Source of the DNA: Hymenobacter sp. CRA2
GTDB lineage: Bacteria > Bacteroidota > Bacteroidia > Cytophagales > Hymenobacteraceae
Length of the DNA: 64,000 nucleotides
Assembly (NCBI RefSeq): GCF_002007105.1
Contig: NZ_MVBC01000005.1
Coordinates: forward strand, 1-64,000
Reading direction: 5' to 3'
How positions within the stretch are numbered: position 1 is the stretch's first letter; every line of letters starts with the position of its first letter. Below, in pieces: positions 1 through 64,000 of this stretch. The notes under the pieces are model-generated. The model was given only the letters and a program-made list of their open reading frames with translations, searched no databases and was not told the DNA's origin. The translations under genes were made by a program, and so were the position numbers.

Positions 1-1
1 A

Positions 2-190
2 CCCCGGCGCAAGCGCCGCCACCCCCGCGCCTTCGACGCGCAACGCTATGCCCAACGCCACCCGGTCGAGCGGCTCTTCAGCCGCCTCAAGCAGTTCCGG
101 CGCGTGGCCACACGCTATGAAAAGCTGGATGCGCATTTCCTGGCATTCATCCACCTCGCCGCTACCGTGCTCTGGCTGCGTGACTGTTAA
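2..190 (+). mobile_element. IS5-type DDE transposase, C-terminal part (cut by window edge)
   Basis: The frame is open from base 2 and stops at TAA 188-190. The translation contains the string HPVERLFSRLKQFRRVATRY followed by LDAHFLAFIHLAA, which is the typical C-terminal end of IS5/IS427-group DDE transposases (DDE_Tnp_1), including the late catalytic Glu region. Only 62 codons are visible, so I cannot tell whether the element is intact. The right end of the element should lie just after the stop: GTTAACACTTC at 186-196 is followed by CTAG, a target preferred by several IS5-group elements. The element has split the WYL gene that continues to its right. Confidence 0.8.
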
Positions 191-196
191 CACTTC

Positions 197-871
197 CTAG
201 GCTTCAGTGCCGCACTACGAAAACTGATCGGGCGCCTGACAAAACAAGTCAGCCAGGCTGCGCAAGCAGAGGCAGCCGAAGTTCCGGTTCTCCATTTTGC
301 TACGCCGCCAGATTATGTGGGTACCAAACACTTGCAGCCGCTTTACCAGGCTATTCGGCGGCAACAGGTGTTGCGGCTACATTATCGGAAATTTGGCGCA
401 CCTGAAGCAGATGAAAGAATCGTGCATCCATTTGTGCTGAAAGAATACAACCACCGGTGGTTCCTACTGGCCCGGGACCAAGATTTTGCTTCGGTAAGCA
501 CCTTCGCACTGGATCGTATCGTGAGCTTTGAGCCTGATAGTAGAACATATCGGGCGGAAGGACTTAATCCCACGGACTTCTTTTCCGAAGTGATTGGGGC
601 CACAGTACCGGCAGTGGCAGCAGAGGAAATTCGCTTACTGTTTCGCTCGGGTCGTGGTGAATACGTACTGACGAAAAAGCTTCATCATAGTCAGTTGGAA
701 ATCAGCCGAACCGGCGAAGAGCTGGAAATTAGTCTGCGCCTAAGGATTAACCGGGAGCTGGAGACGGTGCTGCTGGGTTTTGGAGAAGACGTCGAAGTAC
801 TGGCGCCGTCATCGTTACGGGAACGTATAAAACAGCGGCTACAACGTGCGGCTGGCTTGTATTTTTCCTGA
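197..871 (+). pseudogene. WYL-domain transcriptional regulator, N-terminus removed by the IS
   Basis: The frame is open from directly after the transposase stop to TGA 869-871. It keeps the part downstream of the helix-turn-helix of a Bacteroidota WYL regulator: a helical linker (ALRKLIGRLTKQV), the conserved PPDYVGTKHLQPLYQAIR segment, and a full WYL/WCX region (RWFLLARDQDF, then FALDRIVSF, then the C-terminal ERIKQRLQ). The family normally has about 130 further N-terminal residues with the DNA-binding domain; these are missing. A GTG at 317 would give 184 aa, but it lies inside the conserved domain and is probably not a real start. WYL domains sense ligands or nucleic acids and regulate stress and defence genes; this copy has lost DNA binding and is best read as a pseudogene. 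Confidence 0.75.
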
Positions 872-1024
872 AGAGTTGGTAAACGTTGATTTGCTTCAAA
901 AGCAAAGAACGCAGCCCGTCCAGGGCTTCCTAGAAGTCGGCCAGCCATCAATAGTTCCCGAGACATAGGGCGCAGACCAGGTAGAGTAAGCTGTTTTTCG
1001 TACCTCACATAAACGTCGGCGCAC

Positions 1025-1172
1025 CTAGCCGAGGACGCGCTCCACTTCGTTGCGCACGGCCCAGCTGCTAGCTGCGTGGTTGTTGTTTATGAAGGCAAAA
1101 GCCACCAGCCGGCCTTTGCGGGTGCGCAGGGTACCGCAGAGGTTAAAGTCGTGGCGCAAGGGTGCCAGCTAT
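1025..1172 (-). pseudogene. D-alanyl-D-alanine carboxypeptidase (PBP4/DacB-like) C-terminal fragment
   Basis: Reading the minus strand from about 1172 to the TAG at 1027-1025 gives a GTLRHDFNL segment, then GTLRTRKGRLVAF, then FINNNHAASSWAVRNEVERV. This matches the C-terminal end of Bacteroidota PBP4-type carboxypeptidases, where the KTG motif precedes TLRHDFNL and an NNN motif follows. One extra base near 1158 shifts the frame between the two halves, and the K-T/S-G lysine is not preserved. No catalytic SxxK or SxN region is present, so this is a relic of about 45 codons. It faces the second WYL relic, and the junction between them lies near 1165-1190. Confidence 0.55.
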
Positions 1173-1179
1173 CGAGTTC

Positions 1180-1649
1180 GAGCAAGTACCCAGTCGTTCG
1201 ATGCTGCGGATAGCTGGCAGGAAGCCGTGCATCCGTATCAGCTAATACAGTACAACAACGGCTGGTTTCTGATGGGGCCAGGCTCCGGCCGGGAAGGCAT
1301 CAGCAACTTCGCCTTCGACCGGATCCTTGCTATGGGACCTGATTTAGCAACGGCCTTCTTGACCTCAGAAATCGCCTTGTTCGCGCGTTTTGCGGAAATA
1401 ATCGGGGTGTCATTCAACGAAGCAGAGCCGGTTCAAGAAATACATCTGCGCTTTTATGATGGCCGAGGCAGTTACGTGCGCACTAAGCCATTGTATGCCA
1501 GCCAGCCACTTGTAGCAAGTGACGCAAACACACTAGAACTAACGTTGAGGTTAAGCCCAAACCGCGAACTAGAGCCCCTCTTGCTAAGCTTTGGGCAGGA
1601 CTTAGAGGTTGTCGCACCCGCTTCGTTGAGAGAACGAATGCAGAAGTGA
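1180..1649 (+). pseudogene. Second WYL-domain regulator remnant (C-terminal half only)
   Basis: An open frame runs to TGA at 1647-1649. From about 1215 the translation is clear WYL homology: EAVHPYQLIQYNNGWFLMG, FAFDRILAMG, then the WCX part (RPKP-like SPNRELEPLLLSFGQDLEVV) and a C-terminal SLRERMQK. It is similar to, but clearly different from, the remnant at 197-871. Upstream of about 1180 the frame runs antisense through the carboxypeptidase relic and is not coding. An apparent one-base insertion near 1190 (TACCCAG for TACCAG) would restore a longer WYL frame. Both the HTH domain and the first WYL strand are absent, so it is a pseudogene. Confidence 0.6.
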
Positions 1650-1832
1650 TTGTTCGCTGCTATCAGTCGATATAGTGCTCCTACTTCATGAAGCGTTAGC
1701 GCTTCCGGTTAGAAGAGCAGCAATCCATCCGGACAGAACTAAGCTTATATGGAAGCTAGCAGACTCAATGAGTTGTTGAAAGCGAAGAGCCCTAGATGTC
1801 TTGATCTGTACCCCTAACTGTACCCTTGAAAA
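1650..1832. other. Non-coding stretch at the tRNA-proximal end of the relic region
   Basis: No supported gene. It contains a small palindrome (GAAGCG-TTA-GCGCTTC near 1692) and two close copies of CTGTACCC (1806 and 1818) just outside the tRNA terminator. Such sequence at a tRNA 3' end could be what is left of an attachment site, but I see no duplicated tRNA end and no integrase gene in the window. Confidence 0.35.
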
Positions 1833-1834
1833 CA

Positions 1835-1867
1835 AAAACGCCCTCAGCGCAGTGCTGAGGGCGTTTT
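1835..1867 (-). terminator. Terminator of the tRNA-Arg gene
   Basis: A stem of 14 bp (arms 1835-1848 and 1854-1867, five-base loop) carries A-runs on one side and T-runs on the other. It begins four bases after the 3' end of the minus-strand tRNA, so its natural reading is the tRNA transcription terminator. Confidence 0.85.
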
Positions 1868-1870
1868 GAG

Positions 1871-1944
1871 TGGTCACGTAGGGAGTCGAACCCCAAACCT
1901 CCTGGTTCGTAGCCAGGTGCTCTATCCAGTTGAGCTACGTGACC
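1871..1944 (-). tRNA. tRNA-Arg (anticodon ACG)
   Basis: The minus strand folds into a complete cloverleaf: acceptor stem GGTCACG pairing with CGTGACC, D arm GCTC/GAGC, anticodon arm CCTGG-CTACGAA-CCAGG with anticodon ACG, and a T arm with the GTTCGACTC loop. The length is 74 nt with an A discriminator. The 3' CCA is not encoded. The gene is followed at once by a strong terminator and, beyond that, by the pseudogene region at 1-1650, so its 3' end marks the boundary between core and accessory DNA. Confidence 0.95.
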
Positions 1945-2053
1945 GTTTTTCCGTTTTGGTGCTGCAAAGATAAGCGCCCCTTTTTGGCTTCTGCAAATGT
2001 TATCCGAATATTTCCTGGGCGGATGCCGTTCTCATGCTTCAAGCAGCTGAAAG

Positions 2054-2767
2054 TCAGGCGACATTTTTTTGCGATTTTTTTAGCGCCCGTTTCAGCGCCC
2101 GGTCGAAAAGGTAGTAGAGGCCAAACACCGATACGGCAATGAGGCCAGCCACCAGGAGCTTGCCGGCCGTGCCCGTGTCCGGGTCGCGGACCAAGGCAAA
2201 TACATCCTGTGCCTTAGTGCCTAGCCAGTAGAAAAAAAGACTGCGCGGGAGCATGCCTACCACCGAGGCGGCCAGGAAGCGTTTGCGCTCCACGCGCATC
2301 ACGGCCAGCACAAAGGTCATCAGGGCGAAGGGCAGCACGGGCGAGATGCGCGTGAGCAGGATAAGCTGCCAACTGTCGTTTTTTAGCTCCTGCATCACGG
2401 CGTCGGCCTTGGGAAAGTGATGAAGGAACTGCAGCATCTTGCCGTGGTCCAGCGACGCGGCCACGAGGTAGCCCACCATGGCCGCCAGCGCGTAGCTGAG
2501 CACCATGCCCGGAAAGCCCCACCAGCCCAGATAGAAGCCCGTCACCAAGGCCACGAAGGTGGTGGGGGTGAGGGCAAAGGCCATGGTAAAGGCAATCAGG
2601 GCCAGGTACAGCAGCACCTGGGCCGTGGAAAGGTGCTGCAGCAGCTCCTGATTGCGGTACAGCACCCAGCTCAGCGACGAGCTGCCCAGCACGGGCAAAG
2701 CCACCAGCAGGCCCATGGAGAGCAGGGTAGAGGCGTTGTAGCGGAATAAGTCGCGGAGGAAGCGCAT
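2054..2767 (-). CDS. TVP38/TMEM64-family (VTT domain) membrane protein
   Basis: Predicted 237-aa inner-membrane protein of the DedA-related VTT (SNARE-associated) superfamily. About five hydrophobic segments are visible. The central region has the family pattern: a PTTFVALVTGFYLGWWG re-entrant segment, then a soluble helix, then LLTRISPVLPF with the conserved Arg and a second re-entrant segment. The tail is basic (RALKKSQKN). I placed the start at ATG 2767 (MRFLRDLF), because an upstream start would fall inside the terminator hairpin at 2788-2815. Relatives move lipids or handle membrane stress, but the substrate cannot be told here. It is monocistronic, downstream of the DUF2167 gene. Confidence 0.8.
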   Translation of the reverse strand: MRFLRDLFRYNASTLLSMGLLVALPVLGSSSLSWVLYRNQELLQHLSTAQVLLYLALIAFTMAFALTPTTFVALVTGFYLGWWGFPGMVLSYALAAMVGYLVAASLDHGKMLQFLHHFPKADAVMQELKNDSWQLILLTRISPVLPFALMTFVLAVMRVERKRFLAASVVGMLPRSLFFYWLGTKAQDVFALVRDPDTGTAGKLLVAGLIAVSVFGLYYLFDRALKRALKKSQKNVA

Positions 2768-2787
2768 GGGCGGGCGGCAAAAGCAAA

Positions 2788-2815
2788 GCGGGCCGGCCAC
2801 CTGAGGCCGGCCCGC
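2788..2815 (-). terminator. Hairpin between the DUF2167 and VTT genes
   Basis: An 11-bp GC-only stem (2788-2798 with 2805-2815, loop ACCTGA). On the minus strand it is followed by TTTGCTTTTGCC, a weak T-tract. It lies 33 bases after the DUF2167 stop, so it is the likely terminator of that gene. Confidence 0.6.
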
Positions 2816-2848
2816 GTGCGAGGCTAAACGTAAAACCAGGGGCCGAAG

Positions 2849-3838
2849 CTACACTTCGGCCGTTGGATTCTCGTCGGTGGCGGGTAGCACCTCCGCGGCC
2901 GGCTCGGTGGCCACGGCGGCCGAGCGGCCCCCAAAGAAGCGGCGCAGGGCCTGAATGCCACCGGCGGCAGCCAGGATCAGCAGCTTCCAGCCCTTGGCCA
3001 GCAACAGCACGATGACCTTGCCGAATTTGGCAATCAGGGCGAAGAAGCCCACTTTGGCCAGCACCTTGCCTGCCACCAGGCCGCCCAACGAGTAGGCAGC
3101 TACCTCGTCCACGTCGGCGTCGAAATCGATGTAGCGGGAGCCTTGGGCGAAATCGGTGCCCTCGATGACGGCCGGAATCTGGGCCTGCACCAGGGCCAGC
3201 TGCATGGGGTCGGCCACGGCGTTCAGGCTCAGCACGCCCTTGCGACCGAGTAGGCGCACGTCGTAGTTGAGGGTGGGGTTGGAGTTGTCCTCAAACTGAA
3301 TTTTCTTGGCCCAGTGCAGGGCGTGGGCTTCCTTGTCGTAGTGCGGGGGCACGGCCCAGCCCAGCAGCTCGCGGGTGGGGTAGCCGGCGGCTTTGCGGTC
3401 GGGGTTGCTCTCGCGAATCTCGGCCTGCATGTCGCTCAGCAGCTCGTCGTAGTTGATGTCCTCCGCGTCGTCGTCCTTGACGTAGCCCATGGCCTCGTAG
3501 CTGACCACGAAGGCCCAGCCGTTGTCGTCGACGGGGCCTTTGTCGGCGGGGAAGAGCATGCCCTCCACGCCCTCAGCGGCGGCTTCGGGGTTGCCCCACA
3601 GCTTCACCAGCACGGTGCGGCTCTGCTGCGCGTCGAGAAAGCGCATGCCTTTCGGGACGGTGAGCGTGCCCAGCTTGTCGCCGAGCTCCACGCGGCCCGT
3701 GCGGTAGTGGAAGCTGGCGTTGACAGAGTCCAGCCGGGCTTTGTAGAGGGCGGCCGAATCGGCGGGTGGCGTGGCGGCGGTAGCGGCCAGAGCCGGGGCC
3801 AGCAGCCAGCATAACAGAATGCGTAGTAGTTGTTTCAA
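2849..3838 (-). CDS. DUF2167 domain membrane-anchored protein
   Basis: Protein of about 329 aa that matches the DUF2167 family along its length: secreted N-terminal region, a beta-rich domain (GDKLGTLTVPKGMRFLD, then LWGNP, then GMLFPAD, then DNGWAFVVSYEAMGYVKDDD), a LLGRKGVLSLNAVA segment, and a hydrophobic C-terminal region with two closely spaced membrane segments near residues 265-300. The best start is the TTG at 3838, which gives a signal peptide beginning with LKQLLRILLCWLLAP; a TTG at 3871 is also open. No ATG is available. The function of the family is unknown. It is transcribed away from the cystathionine synthase gene at 3988, so the two share an upstream region. Confidence 0.85.
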   Translation of the reverse strand: MKQLLRILLCWLLAPALAATAATPPADSAALYKARLDSVNASFHYRTGRVELGDKLGTLTVPKGMRFLDAQQSRTVLVKLWGNPEAAAEGVEGMLFPADKGPVDDNGWAFVVSYEAMGYVKDDDAEDINYDELLSDMQAEIRESNPDRKAAGYPTRELLGWAVPPHYDKEAHALHWAKKIQFEDNSNPTLNYDVRLLGRKGVLSLNAVADPMQLALVQAQIPAVIEGTDFAQGSRYIDFDADVDEVAAYSLGGLVAGKVLAKVGFFALIAKFGKVIVLLLAKGWKLLILAAAGGIQALRRFFGGRSAAVATEPAAEVLPATDENPTAEV

Positions 3839-3913
3839 GCGCAAAAGGTGAAGGTTAACAACGGGATACAATCGGCCGCAAGTTACGCGGCCGCATGGAC
3901 CCGGCCAGCGCGG

Positions 3914-3942
3914 GGCCGTAAAAAAACGGCCTGCTACCTTTG
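3914..3942 (+). promoter_or_regulatory. Predicted promoter of the cystathionine gamma-synthase gene, with a small palindrome
   Basis: TACCTTTG at 3935-3942 is an exact match to the Bacteroidota -7 box (TAnnTTTG), 46 bases before the ATG at 3988. Directly upstream is a perfect palindrome, GGCCGT-AAAAAA-ACGGCC (3914-3931), where a -33 element or an operator would lie. No clear -33 TTTG was found. Confidence 0.5.
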
Positions 3943-3987
3943 GGGCTGCAAGCGTTTCTCTTGCTCACTTCTCAGCTGACATTCCCT

Positions 3988-5127
3988 ATGAAATTCGGCA
4001 CCAAAGCCATCCACGCCGGCGTGCACCCGGACCCGACCACCGGGGCTATCATGACGCCCATCTACCAGACGTCGACCTACGTGCAACGCTCGCCCGGCGA
4101 CCATAAAGGCTACGAGTACTCGCGCACCCACAACCCCACGCGCACCCAGCTGCAGGACGCGCTGGCCGCCCTCGAAAACGGCAAGCACGGCCTGTGCTTC
4201 GCCACGGGCATGGCTGCCATCGACTGCATGATCAAGCTGCTGGAGCCCGGCGACGAAGTGGTAGCCACCAACGACCTGTACGGCGGCTCCTACCGCATCT
4301 TCACCAAGGTTTTCGCCAAGTACGGTATCAAGTTCAGCTTCGTGCCCATGCACGACGCCGAGGCCGTGCGCGCGGCCATGACCGAGCGCACCAAGCTGGT
4401 GTGGGCCGAAACGCCCACCAACCCGCTGCTGCACGTGGTCGACATCCGCGCCATTGCCGAAGTGGCCCACGCTGGCGGCGCTCTGCTGGTAGTCGACAAC
4501 ACCTTCGCCACGCCGTACCTGCAGGTGCCGCTGGACCTGGGCGCCGACGTGGTGATGCACTCGCTGACCAAGTACATGGGCGGCCACTCCGACGTGGTGA
4601 TGGGCGCCCTGATTGTGAAAGACGACGAGCTGCACCAGCGCCTGAGCTTCATCCAGAACGCCTGCGGCGGCACCCCGGGGCCCCAGGACTGCTTCCTGGT
4701 GCTGCGCGGCCTCAAGACCCTGCACATCCGCATGCAGCGCCACTCGGAAAACGGCCGCGCCGTAGCCGAATTCCTGCGTCAGCACCCGCGCGTGGACAAG
4801 GTGTACTGGCCCGGCTTCGAGTCGCACCCCAACCACCAGGTGGCCCGCCAGCAGATGCGCGACTTCGGCGGCATGATGTCCTTCGTGCTGAAGGGCGACA
4901 AAGTGGAAGATGCCGTGGCCGTGCTGGAGAAGTTCCAGCTGTTCTCCCTGGCCGAAAGCCTCGGCGGCGTGGAAAGCCTCTCGGGCCACCCCGCCACCAT
5001 GACGCACGCCAGCATCCCGGCCGAAGAGCGCCGCAAAGCCGGCCTGTCGGACTCGCTGATTCGCCTGTCGGTGGGCATCGAGGATGCCGAGGACCTGATT
5101 GAGGACCTGGCTCAGGCTCTGAGCTAA
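3988..5127 (+). CDS. Cystathionine gamma-synthase / gamma-lyase type PLP enzyme
   Basis: A 379-aa Cys/Met-metabolism PLP enzyme (fold type I). The N-terminus FGTKAIHAGVHPDPTTGA, the YEYSRTHNPTR motif (phosphate binding from the neighbouring subunit), the FATGMAAIDC loop, the VVDNTFATPYLQ Asp that holds the pyridine nitrogen, and the SLTKYMGGHSDVVMG Schiff-base Lys are all present. The C-terminal SLGGVESLSGHPATMTH segment is typical of gamma-synthases and gamma-lyases. It should make or break cystathionine in methionine-cysteine transsulfuration. Sequence alone does not separate synthase from lyase. The start at ATG 3988 fits both the family N-terminus and the promoter. No metA or metC neighbour is present. 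Confidence 0.9.
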   Translation: MKFGTKAIHAGVHPDPTTGAIMTPIYQTSTYVQRSPGDHKGYEYSRTHNPTRTQLQDALAALENGKHGLCFATGMAAIDCMIKLLEPGDEVVATNDLYGGSYRIFTKVFAKYGIKFSFVPMHDAEAVRAAMTERTKLVWAETPTNPLLHVVDIRAIAEVAHAGGALLVVDNTFATPYLQVPLDLGADVVMHSLTKYMGGHSDVVMGALIVKDDELHQRLSFIQNACGGTPGPQDCFLVLRGLKTLHIRMQRHSENGRAVAEFLRQHPRVDKVYWPGFESHPNHQVARQQMRDFGGMMSFVLKGDKVEDAVAVLEKFQLFSLAESLGGVESLSGHPATMTHASIPAEERRKAGLSDSLIRLSVGIEDAEDLIEDLAQALS

Positions 5128-5154
5128 GCGTTGCTGCTGAAACACTTTTCTGCG

Positions 5155-5182
5155 CCGCCCCACGCCCGCAAGCGTGGGGCGG
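5155..5182 (+). terminator. Hairpin after the cystathionine gamma-synthase gene
   Basis: An 11-bp GC-rich stem (5155-5165 with 5172-5182), loop CCGCAA, followed by TTGTGCG. The T-tract is weak, but the position 27 bases after the stop fits termination. Confidence 0.55.
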
Positions 5183-5250
5183 TTGTGCGCTAGGCAGCCA
5201 GCGGACACGGCCGCCCAATGGTATAAAGTATGATAAACGGCTACTGATCA

Positions 5251-6555
5251 ATGAATACCAAAACGGGGACGTGGCGGGCGCGGTGGGGCAGCTGGATTGG
5301 GGGCAGCGCGCTGCTATTGGGGCTGCTGGTGGTATTGCTGCCCGGCACGGGCCACCGCCTGGACGTGTGGTGCTGGACGGTGTGGGCCCATTACATCCAC
5401 GAGCACGGCCTGGCCAACGTCTACGAGCTGGACCTGAACAACTACAACCCGCTCTACCACTACGTGCTGTGGGCGTACGTGAAGCTGGCCGGCTCGGCCG
5501 CGGCCATCGAGCACTACCGGCACTACCTGAAGGCGGCCACCGTGGTGTTTGACCTGGCCGGGGCGTGGCTGGTGGTGACGTACGCTCCGCACTGGCGCCG
5601 CCGGCCTTACCTGCTGCTGGCCTTGCTGCTCAACCCCGGCTACCTCTACAACACGCTGGTGTGGGAGCAGATGGACGCCATCTGGACGTTTTTTGTGCTG
5701 GCCGCAGTGACGCTGGCTCTGCGCGGGCGGCTGGTGCTCAGCGGCTTGCTGTACGTGCTGGCGCTCAATACCAAGCTGCAGGCCATTGTGTTTTTGCCGC
5801 CGCTGCTGCTGCTGTGGCTGCCGGTAGCGGCGCGGGTGCCACGGCGGCGCCTGGTAGAGGTAGTGCTGGTGGCCGCGCTCCTGCAGGGGCTGCTGCTGGC
5901 GCCCTTCGTGCTGGGGGCACGCCACAGCCCGCTGCCCCGCATTCTGCAGATCAACTTCGACTCGGCCGGCTACTTCCCTTACATCACCATGATGGCCTAC
6001 AACGTGTGGGTGCTGCTGATGCAGAAAGCCGCGCTGCAGGGCACCAGCGACGAGCTGATAAAGCTCGGGCTGAGCTACCGGCACTGGGGCGTGCTGGCCT
6101 TTTGTGGCGCGGCGGCGCTGGCGTTGCTGCCCCTGCTGGGGCTGAGCTGGCGCCGGTTGCGCAGCCGCACAAGCTGGCAGCCGGCCGATATGCCGGTGGT
6201 GCTACTGGCGCTGGCGCTGGTGCCGCTGGTGTTTTGCTACTTCAACACCGAGATGCACGAGCGGTACTGGCACTCCGGGGTGGTCTTGCTGGCCGCCTAC
6301 GCCGTGCGCACCGGCCGCTACGCCGCCTACGTGGCCGCCTCGCTGGCTTATCTGCTGAACATGGAAAGCGTACTGGGCTACGCGGCGAAATTCGACGAGC
6401 CGAGCATGCCGGCTGCTTACCCTGTAGCAGTTGTGTTTACTCTCGTCATCGGCTATTGTTTCTGGCAGCTATACGCGGCCGTGCGCAGCGCTCCGGGCTA
6501 CTTCTGGCCGTGGCGGCTAGCGCCTGCCGAAGTACCTGGCGTGATGACCCGGTAG
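5251..6555 (+). CDS. GT-C type membrane glycosyltransferase, Gpi18/COG5542-like (paralog 1 of 4)
   Basis: A 434-aa polytopic membrane protein with about ten to eleven hydrophobic segments. Features shared with bacterial Gpi18-like mannosyltransferases: an early acidic loop (RLDVWCWTVWAHYIHEHG), the NNYNPLYHYVLW motif at residues 63-74, LVWEQMDAIWTF, the NTKLQAIVFLPPLLLLWLP segment, and FNTEMHERYWHS at about 331-342, which corresponds to the MHERY motif of the family. It presumably transfers a sugar from a lipid-phosphate donor on the outer face of the inner membrane; donor and acceptor are unknown. It starts a four-gene run of paralogs, with the next gene 29 bases downstream. Confidence 0.75.
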   Translation: MNTKTGTWRARWGSWIGGSALLLGLLVVLLPGTGHRLDVWCWTVWAHYIHEHGLANVYELDLNNYNPLYHYVLWAYVKLAGSAAAIEHYRHYLKAATVVFDLAGAWLVVTYAPHWRRRPYLLLALLLNPGYLYNTLVWEQMDAIWTFFVLAAVTLALRGRLVLSGLLYVLALNTKLQAIVFLPPLLLLWLPVAARVPRRRLVEVVLVAALLQGLLLAPFVLGARHSPLPRILQINFDSAGYFPYITMMAYNVWVLLMQKAALQGTSDELIKLGLSYRHWGVLAFCGAAALALLPLLGLSWRRLRSRTSWQPADMPVVLLALALVPLVFCYFNTEMHERYWHSGVVLLAAYAVRTGRYAAYVAASLAYLLNMESVLGYAAKFDEPSMPAAYPVAVVFTLVIGYCFWQLYAAVRSAPGYFWPWRLAPAEVPGVMTR

Positions 6556-6584
6556 CATCGTTGTGCCTATTTATCTGCGTTTTT

Positions 6585-7895
6585 ATGTCACGGCCCGCTT
6601 CGCCTCCTGATCATCGGCTTTCGACCCCGCCGGCGGACCGTCGGCGGAGCAGCTGGCACTGGCTGCGGCGCTGGCCCTTCGGGCCCTACGCCGGCTGGTA
6701 CCTGCTGTGGCTGGGGCTGGTGGTGGCCCTGCTGCCCCGGGTTTCCTTCACTGCCGACACCGACCTGTGGATGCGCTGGGCGCAGTACAGCTACGCCAAA
6801 GGCCTAGGCAACGTGTACGCCCTGCACGGCAACAACTACAACCCGCTGTATCACTACGTGCTGTGGCTGTTTGGCCACCTGATGGGCAGCGCGGCGGCTA
6901 TGGAGCAGCACCGGCACTGGCTGAAGCTGGGCACGCTTGTTTTCGACGTAGCCGGGGCGCTGCTGGCTGCCTCGCTGGCCGCTACCGACAAGCAGCGGTT
7001 TTACGCTTCGCTGCTGTTGTTGCTGAGCCCGGCTTACCTCTACAACACCCTCGTGTGGGGCCAGGTCGATGCCATCTATACCGGTTTCGTTTTTGCCGCC
7101 GCGTGGCTGGCCCTGCGCGGGCAGTTGGCTTGGAGCGCAGTGTGCTTCGTGCTGGCGCTGAATGCCAAGCTGCAGGCGCTGATTTTCCTGCCCCCGTTGC
7201 TGATGCTCTGGCTGCCCCTGGGAGTAGCCGCGCCGCGCCGCCTGCCCGTGGCCGCTCTGGCGGCGGCCCTCACGCAGGTACTGGTGCTGCTGCCCTTCGT
7301 GGTGGGCGGCGCGCGAAGCTACCTGCCCGAAATCCTGCGCATCAACCAGCAAGCCGTAGGCTATTATCCCTACCGGTCGCTGAACGCCTACAACTGGTGG
7401 TACCTCACAGCCAGCGGCGACCCGGCGACCCAGCTCGATACCGGCCTCTGGCACAGCCTGACGTACCGCCACTGGGGGATGCTGCTGTTTGCGCTGGCCG
7501 CCGTGGCGGTGCTGCTGCCCCTGCTGGTGCATACGCTGCGCCGCATCAGCCGCCCCCAGCCGCCCGATGCGGCGATGGTGCTGCTGAGCCTGTCCCTGGT
7601 GCCGCTTATTTTCTGCTTTTTCAACACCCAGATGCACGAGCGGTACTGGCACAGCGCGCTGCTGTTTTTGGCGGCCTACGCCTTCGTATCGGGGCGCTAC
7701 GGCCTGCTGGTGCTCGGCTCGGTGGCGTACTTGCTGAACCTGGAGGCTGTAATGGGCTACTTGGGGCTGCCGGCCGCGCTGCTGTCACCCGGGCTCATTG
7801 CGGCTCTGTTTGGGCTGGGCATAGTGTTGGGCACCGGGCAGCTGTACCGCCGCCGGGCAGGGCAGCTGGCCAGTCGCGGTGAGAAACAACAGTAG
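6585..7895 (+). CDS. GT-C type membrane glycosyltransferase, Gpi18/COG5542-like (paralog 2 of 4)
   Basis: A 436-aa protein with the same architecture as its neighbours. The reading frame is open much further upstream through the antisense-like third frame of paralog 1, but the ATG at 6585, 29 bases after the previous stop, gives the expected N-terminus: a proline- and arginine-rich cytoplasmic leader of about 35 residues, longer than in the other copies, then the first membrane segment. Motifs: DTDLWMRWAQYSY, NNYNPLYHYVLW, LVWGQVDAIYTGF, NAKLQALIFLPPLLMLWLP, FNTQMHERYWHS. It is closest in motif detail to paralogs 1 and 3. Function is inferred as sugar transfer from a polyprenyl-phosphate donor. 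Confidence 0.75.
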   Translation: MSRPASPPDHRLSTPPADRRRSSWHWLRRWPFGPYAGWYLLWLGLVVALLPRVSFTADTDLWMRWAQYSYAKGLGNVYALHGNNYNPLYHYVLWLFGHLMGSAAAMEQHRHWLKLGTLVFDVAGALLAASLAATDKQRFYASLLLLLSPAYLYNTLVWGQVDAIYTGFVFAAAWLALRGQLAWSAVCFVLALNAKLQALIFLPPLLMLWLPLGVAAPRRLPVAALAAALTQVLVLLPFVVGGARSYLPEILRINQQAVGYYPYRSLNAYNWWYLTASGDPATQLDTGLWHSLTYRHWGMLLFALAAVAVLLPLLVHTLRRISRPQPPDAAMVLLSLSLVPLIFCFFNTQMHERYWHSALLFLAAYAFVSGRYGLLVLGSVAYLLNLEAVMGYLGLPAALLSPGLIAALFGLGIVLGTGQLYRRRAGQLASRGEKQQ

Positions 7896-7905
7896 CATCT
7901 GTTCC

Positions 7906-9120
7906 GTGAAAAAAACCTACTGGCTGCTATACGCCCTGCTGTTCGGAGTCCTGGCGGCCTTGCTGCCCCACACGGGGTACGGCCCGGATCTGTCTTCCTG
8001 GATTCTGTGGGCGCAGCACATTCACGCGCTGGGCTTGGGCGAAGCCTACACGATTCCGGACAATAATTACCCGCCCGTTTACCTGTACATCCTTTGGCTG
8101 TACGGCAAGCTGGCGGGCAGTTCGGCGGCCATCCGGGAGCAGGTGTACTACTTGAGGCTGCTCACGCTGCCCTTCGATTTTGCGGGGGCACTGCTGGCGG
8201 CTTCGGTGGTGCGGCGGCCCGCCCGGCGCTTTGCCGCGTCGCTGCTGCTGCTCGGCAACGTGGCCTATCTGTACAATACCCTGCTGTGGGGGCAGACCGA
8301 TGCCATCTACAGCTGCTTTGTATTCGCAGCGTTTCTGCTGGCCAGCCGCCAGCGCACCGCCGGCAGCTGCTGGTTTTTTGTACTGGCCGTCAACACCAAG
8401 CTGCAAGCCATGGTGTTTCTGCCGGCGCTGCTGTTGCTGTGGCTGCCAGTATGGGTTGCAGAGCGAAAACAGCTGCCGCGGGCGCTGGCCGGTGGCCTAC
8501 TGCTGCAAGTCCTGCTGCTCGTGCCGTTTTTCAAGGCCGGTGGCTGGGCGTACCTGGCCAAGCTCCTGGCCGTAGGGCAGCACGCGGTGGGCTACTACCC
8601 ATTTTTGTCGATGAATGCCTACAACATCTGGTATTTGCTGGTGGGCAAGGACCAGATCGGCCTTTCGGATACGCTGCCGTACCTCGGCCTGACGTACCGA
8701 ACGTGGGGGCTGGTATGGTTTGGCCTAGCCGCGGCCATCATTTTGCTGCCGCTGGCGCGCGAAACCCGGAGCCGCTTGCTGGGCGAGGCCCGGCCACTCG
8801 ACGCCACGCGTTGGCTGCTGGCCTTTGGGCTGCTGCCGCTGGCTTTCTGCTTTTTCAACACCCAGATGCACGAGCGGTACTGGCACAGCGCGCTACTGTT
8901 TCTGGCCGCCTACGGATTTCGCTCGGGGCGTTACGGCCTGCTGGCGGTCTGCTCGGTGGCGTATTACCTCAATCTAAATCAGGTGCTGCGGGCTGCCCCC
9001 CAATTCGTGCCCATCCCGGAGCCAGTGGTAGCCCTGCTGTTTGCCGCTGTGCTGCTGCTCGGCACTTACCAGCTGTACCGGCCGGGTACCCCGCCCACAC
9101 TGCGTAGCTTTGAAGCATGA
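7906..9120 (+). CDS. GT-C type membrane glycosyltransferase, Gpi18/COG5542-like (paralog 3 of 4)
   Basis: A 404-aa protein when started at GTG 7906 (VKKTYWLLYALL), ten bases after the previous stop; a GTG at 7879 would overlap paralog 2 by 17 bases and add nine polar residues. The N-terminal motif here is NNYPPVYLYILW, the canonical COG5542 form with PP, whereas the other three copies have NP. Others: LLWGQTDAIYSCF, NTKLQAMVFLPALLLLWLP and FNTQMHERYWHS. It is the shortest copy. Its stop overlaps the next start in ATGA (9117-9120), so translation of paralog 4 is probably coupled. Confidence 0.75.
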   Translation: MKKTYWLLYALLFGVLAALLPHTGYGPDLSSWILWAQHIHALGLGEAYTIPDNNYPPVYLYILWLYGKLAGSSAAIREQVYYLRLLTLPFDFAGALLAASVVRRPARRFAASLLLLGNVAYLYNTLLWGQTDAIYSCFVFAAFLLASRQRTAGSCWFFVLAVNTKLQAMVFLPALLLLWLPVWVAERKQLPRALAGGLLLQVLLLVPFFKAGGWAYLAKLLAVGQHAVGYYPFLSMNAYNIWYLLVGKDQIGLSDTLPYLGLTYRTWGLVWFGLAAAIILLPLARETRSRLLGEARPLDATRWLLAFGLLPLAFCFFNTQMHERYWHSALLFLAAYGFRSGRYGLLAVCSVAYYLNLNQVLRAAPQFVPIPEPVVALLFAAVLLLGTYQLYRPGTPPTLRSFEA

Positions 9121-10394
9121 TGACTAGGTTCCGGCACACCGGGCGTTATGCAGGCCTGCGTCGGCTGGTTTTCTGGCGTTTCGGCCCGCTCTACGTTCTG
9201 CTGTTCAGCCTGCTGCTGGCGCTGGCCGGCCCTACGGCGTACCCCGGCGACTTGGAATACTGGCAGAAGTGGTCGGTGCACATCTTCCGCCGGGGCCTGA
9301 GCAACGCCTACGAGCTGCCTGGCCTCGACTACAATCCGCTTTACCACTACTTCCTGTGGGCGTTCGGGCAGCTGGCGGGCAGCGAAGCCGCTATTCAGTC
9401 GCACGTGCACGGGCTGAAGGTTTTCACGCTGCTATTTGACTTTGCCGGGGCCGTACTGGCTGCTTCGTTTTTGCGCGGGGCCTGGCAGCGCTTTGTCGGG
9501 TCGTTGTGGCTGCTGCTCAATGTGGGCTACCTCTACAACACGCTGATCTGGCAGCAAGTAGACGCCATTTATACCACGCTGGTCTTTGCCGCCGTGGTAC
9601 TGGCCCTGCGCCGGCACGGGGCAGCCAGCCTGGTGGCTTACGTGCTGGCGCTCAATGCCAAACTGCAGGCCATTGTGTTTTTGCCGCCGCTGCTGCTGCT
9701 GTGGTTGCCGTTGTGGCGCCAGGCCGGCCGGCAACTGGCGCTGGGCCTGGCCGCGGCCACTGTGGTGCAGCTGCTGCTGCTGGCCCCGTTTGTCTGGGGC
9801 GGCGAGCGAAGCTACCTGGGGCACATCATTGGCATCAATACCTCGGCCGTCAGCGTGTACCCCTACGTTACCGTCAACACCTTCAACCTCTGGGTGCTGC
9901 TCATGCCCGATGCGGTGCTGTGGGTGCCCGACACCTTGGTCAAGCTCGGGCTGCGCTACCGCACCTGGGGGCTACTGGCTTTTGGCGCGGCTTCGGCGGC
10001 CGTGCTGCTGCCGCTGCTGGCACTGGCGTGGCAGCGCTGGCGCACCCGCCGCCCCTTCGCCGCTACCGATGCCCGGCAGGTGCTGCTCGTCTGCGGGCTG
10101 ATTCCGCTGGTGTTTTGCTACTTCAATACCGAAATGCACGAGCGGTACTGGCACCCGGCGGTGCTGTTTCTGGGTGCCTACGCCCTCTGTACGCGGCGGT
10201 GGCTGCCCTACGCGCTGGTATCGGTGGGCTACGCCCTGAACCTGCACGCGGTATTTAACAGCTACCACGAGCCGTCCTGGCTGCTGCGGCACCCGCGCCC
10301 GGTGGCGCTGTTGTTCACCGCGGCGCTAGGGATGGGCGCGTACTATCTGTACCTGGAAGTGCGCCGGCAGTGGGGCCGCCTGCCGCAAGGGTAG
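9117..10394 (+). CDS. GT-C type membrane glycosyltransferase, Gpi18/COG5542-like (paralog 4 of 4)
   Basis: A 425-aa protein that begins inside the ATGA overlap with paralog 3; a second ATG follows at 9120. Family motifs in order: YPGDLEYWQKWSVHIF, DYNPLYHYFLWAFGQLAGS, LIWQQVDAIYTTLVF, NAKLQAIVFLPPLLLLWLP, FNTEMHERYWHPAVL. The first motif reads DYNP in place of NYNP. It ends the operon and is followed by a bidirectional terminator shared with the converging OmpA gene. The conserved acidic loop and MHERY motif suggest that all four copies are catalytically competent. Confidence 0.75.
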   Translation: MMTRFRHTGRYAGLRRLVFWRFGPLYVLLFSLLLALAGPTAYPGDLEYWQKWSVHIFRRGLSNAYELPGLDYNPLYHYFLWAFGQLAGSEAAIQSHVHGLKVFTLLFDFAGAVLAASFLRGAWQRFVGSLWLLLNVGYLYNTLIWQQVDAIYTTLVFAAVVLALRRHGAASLVAYVLALNAKLQAIVFLPPLLLLWLPLWRQAGRQLALGLAAATVVQLLLLAPFVWGGERSYLGHIIGINTSAVSVYPYVTVNTFNLWVLLMPDAVLWVPDTLVKLGLRYRTWGLLAFGAASAAVLLPLLALAWQRWRTRRPFAATDARQVLLVCGLIPLVFCYFNTEMHERYWHPAVLFLGAYALCTRRWLPYALVSVGYALNLHAVFNSYHEPSWLLRHPRPVALLFTAALGMGAYYLYLEVRRQWGRLPQG

Positions 10395-10421
10395 GCTAGG
10401 TCTAGGCTAAACTAAACACAC

Positions 10422-10465
10422 GAATGCCCCGCCGGGCTGTCCCATAGGGGCCGGGCGGGGCATTC
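10422..10465. terminator. Bidirectional terminator between the GT-C operon and the OmpA lipoprotein gene
   Basis: A perfect 12-bp stem (10422-10433 with 10454-10465) that can extend inward through GGG/CCC pairs. It lies between converging genes, 28 bases after paralog 4 and 16 bases before the end of the OmpA gene. There is no long T-run on either side. Confidence 0.6.
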
Positions 10466-10480
10466 AGTGTATTATGGCGG

Positions 10481-11491
10481 CTACTTTGCCGCCTGCGAGT
10501 TGGAATCCAGAATCTGGAACAGCTCGTCGAGCTTGGGCGTGAGGATAATTTCGGTGCGGCGGTTCAGCGACTTGTTCTGCGGTGAGTCGTTCTGGGCTAC
10601 CGGCACGTACTGCGAGCGGCCCGAGGCCGTTACGCGCTCCGGCTGCACGCCGCCGGTGGTGAGCAACCGGGCAATTTCCGTAGCGCGCAGCGCCGACAGG
10701 TCCCAGTTGTCCTGCATGCCGGCAGTGCCCTTCAGAATAGGCACATTGTCGGTGTGGCCTTCCACCACCACGTTCACGTCGCGCTGCTCCTTGAGCACGG
10801 CCGCCAGCTTGGTCAGAGCTTCCTGGCCCTTTGGGTCGACTTTAGTGGAGCCCGATTTGAACAGCAGCTGCTCCGACAGGGACACGTACACCTTGCCGTC
10901 CTTCACTTTCACCTGCAACTCGTTGGACTTAAAGGCCAGCAGGGCATTGCTGACTTTGGCCTTGAGCGCATTCACCGCGGCGTCTTTTTCGGCTAGGGCC
11001 TTTTCCAACTCGGCCAGGCGGGCTTCGCGGCTCTTTACGTCGGCCGAGAGCTTGTCGATTTCGTTGCGGCTCTTGTTCAGGTTGGCTGACAGTTCGCCCA
11101 ACTCGGCTTCGCGCTTGGCCAGGCTCTGGGCCACTTTCTGGTACTCGTCGTTTTTGTTCGAGAGCACCTTTTCGTTGTTGCGCAGCAGCTTGTCGTAGGT
11201 GTCGCTCAGCTCGCGGTACAGGCTCTGGGTGCGGCGCAGCACGTTGCCGGTCTGGGCCGAGTCGTTGACGAGGCGGCGGTTTTCCAGGCGCAGCTCGTTG
11301 AGCGACTCAGTAGCTTTCTTCAGCTCGGCCACGGCTTCGCGGGCCTGGCGCTCGGCGGTTTCCTTGGCTTGCTCGGTGGCCGTCTGACGGGCGCGCAGGT
11401 CATCGTACTTTTTCGACGCCACGCAGCCCGGCAGGCCTAGGCTGGCTACGGCCAATGCGGCTACCAGCAGGGTAGGGGTTGACTTCTTCAC
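10481..11491 (-). CDS. OmpA-family lipoprotein with long coiled coil
   Basis: About 336 aa. I chose the GTG at 11491: it gives a lipoprotein signal (VKKSTPTLLVAAL, then SLGLPGC with the lipid-bearing Cys), and a -7-like box TACCTTGC on the minus strand at 11550-11543 lies upstream of it, so starts further out are unlikely. Residues about 30-200 form a heptad-rich coiled coil full of Glu, Lys, Ala and Arg. Residues about 205-325 are an OmpA C-terminal peptidoglycan-binding domain (VVVEGHTDNVPI, LSALRATEIARLL, NRRTEIIL). It probably ties the outer membrane to peptidoglycan across a coiled-coil spacer. Confidence 0.88.
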   Translation of the reverse strand: MKKSTPTLLVAALAVASLGLPGCVASKKYDDLRARQTATEQAKETAERQAREAVAELKKATESLNELRLENRRLVNDSAQTGNVLRRTQSLYRELSDTYDKLLRNNEKVLSNKNDEYQKVAQSLAKREAELGELSANLNKSRNEIDKLSADVKSREARLAELEKALAEKDAAVNALKAKVSNALLAFKSNELQVKVKDGKVYVSLSEQLLFKSGSTKVDPKGQEALTKLAAVLKEQRDVNVVVEGHTDNVPILKGTAGMQDNWDLSALRATEIARLLTTGGVQPERVTASGRSQYVPVAQNDSPQNKSLNRRTEIILTPKLDELFQILDSNSQAAK

Positions 11492-11697
11492 GGACAAAAA
11501 AGGGCAATACAGCCCGGCCCAACGGCTGGGCACACGGCCCCGGCAAGGTAGCGAAACCCGCGCGCATCCCGAAACGCCAACGCCTAAGACAGGCCGCGGC
11601 GGCCGACCAGGGGGCTTCAGGCAAGGAGTCCGGAATAAACGGCGCAACTATCCCAGCCTCAAATACTAACCATGCGTATGGCCTCGGGCGGCGCATT

Positions 11698-11705
11698 TAT
11701 ATTTG
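11698..11705 (+). promoter_or_regulatory. Predicted -7 box of the aldolase gene
   Basis: TATATTTG is an exact match to TAnnTTTG, 42 bases before the ATG at 11748. No convincing -33 box was seen. Confidence 0.5.
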
Positions 11706-11747
11706 CTCACCCCCTTTTTCTCATTCTCACTCCTTATTCCTGCCCTC

Positions 11748-12797
11748 ATGGCCACATCCCTCCAGCTCACTGCCGACCACGAAGCGCTGCTGCAGCACGA
11801 GTGCAAGACCATTTCCAAAGACCTGCTGCACCTGCCCGGCGCCGACTTTCTCGACCGCAGCTTCGTGCCCAGCTCCCGCTCGGCGCAGGTGATTCGCAGC
11901 CTCGGCCAGCTCTACAACTCGGGCCGCCTCGCTGGCACCGGCTACCTGAGCATCCTGCCCGTCGACCAGGGCATCGAGCACACGGCCGGCGCCTCCTTCG
12001 GCCCGAACCCGATGTACTTCGACCCCGAAAACATCATCAAGCTGGCCCTGGAAGGCGGCTGCAACGCGGTGGCTACCACTTTCGGCACCTTTGGCACGGT
12101 GGCCCGCAAGTACGCCCACAAGATTCCCTTCCTGGTCAAAATCAACCACAACGAGCTGCTGACCTACCCGAATAAGTTCGACCAGATCATGTTCGGATCG
12201 GTGGAAGAAGCCTGGAACCTGGGCGCCGCCGCCGTGGGCGCCACCATTTACTTCGGCTCCAAGGAGTCGAACCGGCAGATTCAGGAAGTATCGGCCGCCT
12301 TCGAGCGGGCCCACCAGCTGGGCATGGCCACGGTGCTCTGGTGCTACACCCGCAACGACGCCTTCAAGACCAGCGACAAAGACTACCACGTATCGGCCGA
12401 CCTTACCGGGCAGGCCAACCACCTGGGCGTAACTATCGGGGCCGACATCATCAAGCAGAAGCTGCCCGAAAACAACGGCGGCTTCACGGCCCTGAAATTC
12501 AGCAAGACCCACAAGGCCATGTACGAAACGCTCACCACCGAGCACCCCATCGACCTGACGCGCTACCAAGTGGCCAACTGCTACATGGGCCGCATCGGGC
12601 TGATCAACTCCGGCGGCGAAAGCCTCGGCGCCGGCGACCGGGACGCGGCCATCAAAACGGCCATCATCAACAAGCGCGCCGGCGGGCAGGGCCTGATTTC
12701 GGGCCGCAAGGCCTTTCAGCGGCCCTTCGCCGAGGGCGTGGATTTGCTGCACGCCATCCAAGATGTTTACCTCGACGAATCCATTACCTTAGCCTGA
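11748..12797 (+). CDS. fbaB: Class I fructose-bisphosphate aldolase (DhnA/FbaB type)
   Basis: A 349-aa enzyme of the archaeal-type class I aldolase group. It carries [20 protein letters not shown], the [20 protein letters not shown] segment, [11 protein letters not shown], and [10 protein letters not shown], which contains the likely Schiff-base lysine. The C-terminal [12 protein letters not shown] segment is a phosphate-binding loop. It splits fructose-1,6-bisphosphate into dihydroxyacetone phosphate and glyceraldehyde-3-phosphate and probably also runs in reverse for gluconeogenesis. The ATG at 11748 was chosen over an upstream in-frame start because the predicted promoter lies at 11698-11705. 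It is monocistronic, with its own terminator. Confidence 0.93.
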
Positions 12798-12802
12798 TGC
12801 GG

Positions 12803-12837
12803 GGCGCGCCCAACGGCGCGCCTCGTTTCTTTTACGC
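12803..12837 (+). terminator. Terminator of the aldolase gene
   Basis: GGCGCGCC at 12803-12810, a CAAC loop and an identical palindromic GGCGCGCC at 12815-12822, followed by TCGTTTCTTTT. A compact intrinsic terminator five bases after the stop. Confidence 0.85.
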
Positions 12838-12861
12838 CTTTTCCCCGCGCTTATTGTCCCG

Positions 12862-14151
12862 ATGTACCAGGACGAGCTAAACCAGCTGATCGAGGCCACC
12901 ATTGCCGATGGCCAGTTAACCGCGAAAGAACGCAAGGTCCTGCTGCGCCGCGCCCAGAGCTTCGGCGTCGACATGGACGAGTTCGAAGTGTACCTGGACG
13001 GGCTGCTCTTCAAGCGGCGCGAGGAACTGGCGTTCTGGCGGGACAGCGAAGACGACGAAGCCGCGACTGAGGACTCGTTCGAAGAAGCCGAGGTGGAGGA
13101 AGGACGGGGCCACGATGCCCAGCGTGGCTCCTTTGCTCACAAGCCTCAAAACCGCCGCCAAATGGAAGCCGGCCGCAGCGCCCGCGGCCACGGCGACATG
13201 AGCAAGTGCCCCGCCTGCAAGGAAATCATCAGCGGGCTGAGCCACGTGTGCCCGTCCTGCGGCTTGGTTATCGACGCCGACCACGACGCGCACGGCAGCC
13301 TGGAGGAAATGATGGAGGAGCAGGAAAGCATCCTGCTCGAAGCCAAGGCGTTGGCCCGGCGGTCAGCGGCGCCGGCCACCGGCGGGGTGAGCTACCTAGC
13401 CGTGCCGCTGGGTATCATTGTGCTGGGCGCTGTGGCTATTGAGTGGAATTGGACGGTGCTGGGCTTTAGCCTGTGGGCCTTGGCCGTAGTGGTGTACCGG
13501 GTGTTGCGCAAAAAGCAACGTCCTTCGTCCAGCACCAATGCTGACGCCCCGCTGCGCCTGGCCGCGCTGCGCGACGCGTTTGAGAAGAACGAGCGGCAGA
13601 TGACCCTGTTTTTTGGCGCCGACCGCAAGGTGACGCAGGTGCTTGGCACGCTCAACCGTGAAATGGCCAGCCTGGGCGGCGCCACCGAGCCGGCGGCGCC
13701 CACCCAAACGCAGACCAAGCGGCTGTTGCGCGTGGCCATCGTGGCCACCATCCTGTTGGTCCCCGTGGCCAGCAGCATATTCCGGCAGCGCGACGAGGAA
13801 GTGCTGAAGCAGGCGCAGGCGGCGCTGGACTACGGCCGCCTCGAGGAAGCGCGCGCCCTGACCGACGACCTACACTGGGACGACGCCCGGGTGACGCTGG
13901 CGGCCCAGATTCAGGGCCAGGAACTCAGCCACCGCCTCGATTCGCTCGAAGCCCTGCTGCCGCTCAAGCACTACTCCGCCGTGCAGCAGCAACTGCAGCA
14001 ACTGACCTGGCGGCCCAACCCCACGTCCATAACCTGGACGGCGCCGGCCAGCCGCACCCCCCGGCGGGCTTTCCTGGCCCGCAAAGCCGCACTCAATGAG
14101 CAGCTGCCCGCCCGCTACCGCGTAGCCGTCGATACCACGCTGGTCGAGTAG
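12862..14151 (+). CDS. TerB-like / zinc-ribbon membrane protein, partner of the SPFH protein
   Basis: A 429-aa protein with a layered architecture. Residues 1-55 resemble a TerB-like helical domain (ELNQLIEATIADGQLTAKER). Residues 60-112 are acidic then basic linker. A zinc ribbon follows with C116-x2-C119 and C130-x2-C133 (CPACK and CPSCG). Two close membrane segments lie near residues 170-210 and a third near 288-303. The C-terminus is a soluble region of about 120 aa with a helical repeat. It ends 25 bases before the SPFH gene, so the two form an operon. The pairing resembles the zinc-ribbon and SPFH genes of the Bacillus ydjFGHI membrane-stress operon. The biochemical role is unknown. Confidence 0.6.
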   Translation: MYQDELNQLIEATIADGQLTAKERKVLLRRAQSFGVDMDEFEVYLDGLLFKRREELAFWRDSEDDEAATEDSFEEAEVEEGRGHDAQRGSFAHKPQNRRQMEAGRSARGHGDMSKCPACKEIISGLSHVCPSCGLVIDADHDAHGSLEEMMEEQESILLEAKALARRSAAPATGGVSYLAVPLGIIVLGAVAIEWNWTVLGFSLWALAVVVYRVLRKKQRPSSSTNADAPLRLAALRDAFEKNERQMTLFFGADRKVTQVLGTLNREMASLGGATEPAAPTQTQTKRLLRVAIVATILLVPVASSIFRQRDEEVLKQAQAALDYGRLEEARALTDDLHWDDARVTLAAQIQGQELSHRLDSLEALLPLKHYSAVQQQLQQLTWRPNPTSITWTAPASRTPRRAFLARKAALNEQLPARYRVAVDTTLVE

Positions 14152-14176
14152 CCGTTCACGTTCGACTTTCCTGACT

Positions 14177-15472
14177 ATGAGCTTGTTTAACGACCTCCTC
14201 TTTGGCCAGAAGCGCGAAGGCGGCTGGCTCGATGTCATCCGCTGCGACGAGCCGGACTACCTCGTCTGGAAGTGGCGTCCGGCCGGCACCGAAGGCGCCA
14301 CGCACAAGGAAAACGCCCTGCGCTTCGGCTCCTCCCTGCGCGTAAAAGACGGCGAGCTTGCCGTGTTCGTGTACCCGCAGAACGACGGCACCCAGCAGGA
14401 CTACATCCTCGGGCCACAGGACCGGATGATCCGCACGCTGAACCTGCCGGTGCTCAGCGAATTGCTCGGCGGAGCCTACGGCGGCGACTCGCCCTTCCAG
14501 GCCGAGGTGTATTTCATCAACCTGGCCGGCAACAATCAGCTGCGCTTCGGTATCCCGGAATTCGATCTGTTCGACCCGCGCTTTCCGGACCTGGGCGTGC
14601 CCTGCACCGTGCGCGGCTCGCTCACCTTCAACCTGACCAACTACCAGCAGTTCATCAAGCTGAATCGGTTGGTGAACTTCAGTCTGGAGGACTTCAACGA
14701 GCAAATTCGCAGCGCCTTCACGCGCAAGGCCAAGTCGGTGGTGGCCAACGTGCCCATCGAGCAGGGCCTGCCGGTACTGCAGATCGAACGTAAGCTTGAT
14801 GAGCTGTGCGCGCTGCTGCAGGAGCGCCTGCGGCCGGTGCTGGAAGACGATTTCGGCGTGAACCTGAAGCGCGTCGACATCGGCGCTATTGAGCTGGACA
14901 AAGCCCATCCGCACTACCAGCAGCTGAAGCTCACCACCGCCGACCAGCAAACCAAGCTGGCGCAGGCGCAGACGGATATCGGCATCGTGAACCTCGCCGA
15001 AAACGCCCGCATCCAGCGCAAAGACACCGAGCTGCAGGTGGAAGGCCGCAACTTCCCGGTGCACCAGCTCGACCTGCAAGCCAGCGTACTGCACGCCGCC
15101 GCCGACAACCTGGGCCAGATGTCGCAGCTCGGCGACGGGGGCTACAGCGCCGCCGGCCTGATGACCGGCGTGGCCGTGGGCGGCCTAGTAGGTCAGCAGA
15201 TGGGCGGAATGTTTGGCAGCCTGGGCCGCATTCCGGCCATGCCGCCTCCGCCGCCCGCCGGCCCGCTCTACCACCTGGCGTTGCGTGGGCAAACGCTCGG
15301 CACTTTCACCCTGGAGCAGCTCCGGCAAATGGCCCTGAACGGGACCCTGACCACCAATCACCACGTCTGGCGCGAAGGGTTTGCCGCCTGGGAGCTGGCC
15401 GGGCAGAGTGCCGATCTGGTACCTGTATTCGCCGAGGTGCCGCCCCCGCCGCCCGCACCGCCGCAGCCCTGA
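14177..15472 (+). CDS. SPFH-domain protein with C-terminal GYF_2 domain (YdjI-like)
   Basis: A 431-aa protein. Residues about 15-300 are an SPFH domain of the YdjI / virion-core-protein-like type (WLDVIRCDEPDYLVWKW, LRVKDGELAVFVY, VPCTVRGSLTFNLTNYQQF, then a long helix LQERLRPVLEDDFG). A Gly- and Met-rich stretch at about 315-350 follows, then a PPPPPAGP linker and a GYF_2 domain (residues 365-415, GTFTLEQLRQMALNGTL, VWREGFAAW), and a proline-rich tail. SPFH proteins form cages or rafts on membranes; GYF_2 binds proline-rich segments, of which this protein has two itself. Co-transcription with the TerB/zinc-ribbon gene suggests one membrane-associated complex. Confidence 0.82.
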   Translation: MSLFNDLLFGQKREGGWLDVIRCDEPDYLVWKWRPAGTEGATHKENALRFGSSLRVKDGELAVFVYPQNDGTQQDYILGPQDRMIRTLNLPVLSELLGGAYGGDSPFQAEVYFINLAGNNQLRFGIPEFDLFDPRFPDLGVPCTVRGSLTFNLTNYQQFIKLNRLVNFSLEDFNEQIRSAFTRKAKSVVANVPIEQGLPVLQIERKLDELCALLQERLRPVLEDDFGVNLKRVDIGAIELDKAHPHYQQLKLTTADQQTKLAQAQTDIGIVNLAENARIQRKDTELQVEGRNFPVHQLDLQASVLHAAADNLGQMSQLGDGGYSAAGLMTGVAVGGLVGQQMGGMFGSLGRIPAMPPPPPAGPLYHLALRGQTLGTFTLEQLRQMALNGTLTTNHHVWREGFAAWELAGQSADLVPVFAEVPPPPPAPPQP

Positions 15473-15564
15473 GTAGCGTGCCGAAGCGCCGCCGCTTTTA
15501 ATGATGATTTAACTCTTTACGGCCTTTGGTCCGGTGGATAGTTTCAAGTCGGCGGCTACTGGTT

Positions 15565-15572
15565 TACTTTTG
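15565..15572 (+). promoter_or_regulatory. Predicted -7 box of accD
   Basis: TACTTTTG matches TAnnTTTG exactly. It implies a 5' leader of about 105 nt before the ATG at 15683, longer than elsewhere in the window. The 210-base gap between the SPFH gene and accD holds no other gene. Confidence 0.45.
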
Positions 15573-15682
15573 TGCTGCAACCCGCGCTGCGGCGCGAGGC
15601 TCCAGCTTGCTGTATCTTCGAACCACAGCAGCGGCCGGGCCGCCGGGTTGTTCTCCCTTCATCGAATTAGTTTTTCAGCATA

Positions 15683-16558
15683 ATGGCTTGGTTTAAGCGG
15701 CAGGAAAAAGGCATCATCACTCCCACCGAGGAGAAGAAGGAAACGCCCGACGGCTTGTGGTACAAGTGCCCCGAATGCGGCACCGTGGCCGATATGGGCG
15801 AGCACCGGCGCATGCTCTACACCTGCGCCAAGTGCAACTACCACGACCGTATCGACTCGGCCGAGTACTTCGAAATCCTCTTCGACAACAACCAATTCAC
15901 GGAGATGGACGCGGACCTCACGTCCGGCGACCCGCTGAATTTCGTCGATACCAAACCGTACCCGCAGCGCATCAGCTCCACGCAGCGCAGCACCGGCCTG
16001 AAGGACGCCGTGCGCACCGCCCACGGCCCCGTGAACGGGCAGCCGCTGGTGGTAGCCTGCATGGACTTCCGCTTTATTGGCGGTTCCATGGGCTCGGTGG
16101 TGGGCGAGAAGATTGCCCGCGCCATCGACTACGCCCGCCAAAACCGCATGCCGTTCCTGATGATCAGCAAGTCGGGCGGGGCGCGCATGATGGAAGCCGG
16201 CTACTCGCTGATGCAGATGGCCAAAACCTCGGCCAAGCTGGCCCTGCTCTCAGAAGCAGGCATTCCGTACATCTCGCTGCTCACCGACCCCACCACCGGC
16301 GGCGTCACGGCCTCCTACGCCATGCTCGGGGACTTCAACATCTCCGAGCCCGGCGCCCTTATCGGCTTTGCCGGCCCCCGCGTGATTAAGGAAACCATCG
16401 GCAAGGACCTGCCCAAGGGCTTCCAGAGCGCCGAGTTCGTGCTGGAGCACGGCTTCCTCGATTTTATCGTGGATCGTAAGCAGCTGAAGCAGAGACTCAG
16501 CGACCTGTTGCTGATGCTGCACGCGGCGCCCGTACCGGCCGAGCCCGCCGCTAGCTAA
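15683..16558 (+). CDS. accD: Acetyl-CoA carboxylase carboxyltransferase subunit beta
   Basis: A 291-aa protein that matches AccD throughout. The N-terminal zinc ribbon has C29-x2-C32 and C48-x2-C51 (KCPECG, CAKC). The carboxyltransferase domain follows with [16 protein letters not shown], the oxyanion-hole segment [37 protein letters not shown] and [13 protein letters not shown]. With AccA it moves the carboxyl group from biotin to acetyl-CoA to form malonyl-CoA, the first step of fatty-acid synthesis. accA, accB and accC are not in the window, which is normal in Bacteroidota. Length and start agree with the family. Confidence 0.96.
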
Positions 16559-16582
16559 GCTGCTTCGGCACGCTTGTTGGAT

Positions 16583-16620
16583 AACCCCGCCCGGCTGCCA
16601 CGCGGTAGTCGGGCGGGGTT
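16583..16620 (+). terminator. Terminator of accD
   Basis: An 11-bp stem (16583-16593 with 16610-16620) with a 16-base loop, 25 bases after the stop, followed by CGTCGTTT. Confidence 0.7.
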
Positions 16621-16758
16621 CGTCGTTTCGGGCCCCAGGGTGAGCGAGAAACTTCCGGCTCAGCAGTAGGCGGTTGGTATGTTCGCTCAACCTTTTCGGC
16701 TCTGGTCGGGTAAAGCCCAACTGAAAACTCTCTCCCAACACCATTTTTCACTGACACC

Positions 16759-17499
16759 ATGAAATCATTCAATTCATTGATTGCCCTGCTGTTGTTGTTC
16801 ACGATGGCATTCAGCTCCTGTAAGACGTCGCAGACGGCCGGCAGCAGCGACCTGCCCACCTCCAACGGCACGGGCCAGCGTAAAGACGGCATGAGCCGCA
16901 CGGCCAAAGGCGGCGTTATTGGCGCCGGTGCGGGCGCAGCGGCTGGGGCTATCCTGGGCCGCGTTATCGGCGGCAAATCGGGCACGGCCATTGGTGCTAT
17001 TACCGGCGCGGCCGTAGGTGGTGCCACCGGGGCCGTTATCGGTCGCAAAATGGACAAGCAGGCCGAAGAGCTGCAGCGCGATATGAAAAACGCCCGCGTA
17101 GAGCGCGTGGGTGAAGGCATCAAAATCACCTTCGACTCGGGCATCCTGTTCGACACCAACAAGTCGGACCTGCGCGCCGCTTCGCAGACGGAAATTCAGA
17201 AGATGGCTGAGGTGCTGAAGAAGTACCCCGACACCAACGTGCTGGTGGAAGGCCACACCGACAACACCGGCTCGGACGCCATCAACCAGCCGCTGTCGGA
17301 GCGCCGGGCCCAAGCTGTGGCCAACTACACGATTCAGCAGGGCGTGGAGTCCGCGCGCGTAACGACCCAAGGCTACGGCTCGACCCAGCCGGTAGCCGAT
17401 AACGCCACGGCCGAAGGCAAGCAGGCCAACCGCCGCGTGGAAATTGCCATCTACGCCAACGAAAAGATGAAGCAGGCCGCTGAAAAAGGCCAGCTGTAA
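16759..17499 (+). CDS. OmpA-family lipoprotein with glycine zipper (paralog A)
   Basis: A 246-aa outer-membrane lipoprotein. The signal ends in AFSSC with the lipidated Cys at 21. Residues about 50-95 are a glycine zipper (GGVIGAGAGAAAGAILG, then IGAITGAAVGGATG), a membrane-inserting helical hairpin. A short MDKQAEELQRDM helix leads into an OmpA C-terminal domain (residues about 125-240) with LVEGHTDNTGSD and the peptidoglycan-binding Asp/Arg set (SERRAQAVANY, NRRVEIAIYAN). It resembles the YiaD/OmpA lipoproteins that anchor peptidoglycan. The gene at 18407 is a close paralog with almost the same C-terminus but no lipobox. Confidence 0.9.
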   Translation: MKSFNSLIALLLLFTMAFSSCKTSQTAGSSDLPTSNGTGQRKDGMSRTAKGGVIGAGAGAAAGAILGRVIGGKSGTAIGAITGAAVGGATGAVIGRKMDKQAEELQRDMKNARVERVGEGIKITFDSGILFDTNKSDLRAASQTEIQKMAEVLKKYPDTNVLVEGHTDNTGSDAINQPLSERRAQAVANYTIQQGVESARVTTQGYGSTQPVADNATAEGKQANRRVEIAIYANEKMKQAAEKGQL

Positions 17500-17523
17500 T
17501 CTGAACGCCGAGTAATTATGCGC

Positions 17524-17553
17524 AAAGCCGCTTCCGTATTCGGGAGCGGCTTT
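17524..17553 (+). terminator. Terminator of OmpA paralog A
   Basis: A 12-base arm pair with one mismatch (17524-17535 with 17542-17553), followed by GTTGTGTT, 24 bases after the stop. Confidence 0.75.
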
Positions 17554-17688
17554 GTTGTGTTCGGTGGTAGCCGTGACGGTACAAAATTGGGAAAAAACGT
17601 AACCTGGGCGGGCGCGAATTACGTTCAAATCCAAGCAGCCCGCTATTACCGCATTTATTGGCGGGCCTCACTCAACTCTGTCATAGCC

Positions 17689-17973
17689 ATGAACTTGCAT
17701 AAAGGAATCGTAGCTGCCGTACTGTCGGTAGCCTTGCTGGGCGGCACCGTGTCGGCCCAGGCCCAATCGAAAGTAACCAAGCCCAAAACCTGGAGCGGCA
17801 AAGCCAAAGGTGCTGCCATCGGCGGGGGCGCCGGGGCTGTAACCGGTGCCGTAGTCGGCGGTGGTAAAGGCGCGCTGATTGGCGCCGCAGCCGGTACCGT
17901 AGGCGGCGCCGTAATTGGCCGTAAGCGCGACAAGAAAAAAGACCCGGTGCGCTACTCGGCCTACAAGAAGTAG
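17689..17973 (+). CDS. Small secreted glycine-zipper protein
   Basis: A 94-aa protein started at ATG 17689; the frame is open upstream but only through the preceding terminator. Residues 1-25 are a signal peptide (LSVALLGGTVSAQAQ). Residues about 38-80 are a single glycine-zipper region (GAAIGGGAGAVTGAVVGGG), followed by a basic tail (GRKRDKKKDPVRYSAYKK). There is no OmpA domain and no lipobox Cys. It looks like the zipper half of the flanking OmpA paralogs on its own. It probably inserts into or lies against the outer membrane; the role is unknown. Confidence 0.75.
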   Translation: MNLHKGIVAAVLSVALLGGTVSAQAQSKVTKPKTWSGKAKGAAIGGGAGAVTGAVVGGGKGALIGAAAGTVGGAVIGRKRDKKKDPVRYSAYKK

Positions 17974-18044
17974 CCTCACCCTTGCCTGAGAGCTTATACC
18001 GCCACTAACGGTGACCAGGTAATAGGATGCATCTCAGTTATTTG

Positions 18045-18090
18045 AAAACAAAAAGACCCTGCCGGTTATCCAGCAGGGTCTTTTTGTTTT
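18045..18090. terminator. Strong bidirectional terminator
   Basis: A perfect 18-bp stem (18045-18062 with 18073-18090) with A-rich and T-rich outer ends and a ten-base loop. It lies 71 bases after the small glycine-zipper gene. Confidence 0.85.
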
Positions 18091-18313
18091 TGGTGATTTG
18101 CACAACATTCGGAAGTATTCGGCGTTGTAGGCTGCGCGGTCGGCTACGGGCGGTAGCGGCCGAAATGTGGCAGGGCAAGGCCGCACGAGCCCGGTGCAGT
18201 TGCTATATTGAGCCGCTGAAACGCCCCCAAATTGCACGTAAGACAGCTAAATGGTAAAATTATTTGCCACGTTGTCAATTAGTTGCAATGCGAATTCTGC
18301 CTGATTTCCAGGT

Positions 18314-18344
18314 TTGGCAAGGTGGTTGCAAATTGCCTTGCCAA
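18314..18344. promoter_or_regulatory. Perfect 9-bp inverted repeat upstream of OmpA paralog B
   Basis: TTGGCAAGG at 18314-18322 and CCTTGCCAA at 18336-18344, separated by 13 bases. It lies 62 bases before the ATG at 18407. It could be an operator or a hairpin in the 5' leader; the sequence does not decide. Confidence 0.35.
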
Positions 18345-18406
18345 CCGGGGCCTACTCTCACTGCTTGCGCCTCTCAACTCAACCTGAACAACTCATTTTT
18401 TCCCTC

Positions 18407-19114
18407 ATGAACACCCTACGTTCCTCTCTTGCCTTCCTGCTGGCTTTCGTGCTGCTGCTGACTTCGGTGGCCTCGCAAGCCCAAACCACGACCACCAAAA
18501 AGCCGATGAGCAAAACCGCTAAGGGCGGCATCATCGGGGGCCTCGGCGGTGCTGCTGGCGGTGCTGTACTGGGCCGCGTTATCGGTGGTAAAAAAGGCAC
18601 GGCTGTAGGTGCCGTTATCGGGGCTGCCGTGGGCGGTGGCGCCGGTGCGCTGATCGGCCGCCGCATGGACAAGCAGGCTGAAGAGCTGCGCCGCGAAATG
18701 GCCGGTGCCAAAGTGGAGCGCGTAGGCGAAGGCATCAAAATCACCTTCGCTTCGGGCATCCTGTTCGCTAAGAACTCGTCGGAGCTGACCGCTTCCGCTC
18801 AGGAAAACATCGGCACGCTGGCTACTACCCTGAAGAAGTACGGTGACACCAACGTGCTGATCGAAGGCCACACCGACAACACCGGCTCGGACGCCATCAA
18901 CGACCCGCTGTCGGTACGCCGGGCCCAAGCCGTGGCCAACTACGCCATGAACCAAGGCGTGGAGTCGTCGCGCTTCGAAGTGAAAGGCTACGGCTCGAAG
19001 CAGCCGATTGCGGATAACACGACCGAAGCCGGCCGCTCGCAGAACCGCCGCGTGGAAGTTGCCATCTACGCCAACGAAAAGCTGAAGAAAGCCGCCGAAA
19101 AAGGCCAGATCTAA
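18407..19114 (+). CDS. OmpA-family protein with glycine zipper (paralog B)
   Basis: A 235-aa protein started at ATG 18407. The signal peptide runs to about residue 26 (FVLLLTSVASQAQ) and has no Cys, so unlike paralog A it is predicted to be released into the periplasm rather than lipidated. The glycine zipper covers residues about 38-85 (GGIIGGLGGAAGGAVLG, VGAVIGAAVGGGAGAL), followed by the same MDKQAEELRREM helix and an OmpA domain (LIEGHTDNTGSD, VRRAQAVANYAM, NRRVEVAIYAN). The peptidoglycan-binding residues are kept. Near-identity with paralog A indicates a fairly recent duplication, with the small zipper gene between the copies. Confidence 0.88.
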   Translation: MNTLRSSLAFLLAFVLLLTSVASQAQTTTTKKPMSKTAKGGIIGGLGGAAGGAVLGRVIGGKKGTAVGAVIGAAVGGGAGALIGRRMDKQAEELRREMAGAKVERVGEGIKITFASGILFAKNSSELTASAQENIGTLATTLKKYGDTNVLIEGHTDNTGSDAINDPLSVRRAQAVANYAMNQGVESSRFEVKGYGSKQPIADNTTEAGRSQNRRVEVAIYANEKLKKAAEKGQI

Positions 19115-19149
19115 GCCGGGCCGGCCATAGCCGTAGTTCCGTTGCTGCT

Positions 19150-19188
19150 CCGGCGGCTCTCACTCAGGTGGGGGCCGCCGGTTTTTTT
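19150..19188 (+). terminator. Terminator of OmpA paralog B
   Basis: CCGGCGGC at 19150-19157 pairs with GCCGCCGG at 19174-19181 and is followed by seven T. It lies 36 bases after the stop. Confidence 0.85.
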
Positions 19189-19262
19189 GTGCCGATTTGG
19201 TTTCGCACCGGTATTCGGCAGGGGCGTGCAACCCCGGCTACGCCGCGGCGGTACACCGGGGC

Positions 19263-20027
19263 ATGCCCATCACTGCCCTGACCGCCGCCTACGACCTGCC
19301 TCCGGCCGCCAAAACCCGCGAAGACCACCGCATCCTGAATGAGTTTTACGGGCCGGTGCCCGAGGGCCCGCGGCGCACGCCCATGCGCGAGCTGATCAGC
19401 ACGGTACTCTCGCACCGCACCACGCACCGCGACGAGGAACTGGCCTACGACCGGATGCTGGAGGCCTTCGGCGACTGGCAGGGCGTGGTGGATGCGCCCA
19501 CGCCGGAGCTGGCCCACGCCATCCGTACCACGCGCTGGCCCGATACGCAGGCGCCGCGCATCCAGGAAATTCTGCGGCGCATCAAGGCCGAGTTCGGGGA
19601 GTATTCCCTGGATGCACTGGCCGGGTGGCCGGTGGAGCGCGGTCTGGCCTGGCTCACCGATATGCCGGGCATCGGGCTGAAAACGGCCTCGCTGGTACTG
19701 CTCTTTAACTTCCAGAAACCCGTGCTGCCCGTGGATACGCACGTGCACCGCGTGGCGCAGCGCGTGGGAATGATCGGGCCGAAGGTGTCGGTGGAAAAGG
19801 CGCACCAAGTGCTGCTGGCGCAAATGCCCGCCGATGCCGATGACTTGCTGAATTTCCACAAGCACAACTACTGGCTGGGCCAGCACATCTGCTTTTTTAC
19901 CAAGCCCAACTGTCCGGCCTGCCCGCTCAAGGGCATCTGCAACTATTATTTGGAGCACTACGGCCCGGCCACGGAAGCTGAGCTGGCCGCCGTGGCGCCG
20001 GAGTGGAAAGGGGAGAAGCTGCACTGA
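19263..20027 (+). CDS. Endonuclease III-like HhH-GPD DNA glycosylase
   Basis: A 254-aa base-excision-repair enzyme of the Nth/HhH-GPD family. The helix-hairpin-helix LTDMPGIGLKTASLVLLF carries the catalytic Lys of bifunctional glycosylases. The catalytic Asp is in PVDTHVHRVAQRVG. A [4Fe-4S] loop, C-x6-C-x2-C-x5-C, is present at the C-terminus (CFFTKPNCPACPLKGIC). It should remove oxidised pyrimidines and nick the strand. At 254 aa it is longer than classical Nth (about 210), because of an extra N-terminal segment before the RTPMRELISTVLSHRTTH helix, so it may be a second, Nth-related paralog. The start at ATG 19263 avoids overlap with the terminator. Confidence 0.85.
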   Translation: MPITALTAAYDLPPAAKTREDHRILNEFYGPVPEGPRRTPMRELISTVLSHRTTHRDEELAYDRMLEAFGDWQGVVDAPTPELAHAIRTTRWPDTQAPRIQEILRRIKAEFGEYSLDALAGWPVERGLAWLTDMPGIGLKTASLVLLFNFQKPVLPVDTHVHRVAQRVGMIGPKVSVEKAHQVLLAQMPADADDLLNFHKHNYWLGQHICFFTKPNCPACPLKGICNYYLEHYGPATEAELAAVAPEWKGEKLH

Positions 20028-20028
20028 C

Positions 20029-20178
20029 CACAGATCGGAACGGATAGGAACGGATTCGTTCTGATACCTTCGTATAGCAGTGCCGGCCAACAATGGCCCT
20101 ACAGAGCGGTTGTTGCCCAGGCACGGCATCAGAACGAATCCGTTTCATCCGTTTCTTCATCCGTTCCATCTGCGGTCC
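20029..20178. repeat. Imperfect long inverted repeat (MITE/REP-like element)
   Basis: Left arm 20029-20068 and right arm 20129-20178 are reverse complements with small gaps. They are built from repeats of a GGAACGGAT / AACGGAT core and close with CGTTCTGAT on the inside. About 60 bases lie between the arms. The element fills the whole gap between the glycosylase and the radical SAM gene and ends two bases before the latter's ATG, so it forms that gene's leader. It encodes no protein. Confidence 0.7.
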
Positions 20179-20179
20179 A

Positions 20180-21163
20180 ATGCGCCTCGTTCGTCACCCG
20201 GTTCTGTGCAACTACTACGTCACCTACCGGTGCAATGCGAAGTGCTCCTTCTGCGACATCTGGGAGAAACCCTCGCCCTACATCCAGTTGGCCGATGTGG
20301 AGCAGAACCTGCGTGACCTGAAGCGGCTGGGCGTCTCCGTCATCGACTTTACTGGCGGCGAGCCGCTGCTGCACCGGCAACTGCCCGAGTTTCTGGCGCT
20401 GGCCCGCGACATGGGATTCATTACCACCGTCACTACCAACGGCCTGCTCTACCCCAAGTACGCCGAGCGCCTGCGCGGCAAGGTGGACATGCTGCACTTC
20501 TCGCTCGATTCGTCGGAAAAGGAGCAGCACGACCGCGGCCGCGGCGTGGCCTGCTTCGATTTCGTGCTCGAAAGCATCCGCGTAGCGAAAGAGCTGGGCG
20601 AGCGACCCGACGTTCTGTTCACCGTTTTCCGCCAGAACCTCGACCAGCTCGAAGCCGTGTACCGTGACATCACCCGGCCCAATGGCCTGGTGCTGATACT
20701 CAATCCGGCTTTCGAGTATAACACCGTGGAAACCGGCGAGCAACTCACCGAAGCCGAGCTGGATTACCTCTCGGCCTTTGGCAAGCGCCCCGGCGTGTAC
20801 CTCAACGAGGCCTTCATCCAGTTGCGCCGCGACGGGGGCAACCACGTGGCCGCGCCCGTATGCCGCGCCGCCAGCACCACGCTGGTCATTTCGCCCCAGA
20901 ATGAGCTGGTGCTACCCTGCTACCACCTGGGCACACGCAGCTTCCCCATCGACGGGCAACTCTACGAGCTGTACCGCTCGGAGCAGGTGCAGCAACTGGC
21001 CGCGCTGGAAGGCCGCCTGCCCCAGTGCGAGGGCTGCACCATCAACTGCTACATGCAACCCAGCTTCGCCGTCGAAACCAGTAAGTATTTCTGGCAGGCG
21101 TTGCCGAGTACACTGAAATACAACTGGTACAAGGGCACCTGGAAGCGGATGCTGACCAGATAA
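20180..21163 (+). CDS. Radical SAM protein with C-terminal auxiliary cysteine region
   Basis: A 327-aa radical SAM enzyme. The [4Fe-4S] motif C18-x3-C22-x2-C25 lies in TYRCNAKCSFCDIW, followed by DFTGGEPLLHRQLPEF (the GGEP SAM-binding motif) and VTTNGLL. The C-terminal part has further Cys residues (PVCRA, LVLPCYHLG, CEGCTINCYM), which fit a SPASM/twitch-like second cluster. The substrate is unknown. The start at ATG 20180 was chosen because upstream frame is inside the inverted repeat. It may be co-transcribed with the carbonic anhydrase gene 94 bases downstream, though a weak -7-like box (TACCTTCG, 21235-21242) lies between them. Confidence 0.85.
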   Translation: MRLVRHPVLCNYYVTYRCNAKCSFCDIWEKPSPYIQLADVEQNLRDLKRLGVSVIDFTGGEPLLHRQLPEFLALARDMGFITTVTTNGLLYPKYAERLRGKVDMLHFSLDSSEKEQHDRGRGVACFDFVLESIRVAKELGERPDVLFTVFRQNLDQLEAVYRDITRPNGLVLILNPAFEYNTVETGEQLTEAELDYLSAFGKRPGVYLNEAFIQLRRDGGNHVAAPVCRAASTTLVISPQNELVLPCYHLGTRSFPIDGQLYELYRSEQVQQLAALEGRLPQCEGCTINCYMQPSFAVETSKYFWQALPSTLKYNWYKGTWKRMLTR

Positions 21164-21257
21164 GTAGTTTCTCCAACGCAGCAGCTTGCCCGAGGAGTAG
21201 CCAGCGTAAGTTTAGCGTGGCGTATACCTTCGGGCCCTGCCCACAACTTCATAAACT

Positions 21258-21782
21258 ATGCCCCCAATCATCCTGCCCGTTCAGGGCAAGCACCCCGAAA
21301 TCGGCCCCAACTGCTTCGTGGCCGACAACGCCACCATCGTCGGCGATGTGGTGCTCGGGGCCGACTGCACCGTGTGGTTCAACGCCGTGGTGCGCGGCGA
21401 CGTGAACAGCATCCGGGTAGGGGAGAAGACCAACATCCAGGACGGAGCCGTGATTCACTGCACCTACCAGCGGGCCGCTACTACTATCGGCGCCCGCGTC
21501 AGTATCGGGCACAAGGCCATTGTGCACGGCTGCACCGTGGAAGACGACGTGCTTATCGGCATGGGCGCCATCGTGATGGACAACGCTGTGATTGGCCGCG
21601 GCTGCATCGTGGCGGCCGGCGCCATCGTGCTGGAAAACACCCAGTGCGAGCCGGGCTACCTCTATGCCGGCGTACCCGCCCGCAAAATCAAGCCCGTGAC
21701 GGAAGTGCAGGCCCAGAACATGAGCCGCACGGCCGACAACTATGTGATGTACGCCGGCTGGTTCAAGGACGGCCAGCCCTAA
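21258..21782 (+). CDS. Gamma-carbonic anhydrase family protein (left-handed beta-helix)
   Basis: A 174-aa hexapeptide-repeat protein of the gamma-CA/YrdA/PaaY group. The left-handed helix repeats are clear (GPNCFVADNATIVGDVVLG, then VWFNAVVRGD, then VGEKTNIQDGAVIH). The three zinc ligands of the family correspond to the His in AVIHC and the pair five residues apart in IGHKAIVHG. The length is typical for the family. Many bacterial members show weak or no carbonic anhydrase activity, so the reaction is not certain. The gene is followed 55 bases downstream by the class IV aminotransferase gene. Confidence 0.9.
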   Translation: MPPIILPVQGKHPEIGPNCFVADNATIVGDVVLGADCTVWFNAVVRGDVNSIRVGEKTNIQDGAVIHCTYQRAATTIGARVSIGHKAIVHGCTVEDDVLIGMGAIVMDNAVIGRGCIVAAGAIVLENTQCEPGYLYAGVPARKIKPVTEVQAQNMSRTADNYVMYAGWFKDGQP

Positions 21783-21837
21783 CCACCGCCCAGGCCCGTG
21801 CCGCGCGGCGTAGTAGCCCGGTTTCCAGCTCTCTGCC

Positions 21838-22701
21838 ATGTCCTCCATCACCACTACCCACGCCTACGTGCGGGGCGAGTTTTCGCCCTGGCACCAAGCC
21901 TACCTGCACATCAGCGACCTGGCCATCCAGCGCGGGTACGGCGTGTTCGATTTCTTCCGCGTCGAAGCCGGGCAGCCGCTGTTTCTGCAGCCGCACCTCG
22001 ACCGGTTCTTCCGCTCGGCTGAGTTGCTGGAACTGGCCGTACCGCTGACGCGCCCGGAATTGGTGGCGGCCATCCACGAGCTTATCCGGCGCAACGACCT
22101 ACCCCGGTCGGGCGTCAAGGTATTGCTGACGGGCGGCTACTCGTCCGGTGGCTTCGAGCCTGCGGGCGAGGCCAGTCTCATCATCACGCAGCAGCCTATT
22201 GAGCTGCCCACGCCCGAGCAGCTAGCCCGCGGTATTCGTATTATCAGTCACGAGCACGGGCGCGAACTGCCGGAAGCCAAGTCCATCAACTACGTCACGG
22301 GCATTCGGCTGCTGAAGGAGCTAAAAACGCGTGGCGCCGACGACGTGCTCTACCACCAGCACGGCCTGGTCACGGAGTTTCCGCGCGCCAATTTCTTTAT
22401 CGTGCGCGCCGACGACACCGTGGTCACGCCCGCCGCGAATGTGCTGGCCGGCATCACGCGGCAAAATGTGCTCCGCCTCGACGGGCTGCCGTACCGCGTG
22501 GAAACCGGACCCGTCAGGCTGGAAGACGTGCGAGCCGCTAAAGAGGCGTTTCTGGCCAGCACCACCAAGCGCCTGATGCCCGTGGTGCAGCTGGACGACC
22601 ACCCCATCGGCCAAGGCACGCCCGGCGCCGTAACGCGGGCGCTGCTGGCCCGCCTGCTGGAGCTGGAAAAAAGCAGCGCGGGCCCCAGCATCGTCGGTTG
22701 A
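21838..22701 (+). CDS. Class IV aminotransferase (PLP; branched-chain / D-amino acid / ADC lyase family)
   Basis: A 287-aa fold-type IV PLP enzyme. The early LAIQRGYGVFDFFRV segment, the catalytic Lys in LPEAKSINYVTGIR, the TEFPRANFFIV motif and the GITRQNVL phosphate loop are all present. Class IV covers branched-chain and D-amino-acid aminotransferases and 4-amino-4-deoxychorismate lyase; these cannot be told apart here. At 287 aa it is shorter than most IlvE proteins (about 300-360) and closer to D-amino-acid aminotransferases. The neighbouring genes give no pathway clue. Confidence 0.85.
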   Translation: MSSITTTHAYVRGEFSPWHQAYLHISDLAIQRGYGVFDFFRVEAGQPLFLQPHLDRFFRSAELLELAVPLTRPELVAAIHELIRRNDLPRSGVKVLLTGGYSSGGFEPAGEASLIITQQPIELPTPEQLARGIRIISHEHGRELPEAKSINYVTGIRLLKELKTRGADDVLYHQHGLVTEFPRANFFIVRADDTVVTPAANVLAGITRQNVLRLDGLPYRVETGPVRLEDVRAAKEAFLASTTKRLMPVVQLDDHPIGQGTPGAVTRALLARLLELEKSSAGPSIVG

Positions 22702-22740
22702 CAAAGCTGGGGCCCGCGGCAAGGCCAGTAGTACTACTGG

Positions 22741-24075
22741 TTATTCTTCCATGTCGGGCAGCTCGCCGGCGGCTTCGCGCTCGGCTGGCTCCAGCACCCG
22801 CAGCTGCACCAGCTCCACGGCCCGACGCGAGCGGTTCAGAATGCGAAACTCGTAGTTCTCGAACACGGCCACGTCGCCGACCTCGGGAATGGCGCCGTAG
22901 ATGACGTTGACCAGGCCGCCCACGGTTTCGTAGTCGTCGCCCTCGGGCAGGGGAAAAGGCAGGAATTCGTTGGCGTCGTTGATGGCCGTGGACGCGGCCA
23001 CCCGGTATTCCAGCTCCGATACTTTTTCCACCACGGGCACTTCGTTGTCGTACTCGTCCTGGATTTCGCCCACCAGCTCCTCCATGATGTCCTCGATGGT
23101 GACGATGCCCGACACGCCGCCGAACTCGTCCGACACGATGGCCATGTGCAGGTGCTTGCGCTGGAACTGGCGCAGCAGGCGGTTAATCTTCTTGGTTTCG
23201 GGCACGAAGAAGGCCGGGCGCATGATCTGGGCCAGGTTGATTTCCTCGCCGCGGCGGATGAGGGCAAACATGTCCTTCACGTAGAGGATACCCACGATGT
23301 TGTCGATGTTGTCCTCGTACACCGGAATGCGCGAGTAGCCCTCGTTGAAGGCCGCCTCGATGATTTCCTCCTGCGAGCAGGTCACGTCGATGGCCGAAAT
23401 CCGGGTGCGCGGCACCATGATTTGCTTCACCATCCGGTCGTTGAACTGGAACACGTTCTCGATCAGCTCGTGCTGCGACTCCTGAATCTCCCCGCTCTGC
23501 TTGCTCTGATCGATGAGCAGGCGCAGCTCCTCGGCCGTGTGCACTTCGTGCTCCGACGCCGGCTGAATGCCCACCAAGCGCAGGATGGCGTTGCTGAGCT
23601 TGTTCATCACCCAAATGATGGGGAAGGTGAGATAGTAGAACGCCTGCAGCGGTCCGGCTACCACCATGCTCACTGCCTCGGAGCGCTGAATGGCCAGGGA
23701 CTTGGGCACCAGCTCACCCAGCACAATGTGCAAGAGGGTAATCAGGGCAAAGGAAATCGGAACGGAGATGCTGTGGGCAGCGGCCGGGGCCAGGTCATAG
23801 CCTAAGCTGTGCAAGGTGGCCAGCACCAGTTCGGCTACCACTTCCTCGCCAACCCAACCCAGGGCCAGCGAAGCCAGGGTAATGCCCAGCTGCGTGGCCG
23901 ACAAAAACGCATCCAGCTTGTGCAGCAGGCGCAGGGTCAGTTTGGCAAAGCGGTTGCCTTCCTGCGCCCTTAATTCAATCTGGGACGCTCTTACCTTAAC
24001 TAAGGCAAACTCGGCAGCGACGAAGAAACCATTCGCCACCACCAACAGAAGCGTCAAAAAGATGTTTAAGCCCAT
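22741..24075 (-). CDS. CNNM / HlyC-CorC family membrane protein with CBS pair
   Basis: A 444-aa protein. The N-terminal CNNM membrane domain (residues about 1-190) has four hydrophobic segments and the FFVAAEFALVKVR motif. Two CBS domains follow (residues about 205-330: MVPRTRISAIDV, YSRIPVYEDNIDNIVGILYV, SDEFGGVSGIVTIEDIMEELVG). A CorC_HlyC domain lies at about 345-430. Relatives are magnesium or cobalt efflux proteins, often misnamed hemolysins. ATG 24075 was chosen, since the promoter box on the minus strand lies at 24127-24120. The gene diverges from dsbD. Confidence 0.9.
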   Translation of the reverse strand: MGLNIFLTLLLVVANGFFVAAEFALVKVRASQIELRAQEGNRFAKLTLRLLHKLDAFLSATQLGITLASLALGWVGEEVVAELVLATLHSLGYDLAPAAAHSISVPISFALITLLHIVLGELVPKSLAIQRSEAVSMVVAGPLQAFYYLTFPIIWVMNKLSNAILRLVGIQPASEHEVHTAEELRLLIDQSKQSGEIQESQHELIENVFQFNDRMVKQIMVPRTRISAIDVTCSQEEIIEAAFNEGYSRIPVYEDNIDNIVGILYVKDMFALIRRGEEINLAQIMRPAFFVPETKKINRLLRQFQRKHLHMAIVSDEFGGVSGIVTIEDIMEELVGEIQDEYDNEVPVVEKVSELEYRVAASTAINDANEFLPFPLPEGDDYETVGGLVNVIYGAIPEVGDVAVFENYEFRILNRSRRAVELVQLRVLEPAEREAAGELPDMEE

Positions 24076-24119
24076 ATAGCCAGCGCGGCCGGCACCCGCG
24101 GGTCCGACGCTGTATGTCA

Positions 24120-24127
24120 CAAAAGTA
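24120..24127 (-). promoter_or_regulatory. Predicted -7 box of the CNNM/CBS gene
   Basis: On the minus strand this reads TACTTTTG, an exact TAnnTTTG match, 44 bases before the ATG at 24075. Confidence 0.5.
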
Positions 24128-24186
24128 CGAGAATCCGCCTAAGCGGTTCGGGCGACGCGCCCGGGCAATGGATGCAACGGTTAGCG

Positions 24187-24194
24187 TAACTTTG
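24187..24194 (+). promoter_or_regulatory. Predicted -7 box of dsbD
   Basis: TAACTTTG, an exact TAnnTTTG match, 28 bases before the ATG at 24223. Together with the divergent box at 24120-24127 it makes a compact bidirectional promoter region. Confidence 0.55.
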
Positions 24195-24222
24195 TTTCTT
24201 CTCCGGAAATTCCGAATCCCCT

Positions 24223-26466
24223 ATGTTTTTGCGACTAATTCTGTGGCTGAGCTTGCTGCTGCCTTTGGTAGCCGTAGCTCCCGCCGCGGCCCAGATTCTG
24301 GAGCCCACCAAGCTCAGCACTACCGTCAGCCCGGCCACCGCCAAAGTGGGCGACGAGGTAGAGCTCATCGTCAACGCCCGCATCGACCCCACGTGGCACC
24401 TGTACGCCACCGACTTCGACCCGGACCTCGGCCCCACGGTGTTTACCTTCACCTGGGCCAAGAGCCCGGCCTACGCGCTGGTGGGCAAGCCCAAGTCTGT
24501 GGGCACGAAAAAGAAGTTCGACGAAGTCTTTAAGGGTGACATCACCTACTTCGAAACCACCGGGCAGATTCGCCAGCGCATCAAGCTGCTGCAGCCCGGC
24601 CCGGTCACCGTCAAGGCCGACGTGGAGTTTCAGACCTGCACCGACGTGGACGGCCGCTGCATCCCCGGCGAGGCCACGCTGAGCTTTGGTCCGATTACGG
24701 TGACCGGTACGGCGGTAGCCGCCGCAACGGCTACTCCCGCTGCGCCGTCCGCGGCTACTGCGGCGGCTACCAAACCAGCCGCGCCCACAACGCCAGCGCC
24801 CGTCACTACGGTCGATTCCACGGCAGTTACCGCCGCTGCGTCTGTCGTGGCGCCCGAATCGACCGCCGTAGCGCCGCCAGCCGCCGAAATGACCTCGAGC
24901 CAAGTGCTCCAGGCGGCCACCGATGCCGAAGCCGCGCGGGCTGCTACTGCCGCCACGGCAACAGCCACGGCTCCGGCCACGGCGGGCAGCGGCCTCTGGG
25001 GCTTCGCGCTGCTGGCGTTTCTGTCGGGCCTTGGGGCGCTGCTCACGCCCTGCGTGTTCCCGCTGATTCCCATGACGGTATCCATCTTTACGAAAGGGTC
25101 GGCCAACCGGCAGCAGGGTATCCTCAAAGCCCTGTTTTACGGCCTGTCCATCATTTTCATCTACGTGGTAGTCGGGCTGCTCACGACCATCCTGCTGGGG
25201 GCTGATGGCCTGAACCTCATCAGCACGCACTGGTTGCCGAACCTGATTTTCTTCGTTGTCTTCGTCGTCTTCGGCCTGTCTTTCCTCGGCCTGTTCGAAA
25301 TTACCCTGCCCCACGGCGTGGTCAACAAAATCGACGCCCAGGCCGACCGCGGTGGCTGGGCTGGCGTGTTCTTCATGGCCCTCACGCTGGTGGTGGTGTC
25401 GTTTAGCTGCACCGGGCCCATTGTGGCGTCCATCCTGACGATGGCCGCTCAGGGCGAGCGGCTGCAGCCCGTCATCGGCATGCTGGGCTTCTCGCTGGCT
25501 TTTGCCCTGCCGTTCATGCTGTTTGCCCTGTTCCCCACCTGGCTGAAGGGCCTGCCCAGCTCGGGCGGGTGGCTGAATACGGTGAAGGTGGTGCTGGGCT
25601 TTGTGGAGCTGATGCTGGCGCTGAAGTTCCTGAGCATGGCCGACTTGGCCTACCACTGGAACCTGCTCCCCCGCGACCTGTACCTGGTGCTCTGGATTGC
25701 CTTGGCGGGCTTGTTGGGGCTGTACCTGCTGGGCCTCTTCCGCCTCTCGCACGATTCGGACCTGTCGCACCTAAGCGTTGGCCGCCTGCTCATGGCCGTG
25801 CTGGCCTTTGCCTTTATGACTTACTTGGTGCCCGGTCTGTTTGGGGCGCCGCTGCCGCTGCTGGCCGGTTACCTGCCGCCCCAGCGCAACAGCGACTTTA
25901 CCCTGGCTGCCTCGGCCGCCCCGGTGCTGACCACGGCCGCCACGCCCAACGCGCTGTGCGAAACGCCGCGCTACGCCGACTTCCTGGAATTGCCGCACGG
26001 CCTGCAAGGCTACTTCGACCTAGCCCAGGCCCAGCGATGCGCCCGGGCACAGAACAAGCCGATTTTTATCGACTTCACCGGCCACGCCTGCGTGAACTGC
26101 CGCAAGATGGAGGCTACCGTGTGGAAGGACCCGCAGGTGCTCAAGCGCCTGCGCGAAGACTTCGTGGTGGTGGCCCTCTACGTCGACGACAAAACGGATC
26201 TGCCACAGAACGAGTGGTACACCTCGCACCATGACGGCAAGCAGAAAACTACCCTGGGCAAGAAAAACGCGGATTTGCAGCTTACTGGCTTCAACGTGAA
26301 TGCCCAGCCCTACTATGTGCTGCTCGACCCGAACGCGCCGGCCGACCTAAGCCACACGCTCACTGCGCCCGTGGCGTACGAGCCCGATGTAGCGCAGTTT
26401 GTGAAGTTCCTCGATGCCGGGCTGGCGCAGTACCGGCGTCAGCGCCAGCCCGTGGCGGCCAAGTAG
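24223..26466 (+). CDS. dsbD: Thiol:disulfide interchange protein DsbD (full three-domain form)
   Basis: A 747-aa inner-membrane electron carrier. Signal peptide 1-24; periplasmic alpha domain about 25-165 with two Cys (QTCTDVDGRCIPGE); a low-complexity Ala/Thr/Pro linker about 165-250; an eight-helix transmembrane domain about 255-560 with the two conserved Cys (TPCVFPLIPMTVSIF and SFSCTGPIVAS); and a C-terminal thioredoxin-like gamma domain with C623-V-N-C626. Electrons pass from cytoplasmic thioredoxin to periplasmic thiol proteins. The linker is unusually long and repetitive compared with E. coli DsbD. It is transcribed alone and diverges from the CNNM gene. Confidence 0.92.
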   Translation: MFLRLILWLSLLLPLVAVAPAAAQILEPTKLSTTVSPATAKVGDEVELIVNARIDPTWHLYATDFDPDLGPTVFTFTWAKSPAYALVGKPKSVGTKKKFDEVFKGDITYFETTGQIRQRIKLLQPGPVTVKADVEFQTCTDVDGRCIPGEATLSFGPITVTGTAVAAATATPAAPSAATAAATKPAAPTTPAPVTTVDSTAVTAAASVVAPESTAVAPPAAEMTSSQVLQAATDAEAARAATAATATATAPATAGSGLWGFALLAFLSGLGALLTPCVFPLIPMTVSIFTKGSANRQQGILKALFYGLSIIFIYVVVGLLTTILLGADGLNLISTHWLPNLIFFVVFVVFGLSFLGLFEITLPHGVVNKIDAQADRGGWAGVFFMALTLVVVSFSCTGPIVASILTMAAQGERLQPVIGMLGFSLAFALPFMLFALFPTWLKGLPSSGGWLNTVKVVLGFVELMLALKFLSMADLAYHWNLLPRDLYLVLWIALAGLLGLYLLGLFRLSHDSDLSHLSVGRLLMAVLAFAFMTYLVPGLFGAPLPLLAGYLPPQRNSDFTLAASAAPVLTTAATPNALCETPRYADFLELPHGLQGYFDLAQAQRCARAQNKPIFIDFTGHACVNCRKMEATVWKDPQVLKRLREDFVVVALYVDDKTDLPQNEWYTSHHDGKQKTTLGKKNADLQLTGFNVNAQPYYVLLDPNAPADLSHTLTAPVAYEPDVAQFVKFLDAGLAQYRRQRQPVAAK

Positions 26467-26554
26467 CGCGCATTGCTTACTTTTCGTGGCCCGTCGTGCC
26501 GGTCTTTGGGCCGGGCGGCGGGCCACTTATTTTTCCGGTTTCCCTGCTTTGGCT

Positions 26555-27685
26555 ATGAAAAAGTTGTTGTTGCTCCTGCTACCTGCCTTGCTGCTGAGCG
26601 CGGCCCCACCGGCGTGGGCCCAGGCGCCCGCTCCGGCGGCTACTGCCGCCCCCGACCCTTCGCGCATCACCTTGGTCATTCACGGCGGCGCGGGCACCAT
26701 CACCCGGCAGAATATGACGCCGGAAAAAGAAAAGGCCTACACCGAAGCCCTGAACCAAGCCCTGCAAACCGGCTACGCTGTGCTCAAGCGCGGTGGTACC
26801 TCCATTGAGGCCGTAGAAGCTACGGTGCGGGTAATGGAAGATTCGCCGCTGTTCAATGCCGGCAAAGGCGCCGTATTCACCCACGACGGACGCAACGAGC
26901 TGGACGCCGCCATCATGGACGGCGCTACGCTCAAGGCCGGTTCGGTAGCCGGCGTAACCACGGTGCGCAACCCCATCAGCGCCGCCCGGGCCGTGATGGA
27001 AAAGTCAGAGCACGTGATGCTGATGGGCCCCGGCGCCGAAGTCTTTGCTAAGGAAAAAGGCTTGGATATCGTCGAGCCGAGCTACTTCTACACCGAAGCC
27101 CGTTACCAGCAGCTGCAAAAAGCTATTGCCGCGGAGAAGGGCGCCGTCACCGATCAGCTGAATACGCCTACCAAGGCTGCCGCGCCCGCCGCTGAGCCCA
27201 CCAAAGTGAAGGTGAAACAGAAGGGCGGCAAACCACAGGGCGCCCTCGAGCCTCCTATCTTCACCGAAGGCCGCAAGTACGGCACGGTAGGGGCGGTGGC
27301 GCTGGACCAATACGGCAACCTGGCGGCAGCCACCAGCACCGGCGGCATGACCAATAAGCGCTACGGCCGCGTGGGGGATGCGCCCATTATCGGGGCCGGC
27401 ACCTACGCCGACAATCAAAGCTGCGCCATCTCGTGTACTGGCTGGGGCGAGTTTTTCATTCGAGCCACCGTCGCGCGCGACATCGCCGCCCGCATGGAGT
27501 ACGGCCGCGCCCCGCTAGGTACCGCCGCCCAGGCCACCATCGATAAGGTAGCCCGGCTCGGTGGCGACGGTGGGCTTATCGGCCTGGACCGTCAGGGCAA
27601 CATCACCATGCCTTTCAACAGCGAAGGCATGTACCGGGGCTTTATCAAAGCCAACGGGCAAACGCAGGTACTTATTTATCGCTGA
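26555..27685 (+). CDS. Isoaspartyl peptidase / L-asparaginase (plant-type Ntn hydrolase)
   Basis: A 376-aa exported enzyme with signal peptide 1-22 (LLLSAAPPAWAQ). The alpha chain starts LVIHGGAGTIT and has FNAGKGAVFTHDGRNELDAAIMDG. Autocleavage should occur before T244 in GTVGAVALDQYGN; that Thr is the nucleophile. The beta chain shows STGGMTNKRYGRVGDAPIIGAGTYAD and CTGWGEFFIR. It removes isoaspartyl residues from peptides and hydrolyses asparagine. A Lys/Pro/Ala-rich linker of about 50 residues precedes the cleavage site. ATG 26555 is chosen as it starts a clean signal peptide; a -7-like TACTTTTC lies at 26478-26485. Confidence 0.9.
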   Translation: MKKLLLLLLPALLLSAAPPAWAQAPAPAATAAPDPSRITLVIHGGAGTITRQNMTPEKEKAYTEALNQALQTGYAVLKRGGTSIEAVEATVRVMEDSPLFNAGKGAVFTHDGRNELDAAIMDGATLKAGSVAGVTTVRNPISAARAVMEKSEHVMLMGPGAEVFAKEKGLDIVEPSYFYTEARYQQLQKAIAAEKGAVTDQLNTPTKAAAPAAEPTKVKVKQKGGKPQGALEPPIFTEGRKYGTVGAVALDQYGNLAAATSTGGMTNKRYGRVGDAPIIGAGTYADNQSCAISCTGWGEFFIRATVARDIAARMEYGRAPLGTAAQATIDKVARLGGDGGLIGLDRQGNITMPFNSEGMYRGFIKANGQTQVLIYR

Positions 27686-27711
27686 TATCAGCTGGCAGCG
27701 AGAATATTATC

Positions 27712-27770
27712 TTTTAGTGACTAAGCAAAAAAGCAGCCTTCGAGGCTGCTTTTTTGCTTAGTCACTAAAA
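27712..27770. terminator. Terminator with a perfect 28-bp stem
   Basis: Arms 27712-27739 and 27743-27770 are perfect reverse complements with a three-base loop (TCG). The stem contains A6/T6 runs and an AGTGACTAAGC outer part well beyond what termination needs. It lies 26 bases after the isoaspartyl peptidase stop and is followed by a further A-run. Confidence 0.85.
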
Positions 27771-28264
27771 AAATGCGCCAAAATATGCGCCTGTATGCAA
27801 CAAAAGGGCATTTGGGCTGTCATTCGCCCAATGGGTTCCTCTGCTGATTGTAGCCGCGACGCGTTGCGTCCATTCTTAAAATTGCCAAATTGCCTTCGAA
27901 AAGGCACAAAAAAGGCGGCACCCACCCAGATGCCGCCTCTATTGAAGGACGCACCCACCCAGATACGTCCCGGTTTTTCCCTCCTCACACGATCCACCCA
28001 AACTGTAGAAGAAAGCTACGAGCCTTCCCAAAATCAGCAGCCAGAGCTAGCCCAACTGTTATGTTCGTTTGTCGCATAATTACTGCAACCGCAAGGCTAC
28101 AGCCATCTGTTTATCAGATTTGCAATGCCGATTGCGTTGCGTTGAGACAAATGTAACAGCTTAAATCAATTGGTAAAATATCTTCAGTATAATTCTTAAA
28201 ATTTTACACACTTTTTTGCCTGCGCCACTTCCTTTTGCAACTTTCTTAAGCAAAGCCTCCCAAA
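27771..28264. other. AT-richer intergenic region upstream of the Lrp gene
   Basis: 494 bases with no convincing gene; open frames here are short and without recognisable domains. It holds the twin hairpins at 27913-27970 (listed separately). From about 28060 to 28260 the base composition drops to roughly half AT or more, with several short A/T runs, consistent with a regulated promoter for the Lrp-type gene. I could not find an exact -7 box. Confidence 0.5.
27913..27970. ncRNA. Twin hairpins with identical C-rich loops (possible RNA element)
   Basis: Hairpin 1: AGGCGGCA (27913-27920) with TGCCGCCT (27931-27938). Hairpin 2: GGACG (27947-27951) with CGTCC (27966-27970). The stems differ completely, but both loops contain the same CACCCACCCAGAT string, and hairpin 2 is followed by CGGTTTTT. 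Different stems with one conserved loop suggest selection on loop sequence in RNA. There is no evidence for transcription in the sequence itself. Confidence 0.35.
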
Positions 28265-28729
28265 ATGTCTCGTAATTACGAACTTGACGACACCGACCGG
28301 AAAATTCTGGCACTACTGCTTGAAGATGCCAAGATGCCTTACACCGAAATTGCCCGGCGCGTCCACGTTTCTGGTGGCACGGTACACGTAAGGATGGCTC
28401 GGCTGGAGGAGCTTGGCATTGTAAAGGGGGCCACCCTGCGCATCGATTACAACAAGCTGGGGTACGGCGTCAATGCTTTTCTCGGCATCTACCTGCTGAA
28501 GAGCTCCGTGTACGGGAGCGTTGCTGAGCAGCTGCGCGACATTCCTGAAGTTGTTAGCATCCATTTTACCACCGGCGCCTACGGGGTCTTCGCCCGGTTG
28601 GTGTGCCGCGATACGCAACACCTGCGCGACGTGCTGCACGACCGGATTCAACTCATTGAAGGCATCGAACGCACGGAAACCCTGATTTCGCTGGAGGAAA
28701 CGTTGAACCGTCCCATCCAACTGATGTAG
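28265..28729 (+). CDS. Lrp/AsnC family transcriptional regulator
   Basis: A 154-aa regulator. Residues 1-60 hold the AsnC-type helix-turn-helix (LDDTDRKILALLLEDAK, YTEIARRVHVSGGTVHVR). Residues about 65-145 are the RAM ligand-binding domain (VNAFLGIYLL, VVSIHFTTGAYGVFARLVC, ERTETLISLEET). Members bind DNA as octamers and respond to amino acids. It stands alone between two terminators. The isoaspartyl peptidase upstream and the T9SS protein downstream are possible targets only by proximity. Confidence 0.92.
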   Translation: MSRNYELDDTDRKILALLLEDAKMPYTEIARRVHVSGGTVHVRMARLEELGIVKGATLRIDYNKLGYGVNAFLGIYLLKSSVYGSVAEQLRDIPEVVSIHFTTGAYGVFARLVCRDTQHLRDVLHDRIQLIEGIERTETLISLEETLNRPIQLM

Positions 28730-28761
28730 GCGCGGATACGCACAATTTAGCCTGATTCCGG

Positions 28762-28790
28762 AAGCCCTGACTAGAGTAGTCAGGGCTTTT
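28762..28790 (+). terminator. Terminator of the Lrp-type gene
   Basis: An 11-bp stem (28762-28772 with 28778-28788), followed by TTGTGTTT, 32 bases after the stop. Confidence 0.85.
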
Positions 28791-28980
28791 GTGTTTAATT
28801 AAGTTTGTAGGATATATAAAAATAAAAAGTAAAAATTATCCTTTGTAAATTTTTAGTGCTCATTAATGGTATTATACTTACTGAAAATTGTGTTATAGGG
28901 TTGCGCCACATTCCTTAGCACAAGCCTGCCGGCGTGCCACCGTCCCAGGCATCTATCAGTCCACCATCCCGATTAAAATC

Positions 28981-31935
28981 ATGTACTCCGCCACCAGCCC
29001 ACCGTCACGATGGTTTCATCGAACATGCTTGCTACTGGGTATGCTGCTTAGCTGGTTCAGCAGCAATATCGCCCAAGCACAAGCCGTCGGGGATTACCGT
29101 TCCATTGAGGGGGTTGCCAACTTTGCTACGCGTAGTGGCTGGCAGCGCTGGAATGGCTCCGCCTGGGTGGCCAACAGTACCGCCCTGAACTTTGCCAAAA
29201 CCTTTACTGTGCGGCACACCAAGACCATTACGCTGGCGGGCCTTGCTACTCCCGTGGGCCGCATCGCGGTGACGGTGGACATGAGCAACGGTACTACGGG
29301 CGTGCTGACGGTGAACGGCCCGGTAACCTGCGCGGCGCTGGAAATAAGCGGGGATGGCGCCCAGGTACTGGCCAAAAGTGACCTGATGAGCGTCGGCACT
29401 ACCTATATAGATGGCAAGGGATTAATGTCGTTACGCAGCGATGCCGACCTGGGAAGCATCACGGTGGAAAACGGCGCCCGCATAGAGCTGACCGCAGGCG
29501 TAGGCATTAACACCGCCATTGGCCCTATTACCGTCGACAATGGCGGGACGCTGAGCGTGAGCAGCAGCGGCGCTACCATCTCCGGACTGCAGGTGGCTGC
29601 GGGCGGACAGGTACTGATCAATGCGGACCTCTCCTTAGCGAAAGCGCGCGTGGAGACCGGCGGACTGCTGGTGCAACAAGCCAACGGCGCCATTACCGTG
29701 CTGCACGATGCGTCCGCCAGCGGCGACCTGACCGTGGAAGGACAGCTCCGCAACGAAAACAGTACTGCGGCCGTCACGCTGGCCAATATGGCCGTGATGC
29801 GCATGCGTGCCGGGGCCTGGTATACGCACTCAGCCAACGGCGGCGAGCTGCCTACCTGCGACTGGGACCCCGCCTCCACACTCCAAATCACCGGCGTGGT
29901 CGACGCTTCCGGCTTCGGCAACGACGGCCAGACGTTCGGCAACGTAACCTGGGATACGCCCAACTACGGGTCGGCGAGTACGGGCAGCAATATCTTCTAC
30001 CTGAACAGCTCGGGCAATATGGTTATTGCCGGTAAGCTGCTGGTGCTCAATACCGGGCGCGGGCAGCTGCAGCTCACACCTCCCGCCGGCAACGGCACGG
30101 CGACGACATACATTGGCTCTTACGAACAGCTTAGCGGGCTGGTGTGTCTGGCACGTTCCGGGGCGTCGCTGACGCGCACGGCTACCATCGGCGGCGACTT
30201 CACCCTGACCAGTGGGCGGTTTGAGCTCAGCAATTCCTCGTCGTCGGGGCCTGGCGTGCTGAACGTAGGCGGCAACATGACGCTGAGCGCCGGGACCCTG
30301 CTGATGAGCGGCGGAACGGCCAGCGGCACGCTCAACCTCAGCGGTGACATGACGCTGCAAAGCGGCAGCGACCTGCGCTGGGATGCCGGAGCCGGCCTTG
30401 CCACGATACGGTTTGCCGGTACCACGGTGCAGAATTTTAGCCGTGCTGGCAGCGCCGCTATCAACGGGAAGGTAGATTTTGAAGTGCAGCCGAGGGCAAC
30501 CTTGAACGTCGCCGACCAGATCATCGACGGAGACGGCCGCTTCACCTTGAACGCCGGCGCAGCTCTGCGCATCGGGCACACGCAGGGCATCACTGTCAAC
30601 AATCCCAACAACACGGTGTACCGGGGCAATATTCAAGTGACGGGTACCCGTACTTACGATGCCAACGCTACCTACGTGTACGCCGGAACCGGCATCCAAC
30701 AAACCGGTACCGGCTTACCCGCCGCGCTGGGAGCCGGCGCGGAGCTGGCGCTGGATAACAGCGCCGGAGCCGTTACCCTGAGCCGGGCTACCTCGCTGGC
30801 CGGGGAGCTGCGGCTGCACCAGGGGCGCCTGCTCACTGCCTCCGCTGCGCTGACACTGACGCCCGCCGCCACTTGGAGCGAAGCCAGCAACGCCAGCTAC
30901 GTGGATGGCCCGCTGGAGCGCCAAACGAACAGCAACGCACAAGTGTACACCTTTCCGGTGGGCGCAAACGGGCGGCTGAAAGTAGGAGGCGTACGCCCCG
31001 GAGCCAACAGCAACGCAACCTTCCGCATGGTGGCCTTCGCCGCTTCGGCGCCGGATGCCCAGGATTTGGCTGCCGGCTCGGATCTGTACACCGTCAGCTT
31101 GCGCGAGTACTGGACCGTGACGCGCATCAGCGGCTCGGCTAACGCCAACCTACGCCTGTACTACACGGTGCCCTACAGCAGCATAAGCGAAACGCCCGCG
31201 GCGCAACGCGACCTGCGCATCGCGGCCTACCAGAACGGGCAATGGGCCAACTATGGGCAGGCGGCTTTGCCCAACACCACGGAGCGCTACCTGGATGCCG
31301 GCCAATTACTCGTGCTGACCACTAACACCGCTACCAACGTCACGTTTGCCAGCGTCTCGGCACGCAACCCGCTGCCGGTAAGCCTGGTAGAGTTTCGGGC
31401 CAGACTACTCGGCAACCAAAACGTGCAGCTGAACTGGCGTACTGCCCAGGAGAAAGACTGCGCCGGGTTTGAAATCCAATCCTCCGACAACGGGGTGGAT
31501 TATCGAATATTGGATTATTACAATGGTCAGGGAACGGTTTCTGTCGCTACCAGCTACAGCTACTGCGATATGCGGGCCTTTAGCCAAGGACAACGCGTCC
31601 GGTACTACCGCCTCCGGCAAATCGATACCAACGGACAGTTCGCGTACTCGCCCGTCGTGAGCGTGGCACCTACACTGGCCAAAGGCGAGCCAATAACGGC
31701 ATGGCCCACGCCTGCCACCGACTGGCTCAATATAGCCCTGAGTGCCAGCCTGGACGAAAGTGTGACAGTGCGCATTTTTGATGACCTGGGACGGCTGTGC
31801 CAAACCCAACAGTATACCGCGGAGAATGTGCCGGCTGTAGCCCGGCTGCCCGTGGACCGATTGCACCGCGGGCTCTACTTTGTGCAGGTGGAGACAAAGC
31901 AGAGTCGCGTGCAGGTGCGCTTCCAAAAAGAGTGA
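28981..31935 (+). CDS. Large secreted protein with T9SS type A sorting domain
   Basis: A 984-aa exported protein. ATG 28981 gives a Sec signal peptide to about residue 36 (LLSWFSSNIAQAQA). Residues about 60-640 are repetitive, Gly/Ala/Thr-rich beta-helix-like sequence with recurring patterns such as LTVNGPVTC, ITVENGARIELTAG and LTVEGQLRNENS, as in adhesins and autotransporter passengers. Residues about 800-890 resemble the fibronectin-like module common before T9SS tails (NPLPVSLVEFRARLL, QEKDCAGFEIQSSDNG). The last 75 residues are a Por-secretion C-terminal domain (TDWLNIALS, LDDLGR-like FDDLGRLCQTQ, LHRGLYFVQV). It should be exported by T9SS and bound to the cell surface. Confidence 0.85.
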   Translation: MYSATSPPSRWFHRTCLLLGMLLSWFSSNIAQAQAVGDYRSIEGVANFATRSGWQRWNGSAWVANSTALNFAKTFTVRHTKTITLAGLATPVGRIAVTVDMSNGTTGVLTVNGPVTCAALEISGDGAQVLAKSDLMSVGTTYIDGKGLMSLRSDADLGSITVENGARIELTAGVGINTAIGPITVDNGGTLSVSSSGATISGLQVAAGGQVLINADLSLAKARVETGGLLVQQANGAITVLHDASASGDLTVEGQLRNENSTAAVTLANMAVMRMRAGAWYTHSANGGELPTCDWDPASTLQITGVVDASGFGNDGQTFGNVTWDTPNYGSASTGSNIFYLNSSGNMVIAGKLLVLNTGRGQLQLTPPAGNGTATTYIGSYEQLSGLVCLARSGASLTRTATIGGDFTLTSGRFELSNSSSSGPGVLNVGGNMTLSAGTLLMSGGTASGTLNLSGDMTLQSGSDLRWDAGAGLATIRFAGTTVQNFSRAGSAAINGKVDFEVQPRATLNVADQIIDGDGRFTLNAGAALRIGHTQGITVNNPNNTVYRGNIQVTGTRTYDANATYVYAGTGIQQTGTGLPAALGAGAELALDNSAGAVTLSRATSLAGELRLHQGRLLTASAALTLTPAATWSEASNASYVDGPLERQTNSNAQVYTFPVGANGRLKVGGVRPGANSNATFRMVAFAASAPDAQDLAAGSDLYTVSLREYWTVTRISGSANANLRLYYTVPYSSISETPAAQRDLRIAAYQNGQWANYGQAALPNTTERYLDAGQLLVLTTNTATNVTFASVSARNPLPVSLVEFRARLLGNQNVQLNWRTAQEKDCAGFEIQSSDNGVDYRILDYYNGQGTVSVATSYSYCDMRAFSQGQRVRYYRLRQIDTNGQFAYSPVVSVAPTLAKGEPITAWPTPATDWLNIALSASLDESVTVRIFDDLGRLCQTQQYTAENVPAVARLPVDRLHRGLYFVQVETKQSRVQVRFQKE

Positions 31936-31943
31936 GGCGCCCG

Positions 31944-31983
31944 ACGCCGGCCGTGGGTGGCGCCACGGCCGGCGTTAATTTTT
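31944..31983 (+). terminator. Terminator of the T9SS protein gene
   Basis: A perfect 13-bp stem (31944-31956 with 31963-31975) followed by TAATTTTTG, nine bases after the stop. Confidence 0.85.
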
Positions 31984-32062
31984 GTAAAAAACCGGGGTAA
32001 TTGACTTTCCTTTTTCTGCCGGTCGCGTATATTTCGGAACTATTGATTTCACATTCAAGGTC

Positions 32063-33004
32063 ATGAAGGCTTGGTTGGTAGCGTTACTGATTGGCGGAAG
32101 CGTACCGGTAGCGGTAGGCCAAAGCCTGCCGGCGGTGTACCTGAACGAGCAAAACCAAGTCACCGTACCTGACAGCGCCACCCACTACCGCGTGGTGGAG
32201 CAGCGCCAGGAAGCCGGCTTGTACCCCATGCGGGAGTTTGCCATGAATGGCACCTTGCTGCTGCGAGGCTACCTGGCCAGCATCGACCCGCCACTGCGCA
32301 GCGGCACCTTCATCGGGTATCATCCCAACGGTGCCAAGGCCAGCCAGGTGCACTTTCAGGACGATCAGCCGGAAGGCCTGTTCATCGGCTGGTATGACGA
32401 CGGCAAGGTGCAGGAGCGCGGCGAGTATCACCGCGGGCAGCGCGTTGGGCGCTGGCTAAGCGTGCACCACAACGGGCAGCGCCGATCTACCGGCGCCTAT
32501 ACCGCCGACCGGCCTACCGGTGAGTGGCGCTACTTCTTCAGCTCCGGTCAGCCAGCGGCCGTGGAGTACAGCCAGCCCGGGCAGCCTATGGCCCTGACCC
32601 TGTACAACGAAGACGGAAGCCGCTTCGAGGGCTTCCCGCAGCGGCGGCAGCAGCCCGAGTTTCCGGGCGGCGAGCAGGCGTTGGTCGAGTACTTGGCTCA
32701 CCATACCAACTACCCCAAGGATGCCCGGCGCAAGGGCATCACCGGCAAAGTCTACGTGAGCTATACCGTAGGCGAGGACGGCCGGGTAGGGCAGGTGCGC
32801 GTGCTACGTGGCCTCTCGCCCGATGCCGATAACGAAGCCAAGCGCGTGGTAGCGAGCCTGCCGCGCTTTCGGCCGGGCCGCGAGTACAACGTGCCCACGA
32901 GCTTTACTTACACGGTGCCCATTTACTTCGCGCCGCAGTTTTCTTTGTTTGGCGGGCCCAAGCCGCCGCCCACGCCGCCGGTAGAAGCCCGCGCCAACTG
33001 GTAA
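32063..33004 (+). CDS. TonB C-terminal domain protein with MORN-like repeats
   Basis: A 313-aa exported protein. Signal peptide about 1-19. Residues about 85-165 are MORN/YwqK-type repeats (GTFIGYHPNGAKASQVHF, GLFIGWYDDGKVQERGEY, GRWLSVHHNGQRRSTGAY, GEWRYFFSSGQ). Residues about 205-295 are a TonB C-terminal domain (FPGGEQALVEYLAHHTNYP, GITGKVYVSYTVGEDGRV, VVASLPRFRPG). The tail is proline-rich. There is no N-terminal membrane anchor other than the signal peptide, so it may be a periplasmic TonB-like protein rather than a classical energy transducer. A -7-like TATATTTC lies at 32028-32035. Confidence 0.82.
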   Translation: MKAWLVALLIGGSVPVAVGQSLPAVYLNEQNQVTVPDSATHYRVVEQRQEAGLYPMREFAMNGTLLLRGYLASIDPPLRSGTFIGYHPNGAKASQVHFQDDQPEGLFIGWYDDGKVQERGEYHRGQRVGRWLSVHHNGQRRSTGAYTADRPTGEWRYFFSSGQPAAVEYSQPGQPMALTLYNEDGSRFEGFPQRRQQPEFPGGEQALVEYLAHHTNYPKDARRKGITGKVYVSYTVGEDGRVGQVRVLRGLSPDADNEAKRVVASLPRFRPGREYNVPTSFTYTVPIYFAPQFSLFGGPKPPPTPPVEARANW

Positions 33005-33005
33005 C

Positions 33006-33065
33006 AAGCCAAACGCAAAGGCCCCGCTGTCACGAGCTTGACAGCGGGGCCTTTGCGTTTGGCTT
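33006..33065. terminator. Bidirectional terminator with a perfect 27-bp stem
   Basis: Arms 33006-33032 and 33039-33065 are perfect reverse complements with loop CGAGCT. It lies between the converging TonB-like gene and trxA, two bases after the first stop and 12 bases before the end of the second. Confidence 0.85.
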
Positions 33066-33077
33066 GGTAGGAAGGGC

Positions 33078-33407
33078 TTAAGCCGTTACCTGGGCATCCA
33101 GCTTTTGAGCCAGTACGTGCTTGGGCACGGCGCCAACCTGCTTGTCTACCACCTGGCCGTTCTTAAACACCAGCAGCGTGGGGATGCTGCGGATGCCGAA
33201 CTTGGTCGAAGTCTGCGGGTTAGCGTCCACGTCGACTTTGCCGATAACGGCGCGGCCTTCGTACTCGCCGGCCAGTTCTTCTACTACCGGGCCTACCATG
33301 CGGCACGGACCGCACCATTCGGCCCAGAAGTCCACCAGCACGGGCTTATCCGAGTTGATGATTTCGTCGAAGTTGGCGTCGGTGATTTCAATGGCTTTGT
33401 GTCCCAT
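33078..33407 (-). CDS. trxA: Thioredoxin
   Basis: A 109-aa cytoplasmic thioredoxin with the canonical WCGPC active site at residues 31-35 ([15 protein letters not shown]), the buried Asp in LVDFWAE and the cis-Pro in [10 protein letters not shown]. Reduced by thioredoxin reductase, it supplies electrons to ribonucleotide reductase, methionine sulfoxide reductases and, in this genome, presumably DsbD. A -7-like box TACCTTGC lies on the minus strand at 33479-33472, about 65 bases upstream. It is downstream of dnaE on the same strand, with a gap of 202 bases that carries this box, so it is probably transcribed separately. Confidence 0.95.
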
Positions 33408-33609
33408 TGTCGTATTCAGTTAGTGAATGTGGGTGTCAATGTTGAGTAACCTGCTTACGCGGATTAGTCGCGCAAGGTAGCAGATTGGATGTCAAACATG
33501 CACCACGCCGGAAAGTTCAAATATCTGTTTCGAGCTATGCAGGTGGGGTAGCCGGCTGACGTTCTATCTTGCTCGGCATGCCGGACTGCCGTTCGGCTTG
33601 GTACCGCCT

Positions 33610-36600
33610 TTAAATCAGTTGGCAGGCGTCGATTTCCATCTCGCGCATCTTGAAGATGAACGACTTAGGTTCGATGCGGTACTTGCGCGAGTAGGTGTCC
33701 ACCGTGAGGTGCTCGTGGGGCTCGGCAAACTTGATTTCCAGCTTCTTTGAGCCGGCGCACTCCTCCACAGCAGCCATAAAGCGGTCCATGAAGGGCTCAG
33801 TGATGGTGCGCAGGTCGAGCTGCACGCGCACGCCGCCGGCCAGCTTCTCGGCCACGTTGAAGAGCGGCTCCATCGTCATGATCTTGAACTCGAACTGGTC
33901 GGAGTCGCGGAAGCGGGGGGCGTACTTGCCGCGGATGAACATGGGCGGTACCTGCTCCTTGTCGTAGTTGCGCGGGTTGATGATGTTGGAAAACTTCGTG
34001 TAATCGTCGCGGAACAGCGCCAGGTTCAGCGAGGAGTCGTAGTCTTCGATGTTGAAGGAGACGAAGGGCTGTCCGGTCTTGGTGGTCTTGAACATCACGT
34101 TCGAAATCAGCCCGGCCACGTTGATGTCGCGGTTCTTGTACGTCTCGATCTTCTCCAGCGAGCAGGTGCAATAGGAGTCGATTTCCAGCTTGAAGTCGTC
34201 GAGCGGATGGCCGGAGAGGTAGAAGCCCACCACTTCCTTTTCGCGGCGCAGCTGCTCGGTAGCAGGCCAGGGCTCCATGTCTGGCACCTTGGGCAGGGGC
34301 ATGGCCACGGCCCCAAAGGCGCCGCCGCCGAACAAGCTCTGCTGGGCCGAATCCTTATCAGCTTGGTGCTGCTGGCCCAGCTTCACGGCCTTGTCGATGA
34401 GGTTCTGGTCGCCGGCGGGGGCTTCCACGAACTGCCGGCGGTGATAACGCTCAAACGAATCGAAGGCGCCGGACAAGGCTAGGCTTTCAAAGGTTTTCTT
34501 GTTCACCGCCCGCAGGTTCACGCGCTTGGCGAAGTCGAAAATATCCGAGTACGGGCCCTTTTTCTCCCGCTCGGCTACGATGTTCTCGATGGCCGCCTCG
34601 CCGGCGCCCTTCACGGCGGCCATGCCGAAGCGGATCTGGCCCTTCTCGTTCACGTTGAACTTCAGCACCGATTCGTTCACGTCAGGACCGAGTACCTGCA
34701 CGCCCTGCCGGCGGGCTTCCTCGATGAAGAAGGTCACCTTCTTGATGTCCGACATGTTGTTGGTGAGCACGGCAGCCATGTACTCGGCGGGGTAGTTGGC
34801 CTTGAGGTAGCCCGTCTGGTAGGCCACCACCGAATAAGCGGCGGAGTGGGAGCGGTTGAAGCCGTAGGCCGCAAACTTCTCCATCACGTCGAAGACCTCG
34901 TTGGCTTTCTTCTCCTTGATGCCGTGCAGCTCCGCGGCGCCTTTGCAGAATTTCTCCCGCTCCAGTGCCATCTTCTTCATGTCCTTCTTACCCATGGCGC
35001 GGCGCAGCAGGTCGGCGCCGCCGAGGGAGTAGCCGGCCAGAATCTGGGCAGCCTGCATGATCTGCTCCTGGTACACCATGATGCCCTGGGAGTAGTTCAG
35101 GATGGGCTCCAGCAGCTCGTGCGGGTATTCCACTTCCTCGCGCCCGTGCTTGCGGTTGATGAAGTTCGGAATGAACTGCATAGGGCCCGGGCGGTAGAGG
35201 GCGTTCATGGCAATCAGGTCCTCGATGTTGGTGGGCTTGAGGTCCTTGAGGTACATGCGCATGCCCTCGGATTCGAACTGGAACGTGCCGATGGTGTCGC
35301 CGCGCTGGTACAGCTCGTAGGTCTTCGGGTCGTCCAGCGGAATGTCGTCGATGTTGATATCGACGCCGTGGTTTTTCTTGATGAGCGTGAGAGCGTCCAC
35401 GATAATCGTGAGCGTCTTCAGCCCCAGAAAGTCCATTTTCAGCATCCCCGCCGACTCGATGACCTTGCCATCGAACTGCGTGACGAGCAGGTCCGAATCC
35501 TTTGAAGTCGAAACGGGGATATACTTCGTGATATCGTCCGGGGCGATGATGACGCCGGCGGCGTGGATGCCGGTGTTGCGCACCGAGCCTTCCAGCTTGT
35601 GGGCCAAGCGCAGGATGTGGCCGCGCAGGTTGTCGGGGGCCTCGTCGCGCAGGATGTAGTCCAGCTCCGGGTTTTCGGCGAAGGCGTCGTTGAGCGTGGT
35701 GCCAGGCTTTTCAGGCACCATCTTGGTCAGTTCGTTGGTCTGCGGCAGCGGCAGCTCCATGGCGCGGGCCACGTCCTTGATCGAGGACTTCGCGGCCATC
35801 GTACCGAAGGTAATGATCTGGGCCACCTGCGTCTTGCCGTACTTGTCCACCACGTAGTCGATGACGCGCTGGCGGTTCACGTCGTCGAAGTCGATGTCGA
35901 TATCAGGCATCGACACGCGCTCCGGGTTCAGGAAACGCTCGAACAGCAGCGAGTACTTGATGGGGTCGATGTTGGTGATGCCCACGCAGTAGGCCACCGC
36001 CGAGCCGGCCGCCGAGCCACGGCCCGGCCCCACGGCCACGCCCATGTCGCGGCCCTTGTTGATAAAGTCCTGGGTGATGAGGAAGTAGCCGGCGAAGCCC
36101 ATCGTCTGGATGATGCGCAGCTCGTAGTCCAGGCGCTCCTCTATTTCGGGCGTGCGCTCGGCGTAGCGAGGCGGCTTGGTCATCGTCACGATGCCTTTGC
36201 CCGCACTCGGCCCGAAAGCCCCGACGTAGGTCAGTTCGCGCAGAAACTCGTCCGCGTTGGCGAAAGGCGCGGGAATGGGGAAGTTGGGCAGCAGGATGTC
36301 ACGCTGCAGCTTGGGCGGCGTGATTTTATCAACGATTTCGTTGGTGTTGTCCAGGCTTTCGGGCACGTCGGCGAAGAGCACGCCCATTTCCGCCTGGGTC
36401 TTGAAATAGAACTGGTCGTTGGGGAAGCCGAAACGCGTTTTGGGCTTGGGCATCTGCATTTCCTCGTCGATGCGCATGAGCTGGCGACGCACGGAGTCGT
36501 CGCGGCCAGCCAGGGGGCGCAGGTTGTCGAGGTGGTCGTAGAGCACCTTATTTTCACCCGACACGAGGCGGAAGTACTTGGTCTGGAAGTCGCCCACGGG

Positions 36601-37326
36601 GATGCTGTGCTCCTCGCCGGTGTTCACGCACAAAAGCAAGTCGTGCGGGGCAAAGTCCGTCTGGTCGACGTAGTGCGAGTCGTTGGTGGCAATGACCTTG
36701 ACGTTGTACTTCCGGGCCCAGCGCAGCAGCGTCTGGTTGAGGTCCTCCTGGCTTTTGCCGGTGTTGTCGATATTCTCGATACCGTGGCGCTGGATTTCGA
36801 TGTAGTAATCCTCGCCGAACACGTCGAGCCACCACTTCAGCTTTTCCTCGGCTTCGGCTTCGGTTTTCCACAGCAGCGCCTGCGGAATCTCGGCGCCGAT
36901 GCAGCACGACGTGGCAATCAGCCCCTCGTGGTACTGCAGCAGCAGTTCCTTGTCGATGCGCGGGTACTTCGAGTACGTGCCCTCGATAAAGCTCATGGAG
37001 CAGAGCTTGGCTAGGTTCTGGTAGCCAGCCTGGTCCTTGGCCAGCAGCAGCTGGTGGTGGCGCACGTCCCGTTCGCCCTTTTCGCGGCTGAACTGCTTTT
37101 TGTGCCGGTCCTCCACCAAATAAAACTCGCAGCCCACGATGGGCTTCACGTTGTACTTATTGGCTTCGGCCACGAAGTTGAACGCCCCGAACATGTTGCC
37201 GTGGTCCGTCAGCGCTACGGCGGGCATACCGTCCTTCTGGGCCTTTTTCATCAGCGCGCTGATGCTGGCCTGGCCGTCGAGCAGAGAGTATTGGGTGTGG
37301 CAGTGCAGGTGCGAGAACGTGGGCAT
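33610..37326 (-). CDS. dnaE: DNA polymerase III subunit alpha
   Basis: A 1238-aa replicative polymerase. The N-terminal PHP domain begins FSHLHCHTQYSLLDGQ and has LTDHGNMFGAF. The polymerase domain has VGPGRGSAAGSAVAYCVGI and the catalytic PDIDIDFDD near residues 476-482. The Thumb/Fingers part (QMMVYQEQ-like GIMVYQEQIMQAA), the HhH-bearing region and a C-terminal OB fold (INVAGLISNVMFKTTKTG) follow. The length and order fit the DnaE1 type without an intein. ATG 37326 was chosen; a TTG two codons upstream is also possible. A 12-base palindrome GGTAA-AG-TTACC lies at 37366-37377, in the promoter region. Confidence 0.96.
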   Translation of the reverse strand: MPTFSHLHCHTQYSLLDGQASISALMKKAQKDGMPAVALTDHGNMFGAFNFVAEANKYNVKPIVGCEFYLVEDRHKKQFSREKGERDVRHHQLLLAKDQAGYQNLAKLCSMSFIEGTYSKYPRIDKELLLQYHEGLIATSCCIGAEIPQALLWKTEAEAEEKLKWWLDVFGEDYYIEIQRHGIENIDNTGKSQEDLNQTLLRWARKYNVKVIATNDSHYVDQTDFAPHDLLLCVNTGEEHSIPVGDFQTKYFRLVSGENKVLYDHLDNLRPLAGRDDSVRRQLMRIDEEMQMPKPKTRFGFPNDQFYFKTQAEMGVLFADVPESLDNTNEIVDKITPPKLQRDILLPNFPIPAPFANADEFLRELTYVGAFGPSAGKGIVTMTKPPRYAERTPEIEERLDYELRIIQTMGFAGYFLITQDFINKGRDMGVAVGPGRGSAAGSAVAYCVGITNIDPIKYSLLFERFLNPERVSMPDIDIDFDDVNRQRVIDYVVDKYGKTQVAQIITFGTMAAKSSIKDVARAMELPLPQTNELTKMVPEKPGTTLNDAFAENPELDYILRDEAPDNLRGHILRLAHKLEGSVRNTGIHAAGVIIAPDDITKYIPVSTSKDSDLLVTQFDGKVIESAGMLKMDFLGLKTLTIIVDALTLIKKNHGVDINIDDIPLDDPKTYELYQRGDTIGTFQFESEGMRMYLKDLKPTNIEDLIAMNALYRPGPMQFIPNFINRKHGREEVEYPHELLEPILNYSQGIMVYQEQIMQAAQILAGYSLGGADLLRRAMGKKDMKKMALEREKFCKGAAELHGIKEKKANEVFDVMEKFAAYGFNRSHSAAYSVVAYQTGYLKANYPAEYMAAVLTNNMSDIKKVTFFIEEARRQGVQVLGPDVNESVLKFNVNEKGQIRFGMAAVKGAGEAAIENIVAEREKKGPYSDIFDFAKRVNLRAVNKKTFESLALSGAFDSFERYHRRQFVEAPAGDQNLIDKAVKLGQQHQADKDSAQQSLFGGGAFGAVAMPLPKVPDMEPWPATEQLRREKEVVGFYLSGHPLDDFKLEIDSYCTCSLEKIETYKNRDINVAGLISNVMFKTTKTGQPFVSFNIEDYDSSLNLALFRDDYTKFSNIINPRNYDKEQVPPMFIRGKYAPRFRDSDQFEFKIMTMEPLFNVAEKLAGGVRVQLDLRTITEPFMDRFMAAVEECAGSKKLEIKFAEPHEHLTVDTYSRKYRIEPKSFIFKMREMEIDACQLI

Positions 37327-37435
37327 GGGCAAGCGGCGTCGAGCGCGTTAGTGCGCCAAACGGAAGGTAAAGTTACCGCCGCAGCGGGGGAAAGGAAACG
37401 TTGCGGAGGCGGGAGTTTTTGCGTATCGGAGTAAA

Positions 37436-37470
37436 CAGAAAAGGATGGTTTTTGGAGCCATCCTTTTCTG
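37436..37470 (-). terminator. Terminator of the decayed T9SS gene
   Basis: A perfect 13-bp stem (37436-37448 with 37458-37470), followed on the minus strand by TTTAC. It lies 20 bases after the TAA of the pseudogene at 37491, as expected for the original gene. Confidence 0.7.
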
Positions 37471-37490
37471 CTTCAGTTCGCATGCCGGTG

Positions 37491-38190
37491 TTATCTGAGG
37501 GCCAGGCGCTGCATTGCCGCCGGCACACCCGGGCGGACTACGCGCAGCGCATAGACCAGGAAGTCAGCCCAGCAATGACAAGCTCTGCATCACCTGCGGG
37601 GAGAGCAAAACGGTGCACCAGCCGTCCTTGTATTGTGCTGAGGGTGTGTACCGCGGTGGGACCTGGGGCTAAGCGAAACGATTGAGCCCGCCAGGGGGTT
37701 GGGCCAAGCTAGCGGTAGCGCCGCGCGTAGCCGGGGCAGTAGCTAGAATTCGGTTTTGGTTAAAGCGCACGTACGCTCCTTGCGTGGTTGAAAAGGCGGA
37801 GGTTGCCACTCAGTCCAGGTCGCCGTCGGCTTCTGTATCGCCCAGCGCCTAGGAGTTGATATAGAGGTGCCCGCGGGGCGTTTGGCTGCTGCCGCTGAAG
37901 TTACCCTGGCCGTCGTTTTCGCGAACCGTTACGGCTTGGTCGAGCCAAGTGCCGGTGAGCAAGTCTAGGTCGCCGAGCTGAAGCGCCATGGGGGCCGTGC
38001 TGCCGGCAGGTAGAGCCGTGTTTGGTGCAACGCCGCCGCAGCCGTCACCGAAGAAGGTGAGAATGGTGCTGCTCGGCAAATGCGGCACCAGCGGGCCGAG
38101 CTAAGGGTGGGTATTTGGGCGAAGGCGCCGCCCGCAACAGTGACCATCAGCACGGCGGAGGGCAGTACGGAGTATAAGTTTGCGCATCGG
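37491..38190 (-). pseudogene. Decayed T9SS-secreted FG-GAP/VCBS repeat protein
   Basis: The minus strand holds disconnected pieces of one gene in order. Near 38150 there is a signal peptide end (MVTVAGGAFAQIPTL). In a shifted frame the segment LQLGDLDLLTGTWLDQAVTV follows, then ENDGQGNFSG, a stop, ALGDTEADGDLD (an FG-GAP motif), a second stop and VRFNQNR. Nearer 37600 there is QGRLVHRFALPAGDAELVIA, and in the next frame YALRVVRPGVPAAMQRLALR ending at TAA 37493-37491, which is a T9SS sorting-domain tail. At least two in-frame stops and two frameshifts break it, and it is far shorter than intact relatives. It was once a surface or secreted protein. Confidence 0.7.
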
Positions 38191-38276
38191 AATACAGCTG
38201 GGACCAACACCAGGAACGAACATTCCCAACCGTATGACCGGCAAAGGCCCGCAGGCGTTGCAGCCACCTCCCGATT

Positions 38277-38756
38277 TTACCGCGTGGCCGCGTCGGCCGG
38301 CAGCAGCTCCGCTAGCCGGGCATCGTTGAAGCGCTGCAGGGCGGTTTCCAGCGCCGGGTTACGTACAGTGCGGTCCGGTATCTTGGCCGCGGCCGGCGTT
38401 TGCAGAATGGCTTGCTGTTCTTGTCGCCACGGGCCTTGTTGCAGGCGCTTCAGCAAGGCCTGGCGCTCGGCGGCGGGTAGCGTGGGCTGCAGGTGTGCCA
38501 GCTCCAGACGCAGAGCTTTGCGGCGGGCGCCAAACTCCTCGGTGGCCGTGCTCAACAGGCTGATGGCGCGGCCGTCGCCCGGGGCTTCGTAGATGGCGCG
38601 CAGCCGCTGGGTGAGGTCAGCGTAATACTGCTGCACGCGCGCCTCGACGGTATTGGCCGCAACCAGGTCGGGCTTCGGGACTGGAGTTGTAGGCTTGGTT
38701 TGGGCGTGCAGGGCGGTAGCCAACAGTAGGAGCGCAGGAAGCAAGCCGATTTTCAT
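38277..38756 (-). CDS. Exported hypothetical protein, helical
   Basis: A 159-aa protein that I do not recognise. Residues 1-19 form a clear signal peptide (LLPALLLLATALHAQ). The mature part is mostly charged helix (VEARVQQYYADLTQRLRAIY, RRKALRLELAHLQPTLP, AERQALLKRLQQG) and has no Cys, repeat or membrane segment. It follows the decayed T9SS gene on the same strand at a distance of about 90 bases. Codon use looks like that of its neighbours, so it is probably a real periplasmic protein. Confidence 0.6.
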   Translation of the reverse strand: MKIGLLPALLLLATALHAQTKPTTPVPKPDLVAANTVEARVQQYYADLTQRLRAIYEAPGDGRAISLLSTATEEFGARRKALRLELAHLQPTLPAAERQALLKRLQQGPWRQEQQAILQTPAAAKIPDRTVRNPALETALQRFNDARLAELLPADAATR

Positions 38757-39148
38757 AGTAATGAAGGAGCTAGGTGCAACTGCCCTTAATGTGGTAGAAG
38801 AAAAGGCCGGGCAGTACTTTAAGAGCTGGTCTTTAAACGAGGCGTCGACCCCAAGTAGTGCCGTACGCGGCCGGTGCTAGTCCGTTTTATTATTAATAGT
38901 TGCACCAAACGGCTTCCGCCGCGCGTTGAAGTACTACCTCTGCACCATGCCCATGCCGCAAGGCCGCTTGAAAAAGCCTTACCTTGTCCACATGCTCCGG
39001 GCTTCTGCCCGTTTTGATTCGGCCTCCGGCCGAAGCTATTCGTTTACTTGCCTTAGCTTCGTCGCTGGCCGCGGCCGCGAATCCGATGCATTTACCATCA
39101 GCTCACTACTCACTGATGCCGGCTCGCTAGTGCGTCCGAATCCAGCCC
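38757..39148. other. Intergenic region between the hypothetical protein and the desaturase gene
   Basis: 392 bases that separate two divergent genes. I see no supported gene. A small perfect hairpin, TTCGGCC-TCC-GGCCGAA, lies at 39018-39034, preceded by GTTTTGA and followed by an AT-richer stretch (CTATTCGTTTACTTG) that could hold the desaturase promoter. No exact -7 box was found. Confidence 0.4.
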
Positions 39149-40216
39149 ATGAAGACTTTTGTTGCCCTTTCGGACCCGACTTACCAGGAGCCAGCCCAGC
39201 GTTCCGCTTTCAATCAGTGGCTGTTGGGTCTTATCAACGATAAGCGCGACCTGCCCTTCGTGCACCTCACGCTGCAAATCAGCGCGACGCTGCTGCCGCT
39301 GGCTGCGCTGATGTTTGTGCCTGGCCTGCCGGGCTGGGCGTGGTGGCCGGCGGCCGTGGCCTACCAGTTTCTGAACAACTTCACTTTCAAAGGGCCGTTC
39401 GGGCTGATGCTGCACTGCACCAGCCACCGGGCCTTGTTTAAGAAGGAATACGGTTTCCTGAACCACTACCTGCCCTGGGTTATTGGGCCGTTTTTCGGGC
39501 AGACGCCGGAGACCTACTATGCCCACCATATGGGCATGCACCACGCCGAAAACAACCTGGAGGAGGACAAAAGCTCCACCATGCACTACCAGCGCGACTC
39601 GGTGCGCGGTTTTCTGCACTACCTGGGCACGTTTGTGATGCTGGGCATCTTTCACCTCGCGCACTACTTCATCAAGAAGCGCAAGATGAAACTGCTGCTG
39701 CGCTCGGTGCGCGGCGAAGTGCTTTACGCCCTGATGTGCGTAGGGCTGTGGCTGGTCAATTGGCCCGCTACGCTGGTGGTATTTGTGCTGCCTTTCCTGA
39801 TTTCGCGCGTCATCATGATGCTCGGCAACTGGACTCAGCACGCCTTTGTGGACGGCAACGACCCCGGCAACGACTACACCAACAGCATCACCTGCATCAA
39901 TACCAAGTACAACCACAAGTGCTGGAACGACGGCTACCACGCCAGCCACCACCTGCGGCCCGCCCGCCACTGGACCGAGCACCCGGCCGCGTTCCAGAAA
40001 GACCTGCACAAGTACGTGCAAAACGATGCCATCGTATTCGACGGCATTCACTTCCTGCACGTGTTTGCTTGGCTGATGCTCAAGCGCTATGATTTGATGG
40101 CCAAGCACTTCGTAAACCTCGGCGACCGGTACAAGTCCGATGCGGAGGTCATCGAGCTGCTGAAAGCCCGCACACGCCGGATTCCACGCGTGCAGTCCCA
40201 GCTGGCAGCCGCGTAA
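39149..40216 (+). CDS. Membrane fatty acid desaturase
   Basis: A 355-aa membrane-bound di-iron desaturase. Three His boxes are present: H89-CTS-H93, HHMGMHH at 126-132, and HASHH near residues 270-280, followed by a further His pair (ARHWTEH). About four hydrophobic segments (residues 42-80, 105-118, 155-170, 195-225) arrange the boxes on the cytoplasmic face. It should introduce a double bond into fatty acyl chains or a related lipid. It is monocistronic with a strong terminator. The acyl substrate and position of desaturation cannot be told from sequence. Confidence 0.85.
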   Translation: MKTFVALSDPTYQEPAQRSAFNQWLLGLINDKRDLPFVHLTLQISATLLPLAALMFVPGLPGWAWWPAAVAYQFLNNFTFKGPFGLMLHCTSHRALFKKEYGFLNHYLPWVIGPFFGQTPETYYAHHMGMHHAENNLEEDKSSTMHYQRDSVRGFLHYLGTFVMLGIFHLAHYFIKKRKMKLLLRSVRGEVLYALMCVGLWLVNWPATLVVFVLPFLISRVIMMLGNWTQHAFVDGNDPGNDYTNSITCINTKYNHKCWNDGYHASHHLRPARHWTEHPAAFQKDLHKYVQNDAIVFDGIHFLHVFAWLMLKRYDLMAKHFVNLGDRYKSDAEVIELLKARTRRIPRVQSQLAAA

Positions 40217-40250
40217 ACAGGCGCATAGTCGCCTGGCATTGGCAAATCAA

Positions 40251-40292
40251 TAACGAAAAAGGCAGCCCTGCTCAGGGCTGCCTTTTTCGTTA
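40251..40292. terminator. Bidirectional terminator with a perfect 20-bp stem
   Basis: Arms 40251-40270 and 40273-40292 are perfect reverse complements separated by two bases. A5 and T5 runs lie inside the outer stem. It separates the desaturase gene from the converging oxidoreductase gene. Confidence 0.85.
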
Positions 40293-40313
40293 CAGCCGCG
40301 TGGCGGTAAGGCG

Positions 40314-41531
40314 TCAGCCACCTATGCGGTCGAAGCCGAACGTGTCGGCGAAGCGGTGGCGGCGACCGGTGAAGGTGTCGCGGATGATTTCGGCGGCCAG
40401 CAGGCTGTAGGTGGTGCCGTTGCCGCCGTAACCGAGGGCGAACTGCGTGCGCGGAAAGTCCTTGTGCGGGCCGATGTAGGGCAGGCCGTCGTCGGTTTCG
40501 CCGTACACGCCACCCCACACAAAGTCGCGGGTAAAGGGCACGTCGCAGGCAAACAGCTCCTGAAACTGGTCTTCCAGCTTGCTCACCTTGTGCTCCAGCA
40601 CGGCGTTCTGGAAAGTAGCCTGTTTGATGACCTCGTCGCGGCCGCCTACCATGACGCGGCCGTCGGGGGTAGTGCGCGTGTAGAGGTAGGGGCGGGCCGT
40701 TTCCCAGATCTGGGCGTTGCCGGTGGGCAGGCCCGGCATTTGCCCCGGCTGGCTGACCACCACGTAGGTCGAGTGCAGATTTACCAGGTCCTGCGGCACT
40801 AGGTTGTCGGCTTCGTAGCCGGTGCACACCACCACGTGGCGGGCGCGCACCCGATGCTCGCCGGCGTGCACGGTCACTGTTTGTCCATCGGCGGCTGGCT
40901 GAACCTGCTGTACGGGCGTGCGCTCAAAAGCTTGCAGGCCCTTGGCGGTAGCCTGCTGGAGCAGCGTGTGGGTGAGCTGATAGGGATTGAGTTGGGCCGT
41001 GTCGCCGGATAACAGCGAGGCCGGTGCCTGGAGCTGGTAGCGCCGCAGCAGTTCCTCACGCGTCAGGAAGTCCACGTCGATGCCGATACCGCGGCGGGCT
41101 TCGCCTTCGTCGGCTAGGTGCGCCACGTCCCGCTCGCGGCTGGCTAAGTAAAAGCTGCGGCAGTACTCGAAGCCGCAGTCAGTGGGCAACTCTTCGCGGC
41201 AGAGCCGGTGCAGGGCGTGCACCGCGTACACGTTGGCCAAATAGGCTTCGTTGGCACGCGCCACGCCCACCTTTTTGCGCAAATCAATCAGGTCTACGTC
41301 GAGCTCGTACTGGCACATGGCCGTGCTGGCCGAGGTGCTGCCCCCGCCGAGGTACCGGGCTTCGAGCAGTACGGTACGTAGCCCGGCCTGCGTCAGATAG
41401 TACCCGATAAGCGCCCCGGTGATGCCCCCGCCGATGATGACCACGTCGCTGCTGAGGTCCTGGGTCAATACGGAGTAGCGGACAAGTCCTTGCTCAGTAA
41501 GCCAGAACGGCTGGCCGGTAGTCAGAATCAT
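40314..41531 (-). CDS. FAD-dependent amino-acid oxidase-like protein (DadA/GlpO fold)
   Basis: A 405-aa DAO-family flavoprotein. The FAD-binding GxGxxG motif is in DVVIIGGGITGALIGYYLTQ, with the acidic end of strand 2 in LLEARYLGGGSTSAST. A second nucleotide-binding strand, HVVVCTGYEADNLVP, and the C-terminal GLPYIGPH and FALGYGGNGTTYS segments complete the fold. It should oxidise an amine or amino acid, passing electrons to O2 or a quinone. The substrate is not indicated by neighbours. ATG 41531 was chosen over an upstream start because it is 30 residues before the FAD motif, as in relatives. Confidence 0.85.
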   Translation of the reverse strand: MILTTGQPFWLTEQGLVRYSVLTQDLSSDVVIIGGGITGALIGYYLTQAGLRTVLLEARYLGGGSTSASTAMCQYELDVDLIDLRKKVGVARANEAYLANVYAVHALHRLCREELPTDCGFEYCRSFYLASRERDVAHLADEGEARRGIGIDVDFLTREELLRRYQLQAPASLLSGDTAQLNPYQLTHTLLQQATAKGLQAFERTPVQQVQPAADGQTVTVHAGEHRVRARHVVVCTGYEADNLVPQDLVNLHSTYVVVSQPGQMPGLPTGNAQIWETARPYLYTRTTPDGRVMVGGRDEVIKQATFQNAVLEHKVSKLEDQFQELFACDVPFTRDFVWGGVYGETDDGLPYIGPHKDFPRTQFALGYGGNGTTYSLLAAEIIRDTFTGRRHRFADTFGFDRIGG

Positions 41532-41626
41532 AGGTAACGAAGCCGCAATAACGGCCGGCAAAGCACCAACCGCGCTGGCTAAAACTTACGGCAAAACCGA
41601 CTCGGCCGTTTGGGACCCAACGAAAT

Positions 41627-41648
41627 AGGGCCACCCGAAGGCGGCCCT
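41627..41648 (-). terminator. Hairpin after the lytic transglycosylase gene
   Basis: A nine-base arm pair with one mismatch (41627-41635 with 41640-41648) and a four-base loop. On the minus strand it is followed by ATTTCG. A weak terminator candidate. Confidence 0.45.
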
Positions 41649-41681
41649 GTCAGCGTGAATCCCAGCACTACTTGGCACTAT

Positions 41682-44099
41682 TTACTTAGCCGGCTGAATC
41701 ACCAATACCTCGCCCGGCCGCACGTTGAAGTCGGGCTTGTTATTCCATTCCATGATCTGCTTGATAGTCACCCCGTACTTGCGCGAAATAGCGTACATCG
41801 ACTCGCCGGCTGCTACGGTATGCTTCACTGTGGCGGCAGCTGCGGGCGTCGCAGGAGCAGCAGGCTTGGCAGCAGGCGCTGGTTTGGCCGTAGTGGCTGG
41901 GGCACTAGCCGCTGTTTTGGGCGCGGCCGGCACCGGAGCAGCCGTCTTCGGCGCGGTGGGCGCCGGCGAAGCCGAAACGGGCGCTGCGGCAGCCGAAGCC
42001 GTCGGAGGTGCCACCCGAATGATCTGGCCCAGGCGCAACGAAGGATTCGGCGGCAGCTCGTTCCACTGAATCAAATCCGCCGGGCGCAGACCGAAACGGC
42101 GGGCAATTCCGTAGAGCGTTTCGCTTTTCTGCACGGTGTAGAGGCCGCTGGCTGGCACAGGCTCCACCGCTGCCGGCATAGCTGGGTAAGCTGGCGGCTG
42201 CACTGTGGGGCGCGTAGCTGCGGGCGTAACCGGAGCCGGAGCGGCGGGCTTGCTCGGGGCAGAAGCCGTGGTTGCTGCTGCCGGGGCTGGCGCCGGGGTA
42301 GCAGCCGCAGGGGTAGGCTTAGGAGTTGCCGGTTTCGGGGCTGGCGTAGTAGCTACGGGTTTGCTGGAAGTGGCCGGCTCATCCTCGCTGGGCTCGTCTG
42401 CGACAGGCGCGGAAGGCGGCAGCTTGCCGGGTTCGGTACCGGAGTACAGGCCCCGGTCGGGCTTAGTTGTTGCTGGTTGCGGAGCGGTTGGGGTAGCGGC
42501 TTCTTCCGCCGGGGCCGGCGTTGCCTCCTCCGAAGCATCGGCCGTAGCTGCGTCGGTGGCTTCGGCTTCCGGTGTTGGCTGCAAGGTCTTACCCAATAGG
42601 CCACCCAGGCGGCTGCTGTCCTGGCCCGCTTCCGGTGCGTCGTCGATAACGCGCTGGGCCGCGGCGGTCCGGCCTGTGTACACGTCGGCTGCCGGCGCTT
42701 TCGGCTTGGCGGGTGCCGGCGCAGGAGCTGTCGGCGTGGGCGTCGGAGCCGGTGTGCCGGTGGGGCGCTCCATAGCGGCGGCCACGCTGCCGGTCTTATC
42801 CTGCACAAACTCCACCGCTACGGCGCGGGGGCGCGTGTGCTGCAGCCAGAGCACGCGGCCAGGCTGCAGCGGCTCATTGGCAGCCATGCGGTTTTTGCTG
42901 CGGATAGCCCGGCTGCGGATGCCGTATTTCTGCGACACCGACATCAGGCTTTCCCCGTTTTGCGCCACGTGGTATTCCACCGCCGCCTTGTCGCGCTTTT
43001 TCTGTACGAAGTAGGGCTGGCCCACCACGATGTTGTCGAAAGGCATCAGGTCGTTGAACTGCATGAACTTGCGCAGCTTCACGCCCGCCCGGCGCGCCAG
43101 GTCCTCCTTGGTTTCGCCCGGCAGGGCCACCACTGCGCGCAGCCCGTTCACGTTCACGAAGGCCGCGTTGTGCGCGTCGGTTTCCGGCGGCGTCACCAGC
43201 TTGCCCACGTTGCGCTGCTGCACGGCCATGGCAATGAGCTGCAGCGAATCGGTGACGGGCACCAGCGCGGTGTACGACTTGCCGGGGGGCACCGTGCCGG
43301 CCAGCAGCCAGCGGTTGTACTTGCCCAGCTCGTTGGGGTCGGTCTGAATGGCCTGGGCCAGGGTGCCGAGGCTCTGGCCGGCAATGGCCGGGTACTCGCG
43401 CAGCATCATGGCCGGGCGCGGGTTGGTGCCTACGGCCGGCTCGTAGGCCAGTTTGTGGGCCAGGAACGTCAGCACGTAGGGGTGCGTCTGCTCCGTAATC
43501 TGCATCTCGGTGGCGTTGGCGTCGGTGGGCAGGGTGTAGGGCTTCACGCCGCCGGGACCCAGGTTATAGCTCAGCAGGGTGTGCAGCCAGTTCTGGTACA
43601 TGCGCTGGCTGCGCTGCAGGTACTTGGCCGCGCCGCGGGTGGCAGCCACCAGATGCTTGCGCTCATCCACGTTGTCGCTGACTTCCAGACCGAAATCGGC
43701 CGCGGCTTCGCGCTTGAACTGCCAGTAGCCCACCGCATCGTGAATGCTCTGCGCGTCGCCCTGCAGGCCGCTTTCCTGCAGGCACAGGAACCGAAAGTCC
43801 AGCGGCACGCCCTCTTCCTGAAACACGCGCTCAATCAGCGGGAAGGCGGCGTCGGCCAGGGCTACGCGCGCCTGAAAGGAGCTGGGGTGGCGGCGTAGCG
43901 CGTCCACTTTCTGCTGCACGGCGGCGCGGCCGCCCTCGGTCAGGCGCAGGCGCAGGCCCGCAAACTGCAGTTGGGCGGGCACGGGCACCGCGGCCAGGGT
44001 AGTAACCGCCGAAGCGGCCGTGGGGGCTTTGGCCGGCTTGGTTTGGGCCGTGGCCAGCAGGGGCATAGTCCCGAGCAGGACGAGCAACAATCGATTCAT
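41682..44099 (-). CDS. MltD-like lytic transglycosylase with three LysM domains
   Basis: An 805-aa exported murein hydrolase. Signal peptide 1-19 (LLLVLLGTMPLLATAQ). The SLT domain lies at about residues 75-245 with the catalytic Glu at 109 (FLCLQESGLQGD), AVGYWQFKREAA and SYNLGPGGV. Three LysM modules follow: near 375-420 (YHVAQNGESLMSVSQKYG), near 670-715 (YTVQKSETLYGIARRFG) and at the C-terminus (HTVAAGESMYAISRKYG). Between the first and second lies about 230 residues of Ala/Pro/Thr-rich low-complexity linker. It cleaves glycan strands to 1,6-anhydro-muropeptides at sites chosen by LysM binding. The linker is far longer than in E. coli MltD. Confidence 0.9.
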   Translation of the reverse strand: MNRLLLVLLGTMPLLATAQTKPAKAPTAASAVTTLAAVPVPAQLQFAGLRLRLTEGGRAAVQQKVDALRRHPSSFQARVALADAAFPLIERVFQEEGVPLDFRFLCLQESGLQGDAQSIHDAVGYWQFKREAAADFGLEVSDNVDERKHLVAATRGAAKYLQRSQRMYQNWLHTLLSYNLGPGGVKPYTLPTDANATEMQITEQTHPYVLTFLAHKLAYEPAVGTNPRPAMMLREYPAIAGQSLGTLAQAIQTDPNELGKYNRWLLAGTVPPGKSYTALVPVTDSLQLIAMAVQQRNVGKLVTPPETDAHNAAFVNVNGLRAVVALPGETKEDLARRAGVKLRKFMQFNDLMPFDNIVVGQPYFVQKKRDKAAVEYHVAQNGESLMSVSQKYGIRSRAIRSKNRMAANEPLQPGRVLWLQHTRPRAVAVEFVQDKTGSVAAAMERPTGTPAPTPTPTAPAPAPAKPKAPAADVYTGRTAAAQRVIDDAPEAGQDSSRLGGLLGKTLQPTPEAEATDAATADASEEATPAPAEEAATPTAPQPATTKPDRGLYSGTEPGKLPPSAPVADEPSEDEPATSSKPVATTPAPKPATPKPTPAAATPAPAPAAATTASAPSKPAAPAPVTPAATRPTVQPPAYPAMPAAVEPVPASGLYTVQKSETLYGIARRFGLRPADLIQWNELPPNPSLRLGQIIRVAPPTASAAAAPVSASPAPTAPKTAAPVPAAPKTAASAPATTAKPAPAAKPAAPATPAAAATVKHTVAAGESMYAISRKYGVTIKQIMEWNNKPDFNVRPGEVLVIQPAK

Positions 44100-44334
44100 A
44101 AGCAGGCTGAGCAAGCGGGGCCGGCCCGGCACTGCATCCGCGCAGACCCCTCAGTCTACAAAGTAGGCGAAAAATTCGCGGCGTAAGGCGCGGAGCCGGC
44201 CGAAATGCCTGCTTGGCGACCTGAATTTCTGTGGTTTGCTCAGCCTCGGCACTGCCGCGCACGACTGCTTTCACTATCAGGTCATCGGCTGCGCAGCCAC
44301 AGCAGCTACTGGCCGGGTAATACCATTCAAAAAA

Positions 44335-44364
44335 GAGCGGACCGGCAAGGCTGCCGGTCCGCTC
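44335..44364 (-). terminator. Terminator of the outer-membrane barrel gene
   Basis: A perfect 13-bp stem (44335-44347 with 44352-44364), followed on the minus strand by six T. It lies ten bases after the stop at 44374. Confidence 0.9.
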
Positions 44365-44373
44365 GTAGGGCTG

Positions 44374-47300
44374 TTAGTAAGGTCCGCCGCCGGGAGGGCC
44401 ACCAGGGCCCGGGCCGCCACCCGGGAAGCCTCCGCCGGGCTGACCGCCACCGGGGAAACCGCCCGGCCGGCCGCCGGGGAAGCCGCGGCGCTCATTTTCC
44501 GGTACCTGCAGGTCGGGCGAGCCGCCCTTGCCGCCGAAGTTGCGGATGTTGTAGGTAAACATCAGCATCACGTAGCGCGTCAGGATGTTGGTGCGCACGT
44601 CCTCTACGTAGGCCGCCGTCTGGTTGGGCTGAATGCTGTTGTTCTGCTTCAGGATGTCGAAGGCGTAGAGCTTGATTTCACCCTGCTGGCGCGCAAACAC
44701 CTTCTTGCCCACCGACGCATTCCAGAGCACGAAATTCTGGTTGAAGCCCGCCGAAAGGCCGTTGTAGGACACGTGGTTCACGTCCGATTGCAGCGTCAGG
44801 CCCTTGATGATGATCCAGCTGAAGCGCAGGTTGGTGTTCTGGCGGAAGTACTGGCGGTTGGCCGTCGTCTGCGCGCTGTTGCGCACGTAGGTCTGGCTGG
44901 AGTTTGAGGAGAGCGTGAAGTCCAGGTTCGGGCTGATATTGCTGCTCAGCACCGCCCCGAAGCCGAAGCTGGGCGTGCGGCTGTAGTTCAGCTGCTGGCC
45001 GTCGACGCCCGTCACCGACACCAGACCCGGCGTCTGCGAGAAGTTCGCGTTGGCGTTCAGGTTCAGGTTGGACTTGATGAAGGTCAGCGGCAGGGTGTAG
45101 TTGCCGAAGGTGCGCAGCGAGTACTGCTCATTCAGGTTGATGGGGCGCGTAATCTGGCCGCCGGCCGGCACCACCACGCCGCCGATGTTTTCGGGCCGCG
45201 TCAGGATCTGGGTGCTGTTGCTGATGTAGTTATCGGTGTACGAGCCGCCGATCAGCGCAAAGAACGAGGTCGACTTCTCCACGTTGGCCGAGGAGTAGCG
45301 CAAAAACAGGTTGTGGGTGTTTTCCTGCCGCAGGTTGGGGTTGCCCGTCGTGATTTGCAGCGGGTTGGAGTTGTTCACCACCTCCTGCAGCTGGCCGATG
45401 CTCGGCGCCTGGGTACGCATCTGGTAGTTCAGGCGCAGGTTCTGCTGCTTCGAGAAGTTGTAGCGTACCTGGGCATTGGGCAGCACGTTCAGGAAGTTGC
45501 GGCGCGTGCTGGCCGTGCGCGGAAACTCCTGCTCATTGCGCAGCTGCGCGTTCTGCACCTGCGCGCCCACCGACCACTGGAATTCCCGGTCGTTGTAGCG
45601 GTAGCTGATGCCGCCCGAATTGGTCAGGTAGCGGCTCTGGAAGACGTTGCTCAGGTCGGGGTTGAAGTCGCGGTACTCGCCCGAGCTGGACTCCAGGTTG
45701 TAGGTCTTCTTGTCCGAATCGTTGGGCGTGTACGAAGTGGTGTAGGTGAGCTGCAGCTGGCTTTTCAGGCTCAGCGGCTCGGTGTAGTTGGCGTTGGCGC
45801 TCCACACCCAGCCCGTCTGATCCAGGTTGGAGTACTGGTCGGTGCGCGAGGTGAGGGGCGTCGCGCCGCGGGTGTAGTCCACGTTGGCCGAGTTCAGGTA
45901 GTTGTCGGCGTCGCGGGTGTTGTAGCTCATGTTGGCGCCGAGCGAGAACGTGCGGCCGCGCTTGTGGAACCGGTGCCGGTACAGCAAGGACTGCCCGAAG
46001 TTGATGCCCATGTTGTCGGCGCGGTAGTCGCTCAGGTTGCTGCTGCGCAGCTCGCCGTTGTCTTCGCTGTTGGTCACGGCCCGGTACGTGGTGCCGGCCA
46101 GGTTGTTGTTGCTGTTGTTGTCTTGCAGCGAGAGGCGCGGCTGCCACAAAATCGAGTTCAGCGAATCGAACTTGTGCTCCAAGCGCAGGTTGATGCGGTG
46201 GTTGATGTTGGTGCTGCCCGTGCGCGAATTCTCGAAGTAGCGCAGGGCGCGCCCCGCCGAATCCTGGGCCGTGTACCGGCGGTTGGTAGAGCTGTTGAGC
46301 GTGTTTACGCTGCGGTTGAAGAAGTAGCTGGCCTGCACGTCGGTCTTGGTACCCCACGAGTCGGAGTAGTTCAGGCCCACCGCGTTGGTCTTCGAGATGC
46401 CGCCGCTCTGGCCCACCAGGAAGTTGCCCGCGTTGCCGCCACCCCCGCCGCCGGGGCCTCCCTGGCCACCCTGCCCGCCGTTGCGGCCGCCACCGCCGCC
46501 GCGGGCCGAGGTGCCCACCACACCCAGCAGGTCATCAGTGCCGAAGTTCTGCTCATTGACGTTGTTCGACTGCGCGATGATGGAAAAGCGCTGCTTGCCG
46601 CGGAAGGAGTTAATGTTGCCCGAAGCGCGGTAGCGCGTCTGCCCATCGCCGCCCTGGCCCACGCCGGCCAGCACCCGCCCAAACTGCCCGTTGCGGAACT
46701 GCGGGCGCGTCACGATGTTGATGGTCTTCTGCTGGTTGCCGTCGTCGAAGCCGGTGAACTGGGCCTGGTCCGAGGCCCGGTCGTACACCTGAATCTTGTC
46801 GATGGCTTCGGCTGGCAGGTTCTTGAGCACCGCGTCGGGGTCGTTGCCGAAGAATTCCTTGCCGTCGACGAGCACGCGCTGCACCTGCTCGCCCTGGGCC
46901 TGAATCTTGCCCGAGCCGGGGTCCACCGTCACGCCGGGCATCTTGGTGATGAGGTCCTGGGCGTTGGCGTCGGGGTTGGTTTTGAAGGCGCGCGCGTCGT
47001 ACTGGGCCGTGTCGCCCTTCTGCACGGCGGCGGCGGCGCGGCCAGTCACTTCCACACCCTTCAGCGTCACGCCGCCCACTTGCAAGGCCAGCGTGCCCAC
47101 GTTCAGCGGGGCGTCGCTCACTGTCACCAGCCGCTTCAGCGACTGGTAGCCCAGAAACGACACCGTCATGCGGTAGCGGCCGGCCTCGGCGGCGGGCACC
47201 GTGAAGCCGCCGTCGGCGTCCACGGCGGCGCCCACGCGGGCCGAGTCGGCCGCGAGGCGGGTCAGCAGCACGTTGGCCCCGATCAGCGGGGCCTGGTCCT

Positions 47301-47397
47301 TGGCATCAAGCACCCGGCCACTCACCGGGAAAGTTTGCGCCGCCGCGGGGGCCGCGACGACAATCAGTGGAAGGAGTACCCCGAAGGCGTGTTTCAT
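44374..47397 (-). CDS. TonB-dependent-receptor-like outer-membrane beta-barrel protein with glycine-rich tail
   Basis: A 1007-aa outer-membrane protein. Signal peptide 1-20; a CarboxypepD_reg-like domain at about 25-110 (VSGRVLDAKDQAPLIGANVLL, FLGYQSLKRLVTV); a plug domain at about 120-230 (DLITKMPGVTVDPGSGKIQ, VLVDGKEFFGNDPDAVLKNL); then a large barrel of the OMP_b-brl_3 type with alternating Asn/Tyr-rich strands. Two unusual parts: a Gly/Gln/Asn stretch near residues 297-325 in an early barrel loop, and a collagen-like Gly/Pro-rich tail over the last 40 residues. No SusD gene is adjacent, so it is not a standard glycan-uptake pair. Substrate unknown. Confidence 0.82.
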   Translation of the reverse strand: MKHAFGVLLPLIVVAAPAAAQTFPVSGRVLDAKDQAPLIGANVLLTRLAADSARVGAAVDADGGFTVPAAEAGRYRMTVSFLGYQSLKRLVTVSDAPLNVGTLALQVGGVTLKGVEVTGRAAAAVQKGDTAQYDARAFKTNPDANAQDLITKMPGVTVDPGSGKIQAQGEQVQRVLVDGKEFFGNDPDAVLKNLPAEAIDKIQVYDRASDQAQFTGFDDGNQQKTINIVTRPQFRNGQFGRVLAGVGQGGDGQTRYRASGNINSFRGKQRFSIIAQSNNVNEQNFGTDDLLGVVGTSARGGGGGRNGGQGGQGGPGGGGGGNAGNFLVGQSGGISKTNAVGLNYSDSWGTKTDVQASYFFNRSVNTLNSSTNRRYTAQDSAGRALRYFENSRTGSTNINHRINLRLEHKFDSLNSILWQPRLSLQDNNSNNNLAGTTYRAVTNSEDNGELRSSNLSDYRADNMGINFGQSLLYRHRFHKRGRTFSLGANMSYNTRDADNYLNSANVDYTRGATPLTSRTDQYSNLDQTGWVWSANANYTEPLSLKSQLQLTYTTSYTPNDSDKKTYNLESSSGEYRDFNPDLSNVFQSRYLTNSGGISYRYNDREFQWSVGAQVQNAQLRNEQEFPRTASTRRNFLNVLPNAQVRYNFSKQQNLRLNYQMRTQAPSIGQLQEVVNNSNPLQITTGNPNLRQENTHNLFLRYSSANVEKSTSFFALIGGSYTDNYISNSTQILTRPENIGGVVVPAGGQITRPINLNEQYSLRTFGNYTLPLTFIKSNLNLNANANFSQTPGLVSVTGVDGQQLNYSRTPSFGFGAVLSSNISPNLDFTLSSNSSQTYVRNSAQTTANRQYFRQNTNLRFSWIIIKGLTLQSDVNHVSYNGLSAGFNQNFVLWNASVGKKVFARQQGEIKLYAFDILKQNNSIQPNQTAAYVEDVRTNILTRYVMLMFTYNIRNFGGKGGSPDLQVPENERRGFPGGRPGGFPGGGQPGGGFPGGGPGPGGPPGGGPY

Positions 47398-47513
47398 GTC
47401 AGCAATGCGAAGCCCAACGAGGGCCTTAGACCGGGCAAAGACCCGGCAGTTTAACCGGCGTCGTATACGTAAGCCCGCGGTGCGGGGTGGGTAATCGGTA
47501 ATTGATTGGCTTA

Positions 47514-48161
47514 TCAGCGCTTACGGACGAAAAAAATTCCGTCACGCAGTGGAACGAATACGTTTTCCACCCGTGCGTCCTGCTGCACGAAGTCGTTGAA
47601 GGCCCGCACGGCGTGGGCGTCCTTGTCGGCGGGCTTGAGCGGGTAGGAGGGCAGGGCCTTGCCGCTCCACAGCACGTTGTCGATGAGGATGAAGCCGCCG
47701 GGACGCACGCGCGGCAGCACCAGCTCGTAGTACACCTGGTTGCGGATTTTGTCGGCGTCGATGAACACCAAATCCCAGGTTTCCGGCAGCGTGGGAATGA
47801 TTTGTTCGGCGTCGCCGATGTGCAGGTGCACGCGGCCCGTGAGGCCGGCTTCCTGCACGTAGCGGCGCACGCGGCTTTCCAGCTCGGGGTTTTGCTCCAC
47901 AGTATGCAGCTCGCCGTCGTCAGCCAGCCCCTCGGCCATGCATAGCGCCGAATACCCGGTAAACGTGCCCAGCTCCAGCACCCGGCGCGGGCGCAGCATG
48001 TGGCTGAGCATGCTCAGCAGGCGGCCCTGGTAGTTGCCCGAGAGCATGCGCGGCATCAGCGTCTGCAGGTGCGTTTCGCGCACGAGGCGGCTGAGCAGGG
48101 GCGGTTCGGGGGAGGTGTGCGCGTCGGCGTAGTGCTGAATTTCCGCTTCGGACGGAGTCAT
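47514..48161 (-). CDS. Class I SAM-dependent O-methyltransferase
   Basis: A 215-aa enzyme of the caffeoyl-CoA / catechol O-methyltransferase-like family (Methyltransf_3). Motif I is VLELGTFTGYSALCMAEGL, the acidic strand-2 end is LHTVEQNPELE, and metal-site residues are in LVFIDADKIRNQVYYELVL and GGFILIDNVLWSGK. It should methylate a hydroxyl of a small aromatic or similar substrate in a metal-dependent way. The family occurs across Bacteroidota as a core gene of uncertain substrate. It has no operon partner; the next gene on this strand ends 170 bases upstream. Confidence 0.9.
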   Translation of the reverse strand: MTPSEAEIQHYADAHTSPEPPLLSRLVRETHLQTLMPRMLSGNYQGRLLSMLSHMLRPRRVLELGTFTGYSALCMAEGLADDGELHTVEQNPELESRVRRYVQEAGLTGRVHLHIGDAEQIIPTLPETWDLVFIDADKIRNQVYYELVLPRVRPGGFILIDNVLWSGKALPSYPLKPADKDAHAVRAFNDFVQQDARVENVFVPLRDGIFFVRKR

Positions 48162-48331
48162 TGGATTTCGGGTAACGGAGAAAAGCTGTTCCGATCCATA
48201 CGGAGCCAGAACAGGCAGAAGTCGAAATCAGCAGCCAAAAGCCGTGGGGCTCCGGCCGAAAAGCAGCGGCGGACCAAAGGTGCTGTGCCCCGGCCCGCCG
48301 GCTCTCCTGTGCTGTTATGCTTGGGGCACTT

Positions 48332-48805
48332 TTAAGCGGTGGGCAGTTGCCCGGCCGCCAGCCGCTCCGGTACCAGCCGAAAGCGCCACACGCCCACGCC
48401 GGATTTGCCGAGGCCATATTCGTAGCTCAGCACGCGGTATAGGCCTTCGTAGCGAAATACCTGCGCGCCGCTCCCCTCGTCGGTGACTTTGCGGATGACG
48501 CGCACCGGCTGGCCTGTTTCCTGGCTTTTCATCAGCGCCAGGTTTCGGTCGTTGGCCACCTGGCTAGTCACTTGGTGCCCGGTTTTCGGGTCGCGGCCGC
48601 CCTGCCCGGTGTAGATGATTTCGTCCTCACTGAAGACGTCGTCCTCGTACACCTGCGACAATACGATGCTCTCTGCCCCGGTGTGCTGCGAACCGGCAAT
48701 GCCGGCCCGCACCGGGCGGTGCATCCCCGTCAGGCGCAGCTCCAGCCGCGAGGCGAAGGTGTCGCCGGGCAGGTAAGAGCCGATGTGGCCGAAATGAGGA
48801 GGCAT
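48332..48805 (-). CDS. Stand-alone SRA-YDG domain protein
   Basis: A 157-aa protein that is almost entirely an SRA (SET- and RING-associated / YDG) domain. It shows FGHIGSYLPGDTFASRLEL, GMHRPVRAGIAGSQHTGAES, IVLSQVYEDD, IIYTGQGGRDP, the ND-RNLALMKS segment and PVRVIRK, matching bacterial SRA domains from end to end. SRA domains flip out and bind 5-methyl- or hydroxymethylcytosine. In bacteria they are usually fused to an HNH nuclease that cuts modified DNA; here there is no nuclease domain and no such gene next door. It could be a reader that acts with an unlinked nuclease. The start at ATG 48805 leaves only three residues before the domain. Confidence 0.85.
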   Translation of the reverse strand: MPPHFGHIGSYLPGDTFASRLELRLTGMHRPVRAGIAGSQHTGAESIVLSQVYEDDVFSEDEIIYTGQGGRDPKTGHQVTSQVANDRNLALMKSQETGQPVRVIRKVTDEGSGAQVFRYEGLYRVLSYEYGLGKSGVGVWRFRLVPERLAAGQLPTA

Positions 48806-48835
48806 AGCAGGGACGCTACGTAGAAAAGGCGCTTG

Positions 48836-48945
48836 AACGTCATGTCGAGCGCAGCCGAGACATCTCGCATGCTGATGCCCGATAGTAACTCAACGAGAAA
48901 GTTACCACCCGAGCGAGATGCCTCGGCTGCGCTCGACATGACGTT
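48836..48945. repeat. Inverted-repeat element with 33-base arms (REP/MITE-like)
   Basis: Arms 48836-48868 and 48913-48945 are reverse complements with a single mismatch. The centre is 44 bases. Each arm contains CATGTCGAGCGCAGCCGAGA. It lies in the gap between the SRA gene and the M16 peptidase gene and encodes no protein. Sequences of this look are scattered in Hymenobacter-type genomes, which is from memory and not checked here. Confidence 0.75.
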
Positions 48946-48963
48946 TCTGAGGCAATACGGGGC

Positions 48964-50202
48964 TTACCGGCCTTCGGGCACGTACTGCAGGGTGCTCAGG
49001 CGGTCCTCGGCGAAGATTTCATGGGCCAGCTCCTGCAGCTGCGGGGCCGACACGGCGCGAATCTGGTCGAAGATTTCGTTCAGCGACTCCACCCGACCGA
49101 AGTCCAGCGTGTTCTTGCCCAGCACCTGCATCATGCCGCCGTTGCTCTCCTCCGACATGGCCAGCTGGCCCATCAGCTGCTCCTTGGCAATGTGCAGCTG
49201 CGAGGTCGTCAGCGGCTTTTCGCGCAGCAGGCGTAGCTCCTTGAGCACCAGCTGGGTGGTGCGCTCCAGGCGCGCTTTTTCGGTGGCGAAGTAGATGCCG
49301 AACAGGCCCGTGTCGGTGTAGGGCGCGTAGTTGGCGTCGATGCTGTACACGAAGCCGTACTTCTCGCGCACGGCTAGGTTCAGGCGCGAATTCATGCCCG
49401 GCCCGCCCAGGATATTGGTCAGCATGAAGAACGGCAGGCGGTTGGCGTGCTGCAGGGCGTAGGCCGGGCAGCCAATAAGGCTGTGCGCCTGCGTGATGGG
49501 GCGCTTTTCCGTCTGCTGCTTGGCCTGGTAGTCGCCGAATGCCTCGCGCGGCCGGGCGCCGAGCTGGGCCGGTAGCGGGGCCAGGTACTTATCGGCCAGG
49601 CGCTTCACCTGAGCGAAGGCCAGGTTGCTGACGGAGCTGAACACCAACTGGTCGGTGCGCAGGTTCTCCTTCAGAAACTGGAAGAAATCGGCCTGCTGAA
49701 AGCCCGACACGCTTTCCCGCGTGCCCAGAATGTTGTGCCCCAGCGCGTGCTGCCCGAACACTACCGCGTCGAAATCGTCGATGATGGCGTCCTCGGGCGC
49801 GTCGACGTACATCGACATTTCCTCCAGAATCACGCCGCGCTCCTTCTCGATTTCCTTGGTTGGAAATACCGAGTGGAACGTCAGATCGGTCAGCAGCTCA
49901 AAGGCCCGCTCGAAGTGCGTGCTCAGCAGCGAGGCGTAAAAGCAGATTTTCTCCTTGGTGGTGTAGGCATTCAGCTCGCCGCCGACGGATTCCAGCCGAT
50001 TCAGGATGTGAATCGAGCGGCGCTTTTCGGTGCCCTTGAAGGCCATGTGCTCCCAGAAGTGGGCCAGGCCGTACTGCTCGGGCCGCTCATCGCGCGAACC
50101 GATGTCGAGCAGGAAGCCGCAGTGGGCAATTTTGGTGTGCGGCACCTGCTTGTGCAGCAGCCGGATGCCGTTGGGGTATTCGTGAATATGGTAGTCGAGC
50201 AT
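48964..50202 (-). CDS. M16 family zinc metallopeptidase
   Basis: A 412-aa peptidase of the pitrilysin/insulinase group, processing-peptidase-like. The inverted zinc motif H48-F-W-E51-H52 lies in YGLAHFWEHMAFKGTEKR, with the downstream Glu in KERGVILEEMSMY. The C-terminal half (GGPGMNSRLNLAVREKYGFVYSIDA) is the paired inactive-like domain. At about 410 aa it should form a dimer or pair with a second subunit. ATG 50202 (MLDYHIHEYPNG) starts the catalytic fold directly and leaves no signal peptide, so it is predicted cytoplasmic. It degrades or trims peptides. Confidence 0.92.
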   Translation of the reverse strand: MLDYHIHEYPNGIRLLHKQVPHTKIAHCGFLLDIGSRDERPEQYGLAHFWEHMAFKGTEKRRSIHILNRLESVGGELNAYTTKEKICFYASLLSTHFERAFELLTDLTFHSVFPTKEIEKERGVILEEMSMYVDAPEDAIIDDFDAVVFGQHALGHNILGTRESVSGFQQADFFQFLKENLRTDQLVFSSVSNLAFAQVKRLADKYLAPLPAQLGARPREAFGDYQAKQQTEKRPITQAHSLIGCPAYALQHANRLPFFMLTNILGGPGMNSRLNLAVREKYGFVYSIDANYAPYTDTGLFGIYFATEKARLERTTQLVLKELRLLREKPLTTSQLHIAKEQLMGQLAMSEESNGGMMQVLGKNTLDFGRVESLNEIFDQIRAVSAPQLQELAHEIFAEDRLSTLQYVPEGR

Positions 50203-50380
50203 CGAATAGGAGGACGGGCACCGCGGCGCCAGAGAGGGCCGGCAAGGTGCTGAAAGGCAAAGGGAAAGTAGGCGCAGGTAGGTGGGCTGCCGCCGGATTT
50301 GCGCAAAGGCTGCAAAGATAACCTGCAAGCTCCATCAACGGTTCGGCGTAGCAACGGTTCCCCTTGCTGGCAGCGGCCGT

Positions 50381-50422
50381 ACCAGCAGTCATTGCGAGCG
50401 AGGCGCGGCAATGACTGCTGGT
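50381..50422. repeat. Short inverted repeat (REP-like)
   Basis: ACCAGCAGTCATTGC at 50381-50395 and GCAATGACTGCTGGT at 50408-50422 form perfect 15-base arms around GAGCGAGGCGCG. It lies between the GT9 and M16 genes, 23 bases beyond the stop of the GT9 gene, and could double as its terminator, although it has no T-run. Confidence 0.65.
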
Positions 50423-50445
50423 GCTGGCGTGGCAAGCCTGCCGGT

Positions 50446-51501
50446 TTACCTACCAGCCGGCTGCAGGGTCCATTGCTCGGCTTCGGCCAGCACGGCCAGC
50501 AGCTGCGCGGTCTGGATGCCGTGGGCGCAGTGGAAGTGGTTGAGCGGGCATTTCTGGTAGCCGTGCAGGCCGCAGGGCTTGCAGGCCAGCTCCTCGGGCA
50601 GCTCCACTACCCGCGCAAACGAGCTGAGCGGCCCGAAGCCGAAGTAAGGCACCGTGGAGCAGAACACGGCGCAGGTGGGCGCATCTACGGCCGAGGCTAG
50701 GTGCATGGGGGCCGAGTCGTTGACGTAGTTCAGCACCGCGCCGCGCATCAGCGCTGCCGAGGCCAGCAGGGAGAGTCTGCCAGCCAGATTGACCACGTTG
50801 CGGCGGCCGACGCGCTCCAGCAACTCCTGGCAGGCGGCCACATCGGGCGGGCCGCCGAGCAGAAAGACGGCGTAGTGCGGCGGCAGGGCCCGCAGTAGCT
50901 TTTCCCACTGCTCCAGCGGAAACTGCTTGGTGAACCACACCGATGTAGGCGCAATGCACACGTACGGCCCTTCGCCGGCGCTGCGGGCGGCCTGCGCAGC
51001 CGCGGCTTCGTCGGCAGGGGAGGGGTAGAGCCGGGGGCGGGTGAGCGGGCCTTCGGGCTGCAGCTCCAGCAGACTCAGGTTGCGGCTCACCTCGTGCAGG
51101 CCGGGCGCGAAGCCGTGCGGCACGCAGCGGGTAAAGAAATGGCTCAGCGGGTTCTTGTCGAAGCCGACGCGCTGCGGGGCACCCGAAAACGCCGTGAGCA
51201 GGCCGGTGGAGGCGAAGCGCTGCAGGTTGTACACGCGCCCGTAGCCGGTGCCCCGGATGGTGCGCAGCAGCTGCCAGAGGCCGCCGTACTTGTTCTTTTT
51301 TTTGTCCCAGATCAGCACGCGGCGCACGTGCGGGTGGCCCTGCAGCAGCCCTTCGTTGCCGCGCCGCACCAGCACATCCACGGGCGTGGCGGGCTCCAGC
51401 TCGTGCAGGCGCTCCAGCAGCGCCGTGGCCAGAATAACGTCGCCGATAAAGGCAGTTTGAATCAGCAGAACGGGCCGAATATCAGCGGGCGGGTTGGGCA
51501 T
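50446..51501 (-). CDS. Glycosyltransferase family 9 (heptosyltransferase-like), copy 1
   Basis: A 351-aa GT-B enzyme of the ADP-heptose:LPS heptosyltransferase family. N-terminal RPVLLIQTAFIGDVILATALL and DVLVRRGNEGLLQ; C-terminal CIAPTSVWFTKQFPLEQWEKLL, VFLLGGPPDVAACQELL and the donor-site NYVNDSAPMHLASAVDAP. The tail contains a CGLHGYQKCPLNHFHC segment with several Cys, common in this subgroup. It should add a sugar to lipopolysaccharide core on the cytoplasmic face of the inner membrane. A second GT9 gene lies at 61556, also without other LPS genes nearby. Confidence 0.9.
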   Translation of the reverse strand: MPNPPADIRPVLLIQTAFIGDVILATALLERLHELEPATPVDVLVRRGNEGLLQGHPHVRRVLIWDKKKNKYGGLWQLLRTIRGTGYGRVYNLQRFASTGLLTAFSGAPQRVGFDKNPLSHFFTRCVPHGFAPGLHEVSRNLSLLELQPEGPLTRPRLYPSPADEAAAAQAARSAGEGPYVCIAPTSVWFTKQFPLEQWEKLLRALPPHYAVFLLGGPPDVAACQELLERVGRRNVVNLAGRLSLLASAALMRGAVLNYVNDSAPMHLASAVDAPTCAVFCSTVPYFGFGPLSSFARVVELPEELACKPCGLHGYQKCPLNHFHCAHGIQTAQLLAVLAEAEQWTLQPAGR

Positions 51502-51589
51502 GGCACTGGTACAGAGTTACAAAGATACCACCCGCAGCGGTTCCTAAACTATCCGTAACAGTATTGCCGCTGGGGCGCAACCCGGCTGA

Positions 51590-52045
51590 TCAGGCGCGGG
51601 GCCGGCGCCGCTCCCGCAACACGTAGTAGCCGGCTGCAAGGCAGGCCAGCAGCCCAAAAGCTAGCAGCGCCGTCAGCGCCGGGGTGGCCGAGCCCAGCAG
51701 GCGAAAGACGATAAACGCGCCGACCAATAGCAGGCACTCGGTGCCCAGCAGCACGAAAGCCAGCCACGATAACCAGCGCCAGCCCCACAGCCGGGAACCG
51801 AAAAAACCTACGCCGCTAACGGCAGGCAGCATCAGCAACAGGCCTTGGATGTAGCGGGTGGTTTGGGCAGGGCGGGCCGCCTCAGCCGCAAACTGCGCGC
51901 TGCTCAGCCAGTGCTGGCACCAGAGCACCACGGCTATACTGGCCACCAAGCCCAGCGCCGACCAGCTCCAGTGGCTTCGGTGGGTCGGCGGGGCCGGAGG
52001 CGGCGCGGCAGAGGTTAAGGGTTCGGGAGGCGGCAAGTCGTTCAT
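51590..52045 (-). CDS. Small membrane protein, unknown (four hydrophobic segments)
   Basis: A 151-aa protein that I do not recognise. A proline-rich cytoplasmic head (residues 1-25) precedes four hydrophobic segments near 28-45, 68-88, 92-113 and 122-142. The C-terminus is basic (RERRRPRA). It lies 29 bases downstream of the next small membrane gene on the same strand and shares its size and layout (about 150-160 aa, four segments), so the two are probably one operon and possibly distant paralogs. No catalytic motif is visible. Confidence 0.55.
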   Translation of the reverse strand: MNDLPPPEPLTSAAPPPAPPTHRSHWSWSALGLVASIAVVLWCQHWLSSAQFAAEAARPAQTTRYIQGLLLMLPAVSGVGFFGSRLWGWRWLSWLAFVLLGTECLLLVGAFIVFRLLGSATPALTALLAFGLLACLAAGYYVLRERRRPRA

Positions 52046-52074
52046 GGCGCAGCAAAGATTGGCACGGCTTGGCT

Positions 52075-52560
52075 TTATTGATCGGTACTGCGCAACCACT
52101 TTTGTAGTAGCCGGATGGCGGCCCAGGAGCCAGTGCCCAGCAGGCCCAGGCCGGCCAGAGGTCCGACTAATACCCCAACGCCGGCATAGCTTAGCGCACT
52201 GCAGAGGTACAGCAAAAACAGCGCGACCAGGCTGCAAAAAAGCACGCTTAAGCCAAATAATAGCTGCGTGAGCCGGAGCAAAAGCCGAAAGCGTAGTACC
52301 TGCCCGAAGCCCAGACCCATCAACCCCAGGCTGGCCGGTATCAATAGTTCGGCTATGAACTTGTATTCACTTTGGTCATAGGCGCTGTAATTGCTGCGCC
52401 AAGAATACGTGCGGGCATTGCTAATCCAGTACATGCACCAGCCGAGCAACCCGAATCCGGCCAGCAAGCAGAGCAGGCCGAGCCACAAGTGGCGCCGTGA
52501 CCAGTAGAGGACCCGATGGCTAGGAAGCAGGGAAGCCAGGATGGAATCTTCGGTGCGCAT
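52075..52560 (-). CDS. Small membrane protein, unknown (four hydrophobic segments)
   Basis: A 161-aa protein with no recognised family. ATG 52560 gives a short polar head (MRTEDSILASLLPSHRV) followed by hydrophobic segments near residues 24-44, 72-92, 96-118 and 124-145. Between the first and second there is an Asn/Tyr/Ser-rich periplasmic loop (RTYSWRSNYSAYDQSEY). It is the first gene of a two-gene unit with the membrane protein at 51590-52045 and diverges from the aminopeptidase gene. Confidence 0.55.
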   Translation of the reverse strand: MRTEDSILASLLPSHRVLYWSRRHLWLGLLCLLAGFGLLGWCMYWISNARTYSWRSNYSAYDQSEYKFIAELLIPASLGLMGLGFGQVLRFRLLLRLTQLLFGLSVLFCSLVALFLLYLCSALSYAGVGVLVGPLAGLGLLGTGSWAAIRLLQKWLRSTDQ

Positions 52561-52644
52561 GGGAGAAATGGTGCGTGCGGCCAAAAGATAGCGCCACCGG
52601 CTTTTGAAAACCCAATCGAAGCTGCCTGCTTTACCCAATCCGCC

Positions 52645-52652
52645 TAACTTGC
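52645..52652 (+). promoter_or_regulatory. Possible -7 box of the aminopeptidase P gene
   Basis: TAACTTGC, one base short of TAnnTTTG. The same TAnCTTGC form occurs upstream of trxA and of the OmpA lipoprotein gene at 11491, which is why I list it. It lies 51 bases before the ATG at 52703. Confidence 0.35.
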
Positions 52653-52702
52653 AGCCCACCGCCCCGGTGGCGGTCTTTCCCGCGTTTTCCCAACCCTGCC
52701 CT

Positions 52703-53992
52703 ATGCGCTACGGCTCCATTTCGCCCGACCTGTTCACCCAGAACCGCCGCAATTTCGAGCGGCAGCTGCTGCCCGGCTCCCTGGCCATCTTCCACTCCAA
52801 CGACGTGATGCCGACCAACGCCGACGGCACCATGGCGTTTCGCCAGAACAACGACCTGTTCTACCTCTCGGGCGTGGATCAGGAAGAAAGCATCCTCGTC
52901 ATTTTTCCCGATGCCAAGCTGCCGCAGTACCGGGAAATTCTGTTTCTGAAGGAGACCAGCGAGCATATTCTCGTCTGGGAAGGCTACAAGCTCACCAAGC
53001 AGCAGGCCCGCGAGCAGTCCGGTATTCCGACCATCCTGTGGCTCGACTCCTTCAAATCGGTGCTGCCGGCGCTGATGAACGAGGCCGAGCATGTGTACCT
53101 GAACTCGAACGAGCACATCCGCGCCGTGGTGGAAGTGGAAACGCGCGACGCCCGCTTCATCAAGGAAATCAAGGCCCAGTACCCGCTGCACGACTACAAG
53201 CGCGCGGCGCCCATCATGCACCATTTGCGCGCCATCAAGCACCCGGAGGAAATCCGCCTGATGCGCAAGGCCTGCGAAATCACCGGCAACGCTTTCCGTC
53301 GCCTGCTGGGCTTCGTGAAGCCGGGCGTGATGGAGTACGAGCTGGAGGCCGAAATCCTGCACGAATTTGTGCGCAGCGGTTCGCGCGGGCCGGCTTACGG
53401 CTCGATCATCGCTTCGGGGGCCAACGCCTGCATTCTGCACTACGTCTCGAACGACCGACCCTGCAACGACGGCGACGTGATTCTGCTCGACTTCGGGGCC
53501 GAATACGCCAACTACGCCGCCGACCTCTCGCGTAGCATCCCCGTCAACGGCAAGTTCACGCCGCGCCAGCGCGAGGTGTACGACGCGGTGCTGCGCGTGA
53601 TGCAGTACGCCAAGTCGCAACTGGTGGCCGGCAATAACATCGAGGAGTACCACGCCGGCGTGGGCCGCTTCATGGAGCAGCAACTCATCGGCCTCGGGCT
53701 GCTCAGCCAGGGCGACGTGAACAACCAGGACCCCAGTGCCCCGCTCTACAAGAAGTACTTCATGCACGGCACCTCGCATTACCTCGGCCTCGATGTGCAC
53801 GACGTGGGCGCCAAGTACCGCACCTTCGAGCCGGGCATGGTCTATACCGTCGAGCCGGGCATCTACATCCGCGAGGAAGGCTTGGGCATCCGCCTGGAAA
53901 ACGACGTGGTCATCACCCGCTCGCAGTGCGAGGACCTGATGGCCGACATTCCGCTGGAAGCCGACGACATCGAGCGGCTGATGGCCCGCTAA
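52703..53992 (+). CDS. pepP: Xaa-Pro aminopeptidase (aminopeptidase P)
   Basis: A 429-aa M24B metallopeptidase. The N-terminal creatinase-like domain (residues about 5-140: LPGSLAIFHSNDVMPTNADG, FRQNNDLFYLSGVDQEES) precedes the pita-bread catalytic domain. The metal ligands are in LLDFGAEYANYAADLSRS (two Asp), FMHGTSHYLGLDVHD (His), YTVEPGIYIREE (Glu) and GIRLENDVVIT (Glu). It removes an N-terminal residue preceding proline. ATG 52703 starts directly before the N-terminal domain, and upstream frame has no homology. It is monocistronic with a strong terminator. Confidence 0.93.
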   Translation: MRYGSISPDLFTQNRRNFERQLLPGSLAIFHSNDVMPTNADGTMAFRQNNDLFYLSGVDQEESILVIFPDAKLPQYREILFLKETSEHILVWEGYKLTKQQAREQSGIPTILWLDSFKSVLPALMNEAEHVYLNSNEHIRAVVEVETRDARFIKEIKAQYPLHDYKRAAPIMHHLRAIKHPEEIRLMRKACEITGNAFRRLLGFVKPGVMEYELEAEILHEFVRSGSRGPAYGSIIASGANACILHYVSNDRPCNDGDVILLDFGAEYANYAADLSRSIPVNGKFTPRQREVYDAVLRVMQYAKSQLVAGNNIEEYHAGVGRFMEQQLIGLGLLSQGDVNNQDPSAPLYKKYFMHGTSHYLGLDVHDVGAKYRTFEPGMVYTVEPGIYIREEGLGIRLENDVVITRSQCEDLMADIPLEADDIERLMAR

Positions 53993-54013
53993 GCCGCGGC
54001 TGCTTTCCGTGGC

Positions 54014-54052
54014 ATGGACCGCCTTCCGCGCAGGAAGGCGGTCCATTTTTTT
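54014..54052 (+). terminator. Terminator of the aminopeptidase gene
   Basis: A perfect 14-bp stem (54014-54027 with 54033-54046) followed by six T, 21 bases after the stop. Confidence 0.95.
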
Positions 54053-54245
54053 GACTCTGGCGCTATAGTAGCAATACGGCGGTAAAGGGCTTGGCGTACT
54101 GGGCGCTACGAAGGGGGGCGCACGAGAAAAGTGGGTTTTAACACAACTAAGCGGCTTCACAAAGGGTATAGGCAGGCATTAATGTTTGAGGCCGTGGCTT
54201 ATTTCGCGTCCTCAATTGCCCTTTTCCAACCTAACCGTTTCGTCT

Positions 54246-55709
54246 ATGAAACACCTCGTAACCACCACTGTCCTGGGTCTGGCGCTGTTGGCGGCCGCCC
54301 CACGTGGACAAGCTCAAACTGCCGACAAAAAATGGGGCATCGGCCTCATGGGTAATGCTTTTCAGTACAAGGGCAACTACGGCTCGGACTACTGGAACTT
54401 CAGCAGCAACAAGTACGGCCCGGGCATCTCCATCAACCGCTACCTCTCGCCCGGCCTCGACTTGGGCCTGCACGGTAACTACGCGGAACTGAAGGGCACT
54501 CAGAACGCGGGCAACACCTTCGCCACCAACGTGGTGAACGTAAACCTGGCCCTGAAACTCAAGCTGAATAACGGCTGGGCCTTTAAGGAAGACGCCGTGG
54601 TGCAGCCCTACCTGCTGGCTGCCCCGGGCTGGACCTACACCAGCCGCGAAAGCCTTTACAACGGCGCGCGCAACGACGAAGACAAAAGCTACTTCGACCT
54701 GTTTGGCGCGGCCGGCATCAACTTCCGCCTGAGCGAGTCGGTGGGCCTGTTCGTGCAAACCGGGCAGCACATTCCGCTCAACGCCAACATCGACGGCGAC
54801 CAGAACCGCGACGACAACAAGTGGGACGACCGGTTTTTGCAGCACACCGTGGGCCTGAACATCAGCCTGGGTAAAGCCAAGGACACCGACGGCGACGGTG
54901 TGCCCGACCGCAAAGACAAGTGCCCCGATACGCCCTCCGGCGTGCAGGTAGACGAAAACGGCTGCCCGCTGGATAAGGACAAGGACGGCGTACCGGATTA
55001 CCAGGATCAGTGCCCCGACCAAGCTGGTAAAGCCGAGCTGCAGGGCTGCCCCGATGCCGACAACGACGGCGTGCGCGACTCCGAAGACGAGTGCCCCGAC
55101 CAGCCCGGCACGGCCGCGCTGCGCGGCTGCCCCGATGCCGACGGCGACGGCGTAGCCGACAAGAACGACAAGTGCCCCGATACGCCCCGCGGCACCCAGG
55201 TAGACGCCAACGGCTGCCCGCTGGTAGTGGATAGCGACGGCGACGGTGTGCCCGATAACGTGGACCGCTGTCCGAACACCCCGGCCGGCACCAAGGTCAA
55301 CGCCATCGGCTGCCCGGAAATCCCCGCCGACATCCGCAAGCTGGAGCAGCCCGTGCGCTTCCGCACCAATAGCACCCAGCTGCTGCCCTCCTCGTACCCG
55401 GCCCTCGACAAGATGGTGCGGGCTCTGAAAGACCACCCCGAGTACAGCCTGCGCATCGTAGGTCACGCCGATAGCCGCGGCACCGCGGAGTACAACCAGG
55501 GCCTCTCGGAGCGCCGCGCGGCTTCCGCGAAGCGCTACTTCACCGGCAAGGGCGTCGACCCGGCCCGTATCCCGACCCTGGGCATGGGCGAATCGGCTCC
55601 GGCCGCCCCGAACACTTCGTCGTCCAACATGGCCAAGAACCGCCGCGTTGAGTTCCGCTTCGAGTTCTACATCCCCGGTCAGGAAGGTGGCGCCACGCCC
55701 CAGCCCTAA
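54246..55709 (+). CDS. OmpA-family outer-membrane protein with five thrombospondin type-3 repeats
   Basis: A 487-aa protein. Signal peptide 1-23 (LGLALLAAAPRGQAQ). Residues about 25-215 form an eight-stranded-type barrel with a porin-like pattern. Residues about 217-360 hold five calcium-binding TSP3 repeats (DTDGDGVPDRKDKCPD, DKDKDGVPDYQDQCPD, DADNDGVRDSEDECPD, DADGDGVADKNDKCPD, DSDGDGVPDNVDRCPN). Residues about 370-480 are the OmpA peptidoglycan-binding domain (LRIVGHADSRGTAEYNQGLS, NRRVEFRFEFY). It is the standard major OmpA of Bacteroidota, joining outer membrane to peptidoglycan. No exact -7 box was seen in the 190-base upstream gap. Confidence 0.93.
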   Translation: MKHLVTTTVLGLALLAAAPRGQAQTADKKWGIGLMGNAFQYKGNYGSDYWNFSSNKYGPGISINRYLSPGLDLGLHGNYAELKGTQNAGNTFATNVVNVNLALKLKLNNGWAFKEDAVVQPYLLAAPGWTYTSRESLYNGARNDEDKSYFDLFGAAGINFRLSESVGLFVQTGQHIPLNANIDGDQNRDDNKWDDRFLQHTVGLNISLGKAKDTDGDGVPDRKDKCPDTPSGVQVDENGCPLDKDKDGVPDYQDQCPDQAGKAELQGCPDADNDGVRDSEDECPDQPGTAALRGCPDADGDGVADKNDKCPDTPRGTQVDANGCPLVVDSDGDGVPDNVDRCPNTPAGTKVNAIGCPEIPADIRKLEQPVRFRTNSTQLLPSSYPALDKMVRALKDHPEYSLRIVGHADSRGTAEYNQGLSERRAASAKRYFTGKGVDPARIPTLGMGESAPAAPNTSSSNMAKNRRVEFRFEFYIPGQEGGATPQP

Positions 55710-55732
55710 CCCGGCACCCTGCGCCTGACGCG

Positions 55733-55772
55733 AAAAGCGGCGTCCCGAGCTTCGGGGCGCCGCTTTTTTTGC
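55733..55772 (+). terminator. Terminator of the OmpA/TSP3 gene
   Basis: A 16-base arm pair with one mismatch (55733-55748 with about 55753-55768) inside which AAAAGCGGCG pairs with CGCCGCTTTT, followed by more T. It lies 24 bases after the stop. Confidence 0.85.
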
Positions 55773-55794
55773 GCCCCACACCTGGTCTTGTCTG

Positions 55795-55922
55795 TCTGTC
55801 ATCCTTGATCTAGCGTCCGCAAAGCGAAGGACCTTCTCACGCCAGAACGAGTCGTTGGAACGATGGCCGTTCTTACCGCATAAGGCCCTTCGCTTTGCGG
55901 ACGCTAGATCAAGAATGACAGA
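55795..55922. repeat. Inverted-repeat element with 41-base arms (MITE-like)
   Basis: Arms 55795-55835 and 55882-55922 are reverse complements with about two mismatches. The centre is 46 bases. The arms contain GCGTCCGCAAAGCGAAGG. It is non-coding and lies between the OmpA terminator and the 21-bp tandem array. The family differs in sequence from those at 20029 and 48836. Confidence 0.75.
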
Positions 55923-55964
55923 GGAAGCATGACACTTCCTAAACTCAGCCCAAACTTGATACTC

Positions 55965-56174
55965 GGCAGATGCCGCTAAGACCTAGGCAGATGCTATTAA
56001 GAGGTCGGCAGCACCCAGTAAGAGCATGGCAGAAGCTATTAAGACCTTGGCATATGCTATTAAGCGCAGGGCAGAGGACATTAAGACCTAGGCAGAAGCC
56101 GCCAAGAGCACGGCAGCAGACGCTGGATGCTGGTCAGTACCTGATCGGACCAAGGCAGAGCGGCTTGGAGGCCG
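55965..56174. repeat. 21-bp tandem repeat array, about ten phase-locked units
   Basis: Units of exactly 21 bases start at 55965, 55986, 56007, 56028, 56049, 56070 and 56091, each beginning GGCA and usually GGCAG, with an internal ATTAAGA-like core followed by CCT or similar. Units at 56112, 56133 and 56154 are more degenerate but keep the phase, so the array spans 210 bases. The spacing equals two DNA helical turns and seven codons. A short frame over it would give a seven-residue repeat (RQMLLRG, WQKLLRP, WHMLLSA), but it has no start signal or homology. It is followed directly by the terminator of the DUF4252 gene. Confidence 0.85.
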
Positions 56175-56188
56175 GCAACCAATAAAAA

Positions 56189-56244
56189 CCGCTGCCGCCG
56201 GGCCGAAGCAGCTCTGCAGCAGCTCCGGCCCGGCGGCAGCGGGG
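56189..56244 (-). terminator. Terminator of the DUF4252 gene
   Basis: A 16-bp GC-rich stem (about 56190-56205 with 56228-56243), followed on the minus strand by TTTTTATTGG, 16 bases after the stop at 56260. The loop of about 22 bases holds a smaller CAGCTCTGCAGCAGCTC fold. Confidence 0.85.
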
Positions 56245-56259
56245 CGTTTCAGGTAAGGC

Positions 56260-56820
56260 CTACTTGGTGATTTCGCCGCTGATGCCCGGCAGAATCTTTT
56301 GCAACTGATCCACCTGACTTTGGGTGAAGTCGCCGCTGATGGCCAGCATCAGGAAGGAATCGGGGGCGTCGTTTTGGCGGCCGGTGGCCACTATTTCCTT
56401 GATTCGGTCGCCGGAGCGGCGCACGGCGTAGCGGTAGGCCGCATTGCCGCCGCTGGCTTCCTTGGTGGGCAGCGGCTCGTACCGTTCGCTGCGCAGCAGC
56501 CCGTCCACTTCGTTGAGCAGGCCGCGCTCGGTCAGGTCGCGGGCCCCCGACGAGGTGGGCGCGAAGGTGAGGGCGCGGATACTGCGCACCGCCGTCAGGG
56601 CCTGCACAGCGTCAGCGTCGCTGATTTTGCCGACTCGGGCCAGTACAATGCGGGTGAGGAAGTTCGGCTCGAAAGTAGTGGCGTGGAAGCCCGAGCGGCT
56701 CTCGTATTTGTTGAAAAACTCGGCCACGGTGCGGGCCGGCTTTTCGGGGCCGGCGGCGCGGCAGGCTCCCAGCCACAGCAGGACGAGCAAGGGCCAGAAA
56801 CGAAGCAGACGATTGGTCAT
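56260..56820 (-). CDS. DUF4252 lipoprotein
   Basis: A 186-aa lipoprotein with lipobox LWLGAC (Cys at 20). The mature part is DUF4252: a KYESRSGFHATTFEPNFLTR segment, ALTAVRSIRALTF, then a C-terminal ILGISGDF-like MLAISGDFTQSQVDQLQKIL. The family is widespread in Bacteroidota, of unknown function and often next to ECF sigma factors, none of which is present here. ATG 56820 gives the standard lipoprotein signal. The gene has its own terminator and lies 60 bases downstream of the hypothetical gene ending at 56881 on the same strand. Confidence 0.8.
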   Translation of the reverse strand: MTNRLLRFWPLLVLLWLGACRAAGPEKPARTVAEFFNKYESRSGFHATTFEPNFLTRIVLARVGKISDADAVQALTAVRSIRALTFAPTSSGARDLTERGLLNEVDGLLRSERYEPLPTKEASGGNAAYRYAVRRSGDRIKEIVATGRQNDAPDSFLMLAISGDFTQSQVDQLQKILPGISGEITK

Positions 56821-56880
56821 AAGCGCGTGCAAAAAAGGTTGGATGCCCCTCCTACGGGGCTACCCTGGCCCGGGATGTAG

Positions 56881-58413
56881 CTAAGGCTGCTCGAAAGCTA
56901 CGACGTTGAGGAAAAATACCTGCCGGTTGGTACCGTGCTCGGGCCGGACGCGCTGAAAGCCGTAAGCCAGGTAACGGCTGCCGTACCAAGGCAAAATGCC
57001 CTCGTGCGAAGTGCCCAGCGTCTTTTCCTTTCGTCCTTCGGTATTGGTTTGCACGGTCACGTTCAGGTCGTTGGGCGAGGACGCGGTGCGGTCCACCACC
57101 TTGTAGCGAATGTGCTCTTCGTCCATGTAGGCCAGCACGAGGCGTTGCCCGTCAGGCAAGGGGCGCAGGCGCACGGTTTCGCTCAGGGTGAAGTGCTCCA
57201 CGTCCTTCAGCACGAAGGTGTTGTCCCACAGCAGGGTACCGTTGCGGTCGAACCCGCACACGATGGCGTGGGTGGACCGGTAGCCGTCGAAGGGCCGCAT
57301 GTACGCCGAGCGCAACGAGGGCATCATGCTGTAGTTGCCATAATTGCCGTAGTAGTACGGGTTGTCGGAACGGTAGCGTGGGTAGTACACCTCGCCCACC
57401 AGCACGTAGCCATCCTGAAACGGTATCATGCGGTGGGTGAGGATGCGGTAGCGCAGGCGCAGCTCGCGGCCGGCGGCGCGTAGCTCGGCGCTGCGGCTGC
57501 GGAGCCGCTCGGCGCGGCGCGGCTTCATGAAGTCGAAGAAGTGCTTGAGCACCGTGAAGTCGTAGAAGCGCAGCGACGGGCGCAGGGTCGGGTCGGGCGG
57601 CAGATTGGAAGCAAACAGGCCCTGCGAGTAGCGCGAGTCGCGCAGGGTGTAGGTGCCGGCCAGCAGCCGCTGCGTGCTGTCGCCGGGGCTGAGCTGGGCC
57701 GTGAGCAGGCCGCGGCCGCTTTCGGCCTGAATGAAGCGCGAGGCCAGCAACTGCCCGCGGGCCGAGAGCTGCTTCACCTGCAGGCGCGACAAAAAGCCGT
57801 TGGACTGCGTCACCACGTAGCCGGCGCGCTGCGTGGCCGAATCGGGCAGGAAGGTCAGCTCCGTGGGAATGTTCTCGTACACGGCCGGCAGCAGGCGAAA
57901 TTCCTCGTGGGCCACGTCGATATGAAGCACGGTGATGTGGCGCTCGACCTGCACCGTGGCGAAGAGCTTATCATCGAGCACCTCCAGGTCGTACACTTCG
58001 TCGACGAGCTTGGTGTCGAACGAGAAGCCCTGCACCTCGCCGGTGCGCACATCGAAGCGAAACACCTGAAAGCGCGACGCAATGAAGTTGGACTCGAACA
58101 AAGCGTACGCGTACGGGGCCGCCGAGCTGGTCTGAATCAACTCGAACTCGCGCGGTACTTCCACCGGGGCTTCGCGCAGCGGTTCGAGGGTGCGCCCAAA
58201 GTGCCGGAAGCGGTATTCGGGATGAAACGAGCCGAAAGGGCGGTTTTCGACGAACAGCACCACCGAGGAGTCCATCAGCGGCATCACCTGCACGTCGCTC
58301 AGGTCCGGGTCCAGGTTGAGCTCCAGGCGGTGGGGCTGCGTGGGCGTGGGCACGGGCTGCGCCCGCAGCGTGCACGACAGCAGCAAACAGACGAGCAGGA
58401 AAAGGCGATTCAT
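56881..58413 (-). CDS. Exported hypothetical protein, probably beta-propeller-like
   Basis: A 510-aa protein that I do not recognise. Residues 1-18 are a signal peptide (LFLLVCLLLSCTLRAQ). The mature part is beta-rich with repeated strand patterns (VVLFVENRPFGSF, YAYALFESNFIASRFQVF, LFATVQVERHITVLHIDV, THAIVCGFDRNGTLLWDN), the last of which looks like a propeller blade. There is a basic helical insertion near residues 295-330 (FMKPRRAERLRSRSAELRAA) and a Tyr/Asn-rich loop (DNPYYYGNYGNYS). The gene precedes DUF4252 on the same strand by 60 bases. Propeller folding is inferred from pattern only. Confidence 0.6.
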   Translation of the reverse strand: MNRLFLLVCLLLSCTLRAQPVPTPTQPHRLELNLDPDLSDVQVMPLMDSSVVLFVENRPFGSFHPEYRFRHFGRTLEPLREAPVEVPREFELIQTSSAAPYAYALFESNFIASRFQVFRFDVRTGEVQGFSFDTKLVDEVYDLEVLDDKLFATVQVERHITVLHIDVAHEEFRLLPAVYENIPTELTFLPDSATQRAGYVVTQSNGFLSRLQVKQLSARGQLLASRFIQAESGRGLLTAQLSPGDSTQRLLAGTYTLRDSRYSQGLFASNLPPDPTLRPSLRFYDFTVLKHFFDFMKPRRAERLRSRSAELRAAGRELRLRYRILTHRMIPFQDGYVLVGEVYYPRYRSDNPYYYGNYGNYSMMPSLRSAYMRPFDGYRSTHAIVCGFDRNGTLLWDNTFVLKDVEHFTLSETVRLRPLPDGQRLVLAYMDEEHIRYKVVDRTASSPNDLNVTVQTNTEGRKEKTLGTSHEGILPWYGSRYLAYGFQRVRPEHGTNRQVFFLNVVAFEQP

Positions 58414-58624
58414 GGCGGGCAGAAGAGCTTGACGCAGCATTAGCTAAAATACGGCAAATCGGCCCAAAAGGCGCTTCGTCCCCAAGACAAATCCGGTGGT
58501 GAGGAGCGTTGCGCATTGCGCCTGCCGCCGCGGGCTCCTGCTTGATGCGCGAGCCCACAAAATTCCCTACGGAAAGGCCCGGTTTTTTACGTCTTCGGTC
58601 AGGTTCTGGCCAGTCCCAACGGCA

Positions 58625-58662
58625 CCGGCCCGCCGTTTCGCAGGGGCGGAACGGCGGGCCGG
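58625..58662 (-). terminator. Hairpin after the EVE gene
   Basis: A perfect 13-bp stem (58625-58637 with 58650-58662), 28 bases after the EVE-domain gene on the minus strand. There is no T-run of note, so it is a weak terminator or structural element. Confidence 0.5.
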
Positions 58663-58689
58663 GAAGGCAAAGCAGCAAATCAGAAAGGC

Positions 58690-59097
58690 TTAGTGCCCGA
58701 GTTCGAGCACGGTGTCGAATTCCTCAGGGCGTAGCGCCATCACCGACAGCCGCGACTGGCGCAGCAGGCCGATTTGCTGCAGGCGGGGCTCGGCTTTGAT
58801 GGCGGCTAGGGACACGGGCTTTGGCAGACGCTGGTGCGGCGCCAGGTCCACGGCCACCCAAGGCGAGCCGGGTTCGGCGGTGCGGTCGGGGGCGGCGGGG
58901 CGTAGCACCTGGGCCACGCCCACCACTTCCTTATCGGTTACGCTGTGGTACACCAGCACCAGGTCGCCGGGCTGCATCTGGGCCAGGCAGTTGCGGGCCT
59001 GGTGGTTGCGCACGCCGGTCCAGTCGGTCTGGCCGTCGCGTTCGAGGTCGGCAAAAGAGTAAGCGGAAGGTTCGGATTTGACGAGCCAGTAATTCAT
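58690..59097 (-). CDS. EVE domain protein
   Basis: A 135-aa protein that consists of one EVE (PUA-like) domain: MNYWLVKSEPSAYSFADLE at the start, TDWTGVRNHQARNCLAQM, GDLVLVYHSVTDKEVVGVAQV and the C-terminal SVMALRPEEFDTVL. EVE domains bind modified bases in DNA or RNA, and many short bacterial members occur as single genes (YTH/EVE family). This is the second modified-base reader fold in the window after the SRA protein. ATG 59097 starts the domain exactly. The neighbouring genes do not suggest a partner. Confidence 0.92.
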   Translation of the reverse strand: MNYWLVKSEPSAYSFADLERDGQTDWTGVRNHQARNCLAQMQPGDLVLVYHSVTDKEVVGVAQVLRPAAPDRTAEPGSPWVAVDLAPHQRLPKPVSLAAIKAEPRLQQIGLLRQSRLSVMALRPEEFDTVLELGH

Positions 59098-59178
59098 GCC
59101 GCAAGCTAGCCACAGAATCGGCGCGACGCTACGACATCCGGCCACAGCCCGGACGGCGGCCGTGAGCTATGAAAAAGC

Positions 59179-59205
59179 AGGCAGTAGGGGCAAGCGCCCT
59201 GCCTG
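59179..59205 (-). terminator. Terminator of the small lipoprotein gene
   Basis: On the minus strand CAGGCAGGG and a matching CCCctaCTGCCTG form a stem directly after the stop at 59206, followed by CTTTTTC. Confidence 0.65.
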
Positions 59206-59607
59206 TTACGGCTTGCGGCGCACCTTCAGCACATCCTTGTCCAGGGACACGATTTCCAGCAGGTAATTCGGCTCCTTCTTGTCGTCCAGCGAAATGCGCA
59301 GCGTGTGCGCGTCCATCACCATCCACTGGCCTTTGTGGCCTTCCACGCCGTCGGTGGGGGCAATGTCATACTGGGTAAACAGGCCATTCTGGTCGAAGGC
59401 GAAGCCCGTACGGCCGCGTGAGGGCCGGAAGCTGTAGGTGTTGGGGCGGTACACCTGCACGTCGCCCTGGTCTTCCTCGTGGGCATGCAGCCAGGTGCGC
59501 GTAAGCAGGTTCAGCTGGGCTTGTTGCACGGCAGTGGTCGAATCGGTACGGCAGGTGCTCGACAGCAGGAGCACGCTCAGGACAAAAAGCAAGGCAGGGA
59601 GTCGCAT
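59206..59607 (-). CDS. Small lipoprotein, lipocalin-like, unknown
   Basis: A 133-aa exported protein with a lipoprotein signal ending LLSSTC (Cys at 19). The mature part is about 110 residues of beta-rich sequence: LLTRTWLHAHEEDQGDVQVY, then YRPNTYSFRPSRGRTGF, then GQWMVMDAHTLRISLDD and YLLEIVSLDKDVLKVRRK. The pattern TW-x(n)-YRF-x(n)-W-x(n)-L-x-I resembles lipocalin-like lipoproteins of Bacteroidota, but I cannot name a family. It diverges from polX, with about 70 bases between its start and the polX promoter box. Confidence 0.65.
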   Translation of the reverse strand: MRLPALLFVLSVLLLSSTCRTDSTTAVQQAQLNLLTRTWLHAHEEDQGDVQVYRPNTYSFRPSRGRTGFAFDQNGLFTQYDIAPTDGVEGHKGQWMVMDAHTLRISLDDKKEPNYLLEIVSLDKDVLKVRRKP

Positions 59608-59675
59608 AGGTGCTAACATACGCGTTTGCCGACTGCTGCGGTGAACACACGGCCTGCTGCCGCCGTTTTGCGTAG

Positions 59676-59683
59676 TAGCTTTA
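59676..59683 (+). promoter_or_regulatory. Possible -7 box of the polX-like gene
   Basis: TAGCTTTA, one mismatch from TAnnTTTG. Transcription would begin near 59690, so only the TTG at 59707 or the ATG at 59743 could serve as start; this supports the shorter protein. Confidence 0.35.
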
Positions 59684-59706
59684 CCGCCCCAAAACCCCGA
59701 ACTGCC

Positions 59707-61476
59707 TTGGAAAACCGCGCCCTCATTCGCGCCTTTCGTCTGATGGCCCAGCTGCTGGAGCTGCACGACGAAAACCCCTTCAAAGTGCGCGCCTACGAAG
59801 GTGCCGCTGCCGCCATCGACCGCCTAGAGTTTCCGCTCACTGACCTCGATCCGAGCGAATACACCACCAAAGGCGGCTTGGGCAAAAGCGCGGCCGTAGC
59901 GGCGCAGGCGCTGCTGAGCACCGGCACGTTTCCCGAGTTGGCCCGGCTGCAGGAAGTCACGCCGGCCGGGGTGGTGGAAATGCTTAACATCAAAGGCATC
60001 GGCCCGAAGAAAATCCGCACGCTGTGGCGCGAACTGGGCGTGGAGTCGGTGGAGGCGCTGCGCGAAGCGGCCGAGCAGAACCGCGTCAGCGCCCTGAAAG
60101 GCTTCGGGGCCAAGACGCAGGACGCTATTCTGGCTGCGCTGGAATTTACGGCCCAGAGCCGCGGCAAAGTGCTCATCAACCAGGGTCAGGACCTCGGTCA
60201 GCAACTGGTAACCTTGTTGCAGCAAGCCCTGCGCACCGAGCAGGTGGCCGTGGCCGGCGAGGTGCGCCGCGCCCTGCCCGTGGTGGAAACCGTGCGCGTG
60301 GTGGTCGGCACCAATCAGCCCTGGCAAGCCCACGAGGCGCTGAATGGCGTGGACGGCCTCGCCGCCGACGAGCGGACCTCTGGGCCCTTTGCCTGGCGCG
60401 GTTCGGCCGCGCAGTCGGGCGTCAAAATCGAGGTGCAGCTGGCCAAGCCCGAGGACTTTACCAACTGCCTGTTTCTGCAAACCGGCTCGGACGCTCACCT
60501 GAACGCGCCGCTGCCGGCCAGCGCCCCCGCGCCTTCGCTGCGCCGCCTGGTGAAAAGCACGCGCTTCTTTACGGAGCAGGCCATCTACGAAACCGCCGGC
60601 CTGCAGTACGTGGAACCCGAGATGCGCGAGGGCCAGGGCGAAATCGAGGAAGCCGCGGCTCACAAGCTGCCCACCTTGCTGACCGATGCCGACCTGCGCG
60701 GCTCGCTGCACAACCACAGCACCTACTCCGACGGCGCCCATTCCCTGCGTCAGATGGCCGAATTCCTACGCGACAACGGCTACCAGTACCTCGGTATCTG
60801 CGACCATTCGCGCGCCGCGCACTACGCCGGCGGCCTGAGCATCGAGCGCGTGCGCGAGCAGCACCGCGAAATCGAGCGGCTCAACCAGGAGCTGGGCCCG
60901 TTCCGCATCTTCAAGGGCATCGAATCCGATATCCTGGCCGATGGCTCGCTGGACTACCCCGACGACGTGCTGGCCGAGTTTGACTTCGTGGTGGCCTCGG
61001 TGCACAGCGGGCTGAAAATGGACCAGGAGCGCGCCACCGAGCGGCTGCTGCGCGCAATTCAGAACCCTTTCTGCACCATGCTGGGCCACCCCACCGGCCG
61101 CCTGCTGCTGCGCCGCGAAGGCTACCCCATCGACTACGAAGCCGTCATCGACGCCTGCGCCGAGCATCAGGTGGTCATCGAAATCAACGCCAACCCCTGG
61201 CGCCTCGACCTGGACTGGCAGTGGGTGCGCCGCTGCATGGAAAAGGGCGTGCGCATGAGCATCAACCCCGACGCGCACCACACCGACGGCTACGCCGACA
61301 TGCGCTACGGCGTGTCGCAGGGCCGCAAAGGCGGGCTGACCGCGGCCATGACGCTGAACACCTACACCACGGAGCAAATCGACGACTACTTCCGGCAGCG
61401 GCGGGAAAAAGCTGTGAAATTCGGCAGTCCCGCCCCGGCCAAGAAACCCGCCGACTACGGGCCGCTGTTCGGGTAA
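59707..61476 (+). CDS. PolX-family protein with degenerate polymerase site and intact PHP domain
   Basis: A 589-aa protein when started at TTG 59707 (LENRALIRAFRLMAQLL), which matches the usual PolX N-terminus; a TTG at 59626 is upstream of the predicted promoter. Order: 8-kDa domain about 1-75; helix-hairpin-helix LNIKGIGPKKIRTLWRELG at about 95-115; polymerase palm about 165-270; PHP domain from residue 334 (LHNHSTYSDG, ICDHSRAAHY, VASVHSGLKM, GHPTGRLLLRR, INPDAHHTDGYADMRYG). In the palm the usual GDIDxL catalytic motif reads VVETVRVVV and the third Asp position reads VKIEVQL, so all three metal-binding Asp are lost. It is probably a PHP 3'-5' exonuclease or phosphatase in base-excision repair, not a polymerase. 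Confidence 0.85.
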   Translation: MENRALIRAFRLMAQLLELHDENPFKVRAYEGAAAAIDRLEFPLTDLDPSEYTTKGGLGKSAAVAAQALLSTGTFPELARLQEVTPAGVVEMLNIKGIGPKKIRTLWRELGVESVEALREAAEQNRVSALKGFGAKTQDAILAALEFTAQSRGKVLINQGQDLGQQLVTLLQQALRTEQVAVAGEVRRALPVVETVRVVVGTNQPWQAHEALNGVDGLAADERTSGPFAWRGSAAQSGVKIEVQLAKPEDFTNCLFLQTGSDAHLNAPLPASAPAPSLRRLVKSTRFFTEQAIYETAGLQYVEPEMREGQGEIEEAAAHKLPTLLTDADLRGSLHNHSTYSDGAHSLRQMAEFLRDNGYQYLGICDHSRAAHYAGGLSIERVREQHREIERLNQELGPFRIFKGIESDILADGSLDYPDDVLAEFDFVVASVHSGLKMDQERATERLLRAIQNPFCTMLGHPTGRLLLRREGYPIDYEAVIDACAEHQVVIEINANPWRLDLDWQWVRRCMEKGVRMSINPDAHHTDGYADMRYGVSQGRKGGLTAAMTLNTYTTEQIDDYFRQRREKAVKFGSPAPAKKPADYGPLFG

Positions 61477-61487
61477 TCGGTACCCGG

Positions 61488-61525
61488 GGCGCCGGTTCGG
61501 CTCCGTCAGGAGCCGAACCGGCGCC
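61488..61525. terminator. Perfect 17-bp hairpin between polX and GT9 copy 2
   Basis: Arms 61488-61504 and 61509-61525 are perfect reverse complements with a GTCA loop. It lies 12 bases after the polX stop and 31 before the GT9 start. It has no T-tract (it is followed by GGCCGGCAGC), so it may attenuate rather than end transcription. Confidence 0.5.
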
Positions 61526-61555
61526 GGCCGGCAGCTGCCAAACCAGTTTCCTCGC

Positions 61556-62626
61556 ATGAAAATTCTTGTTCTGCGCTTCTCCTCCATCGGCGACATTGTG
61601 CTGACGACGCCCGTTGTGCGGGCCCTCAAGCAGCAGGTGCCCGGCGCGGTGGTGCACTATTGCACCAAGCCCGCTTACCGCGGCATGCTGGAGGCCAATC
61701 CCTACGTGGACAAGGTGCATTGCCTGACGGGCTCGTTGGGCGAGTTGGTGCAGGAGCTGCAGCAGGAGCGGTTCGATTTCGTGGTGGATCTGCACCACAA
61801 CCTGCGCACCCTGCTCATCAAGCTACGCCTGGGCCGCCCCAGCGCCAGCTTCGACAAGCTGAACTGGCGAAAGTGGCTGATGGTGAACCTGAAGTGGGAC
61901 GTGCTGCCGCGCACCCACATCGTGCAGCGCTACCTGGCGGCGGCCGCCCCGCTGGGCGTGCACGACGACGGCCAGGGCCTGGATTATTTCATTCCGCGCA
62001 ATCAGGTAGTAGATGTGGCTGAGGCCCTGCCCGCCGAGTTTCAGCGCGGCTACGTGGCCTTTGCCATCGGGGCGCAGCACGCCACCAAGCGCCTGCCGGT
62101 GGAGCGCATCATCGAGCTGTGCGCGCAGCTGCGGCGGCCGGTGGTGCTACTCGGCGGGCCCGAGGACGAAAGCACCGGCCACGTGGTGGAACTGCACTTC
62201 GAGCAGGTGCCGGCCGAGGCGGAGTCGCCGGGCGTCACGCCGCTGGCCTTGTCGCCGCGGGCGCACTACTACGATAAGAACGCCCTGCCGCCGTCGCGTA
62301 CGCTTATCTACAACGCCTGCGGCCGGTTTTCGCTGCATCAATCGGCTTCGTTGGTGCAGCAGGCACAGCTGGTCGTCAGCCACGACACCGGGCTGATGCA
62401 CATTGCGGCGGCCTTCCGCAAGGAAATTTTCAGCGTGTGGGGCAACACCATCCCGGAATTCGGCATGTACCCGTACCGCACCGAGTTCCGGGCTTTGCAG
62501 GTGGAAGGGCTGGCCTGCCGGCCCTGCTCCAAAATCGGCTACGATAAGTGCCCGCAGGGCCACTTTCGCTGCATGCGCGACATCCGCTTCGACCTGGACC
62601 TGACGCCTTCCCGCGACGCCCGCTAA
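61556..62626 (+). CDS. Glycosyltransferase family 9 (heptosyltransferase-like), copy 2
   Basis: A 356-aa GT-B enzyme. The N-terminus MKILVLRFSSIGDIVLTTPV is typical of the heptosyltransferase family, followed by VVHYCTKPAYRGMLEANP, DFVVDLHHNLRTLLIKLRLG and, in the donor half, VALLGGPEDE-like VVLLGGPEDESTGH, LVVSHDTGLMHIAAAFRKEI and SVWGNTIPEFGMYPY. A CRPCSKIGYDKCPQGHFRCM segment near the end parallels the Cys-rich tail of copy 1. It should transfer a heptose or similar sugar to LPS core. The two copies differ widely in sequence. Confidence 0.92.
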   Translation: MKILVLRFSSIGDIVLTTPVVRALKQQVPGAVVHYCTKPAYRGMLEANPYVDKVHCLTGSLGELVQELQQERFDFVVDLHHNLRTLLIKLRLGRPSASFDKLNWRKWLMVNLKWDVLPRTHIVQRYLAAAAPLGVHDDGQGLDYFIPRNQVVDVAEALPAEFQRGYVAFAIGAQHATKRLPVERIIELCAQLRRPVVLLGGPEDESTGHVVELHFEQVPAEAESPGVTPLALSPRAHYYDKNALPPSRTLIYNACGRFSLHQSASLVQQAQLVVSHDTGLMHIAAAFRKEIFSVWGNTIPEFGMYPYRTEFRALQVEGLACRPCSKIGYDKCPQGHFRCMRDIRFDLDLTPSRDAR

Positions 62627-62663
62627 GTAGCCGCAAGCCCGCTGCTACGGTACGGTGCCAGCG

Positions 62664-62966
62664 CTACAGAATGCCGGCGTACTGCTCCTGGACTTTGGCC
62701 CGCACGGCGCAGTCGCAGCGGCCGCCGTGGCGGGAAAGGAACTGCCGCAGCGGCTCGAAGGCCACGCCCTGAGCGGCGGCAAAACAGCGCGTATGGCCCA
62801 GCGTATCATCGCAGCTATGGGTGCTGAGGCGCTGGTCGAGGTAGTCAAACAGCTCGGCCAGCTGCTCGGTGGTCAGCGGCAGATTGGCCAGCAGGGCGGC
62901 GCGCTGTGGCTGACGAAGTAAAGGCGAAAGGGTAGGCCGGCGAGGATGTTCAGTAGCGGCGAGCAT
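62664..62966 (-). CDS. DUF2695 domain protein
   Basis: A 100-aa cytoplasmic protein. The C-terminal two-thirds fit DUF2695: LAELFDYLDQRLSTHSCDDT, LGHTRCFAAAQGVAFEPL and FLSRHGGRCDCAVRAKV. The three Cys (HSCDD, CDC) suggest a metal or structural role, but nothing is known of the family. ATG 62966 was chosen over a TTG two codons upstream. The gene converges with GT9 copy 2, the stops being 37 bases apart without an obvious terminator. Confidence 0.75.
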   Translation of the reverse strand: MLAATEHPRRPTLSPLLRQPQRAALLANLPLTTEQLAELFDYLDQRLSTHSCDDTLGHTRCFAAAQGVAFEPLRQFLSRHGGRCDCAVRAKVQEQYAGIL

Positions 62967-63132
62967 AGGCAAGGGAGTAAGCTTCAGGGGTAAGTTAAGC
63001 AGTTGAGCTTTACCAAGCTAGTGGGCCGCAGGAGGCCGCGCAACTTTATCCACCCATCCGCCGCACAAACCAGCCGCATTGGCTACCTTTTCGGTCTTGC
63101 TGCCACCCACACCTCTCGCTTAATCTTCACCT

Positions 63133-63606
63133 ATGGAAGCTGCTACCACTGCCCCCGCGCCGTACACCGTGCTGGTGCGCGTTGGCCCCGATGCCTTGAT
63201 GGCCGACGTACAGGCCGGACGCCACACCTACATCATCGACGAGCCCCTCGGCGTGGGCGGTCAGGACCGCGGCCCCACGCCCTACGACCTGCTGCTCTCC
63301 GCCCTCGGGGCCTGTACCGCCATTACGCTGCGCCTCTACGCCACCCAGAAAAACTGGCCGCTCGACGGCATCGAAGTGCGCCTGCGCCACCAGCGGGTAC
63401 ACGTGCAGGACTGCCAGGCCTGCGAAGCTGCCGATGCGCGGCTGGACGAAATTCACAAGGAGCTACGCCTGCTCGGCGACTTGAGCGAAGCGCAACGGCA
63501 GCGGCTGGAGCAGATTTCGCAGAAGTGCCCCGTGCAGAAAACCCTGCTGGCCGGCGTGCGCATCAGCACCCGGCTGCTGCCCGCCGAAGAATCATTTCCC
63601 GCCTGA
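63133..63606 (+). CDS. OsmC/Ohr-family peroxiredoxin-like protein
   Basis: A 157-aa OsmC-fold protein. The two family Cys are C61 in LLSALGACTAITLRLYA and C132 in ISQKCPVQKTLLAGV, placed as in OsmC peroxidases. A helix-rich insert with two more Cys (VQDCQACEAADARLDE) lies near residues 91-105 and is unlike classical OsmC. It is predicted to reduce organic hydroperoxides in the cytoplasm. It is followed 13 bases downstream by the UBP zinc-finger gene, so the two are likely co-transcribed. Confidence 0.9.
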   Translation: MEAATTAPAPYTVLVRVGPDALMADVQAGRHTYIIDEPLGVGGQDRGPTPYDLLLSALGACTAITLRLYATQKNWPLDGIEVRLRHQRVHVQDCQACEAADARLDEIHKELRLLGDLSEAQRQRLEQISQKCPVQKTLLAGVRISTRLLPAEESFPA

Positions 63607-63619
63607 CACTGCCGTAGCT

Positions 63620-63889
63620 ATGCAGCGCAAACTCTGCTCCCATCTCGCCGCCCTCAACCACGTCACGCCCGCCGCCGAGTACGCCTGCGCCGAATGTATC
63701 GCCCAGGGCGACACCTGGGTGCACCTGCGCGTGTGCCAGGAGTGTGGCCACGTCGGCTGCTGCGACGACTCCAAGAACAAGCACGCCACCCGGCACTACC
63801 ACGCTACCCAGCACCCGGTCATTGCTTCCGCCGAACCCGGCGAAAGGTGGCTCTGGTGCTTCGCCGACCAGTCATTTGCCGAGTACTAA
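63620..63889 (+). CDS. UBP-type zinc-finger protein
   Basis: An 89-aa protein that is a complete zf-UBP domain: C6-x-H8, C23-x2-C26, C39-x2-C42, C47-C48 and a His cluster (H55, H61, H65) in the pattern known from ubiquitin-specific proteases. The tail GERWLWCFADQSFAEY is typical of the bacterial stand-alone form. In eukaryotes the fold binds the ubiquitin C-terminus; bacteria lack ubiquitin, so here the ligand is unknown. It lies in an apparent operon OsmC - UBP finger - small zinc protein. Confidence 0.9.
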   Translation: MQRKLCSHLAALNHVTPAAEYACAECIAQGDTWVHLRVCQECGHVGCCDDSKNKHATRHYHATQHPVIASAEPGERWLWCFADQSFAEY

Positions 63890-63898
63890 GCTGCCGCG

Positions 63899-64000
63899 AT
63901 GAAAATCCTGTGGTGCTGGCGCTGCCAGCAGGATATGCCCATGCTGGAGCCCGCCGAGTTTCGGCTGATGATACGGGCCAGGGAAGAAGGCATGGGGCTG
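63899..64000 (+). CDS. Hypothetical protein with N-terminal CxxC (cut by window edge)
   Basis: ATG 63899 opens a frame that runs off the window after 34 codons. The visible part is MKILWCWRCQQDMPMLEPAE and a basic-acidic helix. The Cys pair CWRC may bind metal. It begins nine bases after the UBP finger gene and so belongs to the same operon. No family can be named from this piece. Confidence 0.55.
   Translation, partial: MKILWCWRCQQDMPMLEPAEFRLMIRAREEGMGL

Follow-up and report, generated by a model that had tools for sequence, protein, structure and literature searches.

A 21-bp tandem array in Hymenobacter sp. CRA2 as a possible orphan of gene-linked, constant-period arrays in Bacteroidota

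Plasmid iterons are direct repeats about two helical turns apart that lie before a rep gene and are bound by the protein it encodes. Bacterial repeats of constant size and variable sequence have also been published, without a known function. The sections of the report by Subirana and Messeguer cited here (PMC8161180) describe Bacillus repeats of 20–21 nt and 52 nt that are constant in size and variable in sequence, with the 20–21-nt type also present in Cyanobacteria, Actinobacteria, and other groups; the authors remark on two helical turns and propose a polymerising protein or RNAs. The 52-nt satellites of Bacillus coagulans are transcribed, according to the cited parts of PMC8161180 and PMC8625621. 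In Beggiatoaceae, TAACTGA intergenic direct repeats are described as numerous and as having a supposed regulatory role (PMC4679880, in the portion cited).

The array described here lies in a window of 64,000 bp (the whole stretch of DNA that was analysed) from Hymenobacter sp. CRA2, on a contig of 307,680 bases. It sits in a 550-bp gap between two convergent genes, with the following features:

54186–55709, plus strand: OmpA-family gene with TSP_3 repeats, converging on the array (ORF, Pfam; start codon uncertain)
55733–55769, plus strand: terminator-like hairpin followed by a T-run, behind the OmpA-family gene (by eye; absent from the consensus-scan list)
55795–55922, no strand assigned: long imperfect palindrome adjoining the array, apparently a separate dispersed element (inverted self-match 80% over 130 columns)
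55965–56111, no strand assigned: seven clear 21-bp units (TRF; 15–18 of 21 consensus matches each)
56112–56174, no strand assigned: three degenerate units with the phase kept (12, 11, and 10 of 21 matches)
56189–56242, minus strand: strong terminator-like hairpin between the array and the DUF4252 gene (inverted self-match 85%; the consensus terminator scan lists 56212–56194 on the minus strand, where shuffles expect 0.8)
56260–56832, minus strand: DUF4252 gene, converging on the array (ORF, Pfam PF14060; present in 8/8 genus genomes)

The earlier note had described ten phase-locked 21-bp units at 55965–56174, seven clear and three degenerate, and a table of units against the consensus bears this out (17, 17, 16, 18, 15, 18, 16, 12, 11, and 10 matches of 21), whereas its wording of an exact phase is limited to the gapless layout, since a gapped alignment inserts one 1-base gap. 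Five flanking 21-base blocks match the consensus at 3–9 positions, and by this comparison units 1–7 are clear, units 8 and 9 are weak, and unit 10 is barely above background. The start word GGCAG is found in six of the seven clear units (GGCAT in the other) and in 8 of all 10, the remaining exception reading GTCAG. TRF reports a 21-bp array at 55965–56100 (score 97, 0% indels), together with 63- and 42-bp rows, the latter extending to 56121. The period is real when set against shuffled sequence, the check named in the earlier note: at lag 21 the array matches itself at 0.60, and at the best lag at 0.64; none of 5,000 dinucleotide shuffles reached these values (maximum 0.44 over lags 10–60).

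In its 21-bp size, its non-coding position, and its retained GGCAG word, the array resembles the satellites of PMC8161180, and the eight arrays found in 1.264 Mb of its own genome (periods of 20, 21, 41, 42, or 63 bp) mostly differ in sequence. The arrays considered here thus share with those satellites, as far as the cited sections describe them, a 20–21-nt period, variable sequence, a mostly non-coding location, a kept short word, and the presence of several families per genome, so the earlier note, which knew of no described element of this form, was mistaken on this point. They differ in being tied to a protein family and in also having 42- and 41-bp forms; the cited sections mention no partner gene or upstream linkage for the published satellites. 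None of the literature matches listed linked such arrays to a protein family, in a search mostly outside subscription papers. Constant-size, non-coding bacterial repeats are already known, and the tie to a protein family appears to be undescribed. Unlike the Beggiatoaceae repeats, which in the portion cited consist of one 7-base word genome-wide, the units here are 21 bp long and each array has a different word. CRISPR arrays likewise combine a regular period with conserved and variable parts, but the window array has no unique spacers and its 21-bp units drift from one consensus, in agreement with the earlier exclusion of a CRISPR. The array also lacks a neighbouring Rep gene, which an iteron would be expected to have.

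Arrays of this kind recur in the genus. A survey of 2.86 Mb from five genus genomes contained 22 non-coding arrays of at least three copies, 13 with periods of 21, 42, or 63 bp and 3 with a period of 41 bp, and 71 coding arrays, 14 with periods of 21 or 42 bp; one further array was mixed. The excess of 21/42/63-bp periods in non-coding arrays (13/22 versus 14/71) gave a Fisher value of 8.7e-4, and five Markov-simulated intergenic sets held no such arrays. At a threshold of at least 2.5 copies, the survey sequence held 17 arrays with periods of 20, 21, 41, 42, or 63 bp: eight in the window's own genome (G000, 1.264 Mb), six in G003 (0.8 Mb), and three in G002 (0.4 Mb); G001 and G007, sampled at 0.2 Mb each, had none. 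Their sequences are mostly unrelated, and some make dispersed families. In G002 and G003, 41-bp arrays built around a palindromic core make up a family of their own (L196, L197, L198, L199, and L201), and one pair of 41-bp arrays is orthologous (92% identity in the array and 95.6% in the 2.8-kb surroundings). Within G000, a DNA search returned no second copy of the window array. The unit pattern, at two or fewer mismatches, had 108 matches there versus 68 with a reversed control, and only the window forms a cluster among the places listed.

At the syntenic site, the array is confined to this genome. The DUF4252 gene is found in seven same-genus relatives, six of which retain the adjacent OmpA gene, and lag 21 was among the four strongest lags in none of these six syntenic gaps; in G001, which is rearranged at the DUF4252 locus, no lag-21 array occurs in 170 bp. 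Likewise, no array was found within 1.5 kb behind the DUF4252 gene at 20 named loci from Hymenobacter and one relative (the OmpA end was recognised in eight of these, and four are probably the same records as G002, G003, G005, and G006). The earlier note had named absence from all relatives among the results that would refute its reading. That absence holds at the syntenic site but does not extend to the whole genus: a related array is present at another place in G003 (L206; 73% over 90 bp, BLAST E = 3.5e-8). A search of 200 genomes of the bacterial family matched the window array in three, namely, its own genome, G003, and G117, where the match is 34 bases and not an array.

In G003, the related array precedes an uncharacterised 228-aa gene by 81 bp. 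A search with the 228-aa protein in eight genus genomes returned 13 places in five genomes, 12 of which have their own 21-bp-period array of 10–16 units ending 81–159 bp before the match; the exception is a truncated match (L217). Two of the places, L206 and L210, had first come to notice by their arrays, so that independent evidence comes from 11 places, 10 of them with an array. The family (here A1) consists of proteins of about 220 aa; a profile built from 11 of its sequences matched 24 rows in the genus and, among 296 phylum genomes, 33 rows in 14, and upstream DNA was read for 16 of the 24 genus rows and for 4 of the 29 phylum rows outside G000. Arrays with periods of 21, 42, or 63 bp were present at all five places that were read blind (G000 C9, G464 C52, G452 C12, G234 C1, and G016 C1), four of them in other genera. 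In total, 17 of 18 family places have upstream arrays, across genera of different base composition, and the linkage of array and gene is plain at the places read. As background, 10 of 2,210 surveyed genes have such an array in the 540 bp before them; these 10 comprise one A1-family gene, one 239-aa gene, and eight genes of neither kind. The units differ between arrays, including those of paralogues in one genome, and the spacing is constant.

Several further observations concern individual members of the family. The split family gene of G000 C22 (two rows) has a two-copy remnant of 42-bp period in a loose scan and none in a stricter one; this gene (C22:174467–175080) and L208 of G001, which has an in-frame TAG, are family genes in decay. 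Further stretches of 42-bp period, apparently coding, lie downstream of family genes (L206 622–975 and L208 213–407). In the distant genome G464, which has eight family rows, the one upstream region read (L220) keeps a TAGTAATG-like word, and the remainder of the unit varies. The second member in the window's own genome (L219, C9) has near-identical units and a 59-base exact internal repeat; given these units, its array was recently expanded or homogenised, unlike the window array. The 239-aa gene encodes an uncharacterised protein (G000 C41, L087:4765–5481) and has a 21-bp array (C41:169549–169746) 68 bp upstream; its protein has no detectable kinship with the A1 profile and perhaps represents a second partner family.

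For four A1 members, Pfam and NCBIfam matches all stayed below cut-off (best E values, 0.06 and 0.017). PADLOC gave weak single-member matches, and those from a PDB profile search were partial, helical, and no better than E = 0.003. The structure model is all-helical and of middling confidence (mean pLDDT 70, pTM 0.44), and Foldseek against the PDB returned nothing at E = 0.001 or better. The isoelectric point is 8.8–9.5 in 10 of 11 members and 7.0 in one. From the linkage, rather than from homology, we infer that the family protein binds DNA. The A1-linked direct repeats resemble iterons in being spaced about two helical turns apart in front of a gene, with protein binding here putative. They differ in that they lie on chromosomal or large contigs, that one genome has several paralogues, each with other units, and that Pfam detects no Rep domain in the family; two members searched in 72,556 plasmids had no match, and the family proteins had none in viral contigs.

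In our assessment, there is about an even chance that the window array is an orphan of a system made up of arrays and A1-family proteins, that is, a ladder of sites that face one side of the helix and are recognised by a sequence-specific partner. In such a class, a short word would recur every two helical turns, and the remainder of the unit would be free to drift. A sequence-specific partner, most likely an encoded protein, would bind one site per unit, and bound partners would be aligned along a single face of the helix. Where the array is linked, the partner would act on the promoter region of its own gene, and an orphan copy would act as a dispersed site. This partner is probably an A1-family protein, as suggested by linkage. 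A broader and more tentative proposal, which we rate somewhat below even, is that of an undescribed two-part system of Bacteroidota, in which diversifying helical proteins would each have their own upstream 21-bp ladder, the words would change along with the proteins, and orphans would follow their cognate. If such a two-part system exists, it would supply constant-size bacterial satellites with a partner and would explain why their period is fixed. If the protein family travels with the arrays across the phylum, the question of the fixed period becomes directly testable, and the family could be one of sequence-specific DNA binders with a quickly changing target. Several points count against the orphan reading: the family has no DNA-binding domain or fold match, and the window array lies in a convergent gap that holds no family gene; L217 lacks an array, and the split G000 C22 gene does so in the stricter scan; eight of the 10 background genes with upstream arrays are of other kinds; the matching within genomes described below draws on a single orthologous pair; and one of eight arrays departs from the column pattern described below.

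The window array is termed an orphan because no family gene lies within a few hundred bases, its neighbours being the OmpA-family and DUF4252 genes. Its unit profile resembles those of the linked arrays L206 (z = 6.0) and L207 (z = 3.6). Other likenesses are those of G000 C22:2147 to L209 (z = 7.1), of L192 in G006 to L211 (z = 6.2), and of L191, L193, and L195 in G000 to L210 (z = 4.3–5.0); L192 resembles the linked G002 array L212 nearly as well (6.1 versus 6.2). The highest of 600 column-shuffled controls in this comparison was 0.416, and the z values are uncorrected for 378 pairs. The orphans L192 and L193 occupy one orthologous place in G006 and G000, with flanks 88–92% identical. All 11 units of L192 fit the linked profile of G006 better, and the linked profile of G000 fits better for 9 of 11 units in L193, 7 of 10 in L195, and 6 of 9 in L191, the last being almost neutral (sum only +3.2). 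The word CCAAAG occurs 8, 6, 7, and 8 times in four G000 arrays and CGCAAG 4 times in each of two G006 arrays, with no overlap, except that a second G000 array near L195 has CGCAAG. This matching of orphan and linked arrays within genomes draws on one orthologous pair. Recent copying is not evident, since the shared exact stretches are just 12–18 bases.

Family members occur in the window genome at C33, at C9 and, in split form, at C22, but the closest match that this genome offers to the L206 protein has 31% identity. Only relatives are thus known to have a linked counterpart of this orphan array. Since the genome shows no gene of the L206-like clade, the window copy may be decaying, as its three weak units would suggest, or may be a promoter-free structural or decoy site. 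It may accordingly be read either as a decaying remnant or as a site for a partner unrecognised here.

The alternative that fares best is a neutral satellite, in which tandem duplication is biased towards multiples of the helical repeat, the resulting arrays grow and diverge with no function, and their phase is kept by exchange between units. We consider it rather unlikely, yet several results are in its favour. The array is missing at the syntenic site in relatives, three of its units are decaying, and the L192/L193 arrays are no better conserved (56.5% identity) than the adjoining intergenic DNA (59–62%). The indel count tells against it. Aligned to tiled units, 26 arrays had 1,139 mismatches and five indels, all five in the 12 period-21 arrays (635 mismatches; one in the window array and four in three related arrays), and the test has no power for 42-bp arrays. 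Syntenic intergenic DNA has 0.09–0.18 indels per substitution (30/234, 2/11, 46/285, 53/627, and 10/68), and simulated 21-bp arrays at a rate of 0.10, passed through the same detector, had 48 indels per 2,128 mismatches, so about 14 would be expected for 635 mismatches. Five or fewer then have a Poisson probability of about 0.005, a hand estimate in which mismatches overcount independent changes. Indels are thus modestly rarer than simulated arrays predict, with detection bias allowed for.

Columns were also more uneven than a star phylogeny permits (8e-8), and the evenness of unit pairs exceeded what tree-like ancestry allows (4e-6 Yule, 2e-11 Kingman). Of the eight arrays tested, seven have the look of star-like copies whose columns are uneven, and G000 C41:169549 contradicts this pattern; the eight were drawn from 12 period-21 arrays, leaving out L193–L195 (phase shifts) and one four-unit array. 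Taken by itself, column variance stays within tree-like neutral models, in keeping with a neutral satellite; these models were exceeded only in the joint view of columns and unit pairs. By reasoning, exchange between units within an array could mimic uneven columns with even unit pairs, as a neutral satellite would have it. The earlier idea that selection acts on the spacing of sites along one face of the helix therefore has indirect support, from the 21/42/63-bp periods of unrelated arrays, the indel deficit, and the seven of eight arrays in the column test. Neutral expansion does not predict that deficit, the arrays found at 17 of the 18 places of a single protein family in several genera, or the agreement of orphans with the linked array in their own genome.

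A less probable account, which we regard as unlikely, is that the upstream arrays are promoter-proximal sites for another regulator or RNA polymerase, with a non-binding family protein and a window array that is chance or relic. The linked arrays do end in a control-region position (81–159 bp before the gene), and the family has no recognised DNA-binding domain, but paralogues in one genome have different unit sequences, and one common regulator would thus need many specificities.

The remaining readings concern the window array itself. That it is a transcribed element acting as a repeat RNA is very improbable. The transcribed satellites of B. coagulans offer a precedent, but a structured RNA was rejected because folding of both strands was like that of shuffles (z = -0.85 and 0.48) and Rfam matches stayed below the gathering score; moreover, a sequence scan found no promoter-like site at the array, which is flanked by two terminator-like hairpins. 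Control of the neighbouring OmpA-family and DUF4252 genes is suggested by the position between them and is scarcely credible, given that the array is downstream of both genes, past their 3′ ends, and that six relatives keep both genes with no array in the same gap. A former heptad-repeat coding frame, which the earlier note had offered for a unit of seven codons and for which a 71-aa plus-strand frame is open, was rejected: the gene caller predicts nothing across this intergenic stretch, that frame has no Pfam match and is the sole ORF of at least 40 aa over the array, no codon-position pattern is apparent by eye, and similar non-coding arrays have 20- and 41-bp periods.

The palindrome at 55795–55922, which adjoins the array, looks from its sequence like a dispersed palindromic element. 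It was represented by 17 blastn pieces at 12 places of the sampled genus sequence, the query included, and similar palindromes were seen by eye in the same gap of several relatives.
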